DNA from: Clostridiales bacterium CHKCI006
GTDB taxonomy: Bacteria; Bacillota_I; Bacilli_A; Erysipelotrichales; Coprobacillaceae
NCBI GenBank assembly: GCA_900018345.1
Contig: FCNA01000008.1
Coordinates: forward strand, 1 to 47,955
DNA length: 47,955 bases
Reading direction: 5' to 3'
Shown here: piece by piece, positions 1 to 47,955 of the stretch
Layout: the number at the start of each line of letters is the position of its first letter
How positions within the stretch are numbered: the first letter of the stretch is position 1
Position numbers and translations under genes: made by a program
The notes under the pieces: generated by a model
Told to the model about the DNA's origin: nothing
The model's database searches: none
Seen by the model: only the letters and a program-made list of their open reading frames with translations

Positions 1-126
1 GAGAGGGCCGATATTATAAATATATTTTTTACGAACAGAACGAGAGCCGTCCGGTTTAGTGAAACGTTGGGACTGGACAAGACGAAGATAAGGGATACCG
101 TTATTAGAGAATTTTTCGATGAACAA
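1..126 (-). CDS. Transposase, N-terminal fragment (runs off the window)
   Basis: An open frame on the minus strand begins at a TTG (126-124) eight bases after a perfect AGGAGG site (140-135). It stays open for 42 codons to the window edge. An in-frame TAG just upstream excludes a longer start. The peptide begins MFIEKFSNNGIPYLRLVQS and ends RKKYIYNIGPL, which resembles the N-terminus of IS1634/IS4-type DDE transposases (repeat-rich start, then a KK...NIGPL-like strand). The family call is from memory of such N-termini and is moderate. A strong promoter lies upstream at 162-190. Only the 5' end is visible, so whether the gene is intact cannot be judged. Confidence 0.55.
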   Translation of the reverse strand, partial: MFIEKFSNNGIPYLRLVQSQRFTKPDGSRSVRKKYIYNIGPL

Positions 127-161
127 GTAAACCGCCTCCTATATACTAATGGACTACTTAA

Positions 162-190
162 AGTATAACATATAAACAACTAAAAGTCAA
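162..190 (-). promoter_or_regulatory. Sigma-A promoter of the transposase
   Basis: Reading the minus strand, TTGACT (190-185) is followed by a 17-bp spacer and TATACT (167-162). It lies about 35 bp before the TTG start of the transposase fragment, with no other gene between. Near-consensus boxes and ideal spacing make this a convincing promoter. Confidence 0.75.
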
Positions 191-237
191 TATAAAAAAG
201 ACGAAAAATAATGAATAAGCCAATAAATTTCGTCTTT
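191..237 (-). terminator. Hairpin with T-run upstream of the transposase promoter
   Basis: AAAGACGAAA (197-206) and TTTCGTCTTT (228-237) form a perfect 10-bp inverted repeat with a 21-nt loop. On the minus strand the second arm runs into a T-rich tract before the transposase promoter. It would stop transcription entering the element from outside, a common arrangement near IS ends. No T-run follows on the plus strand. Confidence 0.5.
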
Positions 238-269
238 AGTAATAACTTAATGATAATAAACAAGGTGGC

Positions 270-297
270 AAACTCGGGGCGGGTTTACGTTTTTTTT
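270..297 (+). terminator. Short hairpin followed by T8
   Basis: AAACTCG (270-276) pairs with CGGGTTT (280-286), including one G-T wobble, across a GGG loop. ACG and eight T residues (290-297) follow. This looks like a weak intrinsic terminator on the plus strand just before the ATPase promoter. It could also be part of the end of the flanking insertion element; the sequence alone does not decide. Confidence 0.4.
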
Positions 298-318
298 ACA
301 ACGATAGTGCATTTTCTC

Positions 319-347
319 TTTACAAAAAAAAATGTGCGTGGTATGAT
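319..347 (+). promoter_or_regulatory. Promoter of the Mn riboswitch / cation ATPase
   Basis: TTTACA (319-324), a 17-bp spacer and TATGAT (342-347) form a sigma-A promoter. The predicted start, about base 354, lies at the first base of the proposed aptamer, so the leader RNA would start with its P1 strand. Confidence 0.65.
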
Positions 348-350
348 AAT

Positions 351-443
351 GCCAACGAAGGAGTAGTCTCACGAAAGTGTGATTTGGTCAACAATCGCGA
401 ATAATTCTTATTATTCTGGCCAATCTTAAAGACAAGATTCGTT
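351..443 (+). promoter_or_regulatory. Candidate yybP-ykoY manganese riboswitch aptamer
   Basis: The leader contains AAGGAGTAG (358-366), close to the conserved GGGGAGUAG loop of the yybP-ykoY family. A GAAA-capped stem follows (368-382), then GGTCAACA (386-393), a perfect 7-bp hairpin (399-416) and CTGGCC (416-421). TTGG (384-387) can pair with CCAA (420-423). AACGAA (354-359) can pair with TTCGTT (438-443), closing the aptamer and sequestering one arm of the downstream terminator. Known members sense Mn2+, switch genes on, and often precede P-type cation ATPases, as here. The match was made by eye, not with a covariance model. Confidence 0.7.
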
Positions 444-484
444 AAAGAAAAAGTGTTTTTCTTTAACGAACCTTGTCTTTTTTT
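428..484 (+). terminator. Riboswitch terminator with a third, competing repeat
   Basis: Bases 428-452 and 456-480 form a 25-bp stem with one mismatch and a GTG loop, followed by a T7 run (478-484). This is a strong intrinsic terminator between the aptamer and the ATPase. The core of the left arm, TTCGTTAAAGAAAA (438-451), occurs again at 483-496, so the right arm could instead pair with that downstream copy. The ATPase ribosome-binding site (AAAGGAG, 500-506) follows directly. Confidence 0.8.
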
Positions 485-514
485 CGTTAAAGAAAACAGA
501 AAGGAGAAAAATGT

Positions 515-3079
515 ATGTTTTACAACAAAGAAAGTGACGCTGTTCTTCAGGAACTGGGCGCCAACCGTGACGGTTTAACCAGTGAAGAAGCCAAAGCCAG
601 ATTGGCTAAGTACGGACCAAACCAGCTGGAAGGAAAAAAAGAAGACAGTGCCCTCGTCATCTTCCTCAAGCAGTTCACCGATCTGCTTGTCATCATCCTG
701 ATCATTGCCGCTATCATCTCAGGAATCAGCGGACAGCTTGAGAGTACTTTCGTTATTCTTGCCGTTATTACCCTCAACGCTATTTTAGGAACGGTTCAGA
801 CCATCAAGGCACAGAAGTCGCTGGATAGTCTTAAGCAGCTTTCCGCTCCTAAATCCAAAGTTTATCGTGATGGTCAGCTCGTCGAAGTCGATGCCAGCCA
901 GTTAACGGTCGGTGATATCGTTTATGTAGAAGCCGGCGATATCATCGGTGGAGACGGTCGTTTATTGGAAATTGCCAATCTGCAGGTCAATGAAAGTGCA
1001 TTGACCGGTGAGACCCTGGCCGTGGATAAAACGTTAGCCCCTATTACTGACGAAGTCCTGATTGCTGATCAGACAAACATGGTCTTCTCAGGAAGTCTGG
1101 TGACCAATGGTACCGGTCGATATGTTGTAACGAGCATCGGTATGGGAACCGAGATGGGTAAAATTGCCACTTACCTGAACGAAGCCAAAGAGAAAAAGAC
1201 ACCTTTACAAAAGAGCCTGGATCAATTCTCTGTCTATTTAACGATTGGAATTGTCCTGATCTGTTTGGTCGTCCTTGCTTTGAATATCTTCTTAGCACAT
1301 GAAAATCTCTTAGATGCGCTGATGATTGCTGTGGCGTTAGCTGTCGCAGCTATCCCAGAAGCACTCAGCTCTATTGTTACCATCGTTCTTTCTTTAAGTA
1401 CACAGAAGATGGTTAAAAAAAATGCCATCATCAAGAATCTAAACTCTGTCGAAAGCTTAGGCTGTGTATCCATTATCTGTAGTGATAAGACCGGTACACT
1501 GACTCAGAACAAGATGACCGCTGTCGATGTCTATATCAACAATGCGCATGTCAAACCAGAAGCGCTGGATCTTCACCATCATGATGTGGACGCGCTCTTA
1601 AAAGGCTGTGTCATCTGTAACAATGCCGTTGTCGATGGCGATCGTCGCATTGGTGACCCAACCGAAATGGCACTGCTCGATCTGGCGCAGATGCATCAGT
1701 TCGATTTAAAATCCACACGTCGTGAAGAAATTCCATTTGATTCTGATCGTAAATTAATGAGTGTCGCTTCCGACAACCATTTATATACCAAAGGTGCTTT
1801 TGATGAGCTGATCTTACGATGTGATGAGATCGTGCTTGACAGTAAGAAAGTTCCTCTGACTAAGGAGCATATCAATCATCTCAAAAAGATCAACCAGGAA
1901 CAGGCCGAAAACGGTCTGCGTGTCTTAGGCTTTGCCTATAAAAAATTCAACGAAACCAAAGAATTGAGTGAAGATCATCTGACTTTCGTTGGTCTGATCT
2001 CTCTGATGGATCCACCTCGTCCTGAAAGTAAAGAAGCCGTTGCTCAGTGCCGTATCGGCGGTATCAAACCAATCATGATCACCGGTGACCATGTGGTAAC
2101 TGCCCAGGCCATCGCCAAAGACATCGGTATTTACCAGGAAGGCGATATTTGTCTGGAAGGACGCGCTTTAGCGAACATGAGCGAAGAAGAGCTGGATGAA
2201 AAATTACCGCAGATCTCCGTTTATGCGCGTGTTGCTCCTGAACATAAGATCCGTATCGTTAAGGCCTGGCAGAAACGTGGTAACATCGTTGCCATGACCG
2301 GTGATGGTGTCAATGACGCACCAGCCTTAAAACAAAGTGACATTGGTGTTGCGATGGGTATCACCGGAACCGAGGTCTCCAAAGATGCTGCCAGCATGAT
2401 CCTGACCGATGATAACTTTGCAACGATCGTTAAAGCCGTTATTACCGGACGTAATGTCTACAACAATATCAAGAACGCTATCTTATATCTGTTATCCGGT
2501 AACTTTGCAGGTATCCTCTGTGTGCTCTTCTGTTCACTGTTGATCCTGCCTACCCCATTATTAGCTGTCCACTTACTCTTTATTAACCTGATCACGGACT
2601 CCTTACCAGCGATTGCCATCGGTATGGAACAAAGCAATGATTCTATCTTACATCAGAAGCCACGTGATCCTAAGGAAGGCTTATTAAATAAGAATACGAT
2701 TTCAAAGATCGGATTTGAAGGTATCGTGATCGCTATCATGACCATGGTTGCTTACTTTGCCGGTCTGGAAATGAGCGAAGGTATGGCCAGCACCATGGCA
2801 TTTGCGACCATCTGTTTAGCACGTCTGCTGCATGGTTTCAACTGCCGTTCTCATCTGCCTATCAGTAAATTAGGGCTGACTACAAACAAAGCGTCTATCA
2901 TGGCTTTCTTTGCCGGCTTTATCTTACTGCACCTTGTCTTATTTGTGCCAATCTGTCAACGTTTGTTCTCTATTACCGCATTGGATATGACACATCTCAT
3001 GATCATCTATGGCTGCGCACTCGTACCAACGATCATTATCCAGATTGCTAAAATGCTTACTTACAAAAAAGAAGCTTAA
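515..3079 (+). CDS. P-type cation-transporting ATPase (P2-type, Ca2+/Mn2+)
   Basis: The 854-residue protein has the full P2A layout. A cation_ATPase_N region (about 1-75) is followed by the actuator loop with TGET (164-167), PEAL in TM4 (281-284, where Ca2+ pumps usually have PEGL), the phosphorylation motif DKTGT (324-328), the TGDGVNDAP hinge, and a C-terminal bundle containing NLITDSLPAIAIG. It should pump divalent cations out of the cytoplasm using ATP. Start: ATG 515 is eight bases after GGAG. An ATG at 511 is in another frame and closes quickly. The Mn-type riboswitch leader suggests Mn2+ export, although PacL/PMR1-like sequences usually carry Ca2+ as well. A bidirectional terminator follows. 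Confidence 0.9.
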   Translation: MFYNKESDAVLQELGANRDGLTSEEAKARLAKYGPNQLEGKKEDSALVIFLKQFTDLLVIILIIAAIISGISGQLESTFVILAVITLNAILGTVQTIKAQKSLDSLKQLSAPKSKVYRDGQLVEVDASQLTVGDIVYVEAGDIIGGDGRLLEIANLQVNESALTGETLAVDKTLAPITDEVLIADQTNMVFSGSLVTNGTGRYVVTSIGMGTEMGKIATYLNEAKEKKTPLQKSLDQFSVYLTIGIVLICLVVLALNIFLAHENLLDALMIAVALAVAAIPEALSSIVTIVLSLSTQKMVKKNAIIKNLNSVESLGCVSIICSDKTGTLTQNKMTAVDVYINNAHVKPEALDLHHHDVDALLKGCVICNNAVVDGDRRIGDPTEMALLDLAQMHQFDLKSTRREEIPFDSDRKLMSVASDNHLYTKGAFDELILRCDEIVLDSKKVPLTKEHINHLKKINQEQAENGLRVLGFAYKKFNETKELSEDHLTFVGLISLMDPPRPESKEAVAQCRIGGIKPIMITGDHVVTAQAIAKDIGIYQEGDICLEGRALANMSEEELDEKLPQISVYARVAPEHKIRIVKAWQKRGNIVAMTGDGVNDAPALKQSDIGVAMGITGTEVSKDAASMILTDDNFATIVKAVITGRNVYNNIKNAILYLLSGNFAGILCVLFCSLLILPTPLLAVHLLFINLITDSLPAIAIGMEQSNDSILHQKPRDPKEGLLNKNTISKIGFEGIVIAIMTMVAYFAGLEMSEGMASTMAFATICLARLLHGFNCRSHLPISKLGLTTNKASIMAFFAGFILLHLVLFVPICQRLFSITALDMTHLMIIYGCALVPTIIIQIAKMLTYKKEA

Positions 3080-3085
3080 TTTCAA

Positions 3086-3122
3086 AGAAAAACAGCTCAC
3101 TTAACTGGTGAGCTGTTTTTTT
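3086..3122. terminator. Bidirectional terminator between the ATPase and the kinase
   Basis: CAGCTCAC (3093-3100) pairs with GTGAGCTG (3108-3115) across a 7-nt loop, flanked by A-runs on the left and T-runs on the right. It therefore terminates transcription from both sides. The minus-strand kinase stop codon lies in the loop. Confidence 0.85.
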
Positions 3123-3595
3123 CGTATCCATTCATTGATCGCTTCACGGCTGGTAAAAGTCATGACTTTGTCTGGACAGGCTGCCAGTAGGCGGCTGATC
3201 TCAGGTACCTGATCCTGTTCAAAGGCCTGGATATACGCTTTAAATTCCGGATCCAGTTCTTCTTCAACCCAGGGCAGATCCTCACGCGGATGACCGATGC
3301 GTGAAATGGCCCCTTCTAAACACACATCTGTAGGCAAATGCAGCCAAATGACGGTGTCCGCTCTTTCTAAGCGTCGAGGTAAAGTGCGTAAATAATTGCC
3401 GTCGATGATCCAATGATCCTGACGCAAGATCCTTTCCAGTTCTTTATCAAAATCCGCTCTGTCTATCTCTGTGCCATCAGGACGATGCCAGATCATATCC
3501 AAATAATATAATGGCAAGCCTGTTATTTGTGCCAATGCTCTGGCTAGTGTACTTTTACCTGATCCCGGACAGCCAATGATCAGGATTCTGGACAT
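3101..3595 (-). CDS. FlaR/adenylate kinase-like P-loop kinase
   Basis: The 164-residue protein begins MSRILIIGCPGSGKSTLA, with a Walker A motif GCPGSGKS at 8-15. It belongs to the small P-loop kinases annotated as 'DNA topology modulation protein FlaR' or adenylate kinase-like. The pattern LPLYYLDMIWHRPDG, then WIIDGNY, then a lid-like RIGHPRED segment is typical of that group. The substrate is unknown. It is the last gene of a minus-strand set, and its start overlaps the end of the acetyltransferase gene by 16 bases. Confidence 0.8.
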   Translation of the reverse strand: MSRILIIGCPGSGKSTLARALAQITGLPLYYLDMIWHRPDGTEIDRADFDKELERILRQDHWIIDGNYLRTLPRRLERADTVIWLHLPTDVCLEGAISRIGHPREDLPWVEEELDPEFKAYIQAFEQDQVPEISRLLAACPDKVMTFTSREAINEWIRKKQLTS

Positions 3596-4185
3596 TGATT
3601 AACCTCCTTTTGAATTCTCTCTAAAAACGCACAAGCTTCCAGTCCATCCATCTGCACGTGATGAAACTGAAAGGAAACCTTAAGCTTTCCTTCTTGCTGT
3701 TTGCCCCAAAAAAGCATCGGATTATTCAAGCCGCAATACATATTCACCAAACCATCAATATCATAATGAATCAGGCTGCTCGTACCGATCATCATATGAT
3801 CTGTTAATTCCAGATCCTGACAACTTTCATAAACCTGTCTGGTTCTTTCAAGATAGGCTTGTTCATAAGTATCGAGCTGGTCTGAAAAAGGGATATCGCA
3901 GTTAGAAAGCGTCCCTTGTCTATTTTTAATGATCACACTGATCCCTAACTGATCATATAAGATAAGTTTCTTTTCAACCGGCAGTAAATAAAACTCAGGT
4001 ATCGTGCTGGCTGCCTTACCGATGCAGTAAGTGAAAAGCATATTCAGTTTATGCCCTTCCTCTTTTAACTTGAATAGCGGTTTGATATCCAACGTCTTGA
4101 AGAGGGTCACCATCGGCATCGGAGCATTGATAAAAGCTGCGTAACTGCTGGCTCGCCCAGTCTTTTGCCAATCAACTTCTCTCAT
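3580..4185 (-). CDS. Chloramphenicol acetyltransferase-like (CatA family) protein
   Basis: The 201-residue protein matches the CAT fold. Its C-terminal FHHVQMDGLEA segment carries the family catalytic motif HHxxxDG (His near residue 178). The preceding TSSLIHYDIDGLVNMY stretch sits where CAT enzymes have their active-site serine. CatA-type trimers acetylate chloramphenicol with acetyl-CoA, but many gut Firmicute homologues are of unproven substrate, so resistance is not implied. The start ATG (4185) has AGGAGG upstream and overlaps the stop of the preceding gene (ATGA), suggesting translational coupling. Confidence 0.8.
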   Translation of the reverse strand: MREVDWQKTGRASSYAAFINAPMPMVTLFKTLDIKPLFKLKEEGHKLNMLFTYCIGKAASTIPEFYLLPVEKKLILYDQLGISVIIKNRQGTLSNCDIPFSDQLDTYEQAYLERTRQVYESCQDLELTDHMMIGTSSLIHYDIDGLVNMYCGLNNPMLFWGKQQEGKLKVSFQFHHVQMDGLEACAFLERIQKEVNQCPES

Positions 4186-4700
4186 CTGAATTCCTCCTGT
4201 AATAATCCCAAAGCGCGCTGGGCCTCCATATAATCTCGAATATACTTCATCCCATAACTAAGCGTACGAGTCCGTCCGTTACGATAATAGCTTTCATAGA
4301 ACAAAAGACTGCCTGTCCCGTCACGATGCACCTTCAGCATGGCCGGAGGCAGATTCGCTGGGGTATAGAAATGAACGCGTCGTCCTTCTATAATGATCAG
4401 CTGTCGATTGGTAATAGCATAGGCCGTATGCTTCAATAGATAGGCTTGATGGATCAAACGAAAGAAAAGCAGATAAAGTCCGATAGCGATAAAAGGCAAT
4501 CCCCAAAGCACCATCAATAGCGAATCGCTGTAAGCGATGGCCTGCCATTCCCAAAACAATGAGAAAGCCAGCCAGAGCAGACTGAAAGGGATGAGGATCA
4601 CATCCTGTCCGCCTAAAATATGGATACGATCCGGTTTCCCGCACCAGAGCAAATATTCATCCAGTTGCATATAAGGTTTAAAAATGGGCTGATCGATCAT
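4182..4700 (-). CDS. Membrane protein with PH-like domain
   Basis: In this 172-residue protein a short soluble N-terminus (about 1-30) is followed by two hydrophobic segments (about 33-50 and 60-82). A C-terminal region reads AYAITNRQLIIIEGRR, the typical entry of bacterial PH (YdbS/YdbT-type) domains. No enzymatic motif is visible. It probably sits in the membrane with the PH-like domain in the cytoplasm; function is unknown. It overlaps both neighbours by 4 bases (ATGA), so it is translated with the HD and CAT-like genes. Confidence 0.65.
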   Translation of the reverse strand: MIDQPIFKPYMQLDEYLLWCGKPDRIHILGGQDVILIPFSLLWLAFSLFWEWQAIAYSDSLLMVLWGLPFIAIGLYLLFFRLIHQAYLLKHTAYAITNRQLIIIEGRRVHFYTPANLPPAMLKVHRDGTGSLLFYESYYRNGRTRTLSYGMKYIRDYMEAQRALGLLQEEFR

Positions 4701-5194
4701 TGTGCCCCCTCCTTGAAATACATTTCTTTTAAGATTTGTTTTCCCGTCGTCGTTCGAAAAAACGGTTTGCCAAAAACGACGATCGCATTCAGTTCATAGC
4801 CGGCTTCATCGGCATTCACTAGATAGTCTGCTTCAATCAGGATCTGATAATCAAGATCATCGATCGACTCTGGATGATGGTGGTGTCCAACTAAATAAGC
4901 GATCCGTTCTATTTCACCTGGAGTCAGGTTAAATTCAGCTAAAAAAGCCGGAATCATTTTCGCCCCTTCACGCTCCTGATCTTCTCCCAGCGCACGACCA
5001 TCTTTCTGACGACAAAACGGACAGGCAATATCGTGGCATAAAGCGGCAATTTCCAGTATCTTCTGTTTCTCGTCATTCAGCTTTTCGGCTAACCCGATGG
5101 TCCTGGCATACACCCAGACCTTTAAAAAATGCTGGATATCATGTCTATTTCCCTGACTGTGTTGAATCATCTTCAGGGTAATGGCTTCAATCAT
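4697..5194 (-). CDS. HD-domain phosphohydrolase
   Basis: The 165-residue protein has HD-superfamily metal ligands: an early His (DIQHFLKV), ALCHDIA, and a second histidine cluster (GHHHHPES) followed by a late Asp (EADYLVNADEAG). The members best understood hydrolyse nucleotides or other phosphoesters; the substrate here is unknown. I choose ATG 5194 (MIEAITLK), seven bases after AGGAGG. A frame extended to 5251 runs through the upstream terminator hairpin and is not real. The adjacent ATG at 5197 is an alternative. First gene of a four-gene overlapped set. Confidence 0.8.
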   Translation of the reverse strand: MIEAITLKMIQHSQGNRHDIQHFLKVWVYARTIGLAEKLNDEKQKILEIAALCHDIACPFCRQKDGRALGEDQEREGAKMIPAFLAEFNLTPGEIERIAYLVGHHHHPESIDDLDYQILIEADYLVNADEAGYELNAIVVFGKPFFRTTTGKQILKEMYFKEGAQ

Positions 5195-5221
5195 CATCAA
5201 ACCTCCTTCATTCCTAGGCAC

Positions 5222-5247
5222 AAAAAGTCCTGTAAAACTACAGGACT
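5222..5247 (-). terminator. Terminator of the methionine uptake operon
   Basis: AGTCCTGTA (5226-5234) and TACAGGACT (5239-5247) form a perfect 9-bp stem with a 4-nt loop. On the minus strand it is followed by a T5 run, four bases after the amidohydrolase stop. Confidence 0.85.
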
Positions 5248-5251
5248 CCAA

Positions 5252-6430
5252 TTATTCCTCATTAAGAACACTTAACGCATAATCAACATAGAGCTGACAA
5301 GAAATCTGCAGCGTGTCTTCATCGATATCAAAATAACCATTATGATGAGCCACTCCGGTATGAGGAAGATCTGCATTATACGTACCGAGGTAGGCATAGA
5401 CGCCTTTGACCTTTTCTAGATAATCCGCAAAATCATCAGCACTTAAGGCTTTTTCCCGGTTTGTGATGATATGATCTTCATCCAGGAAGCGCGCACACAC
5501 CTGATAAGCTTCTTGACAAGCATCCGCATCATTGATCAACGGAGCAGCGTAATCCTCGAAGAGAACTTCGCACTGGGCCCCATAAAGCGAAGCAATATCC
5601 TTGGACATGGAAACCACTAATCCATTGACCCGCTCACGTGTTTCCTTACTAAAGGAACGCGTCGTTCCCTCCAGCACCGCCTGATTGGCGACGATGTTAT
5701 ATTGGGTACCGGCTTCCATCTTCCCGATTCCCAGGATCACAGTATCGATCGGATCGGTCATGCGCGAAACCACGGACTGCAGATTAACGACGATCTGACT
5801 GGCAACATAGAGCGCATCCACGCCTAACTGCGGTGTTGAGACATGGGCTCCCTTTCCTTTGACTGTGATCTTGAAGTAATCACAGCTCGCGTTGTTTGGA
5901 CCTGGTGTCAGCGAAATATAGCCTGATGGAATACTGGAAGCCACATGCACCCCGAAGACTCGTTTAGCCCCATCTAACAGGCCCGCTTTCACGAACTGTC
6001 GGGCTCCTTGACCAATTTCTTCTGCCTGCTGGAAGAAGAAACGCACCTCGCCTTTAAATTCTGCCTGTTTTTCTTTTAAGATCTTGGCCGCTACCAAGAG
6101 CGTGGCCGTATGGGCATCATGCCCACAGGCATGGCAGACGCCTTGATTTTGTGAACAGTAAGGCGCTTCCTGCTTAAGGTCATCCATTGCTAAGGCATCG
6201 ATATCCGCACGCAGGACCATCACTGGACCTTCTCCCTGGCCACCTTGCAGCCAAGCATAGACCCCCGTATCGCCAATACGACGATGTTCGATACCATACC
6301 GATCGAGCTCTTCTTCAATTTTCTCACAAGTATGATATTCTTTGAGACTGACTTCCGGATGCGCATGGAAATAACGTCTCAATTCCACAAGTAGTTCTTT
6401 ATTTTCGCTAACGTAAGCAGCAATCATCAT
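5252..6430 (-). CDS. M20D-family amidohydrolase (N-acyl amino acid hydrolase)
   Basis: The 392-residue protein has the M20D metallopeptidase signature: a CHACGHDAHTATLL metal-binding block, the FFFQQAEEIGQGARQ catalytic glutamate block, a GVHVASS stretch and a lid domain. Relatives (YxeP, hippurate hydrolase, IAA-amino acid hydrolases) remove acyl groups from amino acids. Placement directly behind metNIQ and under the same T-box suggests it releases methionine or another sulfur amino acid from an N-acyl form imported by the transporter; that substrate is inference. AGGAGG lies 4 bases before ATG 6430 and 7 before ATG 6427, so either could be the start. Confidence 0.85.
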   Translation of the reverse strand: MMIAAYVSENKELLVELRRYFHAHPEVSLKEYHTCEKIEEELDRYGIEHRRIGDTGVYAWLQGGQGEGPVMVLRADIDALAMDDLKQEAPYCSQNQGVCHACGHDAHTATLLVAAKILKEKQAEFKGEVRFFFQQAEEIGQGARQFVKAGLLDGAKRVFGVHVASSIPSGYISLTPGPNNASCDYFKITVKGKGAHVSTPQLGVDALYVASQIVVNLQSVVSRMTDPIDTVILGIGKMEAGTQYNIVANQAVLEGTTRSFSKETRERVNGLVVSMSKDIASLYGAQCEVLFEDYAAPLINDADACQEAYQVCARFLDEDHIITNREKALSADDFADYLEKVKGVYAYLGTYNADLPHTGVAHHNGYFDIDEDTLQISCQLYVDYALSVLNEE

Positions 6431-6439
6431 GAGCCCTCC

Positions 6440-7267
6440 TTACCAGGCTGGCAGGAAAGCCCCATCATAAGCATCCTGAAGCGTTTGTTTAACTTCATCG
6501 GTATGATAAGCATCTACCACTTTCTGATAAACTTCATTATTGGCATCTTCGGTTCTCACCGCAATGACATTGATCAGTTCACTGACATATGGATTGGTTT
6601 CCGGATTCACATCCTCCGTAAAGATGGCATCCGTTGAAGGATTTAAACCAGCTGTATACGCATTCCCACCATTGATGACAGCCGCCACTCCATCAGGTAA
6701 TAATTTAGATAAAGTTGCAGATTCCCCTTCAACGATATTGATATTCACTTTGTATTCCGTGATATCTAATTTAGTAGGCATATATCCTTTGGCAGGATCA
6801 CAAACAATCAGACCCGCTGCTTCTAATAATTTCAAAGCACGTCCACCATTCGTGGCATCACTAGGAATATAGATCGTATCGCCGTCTTTGATATCGGCTA
6901 CAGAAGAGATCTTATCTTTGTTGTTGTAGATGGATAAAGGTGCAATGATCGTATCCCCGATAGAGGTGATATCATAGCCAAAGGTGGCAATATCATTGGC
7001 AAGATAAGCTTTATGCTGGAAGGCATTCATATCGATCTCGCCATCGTCAAGCGCACGATTGACAGAAGCATAATCGGTATATTTCTTTAATTCAATATGA
7101 ATTCCGTCATCAGCCAATAACTCGTTCATTGTATCGAACTGAGCATTGTATTCTCCCACGACACCGATGGTTACCGTTGTCGTGCCATCATCACTGCCTC
7201 CGTTAGAACATCCGCTGATCCCGAAAGCCAGGCTCAGACAGAGTAAAGCACTCAATAATTTTTTCAT
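6440..7267 (-). CDS. metQ: Methionine ABC transporter substrate-binding lipoprotein
   Basis: This 275-residue NlpA/MetQ-family protein starts MKKLLSALLCLSLAFGISGC, a lipoprotein signal peptide with lipobox ISGC and Cys20 as the lipidation site. The body matches MetQ: an NAFQHKAYL stretch, IYIPSDATNGGRALKLLE and a C-terminal ELINVIAVRTED. It captures methionine outside the membrane and delivers it to MetI. The start at 7267 has GGGAGG upstream; a frame extension to 7321 covers the Shine-Dalgarno site and is rejected. It sits between metI and the amidohydrolase. Confidence 0.93.
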   Translation of the reverse strand: MKKLLSALLCLSLAFGISGCSNGGSDDGTTTVTIGVVGEYNAQFDTMNELLADDGIHIELKKYTDYASVNRALDDGEIDMNAFQHKAYLANDIATFGYDITSIGDTIIAPLSIYNNKDKISSVADIKDGDTIYIPSDATNGGRALKLLEAAGLIVCDPAKGYMPTKLDITEYKVNINIVEGESATLSKLLPDGVAAVINGGNAYTAGLNPSTDAIFTEDVNPETNPYVSELINVIAVRTEDANNEVYQKVVDAYHTDEVKQTLQDAYDGAFLPAW

Positions 7268-7286
7268 TTTCTTTCCTCCCCAATTG

Positions 7287-7967
7287 TTAATGTGTTGTCT
7301 TTTTAATGATCCAATTTCCAATCGCCTGAATGATGCTGATCATGATAAGAATAATAATGATCGTTAACCACATCAGGTCCATAATATTCATCTGATAACC
7401 ATAACGGACGGCAAAGTCACCAAGACCTCCCGCTCCGATGGCACCTGCCATCGCCGTCAGACCGATCAGATTGATGGCTGTGATCATGGTCACACGTGTA
7501 ATGGCTGGGATGCTCTCTTTGAGATAAACACGCCAGATAATATCCCATGGCCCTGATCCCATGGCTGCCGCCGCTTCCACAAGACCCCCGTCAACTTCCG
7601 CCAGCGCTGTTTCAATCTGTCTGGAGAAGAAAGGGACCGTTCCGGCAATCAAAGGAATATAGGCACCCGTGACCCCACTGCCGGTTCCCATGATCATCCG
7701 GCTAGCCGGAATCAAAAGAACCATCAGGATCAGAAACGGAATCGAACGAATGATATTAATGGCTTTATCCAGCACATTATAGACCACTCGATTCTCTAAT
7801 ATACCATCTTTGCGTGTTACAATCAAAATAACCCCAAAGATCACACCCAGAATAAATGAAATCACACCTGATACCAGGGTCATTTGCAGCGTCTGCTGCG
7901 TACATTCCAAGAGTTCTTCCCCCGCTCTTTCCAAATTGGGAAAGATATCATATAAAATCCCTAGCAT
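7287..7967 (-). CDS. metI: Methionine ABC transporter permease
   Basis: The 226-residue membrane protein has five hydrophobic segments and the binding-protein-dependent permease motif (EAAAAMGSGPWDIIWRVYL, the EAA loop that docks on the ATPase). Its length and order match MetI. It overlaps the 3' end of metN by 7 bases, indicating coupled translation. Confidence 0.93.
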   Translation of the reverse strand: MLGILYDIFPNLERAGEELLECTQQTLQMTLVSGVISFILGVIFGVILIVTRKDGILENRVVYNVLDKAINIIRSIPFLILMVLLIPASRMIMGTGSGVTGAYIPLIAGTVPFFSRQIETALAEVDGGLVEAAAAMGSGPWDIIWRVYLKESIPAITRVTMITAINLIGLTAMAGAIGAGGLGDFAVRYGYQMNIMDLMWLTIIIILIMISIIQAIGNWIIKKTTH

Positions 7968-8995
7968 GTCTTTAACACCTCCACCTGTACACCTGTATCC
8001 TTAATATAAGTGATGGCTTCTTCAATATGTGACTGTTCGCCGCTTAACTTAACCACCAGACTGCCCAGCGACTGATGCTGCAGCACCTCTACATTACCGA
8101 AGATGATATTCGCATCAATATCAAACTTCCGTGAGATTGCCGAAATCAACGGCTCATTGGTGTTATGCGGTGAATACGTCAGCATCAACAGCTGCTCACC
8201 TGGATTCAATTGAACAACCTTGGCATTTTCTTTAAGCAGATCGCCGATCTTGGTGAGGTTGCTCGTCGTGGCAATAAAATTACGGGTAATCTCAGCCTTT
8301 GGATGGGCGAAGATATCGACCACATTCCCTATTTCCTTAATGCGTCCTTCTTCCATCACGGCCACCCGTGAACAGATTTCCTTGATGACCGCCATTTCAT
8401 GGGTAATCAAAACGATCGTCAGACCCAGTTTCTTATTCAGATCTTTTAAAAGCTTCAAAATGGACTGTGTCGTCTGTGGGTCGAGGGCACTGGTCGCTTC
8501 ATCACAAAGCAGCACCTTTGGATCATTAGCTAAGGCTCTGGCAATCGCCACACGCTGCTTCTGTCCGCCTGAGAGCTGTGAAGGATAGGCTGAGGCTTTG
8601 TCCGACAGCTCAACCAGTTCCAAAAGACTCGCTACCTTCTGGTTGATCTCCTGTTTACTCAATCCGCTTCCTTTTAGCGGAAAGGCAACATTTTTGGCAA
8701 CCGTTCGCGATGGCATCAAATTGAAATGCTGGAAGATCATGCCGATCTTCTTACGGCTTTGACGTAATTCAGATGCCTTTTGTTTGGTTAGATCCTGACC
8801 ATCTACGATCACACTGCCGGTAGTTGGTCGTTCCAGTAAATTGATACAGCGCACCAGTGTGGATTTACCGGCACCACTAAAACCGATGATTCCAAAAATC
8901 TCGCCTTGCTTGATCTCCAGATTAATCTCCTGACAAGCCCTGACCTCTCCATGAGGTGTCTTAAAGATCTTGGATACATCTGTCAATTGAATCAT
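7961..8995 (-). CDS. metN: Methionine ABC transporter ATP-binding protein
   Basis: The 344-residue protein has Walker A GFSGAGKST, signature LSGGQKQR, Walker B VLLCDEATSALDP and the H-loop histidine (LITHEMAV). The C-terminal 80 residues form the ACT-like NIL regulatory domain of MetN, which binds methionine and inhibits transport in the E. coli protein. I choose ATG 8995 (MIQLTDVSKIF), seven bases after the AGGGGG site; ATG 9001 is too close to it, and the extension to 9034 crosses the T-box terminator. Confidence 0.95.
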   Translation of the reverse strand: MIQLTDVSKIFKTPHGEVRACQEINLEIKQGEIFGIIGFSGAGKSTLVRCINLLERPTTGSVIVDGQDLTKQKASELRQSRKKIGMIFQHFNLMPSRTVAKNVAFPLKGSGLSKQEINQKVASLLELVELSDKASAYPSQLSGGQKQRVAIARALANDPKVLLCDEATSALDPQTTQSILKLLKDLNKKLGLTIVLITHEMAVIKEICSRVAVMEEGRIKEIGNVVDIFAHPKAEITRNFIATTSNLTKIGDLLKENAKVVQLNPGEQLLMLTYSPHNTNEPLISAISRKFDIDANIIFGNVEVLQHQSLGSLVVKLSGEQSHIEEAITYIKDTGVQVEVLKTC

Positions 8996-9014
8996 CTTCA
9001 TTCCCCCTCTTAAA

Positions 9015-9049
9015 CAAAAAAACTTTCGCCCCAAACATAGGACGAAAGT
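9015..9049 (-). terminator. T-box terminator
   Basis: On the minus strand ACTTTCGTCC pairs with GGGGCGAAAGT (wobble included) around a short loop, followed by T7. The left arm overlaps the region that would otherwise join the antiterminator. Confidence 0.88.
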
Positions 9050-9276
9050 AAAAACTTCGTGTTACCACCTATCTTCATCAATACCTCACGATATTGACCT
9101 CATCGAGTACCATCATACTCTAGCACGTTAACGGATGCATCCGGCACAAGCTCAAAACATTCACTCATGCGACTCCAGGACCATCTTCATTTATCTTCTG
9201 CCTGCTCTCTTCCACCAGCCGAGAGCTCTCTATAAGGTTCGTATAAACTACTCTTCCCTTCCTTGTCGTTGCTTAA
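9015..9276 (-). promoter_or_regulatory. T-box riboswitch leader, methionine-type
   Basis: The minus-strand leader shows the T-box hallmark AGGTGGTAACACG (9070-9058), the tRNA acceptor-binding antiterminator bulge. A strong terminator follows directly. Further upstream are stem I elements: a GAAGAGTAG block (about 9256-9248) and GAGAGCTCTC...TGGTGGAAGAGAGC (about 9228-9199), typical of the distal stem. The likely specifier is AUG (9190-9188, followed by A), which fits a methionine operon. Known mechanism: uncharged tRNA-Met stabilises the antiterminator and permits transcription of metNIQ. Confidence 0.88.
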
Positions 9277-9305
9277 ATGATAGCGTATTTAGAAACGAAA
9301 GTCAA
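9277..9305 (-). promoter_or_regulatory. Promoter of the T-box/metNIQ operon
   Basis: TTGACT (9305-9300), a 17-bp spacer and TATCAT (9282-9277) on the minus strand lie just before the T-box stem I. Confidence 0.75.
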
Positions 9306-9324
9306 CGGCTTTTTTGTTTTTTTC

Positions 9325-11055
9325 CTATTTCATCTGCCAGGTATGGCTTTTCTGCTGCAACGAGAGCATATGCCAATAGATCCCTTTCTGTTTTTTCAAA
9401 TCTTCGGGCTTTCCCTCTTCAAGGATCCGACCATCCTTTAAGACAATTAAATGATCGGCATTAGTGATGGTCCGCATGCGATGTGCGATCATCAAAACGG
9501 TACGTCCCTGAACCAGATGACTTAAGGCCTTTTGAACATAAGTTTCACTCTCGACATCTAATGATGCACTTGCTTCATCTAAAAGAAGGATGGGAGCATT
9601 TTTTAGAATGGCTCGCGCAATGGAAATTCGCTGACGCTGTCCACCGGACAATTTAGATCCATTCTCACCAATTAGTGTCTCATAGCCATCCTCAAAATCA
9701 GCTACAAATTCATCCACATAAGCAAGTTTAGCCGCTTCAAGCACTTGTGCATCTGTCGCTCCCCTACGTCCTAAACGAATATTCTCCATGATCGTACCGT
9801 TAAAAAGAACGACATCCTGAAAAACGATGGCAACTTGCCCTAACAGGACTTCCGGATCGATCGTCGAGATATCGACCCCACCGATACGGATCGTTCCTGC
9901 ATCAATATCATAGAAACGACAGGCAAGATTAGCAATCGTGCTCTTTCCGCCACCGCTGTTCCCCACGAGTGCCGTCACTTCATTTTGTTTCGCCACAAAA
10001 CTGATGTCTTCTAAGACCCGCTGATCCTCTTGATAACCGAAGCTGACATGTTCAAAAGTGATGTCATAGTTCTCAGGCTGAAAGATCTTTGATCCAGTCT
10101 GTAAAGGAAGATCCTGAATCTCACTCAAACGCTCAATACGTGAACTGCAGCCAATCATCGCTGCCAGATTTTGTAAGGTGGCATTGAGCGGATCATAAAG
10201 TCGACTGGCGACAATCATAAATAGCAGAAATGTCTTAAAATCGATGACCTGTTCATAAAGCAGATATAATCCGACCAACACCGTTGTGACCAGACCTAGC
10301 TTAAGGATCAGCTGTGAGCTAACGACATAAAGCGCATTCGTCAATTCTAAGCGAATCTGACTCTTCTCGCAATCTTCGATGATATGCTCAGCTTCTTTTA
10401 AATACTTGTTTATAGCCTGATTGGCTTTCAAATCGCGAATCGCCTCGATGCCCTCCTGAATGATCTTCGTCCTCTCTAACTGCCTGACCCGGTCTTGCCG
10501 GCCTGCATTTTGTAAACGTCGGCTGGCTAGTCCAATCAAACCAAAGGCTACCGGGATACACCAGATGCTTGCCAGCGCCATGCGCCAGTCAAAAGTAAAC
10601 AGACCCAGACATAGAAGACTGGTTGCCAGCAAGGAACCGACAAATTCCGGAATGAAATGAGAGAGTGCCTGCTCCATATAAGTGACATCCGATAGGATCG
10701 TCGCCGTCAGATCAGAGAGATCCCGCCGCGCAAAGAAACTTAACGGAAACTGACGCAAACGTTCAGCGACCTCAATACGCAAACGAGCACTTTCCGTATA
10801 TGTGTTATAAAAAGTCATATTGTATTGGAGATAGTGAACGACAAAAAGCAGGATAAGTAATGCCCCCATTTCGACAAGACACCATCCAATGGGAATGGCT
10901 TGATCAATAATGCCGCTGATGACCTGATAAATAATCGCCATGCCAAGCGCAATGACTAAATAAGACAACGTACAGGAAAGACATGCCTTGACTAAATTTT
11001 TAGCTCCTAAAGGAGTCAGAGCAAAACGTCTTTGTATTTTTTTAAGCATGTTCAT
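9325..11055 (-). CDS. ABC half-transporter, YbtQ/IrtB-like (second subunit)
   Basis: The roughly 576-residue protein has an N-terminal six-helix ABC exporter-type membrane domain and a C-terminal ATPase with Walker A GNSGGGKST, signature LSGGQRQR, Walker B ILLLDEASASLD and H-loop IAHRMRT. With the preceding gene it should form a heterodimer. Pairs of this size behind an AraC/PchR-like regulator commonly belong to the YbtPQ/IrtAB-like group, which imports metal-siderophore complexes despite an exporter fold; drug or peptide export is the alternative. The frame opens at GTG 11058, but ATG 11055 follows AGGTG and is preferred. It overlaps the first half-transporter by 14 bases. Confidence 0.85.
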   Translation of the reverse strand: MNMLKKIQRRFALTPLGAKNLVKACLSCTLSYLVIALGMAIIYQVISGIIDQAIPIGWCLVEMGALLILLFVVHYLQYNMTFYNTYTESARLRIEVAERLRQFPLSFFARRDLSDLTATILSDVTYMEQALSHFIPEFVGSLLATSLLCLGLFTFDWRMALASIWCIPVAFGLIGLASRRLQNAGRQDRVRQLERTKIIQEGIEAIRDLKANQAINKYLKEAEHIIEDCEKSQIRLELTNALYVVSSQLILKLGLVTTVLVGLYLLYEQVIDFKTFLLFMIVASRLYDPLNATLQNLAAMIGCSSRIERLSEIQDLPLQTGSKIFQPENYDITFEHVSFGYQEDQRVLEDISFVAKQNEVTALVGNSGGGKSTIANLACRFYDIDAGTIRIGGVDISTIDPEVLLGQVAIVFQDVVLFNGTIMENIRLGRRGATDAQVLEAAKLAYVDEFVADFEDGYETLIGENGSKLSGGQRQRISIARAILKNAPILLLDEASASLDVESETYVQKALSHLVQGRTVLMIAHRMRTITNADHLIVLKDGRILEEGKPEDLKKQKGIYWHMLSLQQKSHTWQMK

Positions 11056-12808
11056 CACCTACTTTCCAATCAATGGATTCCTGATAGCTTTTCCACATCG
11101 CAGCATACTGGCCATTTTGAGAGATCAGTTCTGCATGCCGACCAGACTCAATGATCCGTCCCTGATCCAATACATAGATACGATCAACATTCACGATCGT
11201 TGATAAACGATGGGCGATCATGATGGTCGTCTTCCCTTTGGCAAGCCGTTTTAACGCTTTCTGCATCGCTTGTTCATTGTCGCTGTCTGCATAGGCAGTC
11301 GCCTCATCTAAAAGCAGGATCGGCGCCTTTTTCACAAACGCCCTGGCAAGACAAATCCGCTGTCGTTCTCCACCAGAAAGATAGACCCCTTTTGCTCCGA
11401 TCAACGTCTTTACACCTTCAGGAAACGCATCGATCATCTCCTCGCACTGCGCATCCTTCAAAGCCTGCAAGATTTCTTGGTCACTCACATCATATCCCAT
11501 TCGAACATTATCAGCAATGCTCTTATTCAGCAAATGGGCATCCTGGAATACAAAGGACATGAGATCCATGCGGGTCGCTTCATCCATCTGACGAATATCC
11601 ACTCCGCCGATACGAATGCTTCCACGACTGACATCATAGAAACGCGGAATCAGAGAAACAAGTGTCGACTTGCCCCCGCCGCTATGACCGACGAAGGCAA
11701 CCGTCATCCCTTCAGGAATCGTTAATGAGATATCATGTAATACTTCCTGCTGACTGTTCGGATAAGTAAAACTGACATGATCAAAAGTAATCTCAAAGCC
11801 CTGGGGCGAAGCAGGCGCATCGGGCTCATGAAGGGGACTGGTGGCCAGGATCTCCTGAATCCTTGTCAAACCGTCCTTGGCCATCATTGTATTTTCACTG
11901 GCAAACATCATCTTGTTAGTCGTTAGAGCCACTAATGGGCTTAAGATCAGATAAAACATGAAGTCAGGAAATAATCCTTGAACGTCCAGTCCGCTAGTCA
12001 GCAGTAAAAAAAGACAGCCAACAATAAAAATAAATAAAGCATTGACAATGGTGGAAAAACAAGTCATCGGAAGGCGCATCTGCCTGGTGTATCCTAAAGC
12101 AAATTTCTCATAGTTTTTAATTGCTGCATGAAACCGTTCAAAGGAAAAGACCGTTTGCTGAAAAGTCTTGACAACCGGGATCCCCCGCACATACTCCACC
12201 GCTTCATTACTCATCTTTTCCAAGGCATCCTGGTAAGCCTTCATGGCATCTGCCAGACCCGGACCAATCATCTTAAGCATATTCAGCATAGCCAAAATGA
12301 CCCCCATCAATGTCGCTACTCCCATGCGCCAGTCAAAAAGAAACAAACAGATCAAAATGACGATCAAAGTCGTCAGTAACTGAACAGAGTCCGGCAGTTG
12401 ATGAGCCAGGTAGGTCTCTGTGGAGGCCGCTGCTTCATCAATGACCTTGCGCAGCTTACCACTGCCCTGCTCCATAAAGTAACCCAATGGTAATTGCGCC
12501 ATGTGCTGCAAAGCCGCCTTGCGCATGTTGCTGGCAATACGAAACGCTGCCAGATGGGAGCAAAACAGGGACAGGACATAGATGAGGATCCCGCCTAAGG
12601 CACTGGCTAAAGCAAACCAGCCATAGCTTAGCGCCTGATCATAAGCAGCCTGCTGCAGCCCATGTTGCCAAAGGACCTGGATCACCGCCCAAATCATGAC
12701 AAAAGGAAGGACAAAAAGCAAACCGCTCAACATCGAAAGAAACAGGGATAACATAGTCAAATAACGATGCCTCCCAGCAAAAACAAACAAAGATTTCAAA
12801 ACTGACAT
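11042..12808 (-). CDS. ABC half-transporter, YbtP/IrtA-like (first subunit)
   Basis: The 588-residue protein has a six-helix membrane domain (about 1-310) and an ATPase with Walker A GHSGGGKS (374-381), a variant signature LSGGERQR, Walker B ILLLDEATAYAD and H-loop IAHRLST. AGGAGG precedes ATG 12808. The region between this start and the regulator gene carries a TATACT -10 box and a GTTAG-N6-CTAAC palindrome at the predicted transcription start, shared with the Fez-like, gpmA and ahpC promoters. That supports a metal- or redox-linked role rather than generic drug export. The substrate is not known. Confidence 0.85.
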   Translation of the reverse strand: MSVLKSLFVFAGRHRYLTMLSLFLSMLSGLLFVLPFVMIWAVIQVLWQHGLQQAAYDQALSYGWFALASALGGILIYVLSLFCSHLAAFRIASNMRKAALQHMAQLPLGYFMEQGSGKLRKVIDEAAASTETYLAHQLPDSVQLLTTLIVILICLFLFDWRMGVATLMGVILAMLNMLKMIGPGLADAMKAYQDALEKMSNEAVEYVRGIPVVKTFQQTVFSFERFHAAIKNYEKFALGYTRQMRLPMTCFSTIVNALFIFIVGCLFLLLTSGLDVQGLFPDFMFYLILSPLVALTTNKMMFASENTMMAKDGLTRIQEILATSPLHEPDAPASPQGFEITFDHVSFTYPNSQQEVLHDISLTIPEGMTVAFVGHSGGGKSTLVSLIPRFYDVSRGSIRIGGVDIRQMDEATRMDLMSFVFQDAHLLNKSIADNVRMGYDVSDQEILQALKDAQCEEMIDAFPEGVKTLIGAKGVYLSGGERQRICLARAFVKKAPILLLDEATAYADSDNEQAMQKALKRLAKGKTTIMIAHRLSTIVNVDRIYVLDQGRIIESGRHAELISQNGQYAAMWKSYQESIDWKVGDEHA

Positions 12809-12823
12809 AAAAAACCTCCTTTG

Positions 12824-12839
12824 GTTAGTTTAGACTAAC
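12824..12839. promoter_or_regulatory. GTTAG-N6-CTAAC operator at the ABC transporter promoter
   Basis: GTTAGTTTAGACTAAC is a near-perfect palindrome. On the minus strand it lies just after a TATACT -10 box (12853-12848), so it covers the predicted transcription start. The -35 box is weak (TAGTTA, 12876-12871), as expected for a regulated promoter. The same motif recurs at 16374, 16432, 17229, 19540 and 19615. Confidence 0.75.
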
Positions 12840-12892
12840 TATATGTCAGTATAATCGATTCACCTGTTTTTAACTACTCCATTCTTGCCCAA

Positions 12893-13840
12893 TCAATCCA
12901 TTTTCGCATAAAGTTGGCGATATTGTTGAGGGGTTAAGCCGGTTTCCTGCTGGAAAGCCGCCGCAAATTTACTTGGATTGGTATAACCGACCTTCCCGGC
13001 AATCTCAATAATGGACGCATCCGTTGTCTTGAGTAACAGCTGGCTGTAGGTGAGACGATAGTGTTTATACCATTGATAAAGTGGCATTCCGTAAATTTCC
13101 TTAAATAAGCGACGCACAGTAGACAGCGAAAAAGAATGTTTTTTCGCTAAAGCATTATAATCCGGACGGCTGGATAAGTCATGGATCATTTCCTGACGAA
13201 AACGTTCCAATGCCTCAATCACCTGTTTAGGATAATAAACCTTGTTTTCTGCCACCTGCTCAAAAGCCGTCTGGCTCAAAAAAAGCAAGAGTTCGAGCAC
13301 TTTGATTTGCAGATAATGCTGACGGATCCCAAGCGGCAGATCATACATCTGACTAAAAAGATGACAGATGGTTTCATTAGCTCTCTCGATATACAGATGA
13401 TGGGATAAGCGCAAACGCCTATACAGGTCGTTGATATCGATTGCGAACTGATCAAAAATATCCAGTAGACTGGCTTTGGCCACATCAATCAGCACTTCCA
13501 CTCCCTGATAGTAACCAAGCGACAATCTTGCGCGACCGCGATCAAGCAACCAGCTGCTCACCGAAAAATCGCCCACATCCAGATAAGCCAGATGATGTGC
13601 GTCATAAGGGCATTCAAATTTACCCTGGCGACAATGATTGATCTCGAGATAAGCATCCGTAGTATAAGTGCATTCAGGTAAGTCAAAGCAATGAAAATCA
13701 TTATAGATGACCTCGATTCCATCCCAGAGCTTGATACAGTACATGCGGCCATCTCCATTTACATCATCGACGATCCATAAGTACTCGCTCTGACCATATG
13801 ACTGAATATGCTTAGCTTTGATCTTTGATTTTTCAAGCAT
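12893..13840 (-). CDS. AraC-family regulator, PchR/YbtA-like
   Basis: In this 315-residue protein the N-terminal two thirds are a ligand-binding region with no cupin motif I can name. The C-terminal about 100 residues hold two helix-turn-helix motifs: ALAKKHSFSLSTVRRLFKEI, then IIEIAGKVGYTNPSKFAAAF with GLTPQQYR, the AraC signature. The overall form resembles PchR/YbtA regulators, which activate siderophore uptake genes, and the ABC pair follows directly. ATG 13840 has a poor ribosome-binding site, whereas a 16-codon upstream frame has an ideal one and overlaps this start. The protein may therefore be translationally coupled, or its true N-terminus may be hidden by a frameshift. Confidence 0.82.
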   Translation of the reverse strand: MLEKSKIKAKHIQSYGQSEYLWIVDDVNGDGRMYCIKLWDGIEVIYNDFHCFDLPECTYTTDAYLEINHCRQGKFECPYDAHHLAYLDVGDFSVSSWLLDRGRARLSLGYYQGVEVLIDVAKASLLDIFDQFAIDINDLYRRLRLSHHLYIERANETICHLFSQMYDLPLGIRQHYLQIKVLELLLFLSQTAFEQVAENKVYYPKQVIEALERFRQEMIHDLSSRPDYNALAKKHSFSLSTVRRLFKEIYGMPLYQWYKHYRLTYSQLLLKTTDASIIEIAGKVGYTNPSKFAAAFQQETGLTPQQYRQLYAKMD

Positions 13841-13883
13841 TTTCTAGCCTGGCATATTGTGATTTATGTGTGATGTGCATCAT
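13833..13883 (-). CDS. Short upstream ORF overlapping the AraC start
   Basis: ATGATG (13883) lies eight bases after AAGGAG (13897-13892) and opens a 16-codon frame, MMHITHKSQYARLENA. Its TGA (13835-13833) overlaps the AraC start as ATGCTTGA. It could be a coupling peptide for the regulator. Alternatively, removing one A from the AAAA run just before ATG 13840 would fuse the two frames into one longer AraC protein. The ideal Shine-Dalgarno site here, against a poor one at 13840, makes some role likely. Confidence 0.45.
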   Translation of the reverse strand: MMHITHKSQYARLENA

Positions 13884-13990
13884 GATCCAATCTCCTTTTC
13901 CTTTCTAGCAGCTTTTTCCGTAGCTGATAACGGTCAACGGATGGTACCTATGTACGCAGATGATCGTCCAGGATAGACCGGACATTTTTC

Positions 13991-14020
13991 AAAAAATGAA
14001 ACGTCCTCAAGACGTTTCAT
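13991..14020 (-). terminator. Terminator after the P1B ATPase
   Basis: ATGAAACGTC (13996-14005) and GACGTTTCAT (14011-14020) form a perfect 10-bp stem with a 5-nt loop, followed by a T-run on the minus strand. It overlaps the ATPase stop codon and separates that operon from the AraC gene. Confidence 0.85.
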
Positions 14021-16127
14021 CCTTCAATAATGGTTGTGTCGCCAGTGCCGTCAGCACAAACGTCGATGTGTTATGCAGTAAGGCACCTGTTGTCGCTGGC
14101 AGCCAGCCTGCCATCCCACTGAAGATCAGCGCTGAATTCATGGTCACGATCTTGGCATAATTCAGATGAATGCGGCGCATCAGTTCTAAAGCGAGACTTC
14201 TGAATACCGCAATCTCTTCCAGGCGTCCATCAAGCAAAGTCACATCCGCCAGTTCACGGGCGATCGCAGAGCTATCCTGCATAGAAATAGAAACATCTGC
14301 ACTGGAAAGAGCCGGTGTGTCATTGACCCCATCGCCGACCATCACGACGACGTGCCCCTGACTTTTCAATTCCTGAATATATTGTGCTTTATCTTCGGGA
14401 AGGATCTCATAACGATAATCATCCACTTCTAATAACGAAGCAATGTGGCTGGCTGCCTGACGTCCATCCCCTGTCAGCATGACGATCTTCTTAAAGCCCA
14501 GTTGACGCAAACGGACCAACGTCGATCTGGCCTCCTGTTTGAGAGGATCATCAATGCTGATGATCCCAGCCAGCTGTCCGCCAATGGCTAAATAAATCAG
14601 GGAACTGGCTCCCTCTCTTTCCAATTGGTCTATAGCAAGCTTCACCTCAACTGTCAGAGGGATCTTCTCATCCTCAAAGACAAAATGGCTGCTGCCAATC
14701 ACAACTCGCTGTCCGTCTAAGCTTGATGCGATCCCATGAGCAATGATATATTCCACCTTGGCATGTCTCTCTTCGTGGATCAATCCTTCACTGGCCGCCC
14801 GGGTAACGATCGCATTGGCCATGCTGTGCGGAAAATGTTCTTCCAGACAAGCCGCAATGGATAAAACTTCCTCCCGACTATATTGGCCTAGACCTACTAC
14901 CTGTTGCACATGTGGACAAGCATGGGTCAATGTACCCGTTTTATCAAAAACGATGACATCAGCCTGAGCCATGGCCTCAATGTACTTACCGCCCTTTACC
15001 AGAATGCGATGTCGGCTGGCTTCCTGCATTGCACTGATCATTGCGACAGAAGTGGATAATTTAATCGCACAGGAATAATCCACCAGCAAAAGTGACATTG
15101 CTCTTGACAAACTGCGTGTGAAAAACAAGGTGCCAAGGAAGCCTATAAAACTATAAGGAACGATGGCGTCGGCTAAATGTTCCGCTTTGGCCTGAATCGC
15201 AGCTTTCGCCTGTGAATTCGTTTCAATCAGACTGATGATCTGCTGGATGCGACTGTCCTGTTGAATCTCACGAGTGTATATCTCGATTTCACCTTCTTCA
15301 ACAACAGTCCCGGCAAAAACACTCTGACCACCTCCCACCCGTTTAGACAAAGGTTCACCTGTAAAACTGGCTTCATTGACCATCGCTTCACCGGATATGA
15401 TCTCGCCGTCAACTGGGATCATCGCTCCCGTCGAAACAATGACAATATCACCGCGCTGCAGTTGATTGCTGGCGATCTGATGACGACCCGTCGTGTCTTT
15501 TACCCAAACTTTTTCAGTTTGCAGCGACAATTTTTCCGTCAGTGAGAGCGTGGTCTTATCACGCGTATAATCTTCTAAAAGGGCAGAAATCGATAATAGC
15601 AGCATGATATGACCCGCTGTCTGCATATTTTGACTCAATAGAGATAACGTAATGCTTGTCGCATCTAAGACCGGAACGTCTAAATGCCCTGCCAGCAAAG
15701 AAGACATCCCTTTTTTGAGATAGTGCCTGGCTGATAGACAACGTAAAAAATACTGAAGCGGCAACGGCAGCATTTTAGTCATCATATAACGTAAGCCTAT
15801 GCGAATCAATTGACCTCTATACTGCCTGAAGATCGCTTTCTGTCTCTTCTCATAACTAGCCAGTTCATCCAAATAACCTTGATATGCCGTATCATCCAGC
15901 TGACTTAAGGATAATGCATCCAGGCATTCTAACAGTGCTTCTTTTCTTGTGGCATCATAGTAAAATAACAGACTTCCTGTCCGCTCATTGACCTCGACTT
16001 GCCTGACCATTGGCCAGGATGAAAGCACTGGAACCAGTAATTGTCCGGTCCGGTGATCAAAAGCATAACGTCCTAAACGTACGCGCAAGCGTCCAGGCAT
16101 ATCATGCACGAGTTGATAACGTGCCAT
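14007..16127 (-). CDS. P1B-type metal ATPase, FezB-like (ferrosome-associated P1B6 class)
   Basis: The roughly 706-residue protein lacks a CxxC HMA domain. Its N-terminus instead has an arginine-rich PGRLRVRLGRY segment (residues 12-22). The core has the actuator loop TGEP (257-260), the TM metal site YSCA (352-355) in place of the usual CPC, DKTGT (396-400), a degenerate HP locus FPHSMANAIV (433-442), GDGVND (599-604) and a final LHNTST helix. An arginine-rich N-terminus, the non-CPC site and a tiny glycine-rich membrane partner just upstream are what I recall of P1B6 ATPases such as FezB, needed for iron-storing ferrosomes in Clostridioides difficile. Mn2+ or other Fe2+ pumps are alternatives. 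GTG 16130 is a second possible start; both overlap or abut the partner's stop. Confidence 0.8.
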   Translation of the reverse strand: MARYQLVHDMPGRLRVRLGRYAFDHRTGQLLVPVLSSWPMVRQVEVNERTGSLLFYYDATRKEALLECLDALSLSQLDDTAYQGYLDELASYEKRQKAIFRQYRGQLIRIGLRYMMTKMLPLPLQYFLRCLSARHYLKKGMSSLLAGHLDVPVLDATSITLSLLSQNMQTAGHIMLLLSISALLEDYTRDKTTLSLTEKLSLQTEKVWVKDTTGRHQIASNQLQRGDIVIVSTGAMIPVDGEIISGEAMVNEASFTGEPLSKRVGGGQSVFAGTVVEEGEIEIYTREIQQDSRIQQIISLIETNSQAKAAIQAKAEHLADAIVPYSFIGFLGTLFFTRSLSRAMSLLLVDYSCAIKLSTSVAMISAMQEASRHRILVKGGKYIEAMAQADVIVFDKTGTLTHACPHVQQVVGLGQYSREEVLSIAACLEEHFPHSMANAIVTRAASEGLIHEERHAKVEYIIAHGIASSLDGQRVVIGSSHFVFEDEKIPLTVEVKLAIDQLEREGASSLIYLAIGGQLAGIISIDDPLKQEARSTLVRLRQLGFKKIVMLTGDGRQAASHIASLLEVDDYRYEILPEDKAQYIQELKSQGHVVVMVGDGVNDTPALSSADVSISMQDSSAIARELADVTLLDGRLEEIAVFRSLALELMRRIHLNYAKIVTMNSALIFSGMAGWLPATTGALLHNTSTFVLTALATQPLLKDETS

Positions 16128-16129
16128 CA

Positions 16130-16357
16130 CTACTCACCATCTTTTTGCTTTTTGGCTTCATAGCAAAGATCTTTGGCATCTTCTCGGATGGTCTCCAGAG
16201 CCGCCATGGCATCATCCTTCGCTTTCATTCCGGTAGCGAGCGTCTTCACCGCCAACTGACGCGCCTTATCACTCTTAAGCAGTTTTGCGCCTGCTACAGC
16301 AGCTGCCACACCTCCTGTAAATGAGAGAAGGGCTACATTTCTTAAAAAACTTTTCAT
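16130..16357 (-). CDS. Small glycine-rich membrane protein, FezA-like
   Basis: The 75-residue protein has one hydrophobic helix (about 8-27) with closely spaced small residues, GGVAAAVAGA, a glycine-zipper-like pattern that promotes helix packing or membrane shaping. A charged amphipathic helix rich in Lys, Ala and Glu follows (about 29-75). Small proteins of this kind (DUF6110-like, from memory) accompany P1B ATPases in Firmicutes, and FezA, the membrane partner of FezB, is one. It has a strong AGGAGG site, is the first gene of the operon, and its stop overlaps the ATPase start. Its promoter is flanked by two GTTAG-N6-CTAAC sites. Confidence 0.7.
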   Translation of the reverse strand: MKSFLRNVALLSFTGGVAAAVAGAKLLKSDKARQLAVKTLATGMKAKDDAMAALETIREDAKDLCYEAKKQKDGE

Positions 16358-16373
16358 TCTTATTCCTCCTTTG

Positions 16374-16391
16374 AGTTAGATGCATCTAACC
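16374..16391. promoter_or_regulatory. Operator 1 of the Fez-like operon
   Basis: AGTTAGATGCATCTAACC contains a perfect 16-bp palindrome GTTAGATGCATCTAAC. It covers the predicted start of transcription, seven bases after the -10 box on the minus strand. Confidence 0.78.
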
Positions 16392-16397
16392 ATTAAC

Positions 16398-16425
16398 AGC
16401 ATACGCTTTTTTGAAGAATAGTCAA
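16398..16425 (-). promoter_or_regulatory. Promoter of the Fez-like operon
   Basis: TTGACT (16425-16420), a 16-bp spacer and TATGCT (16403-16398) on the minus strand. It lies between two copies of the shared palindrome. Confidence 0.7.
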
Positions 16426-16431
16426 TATGAT

Positions 16432-16447
16432 GTTAGTCTATGCTAAC
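16432..16447. promoter_or_regulatory. Operator 2 of the Fez-like operon
   Basis: GTTAGTCTATGCTAAC, with TTAG and CTAA half-sites six bases apart, ends six bases upstream of the -35 box. Its centre is 57 bp from that of operator 1. Confidence 0.72.
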
Positions 16448-16461
16448 AATTTTAAACAACA

Positions 16462-17205
16462 TTATTTTGCTTTTCCCTGATTGGCCACCGCAGCCATTTT
16501 TTCCTGAAGTGCATTTTCATCTCCTAAATAGTAATGTTCCTTCACTTCAAACTGATCGTCCAGCTCATAAATCAGTGGTACACCGGTTGGAATATTCACC
16601 TGCAGGATTGCTTCCGGCGTCAGCTTCTCCAGATACATGACTAAGGCACGTAAAGAATTACCATGTGCTGCAATCAAAACACGCTTGCCCATTTTCATCT
16701 GAGGCAGGATCGCTTCACGATAATAAGGAACCACCCTGTCAATGGTTGTTTTTAAGCTCTCACAGTCTGGAAGTAAAGATGGGTCGATATCAGCATACAT
16801 AGCCTGATTTGCAGGATGACGATCATCGTCCAGATCCAAGGCAGGCGGCAAGACATCATAAGACCGACGCCAAAGCTTCACCTGTTCATCACCATATTTC
16901 GCTGCAGTTTCAGCCTTATTCAATCCCTGCAGGGCGCCATAATGTCTCTCGTTTAACTTCCAGGTCTTAATGACCGGCAAATAACAACGGTCCATTTCTG
17001 TCAAAACGTGATCAAGCGTATGTATCGCTCGTTTAAGATAGGACGTATAACATAGATCCATATGGATTCCAGCCTCTTTTAAAAGACGCCCAGCCTCGCT
17101 GGCTTCCTTATGTCCCCGATCGCTCAAGTCAACATCTGTCCAGCCTGTGAATAAATTCAGCTGGTTCCATTGACTTTCGCCATGTCTCAATAATACAAGT
17201 TTCAT
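16462..17205 (-). CDS. gpmA: 2,3-bisphosphoglycerate-dependent phosphoglycerate mutase
   Basis: The 247-residue protein starts [14 protein letters not shown] with the catalytic His8 (RHG motif). It continues with [15 protein letters not shown], the [13 protein letters not shown] active-site loop and the second catalytic histidine in [10 protein letters not shown]. It interconverts 3- and 2-phosphoglycerate in glycolysis through a phosphohistidine and needs no metal, unlike the Mn2+-dependent GpmI. It stands alone between metal- and peroxide-related genes and has its own promoter with a perfect copy of the shared operator, so it appears to be part of their regulon. Confidence 0.95.
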
Positions 17206-17228
17206 TTACATTCCTTCTTTCTTCATTG

Positions 17229-17246
17229 AGTTAGTCTAGACTAACT
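17229..17246. promoter_or_regulatory. Operator at the gpmA promoter
   Basis: AGTTAGTCTAGACTAACT is a perfect 18-bp palindrome, the best copy of the motif in the window. It starts at the predicted transcription start of gpmA. Confidence 0.82.
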
Positions 17247-17252
17247 ATATAT

Positions 17253-17281
17253 ATCGTATAAAGAACGACAACGACTGTCAA
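17253..17281 (-). promoter_or_regulatory. gpmA promoter
   Basis: TTGACA (17281-17276), a 17-bp spacer and TACGAT (17258-17253) on the minus strand. It is directly followed by the palindromic operator. Confidence 0.75.
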
Positions 17282-17316
17282 ATAAAAAACCGGTAAAAAT
17301 ATTAGAGATAGCTGAC

Positions 17317-17341
17317 AAAAAAAGAAGGCCGTTAAGCCTTC
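17317..17341 (-). terminator. Terminator of ahpC-ahpF
   Basis: GAAGGC (17324-17329) pairs with GCCTTC (17336-17341), and T7 follows on the minus strand. The reductase stop codon lies in the loop. Confidence 0.75.
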
Positions 17342-18942
17342 AGTAAAGCGAGTACCGTTTCAAGATTTTTCTTTCCGAAAGTGACCTCTTTCTCATCGAT
17401 GACAAGACAAGGAACACTCATGATCTTGTATTCTTCCTTCTTCTGCGGAAAATGATTGATATCAAAGATGCTGACATGAATCTTCGCATTTTCAATGGCC
17501 AATCGCTGGCAGGCCTGAACCAATTCCGGACACATCGTACAGGATAAAGAAACATAAAGATCTAGACGATGCGTATCCAGTGACTGAATGGCTTGCTGGA
17601 TCGATGCATCCAAAGGTGTGGCTGTCGAGCAGCCTGAAAAATAGACAGCCAGGACAAAGGAGTTGAATTCATGTCCGCCTGGTACCAGATGGTAGATGAT
17701 TCCCTGATCCTGACCTTCAGCCAAGACCTCAATATAAGGTGAAGCAGGAGCATCCGTTCTTTCATCAAGACGAATATGATCGTTCAAGGCTGCGAATTCG
17801 CTGGCAAACTGCTTCATCTCTAAGCCAAAATCATCGTTGGTCACTGCAACTTTGAGAGTGACCTCATGGTCTAATCGAGCTAAGATAGGCGCTAACTGTT
17901 CGATGATCTCCTGACTGATAAAACGATCATCCGCTAGTGGTGCATCCGCATGCTTCACTTTGGGTTGAGGCGTCTTTTGTATCTTGATGGTTTCAAGATG
18001 CGCTTCCTGACATGTTTTGGAAATATATTTTTCTAAGGCAGTCGCTGCCAAAGCGCCATCACTGACCGCTGTGACGACCTGCCGCAGATCCTTCTCACAA
18101 ATATCTCCCGCGCCATAGACACCGGCAATGTTGGTTGCCTGGTGTCTGTCTGTCACTAGATAACCGCCTTGATTCAGTTCAAGCTGATCCTTGAACAGTT
18201 CATTGGCGGGCACATAACCGGCAAAAACAAAGATACCAAAACGCCCATGTTCACTGGCCTCATAACGCCAGGTCTCACCTGTCCGATTATTCCGGAAAAC
18301 GGCATATTCCAGACTGTCTTCACCACCGGCCTCAATGATCTCAGTCTCAAAGATACATTCGATCTTCGGATGTTCACGTGCTTCATCTGCGATCGATTTG
18401 GCCGCAGTGAAATCTTCCTCACGCACGATCATCGTCACTTTGGTTGCATATTGCGTTAAGAAAACAGCCTCTTCACAAGCCGCAAACCCACCACCGATCA
18501 CAAAAAGTTCACAACCCTCGAAGAATTCTCCATCACAGGTAGCACAATAGGCAATGCCGCGTCCCTGGAAAGTCTTTTCACCCGGAAAGCCAAGCTGACG
18601 TGGATGAGCGCCGGTTGCCAGGACCAGTCCAACACAGGACAATTCTCCTTTATCTGTCTTGACCTTTTTGATACTGCCTTCCAATTGGAGTGACTGCACT
18701 TCACACAACTGAAATCTGGCACCAAAGTGTTCTGCCTGCTGGCGCATCTTCTGTGTTAGTCCGGTTCCGGAATCTTCCAGCACACCAGGATAATTCACGA
18801 TCTCAGAAGTGATCGTGATCTGTCCTCCGAATTTTTCTTTTTCTAAGACCAGAACAGAATATTTTGCACGTGCCAGATAGATCGCGGCAGCGAGCCCGGC
18901 AGGCCCGCCGCCCACGATAATGGCATCATAGATGGTTTCCAT
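17332..18942 (-). CDS. AhpF-like peroxiredoxin reductase with C-terminal thioredoxin folds
   Basis: In this 536-residue flavoprotein residues 1-310 are thioredoxin reductase-like: FAD motif GGGPAG (11-16), redox pair CATC (133-136), a second dinucleotide motif GGGFAA (150-155) and GAGDICEKDLRQ (277-288). Residues about 345-536 carry thioredoxin-fold repeats, the last with CTMC (468-471). Classical AhpF has the opposite order (thioredoxin folds first). This order matches the AhpF homologues found beside a single AhpC (TIGR03143-type, from memory). It should pass electrons from NAD(P)H to AhpC. The start overlaps the ahpC stop (TAATG), so the two are coupled. Confidence 0.88.
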   Translation of the reverse strand: METIYDAIIVGGGPAGLAAAIYLARAKYSVLVLEKEKFGGQITITSEIVNYPGVLEDSGTGLTQKMRQQAEHFGARFQLCEVQSLQLEGSIKKVKTDKGELSCVGLVLATGAHPRQLGFPGEKTFQGRGIAYCATCDGEFFEGCELFVIGGGFAACEEAVFLTQYATKVTMIVREEDFTAAKSIADEAREHPKIECIFETEIIEAGGEDSLEYAVFRNNRTGETWRYEASEHGRFGIFVFAGYVPANELFKDQLELNQGGYLVTDRHQATNIAGVYGAGDICEKDLRQVVTAVSDGALAATALEKYISKTCQEAHLETIKIQKTPQPKVKHADAPLADDRFISQEIIEQLAPILARLDHEVTLKVAVTNDDFGLEMKQFASEFAALNDHIRLDERTDAPASPYIEVLAEGQDQGIIYHLVPGGHEFNSFVLAVYFSGCSTATPLDASIQQAIQSLDTHRLDLYVSLSCTMCPELVQACQRLAIENAKIHVSIFDINHFPQKKEEYKIMSVPCLVIDEKEVTFGKKNLETVLALLKA

Positions 18943-19505
18943 TAGAGTGCACCAACAAGATCAAAAGATGGCTTCAAGGTCTTTTCGCCTGGTTTCCATT
19001 TCGCCGGACAAACCTCATCGCCATGTTCATAGACAAACTGGCTGGCCTGAACACGACGCAAGAGTTCTTCGGCATTTCTTCCGACACTTCCAGCGATGAC
19101 TTCATAAGCGACGATCTGCCCTTCCGGATTCACAATAAAGGTTCCACGTTCCGCCATTCCATCACTTTCAATATACACCTCAAAATCCTTCGCTAAAGCT
19201 GCTGTTGGATCCGCCAGCATGGTGTACTGAATTTTCTGAATCGTTTTCGATGTATCATGCCAGGCTTTGTGGACATAATGTGAATCACAGGAAACGGAGT
19301 AAATATCACAACCGATCTTCTGGAACTCATCATATGTGGTCGCTAAATCTTCTAATTCTGTAGGGCAAACAAAGGTAAAGTCCGCTGGGTAAAAGAAGAA
19401 GACATTCCATTTTCCCATCACATCTGATTTAGATACTTCTTTAAATTCTCCATTGGCATATGCCTGAACTTTAAAATCACTGATTTCTTTTCCAATTAAT
19501 GACAT
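18942..19505 (-). CDS. ahpC: Peroxiredoxin AhpC
   Basis: The 187-residue typical 2-Cys peroxiredoxin has the peroxidatic Cys47 in FTFVCPTE and the resolving Cys166 in EVCPAKWKPG. It reduces hydrogen peroxide and organic hydroperoxides in the cytoplasm and is recycled by the co-translated reductase. Its promoter has one GTTAG-N6-CTAAC site just after the transcription start and a second, imperfect one upstream. No PerR-type box was seen. Confidence 0.96.
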   Translation of the reverse strand: MSLIGKEISDFKVQAYANGEFKEVSKSDVMGKWNVFFFYPADFTFVCPTELEDLATTYDEFQKIGCDIYSVSCDSHYVHKAWHDTSKTIQKIQYTMLADPTAALAKDFEVYIESDGMAERGTFIVNPEGQIVAYEVIAGSVGRNAEELLRRVQASQFVYEHGDEVCPAKWKPGEKTLKPSFDLVGAL

Positions 19506-19539
19506 AAGTTTTCCTCCATTTTTCTTTATTTAGTTAGTT

Positions 19540-19557
19540 AGTTAGTCTTGGCTAACT
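19540..19557. promoter_or_regulatory. Operator 1 at the ahpC promoter
   Basis: AGTTAGTCTTGGCTAACT has intact TTAG and CTAA half-sites six bases apart and starts about four bases after the predicted transcription start. Extra GTTAG repeats lie immediately to the left (19532-19541). Confidence 0.72.
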
Positions 19558-19566
19558 TACATCTCC

Positions 19567-19595
19567 AGTTTACTTGACTTGCTTGAAAGACGCAA
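19567..19595 (-). promoter_or_regulatory. ahpC promoter
   Basis: TTGCGT (19595-19590), a 17-bp spacer and TAAACT (19572-19567) on the minus strand, between two copies of the shared palindrome. Confidence 0.55.
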
Positions 19596-19614
19596 AGGAT
19601 ATGCAATCGATTTT

Positions 19615-19630
19615 GTCAGCCTATGCTAAC
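19615..19630. promoter_or_regulatory. Operator 2 at the ahpC promoter (imperfect)
   Basis: GTCAGCCTATGCTAAC has one changed half-site base (TCAG for TTAG) and is otherwise the shared motif. It lies upstream of the -35 box, mirroring the second site of the Fez-like operon. Confidence 0.55.
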
Positions 19631-19652
19631 GAACAGTTTTAGTATGCCCCAT

Positions 19653-20096
19653 TTACCTTAAATGATACGCATATATCTGTAATAGCGTTTTTTCAAACCT
19701 TTCTTGCAACCAGCGACTCTCACTGATTTCATCCTCATTCACACCTAAACAAAAAACCTGATGATTTGAAAACCATTCTTGTATCTTCTCACAAGTTGAT
19801 ACCTGATCCATTCCGCCTACCCAATACACCAGCAATAAAGCTTCTTGTGACAGCTGATCTTGAATGATCCTAAAATTCTCTAAATTCATATAGGGAGCCC
19901 CAAGCACGACCAGGTCCATGCCTCCTAGCTCGCACGCATAATCATTCAATTCACCTGTCTTAAAATCTGTTGTCGCGATCAGCGCATCCGTCATATTATG
20001 TACTAAGTCGTTGTGATCATCAACAATAACGCATGCATCTAACGGAAAACTAATCATCATGATTTGAAGCAGCAGACTGATTATGATTCTTCCCAT
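19653..20096 (-). CDS. Small secreted or flavodoxin-like protein of unknown function
   Basis: The frame gives about 147 residues from ATG 20096; a GTG at 20105 is a second option, and both have weak ribosome-binding sites. The N-terminus is a hydrophobic stretch (about 3-20) ending near a Cys, like a signal peptide. The rest reads as alternating strands and helices, including MDLVVLGAPYMNLENFR and LLLVYWVGG, reminiscent of a flavodoxin or Rossmann-like fold. I do not recognise the family. It lies directly upstream of the ahpC promoter in the same direction. Confidence 0.5.
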   Translation of the reverse strand: MGRIIISLLLQIMMISFPLDACVIVDDHNDLVHNMTDALIATTDFKTGELNDYACELGGMDLVVLGAPYMNLENFRIIQDQLSQEALLLVYWVGGMDQVSTCEKIQEWFSNHQVFCLGVNEDEISESRWLQERFEKTLLQIYAYHLR

Positions 20097-20105
20097 ACGT
20101 ATCAC

Positions 20106-20441
20106 CCGTTACAAGCATAAATCCTATTCACAAAATAATATGTCGAAACAAGGATATAGATACATAAATACAGATAACCCATTAAACAAATGAAATGCGT
20201 ACACAAAGTAAAAAAATGAATTTACCTGTCTGCATTGGGAGAGCATGTGATGTTTTAATGCAAGCTGCTTGATCTGCTAGTGAAAGATAAAAAACATCAA
20301 AAAAGGGCTTAGCGATAACAAAATCGATAAGTCCTTTTCTTATTTCTGTTTACCGGTAAGCAAGACCAGTCACCACTATCTTTAGCAAAGTAGCATCAAT
20401 CAGCTAGTCCATTCCGCTTTACTGGCATATGATTCATTGAT
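20106..20441. other. 336-bp intergenic region with one terminator
   Basis: Apart from the terminator at 20299-20340 I see no coding potential. The AT-rich left part (about 20106-20240) probably holds the promoter of the 19653-20096 gene, but no convincing -35/-10 pair stands out. Confidence 0.5.
20299..20340. terminator. Terminator of the polY-yolD operon
   Basis: GGGCTTAGCGAT (20305-20316) pairs with ATCGATAAGTCC (20323-20334) apart from one mismatch and one wobble. On the minus strand it ends in T6; on the plus strand TTTT follows, so it may act both ways. Confidence 0.75.
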
Positions 20442-20855
20442 TCAAACCTCTTCAATGATTTCTAAACGTAAGACATCATTGATCTTGATTTTTTCTCCTG
20501 ACTTGAAGATCAATAGATGTAAGTTTGGATCTATTTTTTTGAGATGCGCCTTGAGCTCGCAATACTGTCCACCCGCCTTATGTGTGTCGGGTACATAGTA
20601 AACCACGCGCAAACAAGACTCTTTTTGTGTAAGTGCCATTTGTAAAGTTTCATCCAGGCGTGATTTTTCATCCTCAGTCAGCGTTCTTTTGGGTTCTGTC
20701 ATACGCTCTTTTTCTTCGACCATTTCCTTATGGCCCGATAAGGCGGCAAAAGGAGCAAATTGAGCCGCTCTGGCTTCTCGACTCATCTTTGGATGAGAGC
20801 TAGGCGGACGGGAAAGGTGAATGATATCTTCATATGGGGATGATGAATACTTCAT
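20442..20855 (-). CDS. YolD-like protein
   Basis: The 137-residue protein has the typical YolD N-terminus: PPSSHPKMSREARAAQFAPF followed by AALSGHKEMV. YolD-like proteins accompany Y-family polymerases in Bacillota and are proposed to act as UmuD-like partners. Its start overlaps the polymerase stop (ATGA). Confidence 0.88.
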   Translation of the reverse strand: MKYSSSPYEDIIHLSRPPSSHPKMSREARAAQFAPFAALSGHKEMVEEKERMTEPKRTLTEDEKSRLDETLQMALTQKESCLRVVYYVPDTHKAGGQYCELKAHLKKIDPNLHLLIFKSGEKIKINDVLRLEIIEEV

Positions 20856-22330
20856 GCCTTATGTCCTCCAATGGTTTGGTTACGTTCTCTGGCGGTAGCG
20901 CCTTCTTCAAAATCCGTTCCTTTGAGAAGAGCGTTTTTACCGTATTTTTGTTTGATAGCCAGTGTCGCTTCCATGAGTTTCTTTTCCTTTTCCTGATCCT
21001 TTTCTTTTTGCATCTCGCTCTCAAGATTCGTGAATAGATCTAACTGCTTGTAATGCGTTGTCTCGCTGCTTTCGATACGCACATCCAGGCAAGAAAGATT
21101 GAGGCGACGGATCGTCAGCTGCCGATTGACATGATGATCATACCATTCCAGAATAGCCTTGGTCCAAACCGAATAGAGATTAGAAGGAGCATCGAGACGG
21201 ATGGTCCCATGCGTGTGTTTGGGAATCTTACGACCATAGCGATCTTCCATCAGATCTCCCTGGTACGTCTCTAAGTTTTCTTTATCATAGCCGACACTCA
21301 AGACCATCTGGCTGGAAACCAACCCCTTCGAAACAAGCTCCAGAGTCAGGGACTCGATCATCTCTTGAACGACTAAACGTGCTTTGGTGAAGGCATAAGG
21401 GCAGCTGAGAACCTGACCGGAACCAATACTTTTTTTCTCAGGACGATAATGCTTGATATCCTGCATCGTACACGGTTCATAGCCCCAGGCATGATCGATC
21501 AACAGTTCTGCATTGACACCGAACATGGAAAACAGGAGATCTTCATTATAACGATCGGTCAGCTTGCCTAATGAACATCTGGCGATATCGCCCATGGTGT
21601 ATAGACCAACCTCTTCGAGACGTTTGGCGTAACCTCTACCTACACGCCAGAAATCTGTGAGAGGCCGATGGCTCCAGAGATACCGGCGATAGCGCTCCTC
21701 ATTCAAAACGGCAATACGCATTCCGTCTTTATCCGGTGACACATGCTTGGCCATGATATCCATGGCCACCTTGCATAGATATAGATTGGTTCCGATGCCA
21801 GCCGTTGCCGTCAATCCCGTTAGATCATAGATATCCTTTAATACTTTTTTAGCCAGGGTACGAGCCGATGTATTTTTTAAATAAGGCGTAATATCGATCA
21901 TCACTTCATCAATCGAATAGACATGAATATCCTCAGGGGCAAAGTGTCGCAAATAGATCTCATGTATGAAGGTACTGTACTCCAAATAAAAAGCCATGCG
22001 TGGCGGTGCGATGTAGTAATCCAGTTTTAAAGAGGGATCCGTATCTAATTCATGGGCATAAAAGGAGCTTCCTTTAAAGCCATAAGGCGCCTTTTTGGCA
22101 CGGACTGCATTGATTTCCTTAACTTTAGCCACCACTTCAAACAAGCGCGCCCGTCCGCCTAAACCATATTTCTTCAAAGAAGGCGAGATCGCTAAACAAA
22201 TCGTTTTCTCGGTACGACTGGCATCAGCCACCACTAAAAGTGTATCCAATGGATCAAAACCACGTTCGATGCATTCGACAGAAGCATAAAAAGACTTTAG
22301 ATCAACGGCCATATAGACATGCTTAGTCAT
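20852..22330 (-). CDS. Y-family DNA polymerase (UmuC/DinB-like, UvrX type)
   Basis: The 492-residue protein starts MTKHVYMAVDLKSFYASVEC, the catalytic metal-binding Asp and steric-gate region of Y-family polymerases. The second acidic motif is in VYSIDEVMIDITPY, and an HhH/little-finger region follows. The protein is longer than DinB (about 350) and matches the UvrX/YqjW group that pairs with YolD. It performs lesion bypass, and such genes are often on plasmids or phages. Start: ATG 22330 with AAGGAA; the extension to 22366 lies inside the LysR gene. It overlaps that gene's stop by 8 bases. No LexA box was found. Confidence 0.9.
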   Translation of the reverse strand: MTKHVYMAVDLKSFYASVECIERGFDPLDTLLVVADASRTEKTICLAISPSLKKYGLGGRARLFEVVAKVKEINAVRAKKAPYGFKGSSFYAHELDTDPSLKLDYYIAPPRMAFYLEYSTFIHEIYLRHFAPEDIHVYSIDEVMIDITPYLKNTSARTLAKKVLKDIYDLTGLTATAGIGTNLYLCKVAMDIMAKHVSPDKDGMRIAVLNEERYRRYLWSHRPLTDFWRVGRGYAKRLEEVGLYTMGDIARCSLGKLTDRYNEDLLFSMFGVNAELLIDHAWGYEPCTMQDIKHYRPEKKSIGSGQVLSCPYAFTKARLVVQEMIESLTLELVSKGLVSSQMVLSVGYDKENLETYQGDLMEDRYGRKIPKHTHGTIRLDAPSNLYSVWTKAILEWYDHHVNRQLTIRRLNLSCLDVRIESSETTHYKQLDLFTNLESEMQKEKDQEKEKKLMEATLAIKQKYGKNALLKGTDFEEGATARERNQTIGGHKA

Positions 22331-23180
22331 GGCGATTTTCCTTGAGATATTGGAAGAGAGGTTCAAAACGGGTTCTCTCTTTCGTTAGACAATTCAAATA
22401 GAAAGGCACATGGGCTTCTGAATTGGAAAACGGAACGATCACACGTTCATCCATCTTCCCTTCCCGTTTGATTGACAGATTCGTCGTAAAAGAAGGCAGC
22501 AAAGAACTCTTCACGATCTCATTAAAAGTGCGCCGCTCATCCTGCTGTAAAAAGCGGGTGTGAGGCATTGTGCGGTCATGGAGCTTTTGCCAGAATCCGA
22601 TCTTCGAATACAGCAGCATGGTTTCCCCGGCCAGGTCCTCAAATTCTACTTTTTCACGGTTGGCCAAATGATGTCCTGGGGGCAGGGAAAGATACAGATC
22701 TTCATGCAGATAATAATTTCCGTACACCTCTGGATCATTGATCTTACCGGGTGTGATCACCAGTTGATAGGTCTTATTCTTCAGTTCTGGAATCAGCTGT
22801 TCTTCATCAATTACCGCGCTAGTCAGATGCAGGCTAGGATCAAACTGCTGATAGAGGGGTTCAAGGTCCCAAATAGGAGCAGGTGCACAACAGGCAATCG
22901 ATACCTCGAGATGTGAGCGTGCAAAATGTCGAACCGCCTGCACCGATTGTTCCAATTCCTGCAGGATCTTTTGGGCGCGTTCCACCATCATTTCGCCATT
23001 GGCATTTAAAACAACGCGATTACTGTAATGGTCAAAGATAGCCACTCCCAGATCATCTTCTAAACGCTGCATCGAACGGCTCAACGCTGGCTGAGAAATC
23101 AGTAATTCTTCCGCTGCTTTGGATATGGTCTTATTTTTTGCGATACACACTAATTGTTCAAGCTGGTTCAGTTCAATCAT
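22323..23180 (-). CDS. LysR-family transcriptional regulator
   Basis: The 285-residue protein starts MIELNQLEQLVCIAKNKTIS with the LysR winged helix (AAEELLISQPALSRSMQRLEDDLGV), followed by the periplasmic-binding-like effector domain. It follows the SDR and aldo/keto reductase genes on the same strand after a terminator and probably controls them. A dyad at 25160-25177 upstream of the SDR gene is a candidate binding site. Confidence 0.9.
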   Translation of the reverse strand: MIELNQLEQLVCIAKNKTISKAAEELLISQPALSRSMQRLEDDLGVAIFDHYSNRVVLNANGEMMVERAQKILQELEQSVQAVRHFARSHLEVSIACCAPAPIWDLEPLYQQFDPSLHLTSAVIDEEQLIPELKNKTYQLVITPGKINDPEVYGNYYLHEDLYLSLPPGHHLANREKVEFEDLAGETMLLYSKIGFWQKLHDRTMPHTRFLQQDERRTFNEIVKSSLLPSFTTNLSIKREGKMDERVIVPFSNSEAHVPFYLNCLTKERTRFEPLFQYLKENRHD

Positions 23181-23233
23181 GACTTCGCCTCCTTTTGATA
23201 CCCTTATTATAGCATAAATTTTCTTTCACCACA

Positions 23234-23267
23234 CAAAAAAAAGACCGTGTGAATGTTCACACAGGTC
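23234..23267 (-). terminator. Terminator after the aldo/keto reductase
   Basis: GACC-GTGTGAA (23243-23253) pairs with TTCACAC-A-GGTC (23256-23267) with one bulged A. T8 follows on the minus strand, just after the reductase stop. Confidence 0.85.
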
Positions 23268-23272
23268 CTTGC

Positions 23273-24247
23273 TTAATGTCCGCCAAACACATCAAAATCC
23301 ATACCGGCTAAATGTTCATCGATATTTTTGATTTCTTCAGGTGTCAGTACCACATTGCCTGATTCAAAGTTTTCTTTTAAACGTTCCAGTTTACGACTGC
23401 CTGGAATTGGAATGATGTAATCTTTCTTGCAGATCATCCAGGCCAGTGAAATCTGAGCCATTGTGCAGTTTTTCGCTTCTGCCAGTTCCTTGATCATATC
23501 CAGTAAAGCTTTGGCCTTCTGATAGCCCTCTTTAGTGTACTGAGGCATATGATTTCTAAAATCGCCTTCCGCAAATTGACTTTCATTAGTGAACTGACCA
23601 CTTAAAAGTCCATTAGCCATTGGTGAGAAAGCCACGTAAGTCACACCCAGTTCTTCACAAACAGGGAATAAAGATTCATACCAAGTGGCCATCATTGAAT
23701 AGCGGTTCTGAATGGCGGTTACTGGACAAACCGCATGGGCCCGACGCAAATATTCCTCATCCACTTCGGAAATTCCCCACGCTCTGATCTTACCTTCTTC
23801 GATCAGCTCTTTCATCACACCGGCTACTACTTCAGGTTCCACTTTTGGATCGATACGATGCTGATAATATAGATCGATGTAATCCGTATGAAGACGTTTT
23901 AAGCTGCCTTCCAAAGAACGCCGGATACGTTCAGGTGAGCTATCCAGTTCGAGATGATCCCCTTTATGGTCGACACCGAATTTAGTCGCAAGGATGACTT
24001 CGTCACGGAAATCATGAACAGCTTCACCAACCAGTTCCTCATTGTAAGAAATGCTGCCATCATGATTGATACCGGTGTAGCATTCGGCTGTGTCATAGAA
24101 ATCATAACCCAATGCATGTGCTTCTTTCATGATTCTAACTGCCGTTTCACGATCCTCTGCCTCTCCGTAGGCATGGCTGAATCCCATACATCCAAGTCCT
24201 ACCGGATTGACATACATATTCGTTCTCCCTAATCTTCTTTTTTTCAT
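23273..24247 (-). CDS. Aldo/keto reductase
   Basis: The 324-residue TIM-barrel oxidoreductase carries the AKR tetrad: Asp and Tyr in YDFYDTAECYTG, Lys in VILATKFGVD and His in IDLYYQHRID. The C-terminal PIPGSRKLERLKEN stretch binds NADPH phosphate. It reduces aldehydes or ketones with NAD(P)H; the substrate is unknown. It lies 20 bases behind the SDR gene and is probably co-transcribed with it. Confidence 0.92.
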   Translation of the reverse strand: MKKRRLGRTNMYVNPVGLGCMGFSHAYGEAEDRETAVRIMKEAHALGYDFYDTAECYTGINHDGSISYNEELVGEAVHDFRDEVILATKFGVDHKGDHLELDSSPERIRRSLEGSLKRLHTDYIDLYYQHRIDPKVEPEVVAGVMKELIEEGKIRAWGISEVDEEYLRRAHAVCPVTAIQNRYSMMATWYESLFPVCEELGVTYVAFSPMANGLLSGQFTNESQFAEGDFRNHMPQYTKEGYQKAKALLDMIKELAEAKNCTMAQISLAWMICKKDYIIPIPGSRKLERLKENFESGNVVLTPEEIKNIDEHLAGMDFDVFGGH

Positions 24248-24267
24248 CTTATTTTCTCCTTCAAACT

Positions 24268-25098
24268 TTATTCAAAATCAGCCTGAGCCGATACATCAGC
24301 CCACTCATCTAATTCTTTGATCTTTGCTTCCAAACTGGATTTCACTGCTGTCACAGCATCTTTACCTAAGGTCAGGATGGCTGGATAACGATCCCCATGG
24401 ACAATATCAACGATGATCTTGCCGGCACGGTCTGGGTCACCTGCCTGATTATGAGTAACAGCAAAGTTGCCTGGACGGGACTTGCCTACAGTTGATTCAT
24501 AATCACTAATGGTTGTTTTAGTTCCCTGTAAACTTGTATTATCATAGAAACGCGTTCTAAAGGCCCCTGGCTGAACAACCATCGCCACAATACCTAAAGG
24601 CGCCAATTCTTTTCTCAACCCATCAGTCAGCAACTCTAAAGCGGCTTTACTGCTGGCATAATAAGCAGATCCAACGGCGGAACGTGCTGCCGCAATGGAT
24701 GTGACATTTAAGATGAACCCGGTCTTCTGTTCACGCATCTTAGGCAAGACGGCTTTGATCAATGCAACCGGACCAAATAAATTGGTATCATATAACTTCT
24801 GGACTTCCTCTCCTTCGCCTTCTTCAACAGCGGAACGATATCCATACCCTGCATTATTCACTAAGACATCGATCGTCCCAAAACGTTCATTGGCTTTGGC
24901 TACCGCTTCATCAATACTTTTTTGTGAACAAACATCCAGATCCAAAGCTAAAGCTGTTTCCGGATAATCCTTCACGATATCTAAAACTTTGTCCTTGTTT
25001 CGAGCAGTCACGATCGCCTGATCGCCGCTTGCCAGAACAGCCTTAGCGATTCCTGCACCGATCCCACTTGAGCATCCTGTAATTAACCATGTCTTCAT
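24268..25098 (-). CDS. Short-chain dehydrogenase/reductase
   Basis: The 276-residue classical SDR has TGCSSGIG near residue 7 for NAD(P) binding, NNAGYG, and the catalytic Ser and YxxxK in SAYYASSKAA. GAGGAG lies about 11 bases before ATG 25098 and only 2 before ATG 25107, so the shorter start (MKTWLITG) is preferred. First gene of a two-gene unit with the aldo/keto reductase. Confidence 0.9.
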   Translation of the reverse strand: MKTWLITGCSSGIGAGIAKAVLASGDQAIVTARNKDKVLDIVKDYPETALALDLDVCSQKSIDEAVAKANERFGTIDVLVNNAGYGYRSAVEEGEGEEVQKLYDTNLFGPVALIKAVLPKMREQKTGFILNVTSIAAARSAVGSAYYASSKAALELLTDGLRKELAPLGIVAMVVQPGAFRTRFYDNTSLQGTKTTISDYESTVGKSRPGNFAVTHNQAGDPDRAGKIIVDIVHGDRYPAILTLGKDAVTAVKSSLEAKIKELDEWADVSAQADFE

Positions 25099-25159
25099 AT
25101 GTTTCATACTCCTCTCATTTCTTTTGACAATTCTAGTCTAACCGAAAAAAAGACATTTG

Positions 25160-25177
25160 TACAATATCAATATCGTA
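25160..25177. promoter_or_regulatory. Candidate LysR operator upstream of the SDR gene
   Basis: TACAATATCAATATCGTA is an 18-bp imperfect dyad (7 of 8 arm bases match) about 60 bases upstream of the SDR start. The LysR gene two genes downstream makes it a likely target. Confidence 0.45.
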
Positions 25178-26228
25178 AGGTAGCATGCATCAAGCGCATA
25201 GTAAAGGAACGGTGATCAAATCATATGATCAGAAGAAATGGTCTCCTTCTTTTTCATGCCTGAGGATGGCATGCTTTACCTCTTTTTAAAATAGCGATAG
25301 CAAAAAAGCGGATGATCCTAACCGGACTCAATGGACTGTTTATACTGATCAGATATACCATCTAGAAAGCAAAGATGTCTTTTACCCTACCACGTACACC
25401 TTCACTTGAATTCAGTAGTCATTGCCTGCTTGATTGAATTCATCAATGACTTGAAAGATCTCTTTGTGTTGTTCTTTGATCTTTCATACCGGGTGCATAG
25501 ATACCTTGACCAAAGCCATTCATTATCGATCCTCCCCACCTGCGTGCTGGACGCACTTTGAAAAACATCACAAATACGTTGATCAGACATAATGATCCAA
25601 ATAGAAAATTCTTTCAATTCATCAAAGAAATTCCGTAAGAGGTAAGCGACAATGCCCCTTTCAAAGAGGAGTTGCTGACATGTGTCAGCATCATTTAGAA
25701 TGTCAAAGTGTAAAGCAGAATTCATCTTAAACCAAATCTGCTTTTTTGCCAATACGAAGCAAAAGCAAAGACAAAAAATGAGTCATGCAACGGATAGGTA
25801 CTACTACCCTTATCGCAGCACATTCATGCTAGATTAGCCAAATATCCTCTTCTTCACATTCAAATTTTGAAAGGAAAGATTCGCATGTTCTATGCTTTTT
25901 AGAAGGATAATAGAGGATCCAATGAATGTACTGACGATCCATTATTTTAAATGAAAACGTGGTTAACCGTTGTTTGGGCTGGCGCTATGCTTGGTATAAT
26001 GAGCGCTCACTTCAACAAAATCTATCCCCTTCCCAAACACTTTAAAAGCAAGTAGCTTTACATAATAAAAAAAGTAATGAGAGAGTGAGACTGCAACTCA
26101 TTACTTTTTGGATATAGAGAAGTGAGCGACAGGATGCCTTGAATGTCCGATATCAAATGTAACCCTGATCAGTGACCCTAATATCTTCATCCTCAGTGCT
26201 AGTTCTCTTTGGCTATTTCATTTATTCC
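25178..26228. other. About 1 kb without a convincing gene
   Basis: The stretch between the carB 3' end and the SDR promoter holds only weak frames. A 116-codon minus-strand frame (25402-25752) opens at TTG with no ribosome-binding site and has no recognisable motif. A 34-codon plus-strand frame (25951-26055, starting MKTWLTVVWAGAMLG) has one hydrophobic stretch but no Shine-Dalgarno site. A strong hairpin terminator lies at 26069-26109. The region may be gene debris. Confidence 0.5.
26069..26109. terminator. Terminator of carAB (bidirectional)
   Basis: AAAAAGTAATGAG (26069-26081) pairs perfectly with CTCATTACTTTTT (26097-26109). A-runs and T-runs flank the 13-bp stem, so it can act in both directions. 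It lies about 120 bases after the carB stop. Confidence 0.75.
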
Positions 26229-29200
26229 TTAGATCTTCGTGATATCGATCAAGGTCGTATCCCCTTTATGACGTTTTTCAAGACAGGTAATCAAAGCCTG
26301 CGCTGTATCCAACGACGTATAGATTGGAATACCGGCCTCAACGGCAAAACGACGAATCATAAAACCATCTTTTAAGTTATTATTTCGGGTCGGAATATCA
26401 ATGACAAGATCGACCGTATCTGTCAGCATCAGATCAAAGATCGTATTTTTACGATCGGCAATATAGTTGACAAGATGCGCAGGAATACCATGTTCGATCA
26501 AGAAAGTGAAGGTACCGATCGTCGCATAGATATCATAACCGAACTGATGATAACGTTTGGCAATCGGCAGGAATTCTTCCTTGGAACTATCCTTGATCGT
26601 ACAGATAATATTCTTTTTCTTAGGCAGATTGATGCCTGTTCCCAAAAATGCCTTGTAAAGTGCTTCATCGAAATCTTTGGCGATTCCCAGAACCTCTCCG
26701 GTTGATTTCATCTCTGGGCCTAAGCTGATCTCAGCTCCTTTGATCTTTTCAAATGAGAAGACCGGCATTTTAATGGCCACTGTTTCTTTCTCAGGTGCCA
26801 GGCCATATGCATAACCCTGTTCCTTGATGGATTTTCCCATAATCACATGTGTCGCCACATCGACAACCGGAATATCGGTCACTTTAGAGATGTATGGGAT
26901 CGTTCGGCTGGAACGTGGATTGACCTCGATGACATAAACGTGATCTTCATAAACAATAAACTGAATATTGATCAGACCGATAACATGCAGGGCTTTCGCT
27001 AAACGCTGCGTGTAATCCACGATGACTTCCTTGATCTCTGGTTTGATCTTCTGGGTTGGATAAACGGAAATACTGTCACCACTGTGAACACCGGCACGTT
27101 CAACGTGTTCCATGATCCCTGGAATCAGAACGCCCTCTTCATCACAGATGGCATCGACTTCCACTTCCTTACCGGATAAGTATTTATCAATCAGGATCGG
27201 ATGCTCCTGATACTGCTGGTTAATGATCTTCATGAATTTCTTGATGTCGCCATCGTTTAAGGCAATTTCCATGCCGGCACCACCTAAGACATAGGAAGGA
27301 CGAACCAGTACCGGATAGCCTAAATGATTGGCTACTTTTAAGGCTTCCTCAGTTGTGAAAACGGTTGATCCGGTCGGACGATCAATGTGACATTTTTCCA
27401 GGATCTCATCGAAACGTTCACGGTCCTCGGCTGCATCCACATTATCTGCAGAGGTCCCTAAGATAGGTACACCCATTTCCAATAAGGACTGCGTTAACTT
27501 GATGGCGGTCTGACCTCCGAACTGAACGATGGCTCCATCCGGTTTTTCAATGTCCACGATGCTCTTGACATCCTCAGCTGTTAATGGCTCAAAGTAGAGA
27601 CGATCGGCAATATCAAAGTCCGTCGAAACGGTCTCCGGATTATTGTTGACGATGATCGTATCATAACCCGCTTCCTTTAAGGCCCAGACACAATGAACCG
27701 AACAGTAATCAAATTCGATCCCCTGCCCGATGCGGATCGGACCAGATCCTAAGACCATGATCTTTTTCTTGTCATCTTGTGGATTCACTTCATTTTGGGC
27801 ACCATAAACAGAATAGTAATAAGGGGTGGTCGCATCGAATTCTGCAGCACAGGTATCCACAGTCTTAAAAGCGGCTACGATGCCATTTTCATGGCGCATT
27901 GTTTCAATTTCCTGTTTAGTCTTACCGGTATAAGCGGCAATGATCTGGTCAGGATATTCAAGCCGTTTGGCTAATTTCAGTAAATCAACGGTCAACGGTT
28001 CACTCTTTAAACGCTTTTCTACTTCGACAAGATGCTTAAACTTATCGATAAACCAGAGATCGATCTTGGTGATCTCATGGATCTCCTGTTCGCTCATGCC
28101 CTGACGTAAAGCCTCTGCAATCGCAAAGACACGATGATCATCGACATCTTTCAGTTTCTTGCGCAGATCATTCAAGGTATAGTTTTCTAATTCTGGGATA
28201 TGCAGATCAAAAACATTTTGTTCGAGCGAACGCAGTGCCTTCATAAAGGCGCCTTCAAAATGATTACAGATGCTCATGACCTCACCGGTAGCCTTCATCT
28301 GCGTGCCCAGTTCACGGCTGGCACCATAGAATTTATCGAATGGCCATTTGGGGATCTTGCAGACGATATAGTCTAAGGTTGGCTCATAGGAGGCATATGT
28401 CTTGCCCGTAACGGCATTGACGATCTCGTCAAGTGTATAACCTAAGGCAATCTTGGCTGCCAGCTTGGCAATTGGATAACCCGTTGCCTTACTGGCCAGA
28501 GCTGAGGAACGGGACACACGAGGATTGACCTCGATGACACAGTATTCAAAACTGTTCGGATTCAAGGCATACTGAACATTGCAGCCCCCCTGAATATTCA
28601 AAGCCGTGATGATATTTAAGGCAGAGCTTCTTAACATCTGATATTCTTTATCGGCTAAGGTCTGACTAGGTGCAACGACAATACTGTCACCGGTATGTAC
28701 ACCGACAGGATCCATGTTTTCCATATTACATACGGTGATGCAGTTCCCGGCACCATCACGCATCACTTCATACTCGATTTCTTTCCAGCCGGCAATACTT
28801 TTTTCAATCAGACACTGACTGACGCGGGAAAGACGCAAGCCATTGGTACAAATATCATGCAGTTCATGTTCATCATGTGCGATTCCTCCGCCGGTTCCGC
28901 CTAACGTATAGGCTGGACGCACAACTACCGGATACCCGATCTGCGCCGCAAATTCTAAAGCATCATCCACATGATTGACGACGATGGATGGCGCACAAGG
29001 CTCACCGATCTTCTCCATCAGATTTTTAAATTCCAGACGGTCCTCCGCTAATTTGATCGTATCTGTCCCTGTTCCGATCGTTCTGACATGATGCTTATCT
29101 AAAAAACCTTCATCAGCTAAGGCCATCGCAATATTCAGAGCATTCTGCCCACCAAGCGTTGGCAGGATGCTATCCGGTTTTTCGACCTCGATCAGATGTT

Positions 29201-29423
29201 TGACAACCGGAACCGTCAATGGTTCAATGTAGACCTTATCGGCAATATCTTTATCCGTCATGATCGTGGCCGGATTTGAGTTGATCAAGACGACCTCGAT
29301 GCCTTCTTCTTTTAAAGCACGACAGGCCTGTGTTCCAGCATAGTCAAATTCAGCCGCCTGACCGATAATGATTGGACCAGATCCAATGACTAAAACCTTT
29401 TGAATCGATGCATTCTTAGGCAT
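26229..29423 (-). CDS. carB: Carbamoyl-phosphate synthase large subunit
   Basis: The 1064-residue protein has two homologous ATP-grasp halves: GSGPIIIGQAAEFDYAG near residue 14 and its repeat GSGPIRIGQGIEFDYC near 560. Each is followed by a GGQ motif and an EVNPR magnesium/ATP site. The C-terminal about 140 residues are the MGS-like allosteric domain. It makes carbamoyl phosphate from glutamine-derived ammonia, bicarbonate and two ATP for arginine and pyrimidines. It overlaps carA by 8 bases. Confidence 0.97.
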   Translation of the reverse strand: MPKNASIQKVLVIGSGPIIIGQAAEFDYAGTQACRALKEEGIEVVLINSNPATIMTDKDIADKVYIEPLTVPVVKHLIEVEKPDSILPTLGGQNALNIAMALADEGFLDKHHVRTIGTGTDTIKLAEDRLEFKNLMEKIGEPCAPSIVVNHVDDALEFAAQIGYPVVVRPAYTLGGTGGGIAHDEHELHDICTNGLRLSRVSQCLIEKSIAGWKEIEYEVMRDGAGNCITVCNMENMDPVGVHTGDSIVVAPSQTLADKEYQMLRSSALNIITALNIQGGCNVQYALNPNSFEYCVIEVNPRVSRSSALASKATGYPIAKLAAKIALGYTLDEIVNAVTGKTYASYEPTLDYIVCKIPKWPFDKFYGASRELGTQMKATGEVMSICNHFEGAFMKALRSLEQNVFDLHIPELENYTLNDLRKKLKDVDDHRVFAIAEALRQGMSEQEIHEITKIDLWFIDKFKHLVEVEKRLKSEPLTVDLLKLAKRLEYPDQIIAAYTGKTKQEIETMRHENGIVAAFKTVDTCAAEFDATTPYYYSVYGAQNEVNPQDDKKKIMVLGSGPIRIGQGIEFDYCSVHCVWALKEAGYDTIIVNNNPETVSTDFDIADRLYFEPLTAEDVKSIVDIEKPDGAIVQFGGQTAIKLTQSLLEMGVPILGTSADNVDAAEDRERFDEILEKCHIDRPTGSTVFTTEEALKVANHLGYPVLVRPSYVLGGAGMEIALNDGDIKKFMKIINQQYQEHPILIDKYLSGKEVEVDAICDEEGVLIPGIMEHVERAGVHSGDSISVYPTQKIKPEIKEVIVDYTQRLAKALHVIGLINIQFIVYEDHVYVIEVNPRSSRTIPYISKVTDIPVVDVATHVIMGKSIKEQGYAYGLAPEKETVAIKMPVFSFEKIKGAEISLGPEMKSTGEVLGIAKDFDEALYKAFLGTGINLPKKKNIICTIKDSSKEEFLPIAKRYHQFGYDIYATIGTFTFLIEHGIPAHLVNYIADRKNTIFDLMLTDTVDLVIDIPTRNNNLKDGFMIRRFAVEAGIPIYTSLDTAQALITCLEKRHKGDTTLIDITKI

Positions 29424-30498
29424 TTGCTTCTCCTCCCATCATAGCGATAAATGTATCAAATAAATAACCCGTATCCAATGGTCCAGCCGAAGCTTCCGGA
29501 TGGAACTGGACAGTACAGATTTTTTCTTTCACATACGTCAAGCCTTCAAGCGTGCCATCATTCACATTGATAAACCATGGCTTGGCCACTTCTGGATCAA
29601 GGCTTGCCTGCTCAACCATGAAATTGTGGTTTTGCGTTGAGATATAGACACGACCGGTGGTGAGATCCTTGACCGGATGGTTGGCGCCATGATGACCATA
29701 AACCATCTTTTTGGTCGTAAAGCCATGCGCCAAAGCCATTAACTGATGTCCTAAACAGATAGCAAAGATCGGAATCCCACTTTGCATCAAGACCTTCATC
29801 TCCGCAATGATGCTCTCACATTCCTCCGGATCGCCTGGACCATTGGAAAGCATGATGCCATCATAATGTCCTTCTAAGATCGTTGCAGCCGGTGTAAAGG
29901 CAGGATAAACCGTGACCTCACAGCCACGCTTCACAAGCTCGCGCGCAATATTTCTTTTTGCACCGAAATCATAGAGCGCAACACGTTTGCTTCCACCCTG
30001 GCCTAAGGTATAAGCTTGCTTGCAGGTCGTTGCAGCGACCACACCGGATACCTTAAAAGCGCGAATGCGTGCCAGCACTTCTGTCAGATCTCCATAATCA
30101 TGTGTCGTGATCATCCCGTTCATACAACCTTCATTACGAATCAGCTTGGTGATCGAACGCGTATCGACACCCTGGATTCCCGGAATATCATGTTGTAAAA
30201 GATAATCCTGAAGATCCATATCCTTTCTAAAATTACTGCCTAAACGAGCCAATTCATTTACCACAAAACCTTCTACAAAAGGCCTGCAGGATTCCTGATC
30301 ATCCAAAGCAACACCATAGTTACCGATCAGGGGATATGTCATCACGACACTTTGTCCAGCATAGGAAGGATCGGTCAACACTTCCAGATAGCCTGTCATT
30401 GAGGTATTGAATACAAATTCGCTGATGACCTCTTTCTCGGCTCCAAAATGTTCGCCTACAAAGACATGACCATCTTCTAATATCAAATAAGCCTTCAT
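29416..30498 (-). CDS. carA: Carbamoyl-phosphate synthase small subunit
   Basis: The 360-residue protein has an N-terminal CarA-specific domain and a class I glutamine amidotransferase domain with the catalytic Cys in AICLGHQL and His/Glu in VQFHPEAS. It releases ammonia for CarB. Start ATG 30498 follows AGGAGG; the upstream extension to 30843 crosses a leader terminator and gltD and is rejected. Its leader has its own promoter, a short ORF and a terminator. Confidence 0.95.
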   Translation of the reverse strand: MKAYLILEDGHVFVGEHFGAEKEVISEFVFNTSMTGYLEVLTDPSYAGQSVVMTYPLIGNYGVALDDQESCRPFVEGFVVNELARLGSNFRKDMDLQDYLLQHDIPGIQGVDTRSITKLIRNEGCMNGMITTHDYGDLTEVLARIRAFKVSGVVAATTCKQAYTLGQGGSKRVALYDFGAKRNIARELVKRGCEVTVYPAFTPAATILEGHYDGIMLSNGPGDPEECESIIAEMKVLMQSGIPIFAICLGHQLMALAHGFTTKKMVYGHHGANHPVKDLTTGRVYISTQNHNFMVEQASLDPEVAKPWFINVNDGTLEGLTYVKEKICTVQFHPEASAGPLDTGYLFDTFIAMMGGEANA

Positions 30499-30518
30499 AA
30501 TTGCCTCCTTTTTTCCAC

Positions 30519-30544
30519 AAAAAAGCATATCAGCGAAGATATGC
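30519..30544 (-). terminator. Attenuator-like terminator in the carA leader
   Basis: GCATATC (30525-30531) and GATATGC (30538-30544) form a perfect 7-bp stem with a 6-nt loop, followed by T6 on the minus strand. It sits between the carA promoter and the carA ribosome-binding site, so it must be overcome for carAB to be expressed. Confidence 0.75.
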
Positions 30545-30551
30545 CTGTCGA

Positions 30552-30620
30552 TTATAAAAAATGAGAAAAAGATGCTCCAGGGAATTGAATCAAATGGGTC
30601 TGCATTCCTTGTTTCATCAT
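30552..30620 (-). CDS. Candidate carA leader peptide (22 codons)
   Basis: ATGATG (30620) follows AAAGGA by 9 bases and opens a 22-codon frame starting MMKQGMQTHL and ending SFSHFL. The final codons form a U-rich tract, and the stop is only 7 bases before the leader terminator stem. A ribosome that keeps up with RNA polymerase would block that stem. This is the layout of E. coli pyrBI attenuation, in which slow transcription at low UTP favours readthrough. No run of Arg codons is present. Real translation is unproven. Confidence 0.5.
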   Translation of the reverse strand: MMKQGMQTHLIQFPGASFSHFL

Positions 30621-30649
30621 CCTTCTCATTCCTTTCTTTGTTCTTGTAT

Positions 30650-30678
30650 AGTATAGACAAATTTCTAAAAATATTCAA
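30650..30678 (-). promoter_or_regulatory. carAB promoter
   Basis: TTGAAT (30678-30673), a 17-bp spacer and TATACT (30655-30650) on the minus strand. It lies just beyond the gltD stop, so carAB has its own promoter. Confidence 0.72.
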
Positions 30679-30700
30679 GAAAAAGTTATTATTTTGCACG

Positions 30701-32140
30701 CTATTTTTTATTCTTAAGATAGTTGTCAACTTCTTTGGCACAGGCAAGCCCTTCCGCAATGGCCCAAACAACCAGTGATTGTCCGCGATGACAGTCTCCA
30801 GCCGCAAAATAATGGCTTTGCACGATCTGATAATGCGCTTCATTGGTCAAAAGCGTATGATGCCTGGATAATGGCAGAGCGAATTGCTCAGCGAGGCTAT
30901 CTTCGACCCCGACAAACCCGGCAGCAATCAAAATGAGGTCTGCTTCAAGAAACTGTTCACTGCCTGCCTTTACCTGCCATTGGCCGTTAATCATGTTTCC
31001 GCGAACAAGATAGGCCCCTTTCAGCATCCTCTCTTCGACGACCAGCTTTTCGATCGTTGTCTCATAAAGACGAGGATCATGATGATATAAAGAACGATAT
31101 TCCTGCTGCCCGTAATCCACCTTCTCGCCAACAGGCCATTCAGGCCACGGGGTCTTTGTCTGATTAGAAGGACGAGGCATCATTTCCAACTGCGTCACCT
31201 GTTTGGCTCCCATACGAAGACACATCGCCACACAGTCATTTCCGGTATCTCCACCCCCGACAACGATGACCCGTTTATTTTTGGCTTGTACAGGACATTT
31301 GTTTTCTTCCAGATCATGCATGGCCGCTGTTAAGAAATCAACAGCCATCATGACCCCAGAAACAGCCAGGTCAACACCTGCAACCTGGCGTGCTTTTCTG
31401 GCACCGCAACAAAAAACGATGGCATCATAAGCAGCATCCAGTTCGCTTTGAGAGATATCCCGTCCAACTTTCGTTCCTGTCATGATTTGAATGCCTTCCG
31501 CCTTCATGATCTCAAGTCGTCGATCGATGATGTTTTTGGCCAGTTTCATTTCAGGAATGCCATAACGCAACAGGCCCCCTGCGCGTTTTTCCTGTTCATA
31601 AACCGTCACCTGATGACCGCATGCATTGAGGGCGTATGCAACGCTTAAACCGGCTGGCCCACTGCCGATGACAGCGACTCTTTTGGAAGAGCGTACTGCC
31701 GGTACCTGGGGTTGCATATATCCCTTCGCAAAAGCCGTTTCGATAATAAAACGCTCATTGTCTCGAATCGTCACAGCCTCCCCGTTCAAGCCGCAAAGGC
31801 AAGCTTTCTCACAGAGTGCTGGACAAACGCGCCCCGTCCATTCTGGAAAGGGATTGGTCTTCAACAGACGCTCCAGCGCATTTCTGTCCTGTCCACGATA
31901 AATTTCATCATTCCATTCCGGTATCAAATTATGTAAGGGACAGCCTGTCACGCGTCCTTTGATCTTAATGGCTGACAGACAGAAAGGAACCCCGCAGTTC
32001 ATACAACGGGCTCCCTGCCTGCGCCTTTGTGCCTCATCTAATGAAAGATGAAACACATCATAATCCTTCAGGCGTGTCAAAGGATGGCGCTGCGGATCAT
32101 CCTGCCTTGTATATTCTAAAAAGCCGGTCTTCTTACCCAT
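30701..32140 (-). CDS. gltD: Glutamate synthase small subunit
   Basis: The 479-residue flavoprotein has N-terminal Cys clusters for 4Fe-4S centres (CMNCGVPFC, then CPLHN, CPALCEKACLCG), an FAD motif GSGPAGLS and an NADPH motif VGGGDTGND. It feeds electrons from NAD(P)H to GltB. Start ATG 32140 follows AGGAGG by 8 bases. It overlaps the gltB stop (ATGGGTAA), so the subunits are coupled. Confidence 0.95.
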   Translation of the reverse strand: MGKKTGFLEYTRQDDPQRHPLTRLKDYDVFHLSLDEAQRRRQGARCMNCGVPFCLSAIKIKGRVTGCPLHNLIPEWNDEIYRGQDRNALERLLKTNPFPEWTGRVCPALCEKACLCGLNGEAVTIRDNERFIIETAFAKGYMQPQVPAVRSSKRVAVIGSGPAGLSVAYALNACGHQVTVYEQEKRAGGLLRYGIPEMKLAKNIIDRRLEIMKAEGIQIMTGTKVGRDISQSELDAAYDAIVFCCGARKARQVAGVDLAVSGVMMAVDFLTAAMHDLEENKCPVQAKNKRVIVVGGGDTGNDCVAMCLRMGAKQVTQLEMMPRPSNQTKTPWPEWPVGEKVDYGQQEYRSLYHHDPRLYETTIEKLVVEERMLKGAYLVRGNMINGQWQVKAGSEQFLEADLILIAAGFVGVEDSLAEQFALPLSRHHTLLTNEAHYQIVQSHYFAAGDCHRGQSLVVWAIAEGLACAKEVDNYLKNKK

Positions 32141-35100
32141 GTGCTTCACCTCCTTGATGCATAGCGATAAACGCATTTAAACGGGCTTCATCATGGGAAT
32201 CGCCACGTTTTTCAAACTGTTCTACCATTTCCAGCACTTTGGCGTAATCACGTGGAATTAATTTTTTAAAATGCGGCAGATAACTGTCGAAATCTTCCAG
32301 AATGCGTCTTGCCAACCATGAGTCCGTCATTTCGATATGTTTCGATAACAATTTTTTCACCTGGCGAATATCTCGCGTTTCCTGAAGCACACACATATCC
32401 ACCAACTGTTCATTTAAGCGTTGATATAGATCATGCTTGAGATCCAGCACATAGGCAATCCCGCCACTCATACCGGCAGCCACATTTTTGCCGGTTGGTC
32501 CAAGGATCAGTACCGTACCCCCCGTCATATACTCTAGGGCATGGTCGCCAACCCCCTCGACGACGGCCGTGGCACCGGAATTTCTGACCGCAAAACGTTC
32601 ACCAGCCTTACCGGCAATATAGGCTTCACCAGAAGTAGCTCCATAAAGCGCCACGTTACCGATGATCACGTTCTGACTCGCCTCATATTTAGCCGACTGA
32701 ACCGGTGCGATGCCAAGGATACCGCCCGATAAGCCCTTACCGAAATAATCATTCGCATCTCCCTGCACATCCATGGTAATCCCTTTAGGTAAGAAAGCGC
32801 CAAAGGACTGGCCGGCACCGCCGATGCAATGAATGGTCATGGTATGATCGGGCAGACCGAAAGGATGTTGACGCGTTAATTCACTGCCCAGCATGGTTCC
32901 CAGGCAACGGTCCAGGCTGGAGATAAAGACGGTCTTGGTCTTCTTCATGCCATGCACAAGACTGTCCTTAAAAAACGGAATCAGTTCTCTGGCGTCCAGT
33001 GTCCCAGAAAGCACATCATGAGATGTATGTCCTTTCTCATAGTGAGATGCCAGATGGTCTTTAGAAGCAAAGGTCATTCTGGGGTGATTGGTCAATTGGA
33101 TATCTTCGACATGGCCCACCATTTCATCCACACTGCGATAACCGAGCTCAGCCATGATCTCTCGCAGCTCGCGAGCCACAAACAACATAAAATTCATCAC
33201 ATATTCTGGTTTCCCTTTAAAGCGGGCCCGCAATTTTTCATTTTGCGTAGCGATTCCCACCGGACAAGTATCCAGATTGCAGACACGCATCATCATACAG
33301 CCCATACTGACAAGGGGGGCGGTCGCAAAACCGAACTCCTCAGCACCCAGTAAACAGGCAACGGCCACATCATATCCTGTCATTAATTTACCATCCGTTT
33401 CCAGTCTGACGTGTTGACGCAAGCCATTTTCAACTAGACTCTGCTGGGCTTCCCAAATGCCAATTTCCCAGGGCATTCCCGTATGATGGATCGCACTTTG
33501 GCTGGCTGCTCCAGTCCCACCATCATAGCCTGAGATCAAAATCACATCGGCTCCAGCCTTAGCCACCCCGCTTGCAATGGTCCCTACACCACTCTCACTA
33601 GCCAGTTTAACTGAGATTTGCGCCTGAGGATTAGCATTTTTCAGATCATAGATCAGTTCAGCCAGATCCTCGATCGAATAAATATCATGATGAGGTGGCG
33701 GTGAGATCAAAGTGACACCTGGTGTAGAATAACGAGTCCGGGCAATCCATGGATAAACCTTTTGCCCCGGCAGATGTCCTCCTTCGCCTGGCTTGGCCCC
33801 CTGCGCCATCTTGATTTGAATCTCCCTGGCACTTACCAGATAGGCACTAGTCACCCCAAAGCGCCCACTTGCCACCTGTTTAATCGCACTGTTTTTTTCC
33901 GTACCAAACCGTTGGGGATCCTCCCCACCTTCACCTGAATTCGATTTCCCACCTAAGCGATTCATGGCAATCGCCATGCATTCATGCGCTTCTTTAGAGA
34001 TAGATCCATAAGACATGGCACCGGTCTTAAAACGTTTGACGATCTCATGCTCGCCCTCCACTTCATCTAAAGCTACCGGTTGACGCCCACTGACAAGTTG
34101 AAATTGACTTCTCAAATGGAAAGCGTGTTTCTTACGCAAATGTTTAGAATATTGTTTGAATAATTCATAATCCCCCATCTGCGTCGCTCTTTGCAGCATG
34201 ATGATGGTTTCAGGATCATAAAGATGTTCCTCAGCCTCCTGTCCTCGGCGAAAACGGTGGAAACCTTTGCTTTTCAGTGTCAGATCCTTAGGCAATCCAA
34301 GCGGATCAAAGGCCTTTTGATGGTAATAACGAACATCCGCTTCCAGATCTTCGATTCCGATACCACCAACCTGGCTTGGAATATGTCTGAAATATGTCTC
34401 TATCAAATCCTGTTTCAGCCCCACTGCTTCAAAGATCTTGGCAGACTGATAAGATTGCAGGCAGGAGATTCCCATCTTCGCTGCAATCTTTGTGACACCC
34501 TGACGCAAAGCCTGATCATAAGCGCTCACAGCATCGTCAAATTCCATTTTCAGATATCCCTCTTCGATCAGCTCCGCGATACTTTCATGAGCCAGATACG
34601 GATTGATTGCTGAGGCTCCAAAGCCAAGTAAACAGGCACATTGATGCACATCACGTGGTTCACCGCTCTCAAGCACAACCGAGACGGCTGTCTTCATGCG
34701 CGTATCCACTAAATGCGAATCAAGTCCTGCAACCGCCAGCAATGATGGGATCACAAGATGATGTTCATCGACACCGCGGTCAGATAATATCAAAATATTC
34801 GTTCCGGCATTGATGGCCTGGTCGCAACGGCGAAACAACTCATTTATCGCTTCGGTAAGGGACATTCCCTGATAAAACAGCAAAGAAACCACGCTGCTCT
34901 TGAGACCCGGACGATCGATCTGCCTGATCTTTGCCAGCTGTTTTTCATTCAGGATCGGACCAGCTAGTTCCAGAACATGGCAATTTTCACCCTCATCAAC
35001 TAATAAATTGCCGCTCCGTCCTAAAAAAATGGTCGTATCAATGACCACTGCCTCACGTAAAGAATCGATGGGCGGGTTTGTCACCTGAGCAAACTGTTGT

Positions 35101-36611
35101 TTAAAATAATGAAAAAGGTTGGGATGCTGATCACTGAACAAAGCCAAGGGAACGTCAGTTCCCATGGAAGCAATGGGTTCACTGGCATTGGCGGCCATCG
35201 GTAAAATAAGATCGCGCACATCCTCATAAGTATAATCATAAAGCTGATAGAGACGCTGTCGTGTTTTAGCCACAAGTGGCTGACGGACAAAGCTTCCCAT
35301 CGGCAGCTCATTCAACTGGATCAGATGCTGATGCAGCCATTCTCCATATGGATGCGCATTGGCATAGCTTCTTTTTAAGGCAGCATCTTCGATCAGTTCC
35401 TGACACTTCGTATCAACAAGCAGCATCTTACCGGGCTCGAGGCGCGCCTTACGCAGTACATGCGCTTCATCGATTTCTAATACACCGACCTCGCTGGAGA
35501 GGATCAGCGTCTGGTCATCCATGACATAATAACGCGATGGCCTTAAGCCATTACGATCGAGCGCAGCTCCCATGCGTATACCATCTGAAAACAATACAGC
35601 TGCCGGACCGTCCCAAGGTTCCATCATCGTCGCATAATAATGATAAAAATCCTGTTTATCCTTAGGCATAGGGACCTTTTGGTAAGGTTCTGGAATTAAA
35701 AGCATCATCGCTTTGGCGAGATCCATACCGTTCATATATAAAAACTCCAGAGTATTGTCTAACATCGCAGAATCGGAACCATTCACATGAATAATGGGAT
35801 AGATCTTATCCAGTTCATCCTTGAAGTAAGGTGATTTGAGTGTCTCTTCTCTGGCTAGCATACGACTGATATTGCCACGAATCGTGTTGATTTCTCCATT
35901 ATGCGCAATCATACGATTAGGGTGGGCACGCTGCCAGCTTGGCGTTGTATTCGTCGAGAAACGCGAATGGACTAGCGCAATCGCACTCGTGAACAGCGAA
36001 TCACTGAGGTCCGGAAAAAAAGCTCTCAGCTGACCGACTAAAAACATGCCTTTATAAACGATGGTTTGACTGGAGAACGAAACGACATAAGCTTCAGGGC
36101 ATATTTTTTCATAGACTCTTCGAGCCACATAAAGCCGTCTTTCGAAAGGTAGTCCGACTGCGATATGCGCTGGTCTTCCAACAAAACATTGAGCGATGTA
36201 CGGCATACACTCACGGGCTGCCTGGCCTAAGATTTCTTTACGAATCGGTACCTCACGCCAGCCCAAAAAAGGCAGCCCTTCATCAGACAGCACTTTCTCC
36301 CATGTTTTTTTCGCCTGACGTCTTTGATACGTATCTTCGGGTAAAAAAAGCATGGCAACAGCATAGCTGCCTTCTTCATTTAGATGAATATCTAATTTCC
36401 GTGCCTCGCGCCAAAAAAAACGGTGAGGAAGCTGGGAGAGGATCCCTACCCCATCCCCCACCTGCCCCGTCGCATCCTTACCGGCCCGATGCTCTAATTT
36501 TTCGACGATTTGCAAAGCCTGATCGATCAACTGATGATCCTTGCGTCCATCGATATGGACGATGGCACCAATACCGCAGGCATCATGTTCATTATTCCAT
36601 TGATGATTCAT
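32133..36611 (-). CDS. gltB: Glutamate synthase large subunit
   Basis: The 1492-residue protein has a class II glutaminase domain whose nucleophile Cys12 follows an 11-residue propeptide (MNHQWNNEHDAC). The central and FMN-binding synthase domains follow (GKSNSGEGGEDP, GYDGGTGAA). A 3Fe-4S cluster site is formed by CMMMRVCNLDTCPVG, and a C-terminal GXGXG beta-helix domain ends the protein. It converts glutamine plus 2-oxoglutarate to two glutamates. Third gene of a run after glutamine synthetase and AsnB, 14 bases behind asnB. Confidence 0.97.
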   Translation of the reverse strand: MNHQWNNEHDACGIGAIVHIDGRKDHQLIDQALQIVEKLEHRAGKDATGQVGDGVGILSQLPHRFFWREARKLDIHLNEEGSYAVAMLFLPEDTYQRRQAKKTWEKVLSDEGLPFLGWREVPIRKEILGQAARECMPYIAQCFVGRPAHIAVGLPFERRLYVARRVYEKICPEAYVVSFSSQTIVYKGMFLVGQLRAFFPDLSDSLFTSAIALVHSRFSTNTTPSWQRAHPNRMIAHNGEINTIRGNISRMLAREETLKSPYFKDELDKIYPIIHVNGSDSAMLDNTLEFLYMNGMDLAKAMMLLIPEPYQKVPMPKDKQDFYHYYATMMEPWDGPAAVLFSDGIRMGAALDRNGLRPSRYYVMDDQTLILSSEVGVLEIDEAHVLRKARLEPGKMLLVDTKCQELIEDAALKRSYANAHPYGEWLHQHLIQLNELPMGSFVRQPLVAKTRQRLYQLYDYTYEDVRDLILPMAANASEPIASMGTDVPLALFSDQHPNLFHYFKQQFAQVTNPPIDSLREAVVIDTTIFLGRSGNLLVDEGENCHVLELAGPILNEKQLAKIRQIDRPGLKSSVVSLLFYQGMSLTEAINELFRRCDQAINAGTNILILSDRGVDEHHLVIPSLLAVAGLDSHLVDTRMKTAVSVVLESGEPRDVHQCACLLGFGASAINPYLAHESIAELIEEGYLKMEFDDAVSAYDQALRQGVTKIAAKMGISCLQSYQSAKIFEAVGLKQDLIETYFRHIPSQVGGIGIEDLEADVRYYHQKAFDPLGLPKDLTLKSKGFHRFRRGQEAEEHLYDPETIIMLQRATQMGDYELFKQYSKHLRKKHAFHLRSQFQLVSGRQPVALDEVEGEHEIVKRFKTGAMSYGSISKEAHECMAIAMNRLGGKSNSGEGGEDPQRFGTEKNSAIKQVASGRFGVTSAYLVSAREIQIKMAQGAKPGEGGHLPGQKVYPWIARTRYSTPGVTLISPPPHHDIYSIEDLAELIYDLKNANPQAQISVKLASESGVGTIASGVAKAGADVILISGYDGGTGAASQSAIHHTGMPWEIGIWEAQQSLVENGLRQHVRLETDGKLMTGYDVAVACLLGAEEFGFATAPLVSMGCMMMRVCNLDTCPVGIATQNEKLRARFKGKPEYVMNFMLFVARELREIMAELGYRSVDEMVGHVEDIQLTNHPRMTFASKDHLASHYEKGHTSHDVLSGTLDARELIPFFKDSLVHGMKKTKTVFISSLDRCLGTMLGSELTRQHPFGLPDHTMTIHCIGGAGQSFGAFLPKGITMDVQGDANDYFGKGLSGGILGIAPVQSAKYEASQNVIIGNVALYGATSGEAYIAGKAGERFAVRNSGATAVVEGVGDHALEYMTGGTVLILGPTGKNVAAGMSGGIAYVLDLKHDLYQRLNEQLVDMCVLQETRDIRQVKKLLSKHIEMTDSWLARRILEDFDSYLPHFKKLIPRDYAKVLEMVEQFEKRGDSHDEARLNAFIAMHQGGEAHG

Positions 36612-36625
36612 TTTCTCATCCCTCT

Positions 36626-38209
36626 CTATTTTCCACTATCTCCATAATTGGAGAGATATCTCGCTGATGGGCCATTGACAGCCACCCCTTCCCATTCTTG
36701 GTTTGGCATCCAGTAAGCAGGCAACATCTTTCCCTGACCAGGATAATATTTTTCAAAGATTTCCCGATAGAGCAGCGCTTCCTTTGAATACGGATAAACA
36801 TCCTGATATTGACTAGCATTTTTTAAATACTCATCATCACGATAATAAGTCTCGGCATAGGCTTTCAGCTCATCCACCATGGAATGACCCACCGCATCTG
36901 AAAAAGCGGCCTTTTCACGCATCAGGATCTTTTCAGGCAGATACGCCCCCTCTTGAAAGGCACGCCGCAACAGATATTTTCCCTTATGATAGTGGTTCAT
37001 TTTCAAATCTGGATCTAAGTGCATCACATAATCAACAAAAGCCAGGTCCCCAAACGGGACACGCGCTTCCAAACTATGAACACTGATGCAACGATCAGCC
37101 CGCAAAACATCATAGAGATAGACCTCGCGGATCCGCTTCTCAGCTTCTTTTTGAAAGCTCTTCGCATCAGGGGCAAAATCCGTATATTTGTAGCCGAACA
37201 ATTCGTCGGATATCTCTCCTGTCAGCAACACGCGTATGGAGGTGTGTTGATGAATATACTGGCAGACAAGATACATTCCGATCGAAGCGCGGACGGTCGT
37301 GACATCATAACTGCCTAAACAAGCAATCACGGGTTCTAAGGCTGCTAGCACATCCTCTTTGGTGATGATGACCTCATGATGATGAGCACCTAGATCATCA
37401 GCAACCTCTCTGGCATATTTGAGATCGATGGCATCCGTAGACATACCGATGGCAAAGGTTTCTAAAGGCTTTTTCAGATTTCTGGCTGCGATGGACGCGA
37501 CTAAGGAGGAGTCGAGCCCACCGCTGACCAAAAATCCGATAGGGGCATCGGCGTCTAAACGCTTCCTGACCCCTTCAACCAGCAAATCGTGAATATGAGT
37601 ACAGGCAGTCTCAATTTGATCTGGAAGGTAACATGTCACCTGACTCATATCACGATAAGAGACCCACTGTCCGTCATCATAATAGTATCCCGGTGGGAAA
37701 GGAAGGATCTTTTCACAGATTCCCACCAGGTTCTTTGCTTCAGATGCAAAAAGGATCACACCCGTCTGGTCATAGCCATAAAATAGAGGACGGATTCCCA
37801 ACGGATCACGAGCCGCTACCCATGCGTGACGCTTTCCATCATAGAGGATGAGAGCGAATTCCGCATCGAGAGATTGAAACATCTCCACACCTAATTGATC
37901 ATAGAGCGGCAAAAGAAGCTCGCAATCACTGTCCCCAACAAAATGATATCCCTTTAGCTCAAGTTCAGTTTTCAAAGCACGAAAACCATAAATTTCACCA
38001 TTACATACAACGACATTTTCATCCATCTGGAAGGGCTGCATACCTCTCTCATCCAATCCCATAATAGCTAAACGGTGGAAGCCAAGAAGGCCTCCCGCCG
38101 TTTTTATGATACGTGATCCATCCGGTCCACGTGAAATGGTTCGATCAAATCCCGTTTTAAAAATAGTTAAGCTTGCGTCTGGCTCACAGTAACCCATGAT
38201 GGAACACAT
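36626..38209 (-). CDS. asnB: Asparagine synthetase B (glutamine-hydrolysing)
   Basis: The 527-residue protein starts MCSIMGY, leaving Cys2 as the N-terminal nucleophile of the class II glutaminase domain. The synthetase domain has the PP-loop SGGLDSSL. It makes asparagine from aspartate, ATP and glutamine. It lies 15 bases behind the glutamine synthetase gene and 14 before gltB, indicating one operon. Confidence 0.95.
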   Translation of the reverse strand: MCSIMGYCEPDASLTIFKTGFDRTISRGPDGSRIIKTAGGLLGFHRLAIMGLDERGMQPFQMDENVVVCNGEIYGFRALKTELELKGYHFVGDSDCELLLPLYDQLGVEMFQSLDAEFALILYDGKRHAWVAARDPLGIRPLFYGYDQTGVILFASEAKNLVGICEKILPFPPGYYYDDGQWVSYRDMSQVTCYLPDQIETACTHIHDLLVEGVRKRLDADAPIGFLVSGGLDSSLVASIAARNLKKPLETFAIGMSTDAIDLKYAREVADDLGAHHHEVIITKEDVLAALEPVIACLGSYDVTTVRASIGMYLVCQYIHQHTSIRVLLTGEISDELFGYKYTDFAPDAKSFQKEAEKRIREVYLYDVLRADRCISVHSLEARVPFGDLAFVDYVMHLDPDLKMNHYHKGKYLLRRAFQEGAYLPEKILMREKAAFSDAVGHSMVDELKAYAETYYRDDEYLKNASQYQDVYPYSKEALLYREIFEKYYPGQGKMLPAYWMPNQEWEGVAVNGPSARYLSNYGDSGK

Positions 38210-38224
38210 AGTTGATCCCCCTTT

Positions 38225-40318
38225 TTATGAAATACCAAATAAAAGTTTACCGTAAGTTGGGAATGGCCAGGCTTTTTCATCAGTCATCGTCTCTAACTGG
38301 TCGCATGGTTCACGTAAAGCCTGCATGGCACCAATCACTTCATCACGATAAGCAAAAGCACGCGCTTCGAAATCTTCTGAAGCATCGGCACGGTCAACAA
38401 CATCCTTCAGATAGTTCATGGCACGATAAGCCTGATCGACCAACTTTGAAATTTCCTTGACCGTTTCTCTTTCATACGCATTTTCCGTGCCGGCAACCTG
38501 CATCGTCATCGCACAAGTTTCAGCTAGCGTTCTGGCATAACTGCTGGCTGCAGGAAGGATCTCTTTATGAGCCATATTGACCATCGTTTTCGCTTCAATA
38601 CTTAAGATTTTCGTATATTCTTCCATCATGATCTCATAACGTGAATACATTTCTTCTTCATTTAACACTTTATGTCTGGCGAACAGTTCTATATTTTCCG
38701 GTTTGATGAAATAAGGTAAGGCATCCGGTGTCGTCCGCAGATTCAGTAAGCCACGTTTTTGGGCTTCTTTGACCCATGCATCATCATAGCCATTGCCATT
38801 AAAGATAATGCGGTCATGTTCTCTGATTACACCTTTGATCAGCGCATTCAAGGCTGAATCAAAGTCCGGTGCTTTTTCCAGAATATCTGCAAACTGTTTC
38901 AATTCATCCGCAACCACGGTATTCAAAACAAAGTTACAACCGGCAATCGAAGAACTGGAACCAGGCATGCGGAATTCGAATTTATTGCCCGTAAAGGCAA
39001 ATGGACTTGTTCGGTTGCGATCGGTATTGTCTTTAGGAAATTTAGGTAAGACATGTGCACCGATACGCATCAGTTCTTTTTCCTTATTGGTATAAGCAAT
39101 ATCGTCTCTGATAGCTTCCAATATTTCCGTCAATTCATCCCCAAGGAAGACTGAGATAATAGCAGGTGGCGCTTCATTGGCTCCCAGACGATGATCGTTA
39201 CCAGCTGTTGCAACAGAGAGACGTAACAGATCCTGATGCTCGTCTACCCCTTTAATGACCGCACAGAGGAAAAGTAAGAATTGTGCATTTTCGTATGGCG
39301 TTTCTCCCGGTTCAAGCAAATTCACACCTGTATCCGTGGATAATGACCAGTTGTTATGCTTACCACTTCCGTTGATATACTCAAATGGTTTTTCATGAAG
39401 CAAAGCCACCATGTCATGTTTCTTGGCAATACGCTGAATCAGCTCCATTGTCAACTGGTTATGATCCGTGGCAATATTGGTCGTGCTGAAGATCGGTGCG
39501 AGTTCATGCTGAGCAGGGGCTACTTCGTTGTGTTCTGTTTTCGCTAAGACACCTAACTTCCAGAGTTCTTCATTGAGCTCATTCATAAAGGCCTGAACAC
39601 GGGACTTGATTGTTCCAAAATAATGGTCTTCCAGTTCCTGTCCCTTTGGGCAAGGGGCACCAAATAAAGTGCGTCCTGTATAGATCAAGTCTTTGCGTTC
39701 TTCATAGTACCGTTTATCGACTAAGAAATATTCCTGTTCCGGTCCAACCGTTGTATTGACATGTCTCACATCGGTATTCCCAAAAAGCTTCAGGATCCGC
39801 ATGGCCTGTTTATTGATGGCTTCCATGCTGCGCAATAATGGCGTTTTCTTATCCAGTGCATGACCGGAATACGAACAAAATGCCGTTGGAATGCAGAGTA
39901 CACCATTTTTAATAAAGGCATAGCTGGTTGGATCCCAGGCTGTATAACCACGCGCCTCAAAGGTCGCTCTTAATCCGCCATTTGGGAAAGAGGAAGCGTC
40001 GGGTTCTCCGCGAATCAATTCTTTTCCGGAGAATTCCATGATGACTTTTCCATCTGATTTCAAATTGATAAAGCCATCATGCTTTTCAGCCGTCACACCT
40101 GTCATCGGTTGAAACCAGTGAGTATAATGAGTTGCGCCATGTTCAACCGCCCAATCTTTCATAGCATTAGCTACCGCATTGGCGATCTTCATATTTAAAG
40201 AGCGACCATCTTTCATGGTTTTTTGTAATTCCTGAAAGGTATCCTTGGCTAATCTTTCTTCCATGGTGCTTTCATCAAAGACCAGGGAACCAAATAATTC
40301 ACTCATCTTACTTTCCAT
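38225..40318 (-). CDS. glnN: Glutamine synthetase type III
   Basis: The 697-residue protein is far longer than GlnA type I (about 450) and matches the GSIII family: N-terminal FGSLVFDESTMEERL, the metal-binding stretch TVGPEQEYFLVDKRYY, a KTEHNEVAPAQHELAP block and an ATP site NGSGKHNNWSL. It makes glutamine from glutamate and ammonia. It heads the operon with asnB and gltBD and has its own promoter with a stable leader hairpin. ATG 40318 follows AGGAG; an in-frame ATG four codons later is also possible. Confidence 0.95.
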   Translation of the reverse strand: MESKMSELFGSLVFDESTMEERLAKDTFQELQKTMKDGRSLNMKIANAVANAMKDWAVEHGATHYTHWFQPMTGVTAEKHDGFINLKSDGKVIMEFSGKELIRGEPDASSFPNGGLRATFEARGYTAWDPTSYAFIKNGVLCIPTAFCSYSGHALDKKTPLLRSMEAINKQAMRILKLFGNTDVRHVNTTVGPEQEYFLVDKRYYEERKDLIYTGRTLFGAPCPKGQELEDHYFGTIKSRVQAFMNELNEELWKLGVLAKTEHNEVAPAQHELAPIFSTTNIATDHNQLTMELIQRIAKKHDMVALLHEKPFEYINGSGKHNNWSLSTDTGVNLLEPGETPYENAQFLLFLCAVIKGVDEHQDLLRLSVATAGNDHRLGANEAPPAIISVFLGDELTEILEAIRDDIAYTNKEKELMRIGAHVLPKFPKDNTDRNRTSPFAFTGNKFEFRMPGSSSSIAGCNFVLNTVVADELKQFADILEKAPDFDSALNALIKGVIREHDRIIFNGNGYDDAWVKEAQKRGLLNLRTTPDALPYFIKPENIELFARHKVLNEEEMYSRYEIMMEEYTKILSIEAKTMVNMAHKEILPAASSYARTLAETCAMTMQVAGTENAYERETVKEISKLVDQAYRAMNYLKDVVDRADASEDFEARAFAYRDEVIGAMQALREPCDQLETMTDEKAWPFPTYGKLLFGIS

Positions 40319-40348
40319 CTTATCATCTCTCCTTTTTTTAAAATAAAT

Positions 40349-40387
40349 GGCAAAGGGGCCGCATCCTCAGATGTCGACCCCTTTGCC
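40349..40387 (-). promoter_or_regulatory. Stable hairpin in the glutamine synthetase leader
   Basis: GGCAAAGGGG (40349-40358) and CCCCTTTGCC (40378-40387) form a perfect 10-bp stem, with a further GCATC/GATGT stem inside. It would occupy about bases 8-47 of the transcript and is followed by a T-rich ATTTATTTT. This could be an attenuator or a 5' stabiliser. No GlnR-type box was found. Confidence 0.6.
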
Positions 40388-40402
40388 GCTATTACGCTTG
40401 CC

Positions 40403-40431
40403 ATTATGCTACAAAAGACCATCTTTGTCAA
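40403..40431 (-). promoter_or_regulatory. Promoter of the glnN-asnB-gltBD operon
   Basis: TTGACA (40431-40426), a 17-bp spacer and CATAAT (40408-40403) on the minus strand. Confidence 0.78.
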
Positions 40432-40469
40432 TGATTTTTTATCATTTTAATAAACTTTTATCGACTATA

Positions 40470-40498
40470 TTGAAAATATCGGCACTTCGCGTTATAAT
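40470..40498 (+). promoter_or_regulatory. purF promoter
   Basis: TTGAAA (40470-40475), a 17-bp spacer and TATAAT (40493-40498) on the plus strand, divergent from the glutamine synthetase promoter. A weak GAAAGAGA/TCTCTTTC inverted repeat lies in the leader (about 40510-40545). Confidence 0.78.
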
Positions 40499-40584
40499 GA
40501 ACATGGATCGAAAGAGATACATCATTAGTATAAGATTTCTCTTTCTTTTCATTCCAAAATAAGCGCAAGGAGGAAAAACTCATA

Positions 40585-41988
40585 ATGGATGATCTCAAAG
40601 GATTACATGAAGAATGTGGTGTATTTGGTGTCTATGGTTATACGAATGCGGCTAGTCTTTGCTATTACGGGCTGCATAGTCTTCAGCATCGTGGTCAGGA
40701 AGCGGCCGGCATCCTGGTGTCTGATCGACAACAATTATCCATCCATAAGGGAGAAGGTCTGGTGACTGAGGTCTTCAATCCCGAAAAGCTCGACAAATTA
40801 AGCGGAGACATGGCCATAGGTCATGTACGTTATTCAACGACTGGCGGTGGGGGCATCGCGAATGTTCAACCCTTCCTCTTTCGAACCATGGATGGCGATC
40901 TTGGTATCTGTCACAATGGGAATATTGTCAATGCGAACGTGCTTAAAGCCAAACTGGAAGCCCAGGGAAGTATCTTCTCATCAAGTTCAGACACAGAAAT
41001 CCTGGGGCATCTGATCAAGCGGAAAAGTGGGCGTATGATTGAAAGAATCTGCGCCAGTCTTGAAGAATTGGATGGCGCTTTTGCCTTCTTGATCATGTTA
41101 GAAGATCGTATCTATGCGGCCAGAGACCGCTATGGGTTAAGGCCGCTTTCCATCGGACAATTACCGAACGGCGCCTATGTCTTTGCTTCAGAAACCTGTG
41201 CCTTTGATATCGTAGGGGCACACTTTGTCAGAGATGTTGAGCCAGGCGAGATCGTGCGTGTTAAAGACAACGAACTGTTAGGGCGATTCTATACCGATCA
41301 GCCCATCCACGACAAGATTTGTGCCATGGAATACATTTATTTTTCTAGACCAGATAGCAATCTGGATGGGATCAATGTCCATACGACCCGCAAGCATGCC
41401 GGCATGCAGCTCTATCAAGAAAGCCCGGTTGATGCAGACATTGTCATCGGTGTACCGGATTCCTCCATTTCGGCTGCCATCGGTTACGCCGAAGCGGCCG
41501 GCATTCCATATGAAATGGGCCTCATCAAAAATAAATATGTTGGTCGTACCTTTATTCAGCCAACCCAGGAAATGCGTAATCAAGGGGTGCGCATGAAATT
41601 ATCCGCTGTTTCTTCGATTGTCAGTGGTCAACGTGTCATCATGATTGATGATTCGATCGTGCGTGGAACCACGTCTAAGCGCATCGTGAGATTATTAAAA
41701 GAAGCTGGTGCCAAAGAAGTGCATGTACGTATCGCTTCTCCTGCTATCCGCTACCCATGCTTTTATGGAGTAGATATGTCCACTATCGACCAATTGATCA
41801 GTCATCGCATGGATGTCGACATGCTCTGTCAATACATCGAAGCCGACTCACTGGCCTTTATTTCCGAAGAGGGTCTGAAGCATTCGATTCACTTCAAAAA
41901 AGAGCATACCTGTGATCTCTGCATGGCCTGCTTCAATGGGGAGTATGTCACTGATCTATATGATAATCGAAAAAATCTTGATGACTAA
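40585..41988 (+). CDS. purF: Amidophosphoribosyltransferase
   Basis: The 467-residue protein has a short propeptide MDDLKGLHEE before Cys11, the glutaminase nucleophile (CGVFGVYGY). The phosphoribosyltransferase domain carries the PRPP loop VIMIDDSIVRGTTS. Four Cys in the last third (including CDLCMAC) suggest the Bacillus-type 4Fe-4S cluster. It catalyses the first step of purine synthesis. AAGGAGG precedes ATG 40585. It is isolated from other pur genes here and ends in its own terminator. Confidence 0.96.
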   Translation: MDDLKGLHEECGVFGVYGYTNAASLCYYGLHSLQHRGQEAAGILVSDRQQLSIHKGEGLVTEVFNPEKLDKLSGDMAIGHVRYSTTGGGGIANVQPFLFRTMDGDLGICHNGNIVNANVLKAKLEAQGSIFSSSSDTEILGHLIKRKSGRMIERICASLEELDGAFAFLIMLEDRIYAARDRYGLRPLSIGQLPNGAYVFASETCAFDIVGAHFVRDVEPGEIVRVKDNELLGRFYTDQPIHDKICAMEYIYFSRPDSNLDGINVHTTRKHAGMQLYQESPVDADIVIGVPDSSISAAIGYAEAAGIPYEMGLIKNKYVGRTFIQPTQEMRNQGVRMKLSAVSSIVSGQRVIMIDDSIVRGTTSKRIVRLLKEAGAKEVHVRIASPAIRYPCFYGVDMSTIDQLISHRMDVDMLCQYIEADSLAFISEEGLKHSIHFKKEHTCDLCMACFNGEYVTDLYDNRKNLDD

Positions 41989-42012
41989 CGCAGGCTTTTT
42001 CCTGCGTTTTTT
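41988..42012 (+). terminator. purF terminator
   Basis: ACGCAGG (41988-41994) and CCTGCGT (42001-42007) form a 7-bp stem with a 6-nt loop, followed by TTTTT. The stop codon abuts the stem. Confidence 0.88.
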
Positions 42013-42013
42013 C

Positions 42014-42043
42014 TTGTTGATGGCTTTGAATGTCATGTATAAT
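42014..42043 (+). promoter_or_regulatory. Promoter of the decayed AraC gene
   Basis: TTGTTG (42014-42019), an 18-bp spacer and TATAAT (42038-42043). A GAGGTG site precedes ATG 42068. The promoter looks intact although the gene is not. Confidence 0.5.
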
Positions 42044-42067
42044 CAAAGATGAGGTGAACTGAAATAA

Positions 42068-42866
42068 ATGCAAACACACTGTACTGGCTTCATGGTTACT
42101 GCTTAGAGCATCTCCGTGAATACAATCACCAACCATCTGCTGGCCATGCCTGCAAACCATACGCTCTATCACTACTTTGTCATCCAAGGTGCCTTGCGTC
42201 TGTATACACCCTCTAGTATCATGGATTATTTACCCGGTCAGTATTCCATTTCTGCGATTGATACGCCCCTTAGCAATCAAGTCCTGCAATCTCCGCTAAA
42301 CACACTGGCACTCTCCTTTCAGACCAAAGATGTGATCGATATGATATTACAATTACCGATGCTCTTTAGAGAAATAAGATGAGAAAACACAGACCTTCTC
42401 TGATCAGCATTTACTCCAACCGCTCAAAGCGTTACTGGAACGCCTTGACTTTCCTGAACGTTTCGCATTTTTGGCTAGTGAATTGAAAAAGAGATCCTCT
42501 TTGACGTACTCTTGGGCTCCAATCGCAAGCATTTTCTGCAAAGCATTATTTGCACCAGCCTGACCGGCAAGATCTACGAAATTTACAGCTGAATCAAAGT
42601 ACATTTCCGAGAGTCTTTCACCATTGAGGCCCTCGCTCAACAAAGTCATATGAGTGTTTCGTCTTTCCATCAGATGTTTAAGAACGCAGTCGGTAGGGGA
42701 CCAGTGCAATGCCAAAAGCGGCTGCGTCTGACTGAAGCCTAACAGCTCATGCCAGAAAACATGCAAAATGTCACCGAGGCCATCTGGAGGTAGGCTACGA
42801 AAGCCTCTCTCAGTTTGTTCGCGATTATAAAAACGTTTGGCTTGACCTCCAAAGAAGACATTGTAC
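42068..42866 (+). pseudogene. Decayed AraC-family regulator
   Basis: From ATG 42068 the frame reads twelve codons (MQTHCTGFMVTA), a TAG, then a long stretch typical of an AraC_N sensor domain (YHYFVIQGALRLY, DYLPGQYSISAIDTPLS). It stops at 42382. The C-terminal DNA-binding part follows in shifted frames with further stops: FTIEALAQQSHMSVSSFHQM, a QKRLRLTEA piece and VGYESLSQFVRDYKN. These are the two helix-turn-helix motifs of a YqhC-like AraC regulator. Several stops and frameshifts show long decay. The 176-codon minus-strand frame over it (42404-42934) is an antisense shadow. Confidence 0.8.
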
Positions 42867-42946
42867 ATCTGACCTTCCAAACAGAGAAATAGGCAAGTCG
42901 ATCCAAGCTTCATCTGATACAATGAAACTAACACAGGAGAATAAAA

Positions 42947-43294
42947 ATGTATCTGACAGATGAATATTGTGATCGTCTATGCGAGGCCGCCAAAGAAAAA
43001 AATCAGGAATGCAGCGCACTGATATTAAGCATTACTTTAGTTCCGGGCAAAACCTACACGGCTGCCATCACTCAATGCAAGACAAAGGATGTTGCTTCCA
43101 ATGTCTAAGAAGGCGGCGCTTTGATGGCCATTCAAACCAAAGATCCTAAGATTACCTTAGTTGCCGGTGTTTACCCTATATTTGTCGATGGCAAAATTGC
43201 TGGAGGGATCGGCGTAGGTGGCGGAACAGAAGAAGACTGCATGATTGCAGAATATGTCATTTCAGTGTTTGAAAAGTTGACCAAGCAGGCATAG
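42947..43294 (+). pseudogene. GlcG/HbpS-like (DUF336) protein, interrupted
   Basis: ATG 42947 follows AGGAG and the frame runs 116 codons to TAG 43292, but a TAA interrupts it at codon 54 (43106-43108). The first part has KTYTAAI, and the second EGGALMAIQ, VYPIFVDGKIAGGIGVGGGTEEDC, which is the conserved GlcG/HbpS C-terminus. About 20 residues expected between the two conserved blocks are missing. The single in-frame stop plus deletion indicates a pseudogene. It sits directly behind the decayed AraC gene, suggesting that both belonged to one lost function. Confidence 0.75.
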
Positions 43295-43313
43295 AGCATG
43301 CCTGTTTTCTTTT
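43286..43313 (+). terminator. Terminator after the GlcG-like pseudogene
   Basis: CAGGCAT (43286-43292) pairs with ATGCCTG (43298-43304) across a 5-nt loop. TTTTCTTTT follows. Confidence 0.8.
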
Positions 43314-43319
43314 ACGTAA

Positions 43320-44861
<1,542 letters not shown>

Positions 44862-44864
44862 ATC

Positions 44865-44890
44865 AAAAAGGCTGCTCGCACAGCCTTTTT
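44865..44890. terminator. Bidirectional terminator between GH1 and EIIB genes
   Basis: AAAAAGGCTG (44865-44874) and CAGCCTTTTT (44881-44890) form a perfect 10-bp stem with a 6-nt loop. It serves the two converging genes. Confidence 0.9.
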
Positions 44891-44892
44891 GT

Positions 44893-45213
44893 TTACTTAT
44901 TTTGATTGAAGTCTTCGTAGATCTGCAGCGCTGTATCCAGTACTTTGGCTCCATTCATCGTACCGTAATCCCGCATATCGATGACTGCTACAGGGAACTT
45001 TCCTTCTGCCAGCTTCTCCATACTTTTCAGTACATAACGAACCTGAGGACCTAATAAAAGTACGTCAAATTCACCCAAATGGGCTTCCACGCTCTTTTCA
45101 GAACGGGCTTCAACACTCACTTCAATCCCGCGATGCTTAGCTTCTTCTTCCATTTTCGTCATCAACAGGCTCGTTGACATTCCGCCGGCACAAGCCAATA
45201 AAATTCGAACCAT
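44893..45213 (-). CDS. PTS lactose/cellobiose-type EIIB
   Basis: The 106-residue protein starts MVRILLACAGGMSTSLL; Cys8 is the phosphorylated residue of this EIIB family. Later segments (DVLLLGPQVRYVLKSM) are typical. It passes phosphate from EIIA to the incoming sugar bound by EIIC. No EIIA or EIIC gene is next to it. ATG 45213 follows AAGGAG by about 10 bases, and the extension to 45333 crosses the promoter. Confidence 0.92.
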   Translation of the reverse strand: MVRILLACAGGMSTSLLMTKMEEEAKHRGIEVSVEARSEKSVEAHLGEFDVLLLGPQVRYVLKSMEKLAEGKFPVAVIDMRDYGTMNGAKVLDTALQIYEDFNQNK

Positions 45214-45240
45214 TGTTTCCACACTCCTTTTTCTAAGTTC

Positions 45241-45269
45241 ATTATAAAGGATAGCGAAAAATAAATCAA
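45241..45269 (-). promoter_or_regulatory. EIIB promoter
   Basis: TTGATT (45269-45264), a 17-bp spacer and TATAAT (45246-45241) on the minus strand. A CGAAGTT/AACTTCG hairpin (45279-45295) lies just upstream. Confidence 0.7.
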
Positions 45270-45322
45270 AGGATCGAGCGAAGTTGAAAACTTCGTTGCA
45301 CCAAAAACAGCCAAACTGACAA

Positions 45323-45993
45323 TTATCTTTCATCGAACTGCGCCAGATAATTCAACCAGTCAGTTGTACCTTCCTCAGCAAAATAGGACTTTAGAAAAAG
45401 ACGCATCACGCGTGAGCGATGGGCTGCTTCTTTCTTCCCCTTCTCTGTCAGCATCAGGCCTTCTAAACGCAATAACTTCTCAAAAAATGATTAATGGATG
45501 GTTCTGTCGGATATAATGGATCATTAGATGGAAAACAATCTCGATCAAAGAAAATATGGTTTTGGCTTTTCCCATAATCGTAAGTTCGTAAGATACCATG
45601 CGCTCCCAGCGCATCCAGCATATCAGCATCGGATACCAGTTTGGCCTCTATTGATATCGGAACAATCCCTCGCATCCTTTTCTTAAAACCAATACGACGT
45701 ATTTCGGCGAGAACTTGAGCTTGTCGATCCGCCTTGATTTGACAAGTCTGCATGATGATCTTCGCCTGTCGCAACTCTTTAGCAGCCTCTTCACCAAAGA
45801 GTTTCGCATCATCCACATCATGCAGCAACGCGATCAAGCCCAACACATCTCGGTCGATCACTTCTTCCTTTGCAAGTTGAAATGCAAGTAAAAATACACG
45901 CTCAATATGATCCATTCCATGTCCTGATTCATCCTTGCCTAAGTATTGACTCACTTCATCATAAACCCGCTTCTCTAAATCATTCAAACTCAT
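45323..45993 (-). pseudogene. HD-domain phosphohydrolase (YedJ-like), frameshifted
   Basis: The first frame (45993-45463) carries the HD motif (DESGHGMDHIERV, ALLHDVDDAK, KLVSDADMLDALGAHG) and stops soon after YPTEPSINHF. In the next frame the conserved family C-terminus continues: FEKLLRLEGLMLTEKGKKEA to a TAA at 45323-45325. One extra base in the T6 run at 45482-45487 (minus strand) would join them into about 224 residues, the normal length of YedJ-like HD proteins. A true mutation, a slippage-prone site or a sequencing error are all possible. The gene overlaps the flavodoxin-like gene by 14 bases. Confidence 0.75.
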
Positions 45994-46549
45994 CACTCCT
46001 CCCTAGGGCTTGATCCTTTTCAAAATAGCTTCGCAATTTGTCCTGACAGGCTGCATATTGCATCAAGTCACCCAGCACGCCCTTTGTCTTGTAATCCTGA
46101 GTGCTCATCACAATATACGATTTATCTTGTCCTGGCTCACTCATGACAATCTTTTCAAGATTCTCTTTTCCTGTATTTGCCACAAAAATAAAGCGTTTTT
46201 TTGCCTGGCTATAAGAAGCCATATGATCATTCACGACCGACTGCCCGCGTTCACGAAACATAAAATAATATGCACAAGGATAATCACTAAAAACTGGAAT
46301 AAAATAATAGATCAGATCCACATCCTTGGTCAACCCATAAATACCCCGACTGGCATCCGGACACTCACATGCATAGTCCGGTCCAACCAAACAGCGATAA
46401 TGACATTGTCCGCAAGGCTCGATCCCCTCCTTGGCAACATGAACCAAAGTATAGGTATGCATCGGATAAGCTTTCATTAAAAATTGAGCCATTGAAGCGC
46501 AATTACCCTCCATGGCTTTCGGACTAAAATCGAGCAAAAGTATCTTCAT
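45980..46549 (-). CDS. Flavodoxin-fold NAD(P)H-dependent oxidoreductase
   Basis: The 189-residue protein starts MKILLLDFSPKAMEGNCASM, where the loop after the first strand is the FMN-phosphate-binding site. A Cys-rich segment (PCGQCHYRCLVGPDYACECPD, six Cys within about 25 residues) resembles iron-sulfur flavoproteins or the CxxC of related reductases. Substrate unknown. ATG 46549 follows GAGGGGG by 9 bases; the longer frame to 46576 is rejected. It overlaps the HD gene, so the two are probably co-expressed. Confidence 0.75.
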   Translation of the reverse strand: MKILLLDFSPKAMEGNCASMAQFLMKAYPMHTYTLVHVAKEGIEPCGQCHYRCLVGPDYACECPDASRGIYGLTKDVDLIYYFIPVFSDYPCAYYFMFRERGQSVVNDHMASYSQAKKRFIFVANTGKENLEKIVMSEPGQDKSYIVMSTQDYKTKGVLGDLMQYAACQDKLRSYFEKDQALGRSDEFE

Positions 46550-46610
46550 ATGCGGATTCCCCCTCTTCTTCTCCATTTATCTTAACACAGCCTAAATAGG
46601 AGAACAATCC

Positions 46611-46638
46611 AAAAAAGAAACTCTTCTCAAACAGTTTC
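46611..46638 (-). terminator. Weak terminator-like hairpin
   Basis: GAAACT (46617-46622) pairs with AGTTTC (46633-46638) across a 10-nt loop, with T6 following on the minus strand. It could end transcripts from the esterase gene or attenuate the flavodoxin-like gene. An open minus-strand frame runs through it, so it may be accidental. Confidence 0.35.
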
Positions 46639-46736
46639 CCTTCCATTTGCCCCTTAATCACTTTGATAATCTCTAGATCCTGATTTGTCCCGTCAGTTTC
46701 CACATAAGAAAGACACAGGATGCTAATTGTTCACGA

Positions 46737-46769
46737 GCATTCCCCACCCGCTATAAAGGTGGGGAATGC
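46737..46769. repeat. Perfect 12-bp inverted repeat downstream of the esterase
   Basis: GCATTCCCCACC (46737-46748) and GGTGGGGAATGC (46758-46769) are exact complements around a 9-nt loop. No T-run follows on either strand, so it is not a standard intrinsic terminator. It could be a mobile-element end, an mRNA-stabilising hairpin or a protein site. Confidence 0.6.
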
Positions 46770-46816
46770 TTGGTATGAGGTGGTCAACAGCCTCATCGAT
46801 GCTTAAATCCATTCAG

Positions 46817-47827
46817 CTACTGGGCATTCCAAAAGAAACATAGGCCATTATAGGTATATTCATTGCTCGCCTGACTATCATGGCGATATCCTTCACGGAT
46901 CAAAAAGGACATATTCGCACTCTCTTCTGAGTCACCTAAGACGAACGTATCCGTTCTACTCATGGCTTCTAAATGCGCCTGAAAAGATTGGAAAGCAAAA
47001 TCCTCGGTACCAGAAGCAGCAAAAATAAAGAAATCACTTGGACCATAACCCTGCGCCTCAACATAGGAAGCCATCTTTTCACCATCTGTCGTATAGTTGC
47101 CGCTCATGGGCATAAAATAGCGAAAATAGTCTAATGCATAGCGGAAGGTACACCAGGTATTGACCGACCCCATCGAAAAGCCCCCGAATCCACGGTGATC
47201 TCGACTGGCTTTCAAACCTTCAGGTGTCGTATCTGGTGCATAAGTATGATAGCGACTCTCAACAGCCGGAATAAGATCGTTGATCAATTCCTGATGAAAC
47301 TGATTGGTCAGATCCAAAGCCAATCCATAATCCCAGCTATCGCGATCACTGGTGTTATTATAGGTCAGCATGACCAGGATCATCGGTTGCATCCGACCCT
47401 CTTCGATTGCATGATCAATGACATGCTTCAATATCGTGGGATTCTCATCCGTTCCCATGATCGTGGTTTCATCGCTCCAGCCGCCATGACTCAGATAAAA
47501 GACATTATATGGTCTTTCTGCATTGTATCCATAGGGCAAATAGACCCAGGCTTCTTTTGTTAATGGGTTTGTATGCTGCGCATAGGAAAAGGATTCCCAT
47601 GTTTGATAAGTCAGACGATCAAGCGTCCCCGGCTGACTGGCGGGCTGTAAATAATCATCAGGTATCTCTGCCAATTGTTCGGGTACATTTCCACTTAATC
47701 TATTTTCATTGAACATCTCTTCTCCTCCGTTCTTCTCATTCACTGATACTTCATGATTGGTATTACAGGCTGTGAGCAAACCTGCGACAAGGCTTAAGAC
47801 CATGCCTATCTTATATAAACGTTTCAT
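46817..47827 (-). CDS. Lipoprotein esterase (CE1/feruloyl esterase-like)
   Basis: The 336-residue protein starts MKRLYKIGMVLSLVAGLLTA followed by Cys21, a lipoprotein signal. The mature part is an alpha/beta hydrolase of the esterase D/CE1 type: YLPYGYNAERPYNVFYLSHG (oxyanion region), the nucleophile elbow GGFSMGS and a C-terminal histidine in IREGYRHD. It is probably anchored on the cell surface and removes acyl groups from plant polysaccharides or similar esters. ATG 47827 follows GGAGGG; the ATG at 47839 overlaps that site. Confidence 0.85.
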   Translation of the reverse strand: MKRLYKIGMVLSLVAGLLTACNTNHEVSVNEKNGGEEMFNENRLSGNVPEQLAEIPDDYLQPASQPGTLDRLTYQTWESFSYAQHTNPLTKEAWVYLPYGYNAERPYNVFYLSHGGWSDETTIMGTDENPTILKHVIDHAIEEGRMQPMILVMLTYNNTSDRDSWDYGLALDLTNQFHQELINDLIPAVESRYHTYAPDTTPEGLKASRDHRGFGGFSMGSVNTWCTFRYALDYFRYFMPMSGNYTTDGEKMASYVEAQGYGPSDFFIFAASGTEDFAFQSFQAHLEAMSRTDTFVLGDSEESANMSFLIREGYRHDSQASNEYTYNGLCFFWNAQ

Positions 47828-47843
47828 CTTTCCCTCCATTTCC

Positions 47844-47861
47844 CCGCGCTTCGCTGCGCGG
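47844..47861. repeat. GC-rich hairpin in the esterase leader
   Basis: CCGCGC (47844-47849) and GCGCGG (47856-47861) form a perfect stem around TTCGCT. It lies just before the esterase ribosome-binding site and is far richer in GC than its surroundings. Confidence 0.55.
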
Positions 47862-47955
47862 ACACAAATATTTAATCAAACTAACTTCCTGTAACTCTAG
47901 TAAATTCCTCTATTTAATTGTATAATTTAGTAGAGGTGGTACACTACAGAGCACG
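47862..47955. other. AT-rich right edge
   Basis: No gene is visible. A TATAAT at 47921-47926 could be a plus-strand -10 box for a gene beyond the window, but the matching -35 box is weak. The esterase promoter probably also lies here. Confidence 0.3.

Follow-up and report, generated by a model that had tools for sequence, protein, structure and literature searches.

A putative FezAB-type operon headed by DtxR-type operator boxes in Clostridiales bacterium CHKCI006

On the minus strand of the window, i.e. the whole stretch of 47,955 nucleotides that was analysed, a gene for a small DUF6110 membrane protein is followed by a gene for a P1B6-type metal ATPase that belongs to the same clade as the ferrosome pump FezB from Clostridioides difficile, and the pair is preceded by two exact copies of a palindrome that recurs ahead of iron uptake genes of this genome. 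Based on these features we consider it fairly probable that the two genes form a FezAB-type operon, in which a FezA scaffold and a FezB pump would serve the storage of Fe2+ under the control of a short DtxR-type repressor acting on the two boxes. The initial annotation had already proposed an operon of the FezAB type in another lineage under a different operator type, and sequence comparison supports this interpretation, the operator being of the DtxR type. The link between DUF6110 proteins and P1B6 ATPases is part of the published literature, and it is the operator with its regulon that is the less expected part.

Results

Gene layout

The two genes and the elements that frame them are arranged as follows:

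16130..16357, minus strand: fezA-like gene, 75-codon open reading frame for a DUF6110 (PacL-like) single-pass membrane protein
14007..16130, minus strand: fezB-like gene, 707 amino acids counted from GTG, P1B6-type metal ATPase
13990..14024, minus strand: terminator-like hairpin and T-run across the fezB stop codon (RNA fold)
16375..16390: palindrome GTTAGATGCATCTAAC, exact GTTAG-N6-CTAAC, between the -10 element and the fezA ribosome-binding site
16398..16425, minus strand: promoter-like site TTGACT-16-TATGCT (found solely by consensus scan, with 9 of 12 matches)
16432..16447: palindrome GTTAGTCTATGCTAAC, exact GTTAG-N6-CTAAC, immediately upstream of the -35 element

Both open reading frames, the one of 75 codons with its GGVAAAVAGA stretch and the one of 707 codons, were found at the positions given in the initial annotation, and they overlap by one base, as the fezA TAG at 16130 coincides with the start of the fezB frame. 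The junction reads TAGTGATG, where the GTG shares one base with the fezA stop codon; this makes the ATG at 16127 the likelier start of fezB and suggests that fezB is probably translationally coupled to fezA. The strong hairpin (-15.7 kcal/mol, z -5.1) together with the T-run over the fezB stop codon indicates that fezAB is probably a two-gene transcription unit; the hairpin is not among the sites listed by the consensus terminator scan. Read along the minus strand towards fezA, a first box is followed by TTGACT-16-TATGCT, the second box, the ribosome-binding site and the ATG.

The FezA-like protein

The small protein matches Pfam family PF19605 (DUF6110; E=1.3e-8, 35.3 bits vs a cut-off of 26), as does C. 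difficile FezA (E=1.5e-23), with which it shares 33% identity across 63 residues (E=4e-10). Against DUF1490, the family of mycobacterial PacL, it scores 17.3 bits, i.e. below the cut-off of 28.4. The sequence consists of a GGVAAAVAGAK helix, in which the conserved glycines are kept, and a charged helix, and ends in the tail EAKKQKDGE, where no C-terminal metal-binding motif of the His/Asp kind was found. With 75 vs 131 residues in C. difficile FezA, the long C-terminal tail is missing here. Structure prediction (AF2), suggested earlier as a check on this protein, yielded two helices (residues 2-28 and 30-73) with low confidence and the structural search returned no PDB relative of FezA, so that its fold was kept out of the evidence. 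DUF6110, a relative of PacL, has been described as a family found mainly in Firmicutes, the genes of which typically accompany those of P1B6 ATPases (Boudehen et al., PMC9374683).

The FezB-like ATPase

The ATPase is 41% identical to C. difficile FezB over 706 alignment columns, i.e. over its full length, so that the pair represents a homologous minimal fez-type system in another lineage. Its predicted structure shows the P1B fold, with CopA and ZntA as closest structural neighbours. The following domain and motifs were located:

15915..16118, minus strand: HMA_2-like N-terminal domain, residues 5-72 (Pfam HMA_2, E=1.3e-5, a match under the family's cut-off)
15066..15077, minus strand: TM4 metal-site motif YSCA (S353, C354), of which S and C do not vary within the clade (alignments A2 and A4)
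14931..14945, minus strand: phosphorylation motif DKTGT (D396; alignment A2)
14061..14075, minus strand: last-TM motif HNTST (H686, N687, T690), HNxxT invariant in alignments A2 and A4

The N-terminal domain is predicted to have the order strand-strand-helix-strand-strand-helix, and its arginine-rich start reads VHDMPGRLRVRLGRY, where GRxR (R14 and R16, both invariant in alignment A2) replaces the Cys metal site. Both this N-terminus and the YSCA motif, which in TM4 stands in the context DYSCA, had been pointed out in the initial annotation. However, YSCA instead of CPC is real but not an anomaly, as S and C are found clade-wide and SC[AG] is common to the clade, whereas TM4 carries CPC in the Cu, Zn/Cd and CtpC-like pumps that were compared. 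Judging from the alignments, both the replacement of CPC by SCA and the HNxST of the final membrane helix thus characterise the clade and are no oddities of this pump. P1B4 Fe2+ efflux pumps such as PfeT and FrvA carry SPC in TM4; a pump of this type was rejected by motif comparison only, TM4 of the ATPase having SCA. The HN motif is given as a feature of P1B6 ATPases (PMC9374683).

Phylogeny and distribution

In an IQ-TREE phylogeny of 47 proteins, which is without a confirmed P1B4 reference, the ATPase and C. difficile FezB fall into one clade (support 100/99, recovered in 100% of the bootstrap trees) that also takes in pumps of other Firmicutes and of a spirochaete as well as a plasmid-encoded Deinococcus pump accompanied by DUF6110. 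The sister clade is made up of plasmid-borne proteobacterial P1B6 pumps (100/100), and Priestia/Fusobacterium HMA2-type pumps, a Rhodococcus DUF1490-type (CtpC-like) pump as well as Cu and Zn/Cd exporters lie outside. The question of whether the ATPase groups with P1B6 pumps, for which a phylogeny had been proposed at the outset, is thus answered in favour of FezB, and within the clade the ATPase and its relatives form a subclade distinct from that of C. difficile.

C. difficile genomes contain a single DUF6110 gene, located directly upstream of a P1B6 ATPase gene in the same arrangement as here. C. difficile fezAB has been assigned to CD630_05910-05920 (PMC11651100), listed elsewhere as an ATPase and a hypothetical gene that are raised in a fur mutant and at low iron (PMC6311696). 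From the single DUF6110 gene and these locus tags it follows that the C. difficile pump in our comparison is FezB. Experimental proof of ferrosome storage by this operon is ascribed to Pi et al. 2023 in the passages of PMC12574912 and PMC11651100 that refer to it.

FezB orthologues are present in 8 of 43 genomes of the same family, this genome counted; those of the seven relatives are 54-59% identical to the ATPase. The same-family orthologues score 753-887 bits vs at most 246 for the next P1B pumps, and each is immediately preceded by a DUF6110-like gene, a recurrence that speaks against a chance arrangement. A scan of named genomes that excluded near neighbours of this genome yielded 80 FezB relatives with 40-47% identity, nearly all of them from gut and rumen Firmicutes. 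Of 88 fez loci searched with a profile derived from FezA, 86 have a FezA-type reading frame upstream; the other two both begin near a contig edge. Within the family the patchy fez genes lie beside ABC transporter genes in two genomes (G036 and G012) and in other neighbourhoods elsewhere, and patchiness and varied neighbourhoods together suggest horizontal movement or repeated loss.

Operator and regulon

The palindrome GTTAG-N6-CTAAC, which had been noted earlier as an operator of a different type, is present, but it is one of about 30 in this genome rather than a peculiarity of fezA (30 sites vs 4 for the reversed pattern). Around the fez genes, the window contains these further sites and associated genes:

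9325..12808, minus strand: heterodimeric ABC pair resembling YbtPQ/IrtAB; putative importer of iron-siderophores, belongs to the same regulon
12824..12839: same palindrome, ahead of this neighbouring ABC pair
17230..17245: same palindrome, perfect, ahead of gpmA (16462-17205, minus strand)
19541..19556: same palindrome, ahead of ahpC (18942-19505, minus strand) and an AhpF-like gene (17332-18942, minus strand)
19615-19630: near copy of the palindrome, upstream of ahpC

Elsewhere in the genome the box precedes feoA-feoB (contig C103) and, with three sites, feoA-feoA-feoB (C113), which marks the operator as iron-type. It is also found ahead of a ZupT-like ZIP transporter (C12), TetR- or AraC-linked heterodimeric ABC pairs (C8; several on C25), enolase (C82) and L-lactate dehydrogenase (C55) as well as at a HoxE/FeFe-hydrogenase-like gene run (C163), and some few sites adjoin genes without an evident iron link. 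That gpmA, enolase and L-lactate dehydrogenase carry the box alongside iron uptake genes suggests an iron-sparing shift to lactate.

For the ABC pair of the window, the siderophore-iron importers YbtPQ and IrtA are the nearest bacterial half-transporters of known structure. The 588-residue subunit scores 323 bits against YbtP and 286 against IrtA vs 235 against MsbA; the second subunit reaches 261 bits against YbtQ and scores about equally against a Thermotoga exporter.

Several observations concern the surroundings of such genes. AraC-family regulator genes lie beside YbtPQ-like ABC pairs in the window (12893-13840, minus strand) and at L172:3138-4091 and L108:1271-2227; these regulators have a conserved N-terminus, and the arrangement is reminiscent of YbtA beside YbtPQ. 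L107 and L108 (C25:18000-50000) comprise a methyltransferase-like gene and several TetR/AraC-linked heterodimeric ABC pairs, most of which have an iron-type box, and this cluster is possibly a siderophore or metallophore island. Upstream of ahpC, a 150-residue reading frame (19653-20105, minus strand), the 3' end of which is just followed by the near-copy box at 19615, has no Pfam or NCBIfam match above cut-off. A DUF4405 membrane gene, i.e. a member of the family to which we take FezC to be related, is located at L204:4422-5102 (C60), and a near-match box, TTTAGGTTATCCTAAC, lies at L204:4137 inside the preceding gene.

Among the relatives, the box occurs ahead of feoA or feoAAB genes in G006, G007, G008 and G009 and ahead of siderophore- or haem-type ABC operons in G006 and G007. 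Three of the seven relatives have it ahead of their fez genes; in G036 and G010 it is immediately upstream, in G037 it is about 155 bp up with one end altered, in G012 it heads a longer ABC-fez gene run, and in G022 it is absent upstream of the fez genes.

When the 260 bp ahead of fezA were scanned in the 83 fez loci with sufficient upstream sequence, TTAG-N6-CTAA was found in 21, as against a mean of 0.64 and a maximum of 3 after shuffling, and a Fur-like box, up to two mismatches being allowed, in 8 (mean after shuffling 0.47). Thus, fez operons appear to be under at least two operator types, and as TTAG-N6-CTAA is shared by other fez loci, the type of regulator is not essential to the fez kind. 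Upstream of the fezA gene studied here there are TTAG-N6-CTAA boxes instead of a Fur-like box. A limited literature search found no description of this operator or regulon in this lineage.

Candidate repressor

The genome search found no Fur; the sole FUR-family gene is best matched by PerR models and adjoins a rubrerythrin-like gene. DtxR-family genes are present, and the candidate repressors among them have the length of MntR and are best matched by MntR models. For one of these, L122 (contig C78), the relative in G008 is divergent from feoAAB with boxes in the gap between, and both proteins have Met at the position of DtxR Met10 and DACxIEH where DtxR has EACRWEH. The L179 regulator likewise has Met and Cys where MntR has Asp and Glu. 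We take the metal ligands of DtxR to be Met10, Cys102, Glu105 and His106, and MntR to have Asp8 at the position of Met10. On this basis, the repressor acting on the boxes is likely a short DtxR/MntR-type regulator like L122, in which the iron ligands are of the DtxR type.

In G036 a different DtxR-family gene directly follows fezB. Two near-identical modules of an ABC transporter and a DtxR-family gene (L120, C82:2461; L121, C94:67004), with Asp at the first metal-ligand position, are possibly located on a mobile element.

Discussion

We propose that the DUF6110 protein FezA acts as one-helix membrane scaffold that would bind FezB and cluster it in membrane patches, where FezB may remove Fe2+ from the cytosol and deliver it, most likely to internal membrane compartments, for storage, possibly as granules, in the way of the C. 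difficile ferrosomes. When iron is plentiful, the short DtxR-type repressor would occupy the two boxes around the promoter and keep fezAB off, whereas at low iron it would leave the boxes and fezAB would be made together with the iron importers, so that a surge might be stored safely once iron returns. We favour storage over detoxifying efflux as co-expression with importers under starvation would be ill-suited to an exporter. Against this proposal count the shorter FezA, the separate subclade, the efflux role that PacL-like DUF6110 proteins could have just as well and the presence of a ferritin in this genome.

That efflux role is the core of the strongest alternative, i.e. an effluxosome in the plasma membrane, where the P1B6 pump would be gathered by the DUF6110 protein, like CtpC by PacL1, and iron or another metal would leave the cell. 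DUF6110 has been likened to PacL, and PacL proteins build efflux platforms of P-ATPases (PMC9374683, PMC13043812); the conserved glycines are retained in the FezA helix, and the FezA of L010 also weakly matches DUF1490. Nevertheless, we regard this as unlikely, since an operator in common with feoAB implies expression at iron scarcity, which is the wrong time for detoxifying export, the FezA-like protein is devoid of a C-terminal metal-binding motif, and the clade holds an experimentally proven ferrosome pump.

The length of the candidate repressors and their best matches to MntR models, the ZupT-like transporter in the regulon and the fact that some Feo systems import Mn (PMC11651100) would also fit a pump for Mn2+, Zn2+ or another ion, with the box defining a manganese (MntR) regulon. 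Yet the box is found at two feoAB operons, YbtPQ-like ABC pairs and the siderophore- or haem-type ABC operons of relatives, L122 and L179 carry the DtxR-like Met and Cys instead of the Asp and Glu of MntR, no Nramp Mn importer was found in this genome, and zupT and fezAB both appear in the C. difficile low-iron/fur table (PMC6311696), which renders a manganese regulon rather improbable. Finally, a P1B exporter of the common copper, zinc or cadmium kind next to an unrelated small reading frame is hardly conceivable, for although the ATPase exceeds the cut-offs of the general models TIGR01525 and TIGR01512, it stands apart from CopA, CadA and SilP in the tree, has YSCA instead of CPC and belongs to a family in fixed pairing with DUF6110.

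A fezAB-type storage operon may be part of a wider scheme: the chances seem about even that Firmicutes possess an iron regulon in which a short DtxR-type repressor and GTTAG-N6-CTAAC boxes jointly govern ferrosome formation, Feo, siderophore-type ABC importers, the peroxide defence genes ahpCF, a hydrogenase-type operon and the lower part of glycolysis down to lactate. If so, the control of ferrosome operons would have passed between Fur and DtxR-type repressors on several occasions. To our knowledge, the number of bacteria with proven ferrosomes is small. A two-gene FezAB from a second lineage, in a genome where no Fur was found and with an operator that can be read from the sequence, might thus serve as a minimal system for the requirements of an iron organelle, and the fez-type operons seen across many Firmicutes, with a box of either the TTAG-N6-CTAA or the Fur type, would predict which gut anaerobes store iron when starved.

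Comparison with known systems

The operon resembles fezAB from C. difficile in the order of a DUF6110 membrane protein and a P1B6 ATPase, in GRxR, SCA and HNxST, and probably in an iron-type regulation. It differs in having a DtxR-type palindrome instead of a Fur box, a FezA of 75 residues devoid of the long tail, overlapping genes and a place in a separate subclade; moreover, granules are known in C. difficile, whereas the system described here is known from its genes.

With the mycobacterial Zn efflux platform PacL1-CtpC (DUF1490 and a P1B6-like ATPase) it shares a small single-TM partner encoded directly upstream (PMC9374683, PMC13043812), a glycine-containing TM helix and the HN motif. However, CtpC has CPC in TM4 where the ATPase studied here has YSCA, the small protein stays below the DUF1490 cut-off and lacks the C-terminal metal-binding motif, and the CtpC-like pump from Rhodococcus lies outside the clade.

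Gram-negative fez clusters, reportedly described in 2022 by Grant et al. for Desulfovibrio magneticus, Rhodopseudomonas and Shewanella, are said to have the P1B6 ATPase FezB as core and to include FezC, a DUF4405-type cytochrome, and further genes. FezB is thus the common core, whereas the operon in the window has two genes and no FezC, the DUF4405 gene being located elsewhere (C60).

Finally, TTAG...CTAA palindromes ahead of iron uptake genes and the DtxR-type ligands of the candidate repressor are reminiscent of DtxR/IdeR iron regulons, although here the repressor would be of MntR length, the box is a single palindrome of 14-16 bp with N6 spacing, and the regulon extends to a ferrosome-type operon and to genes of glycolysis.
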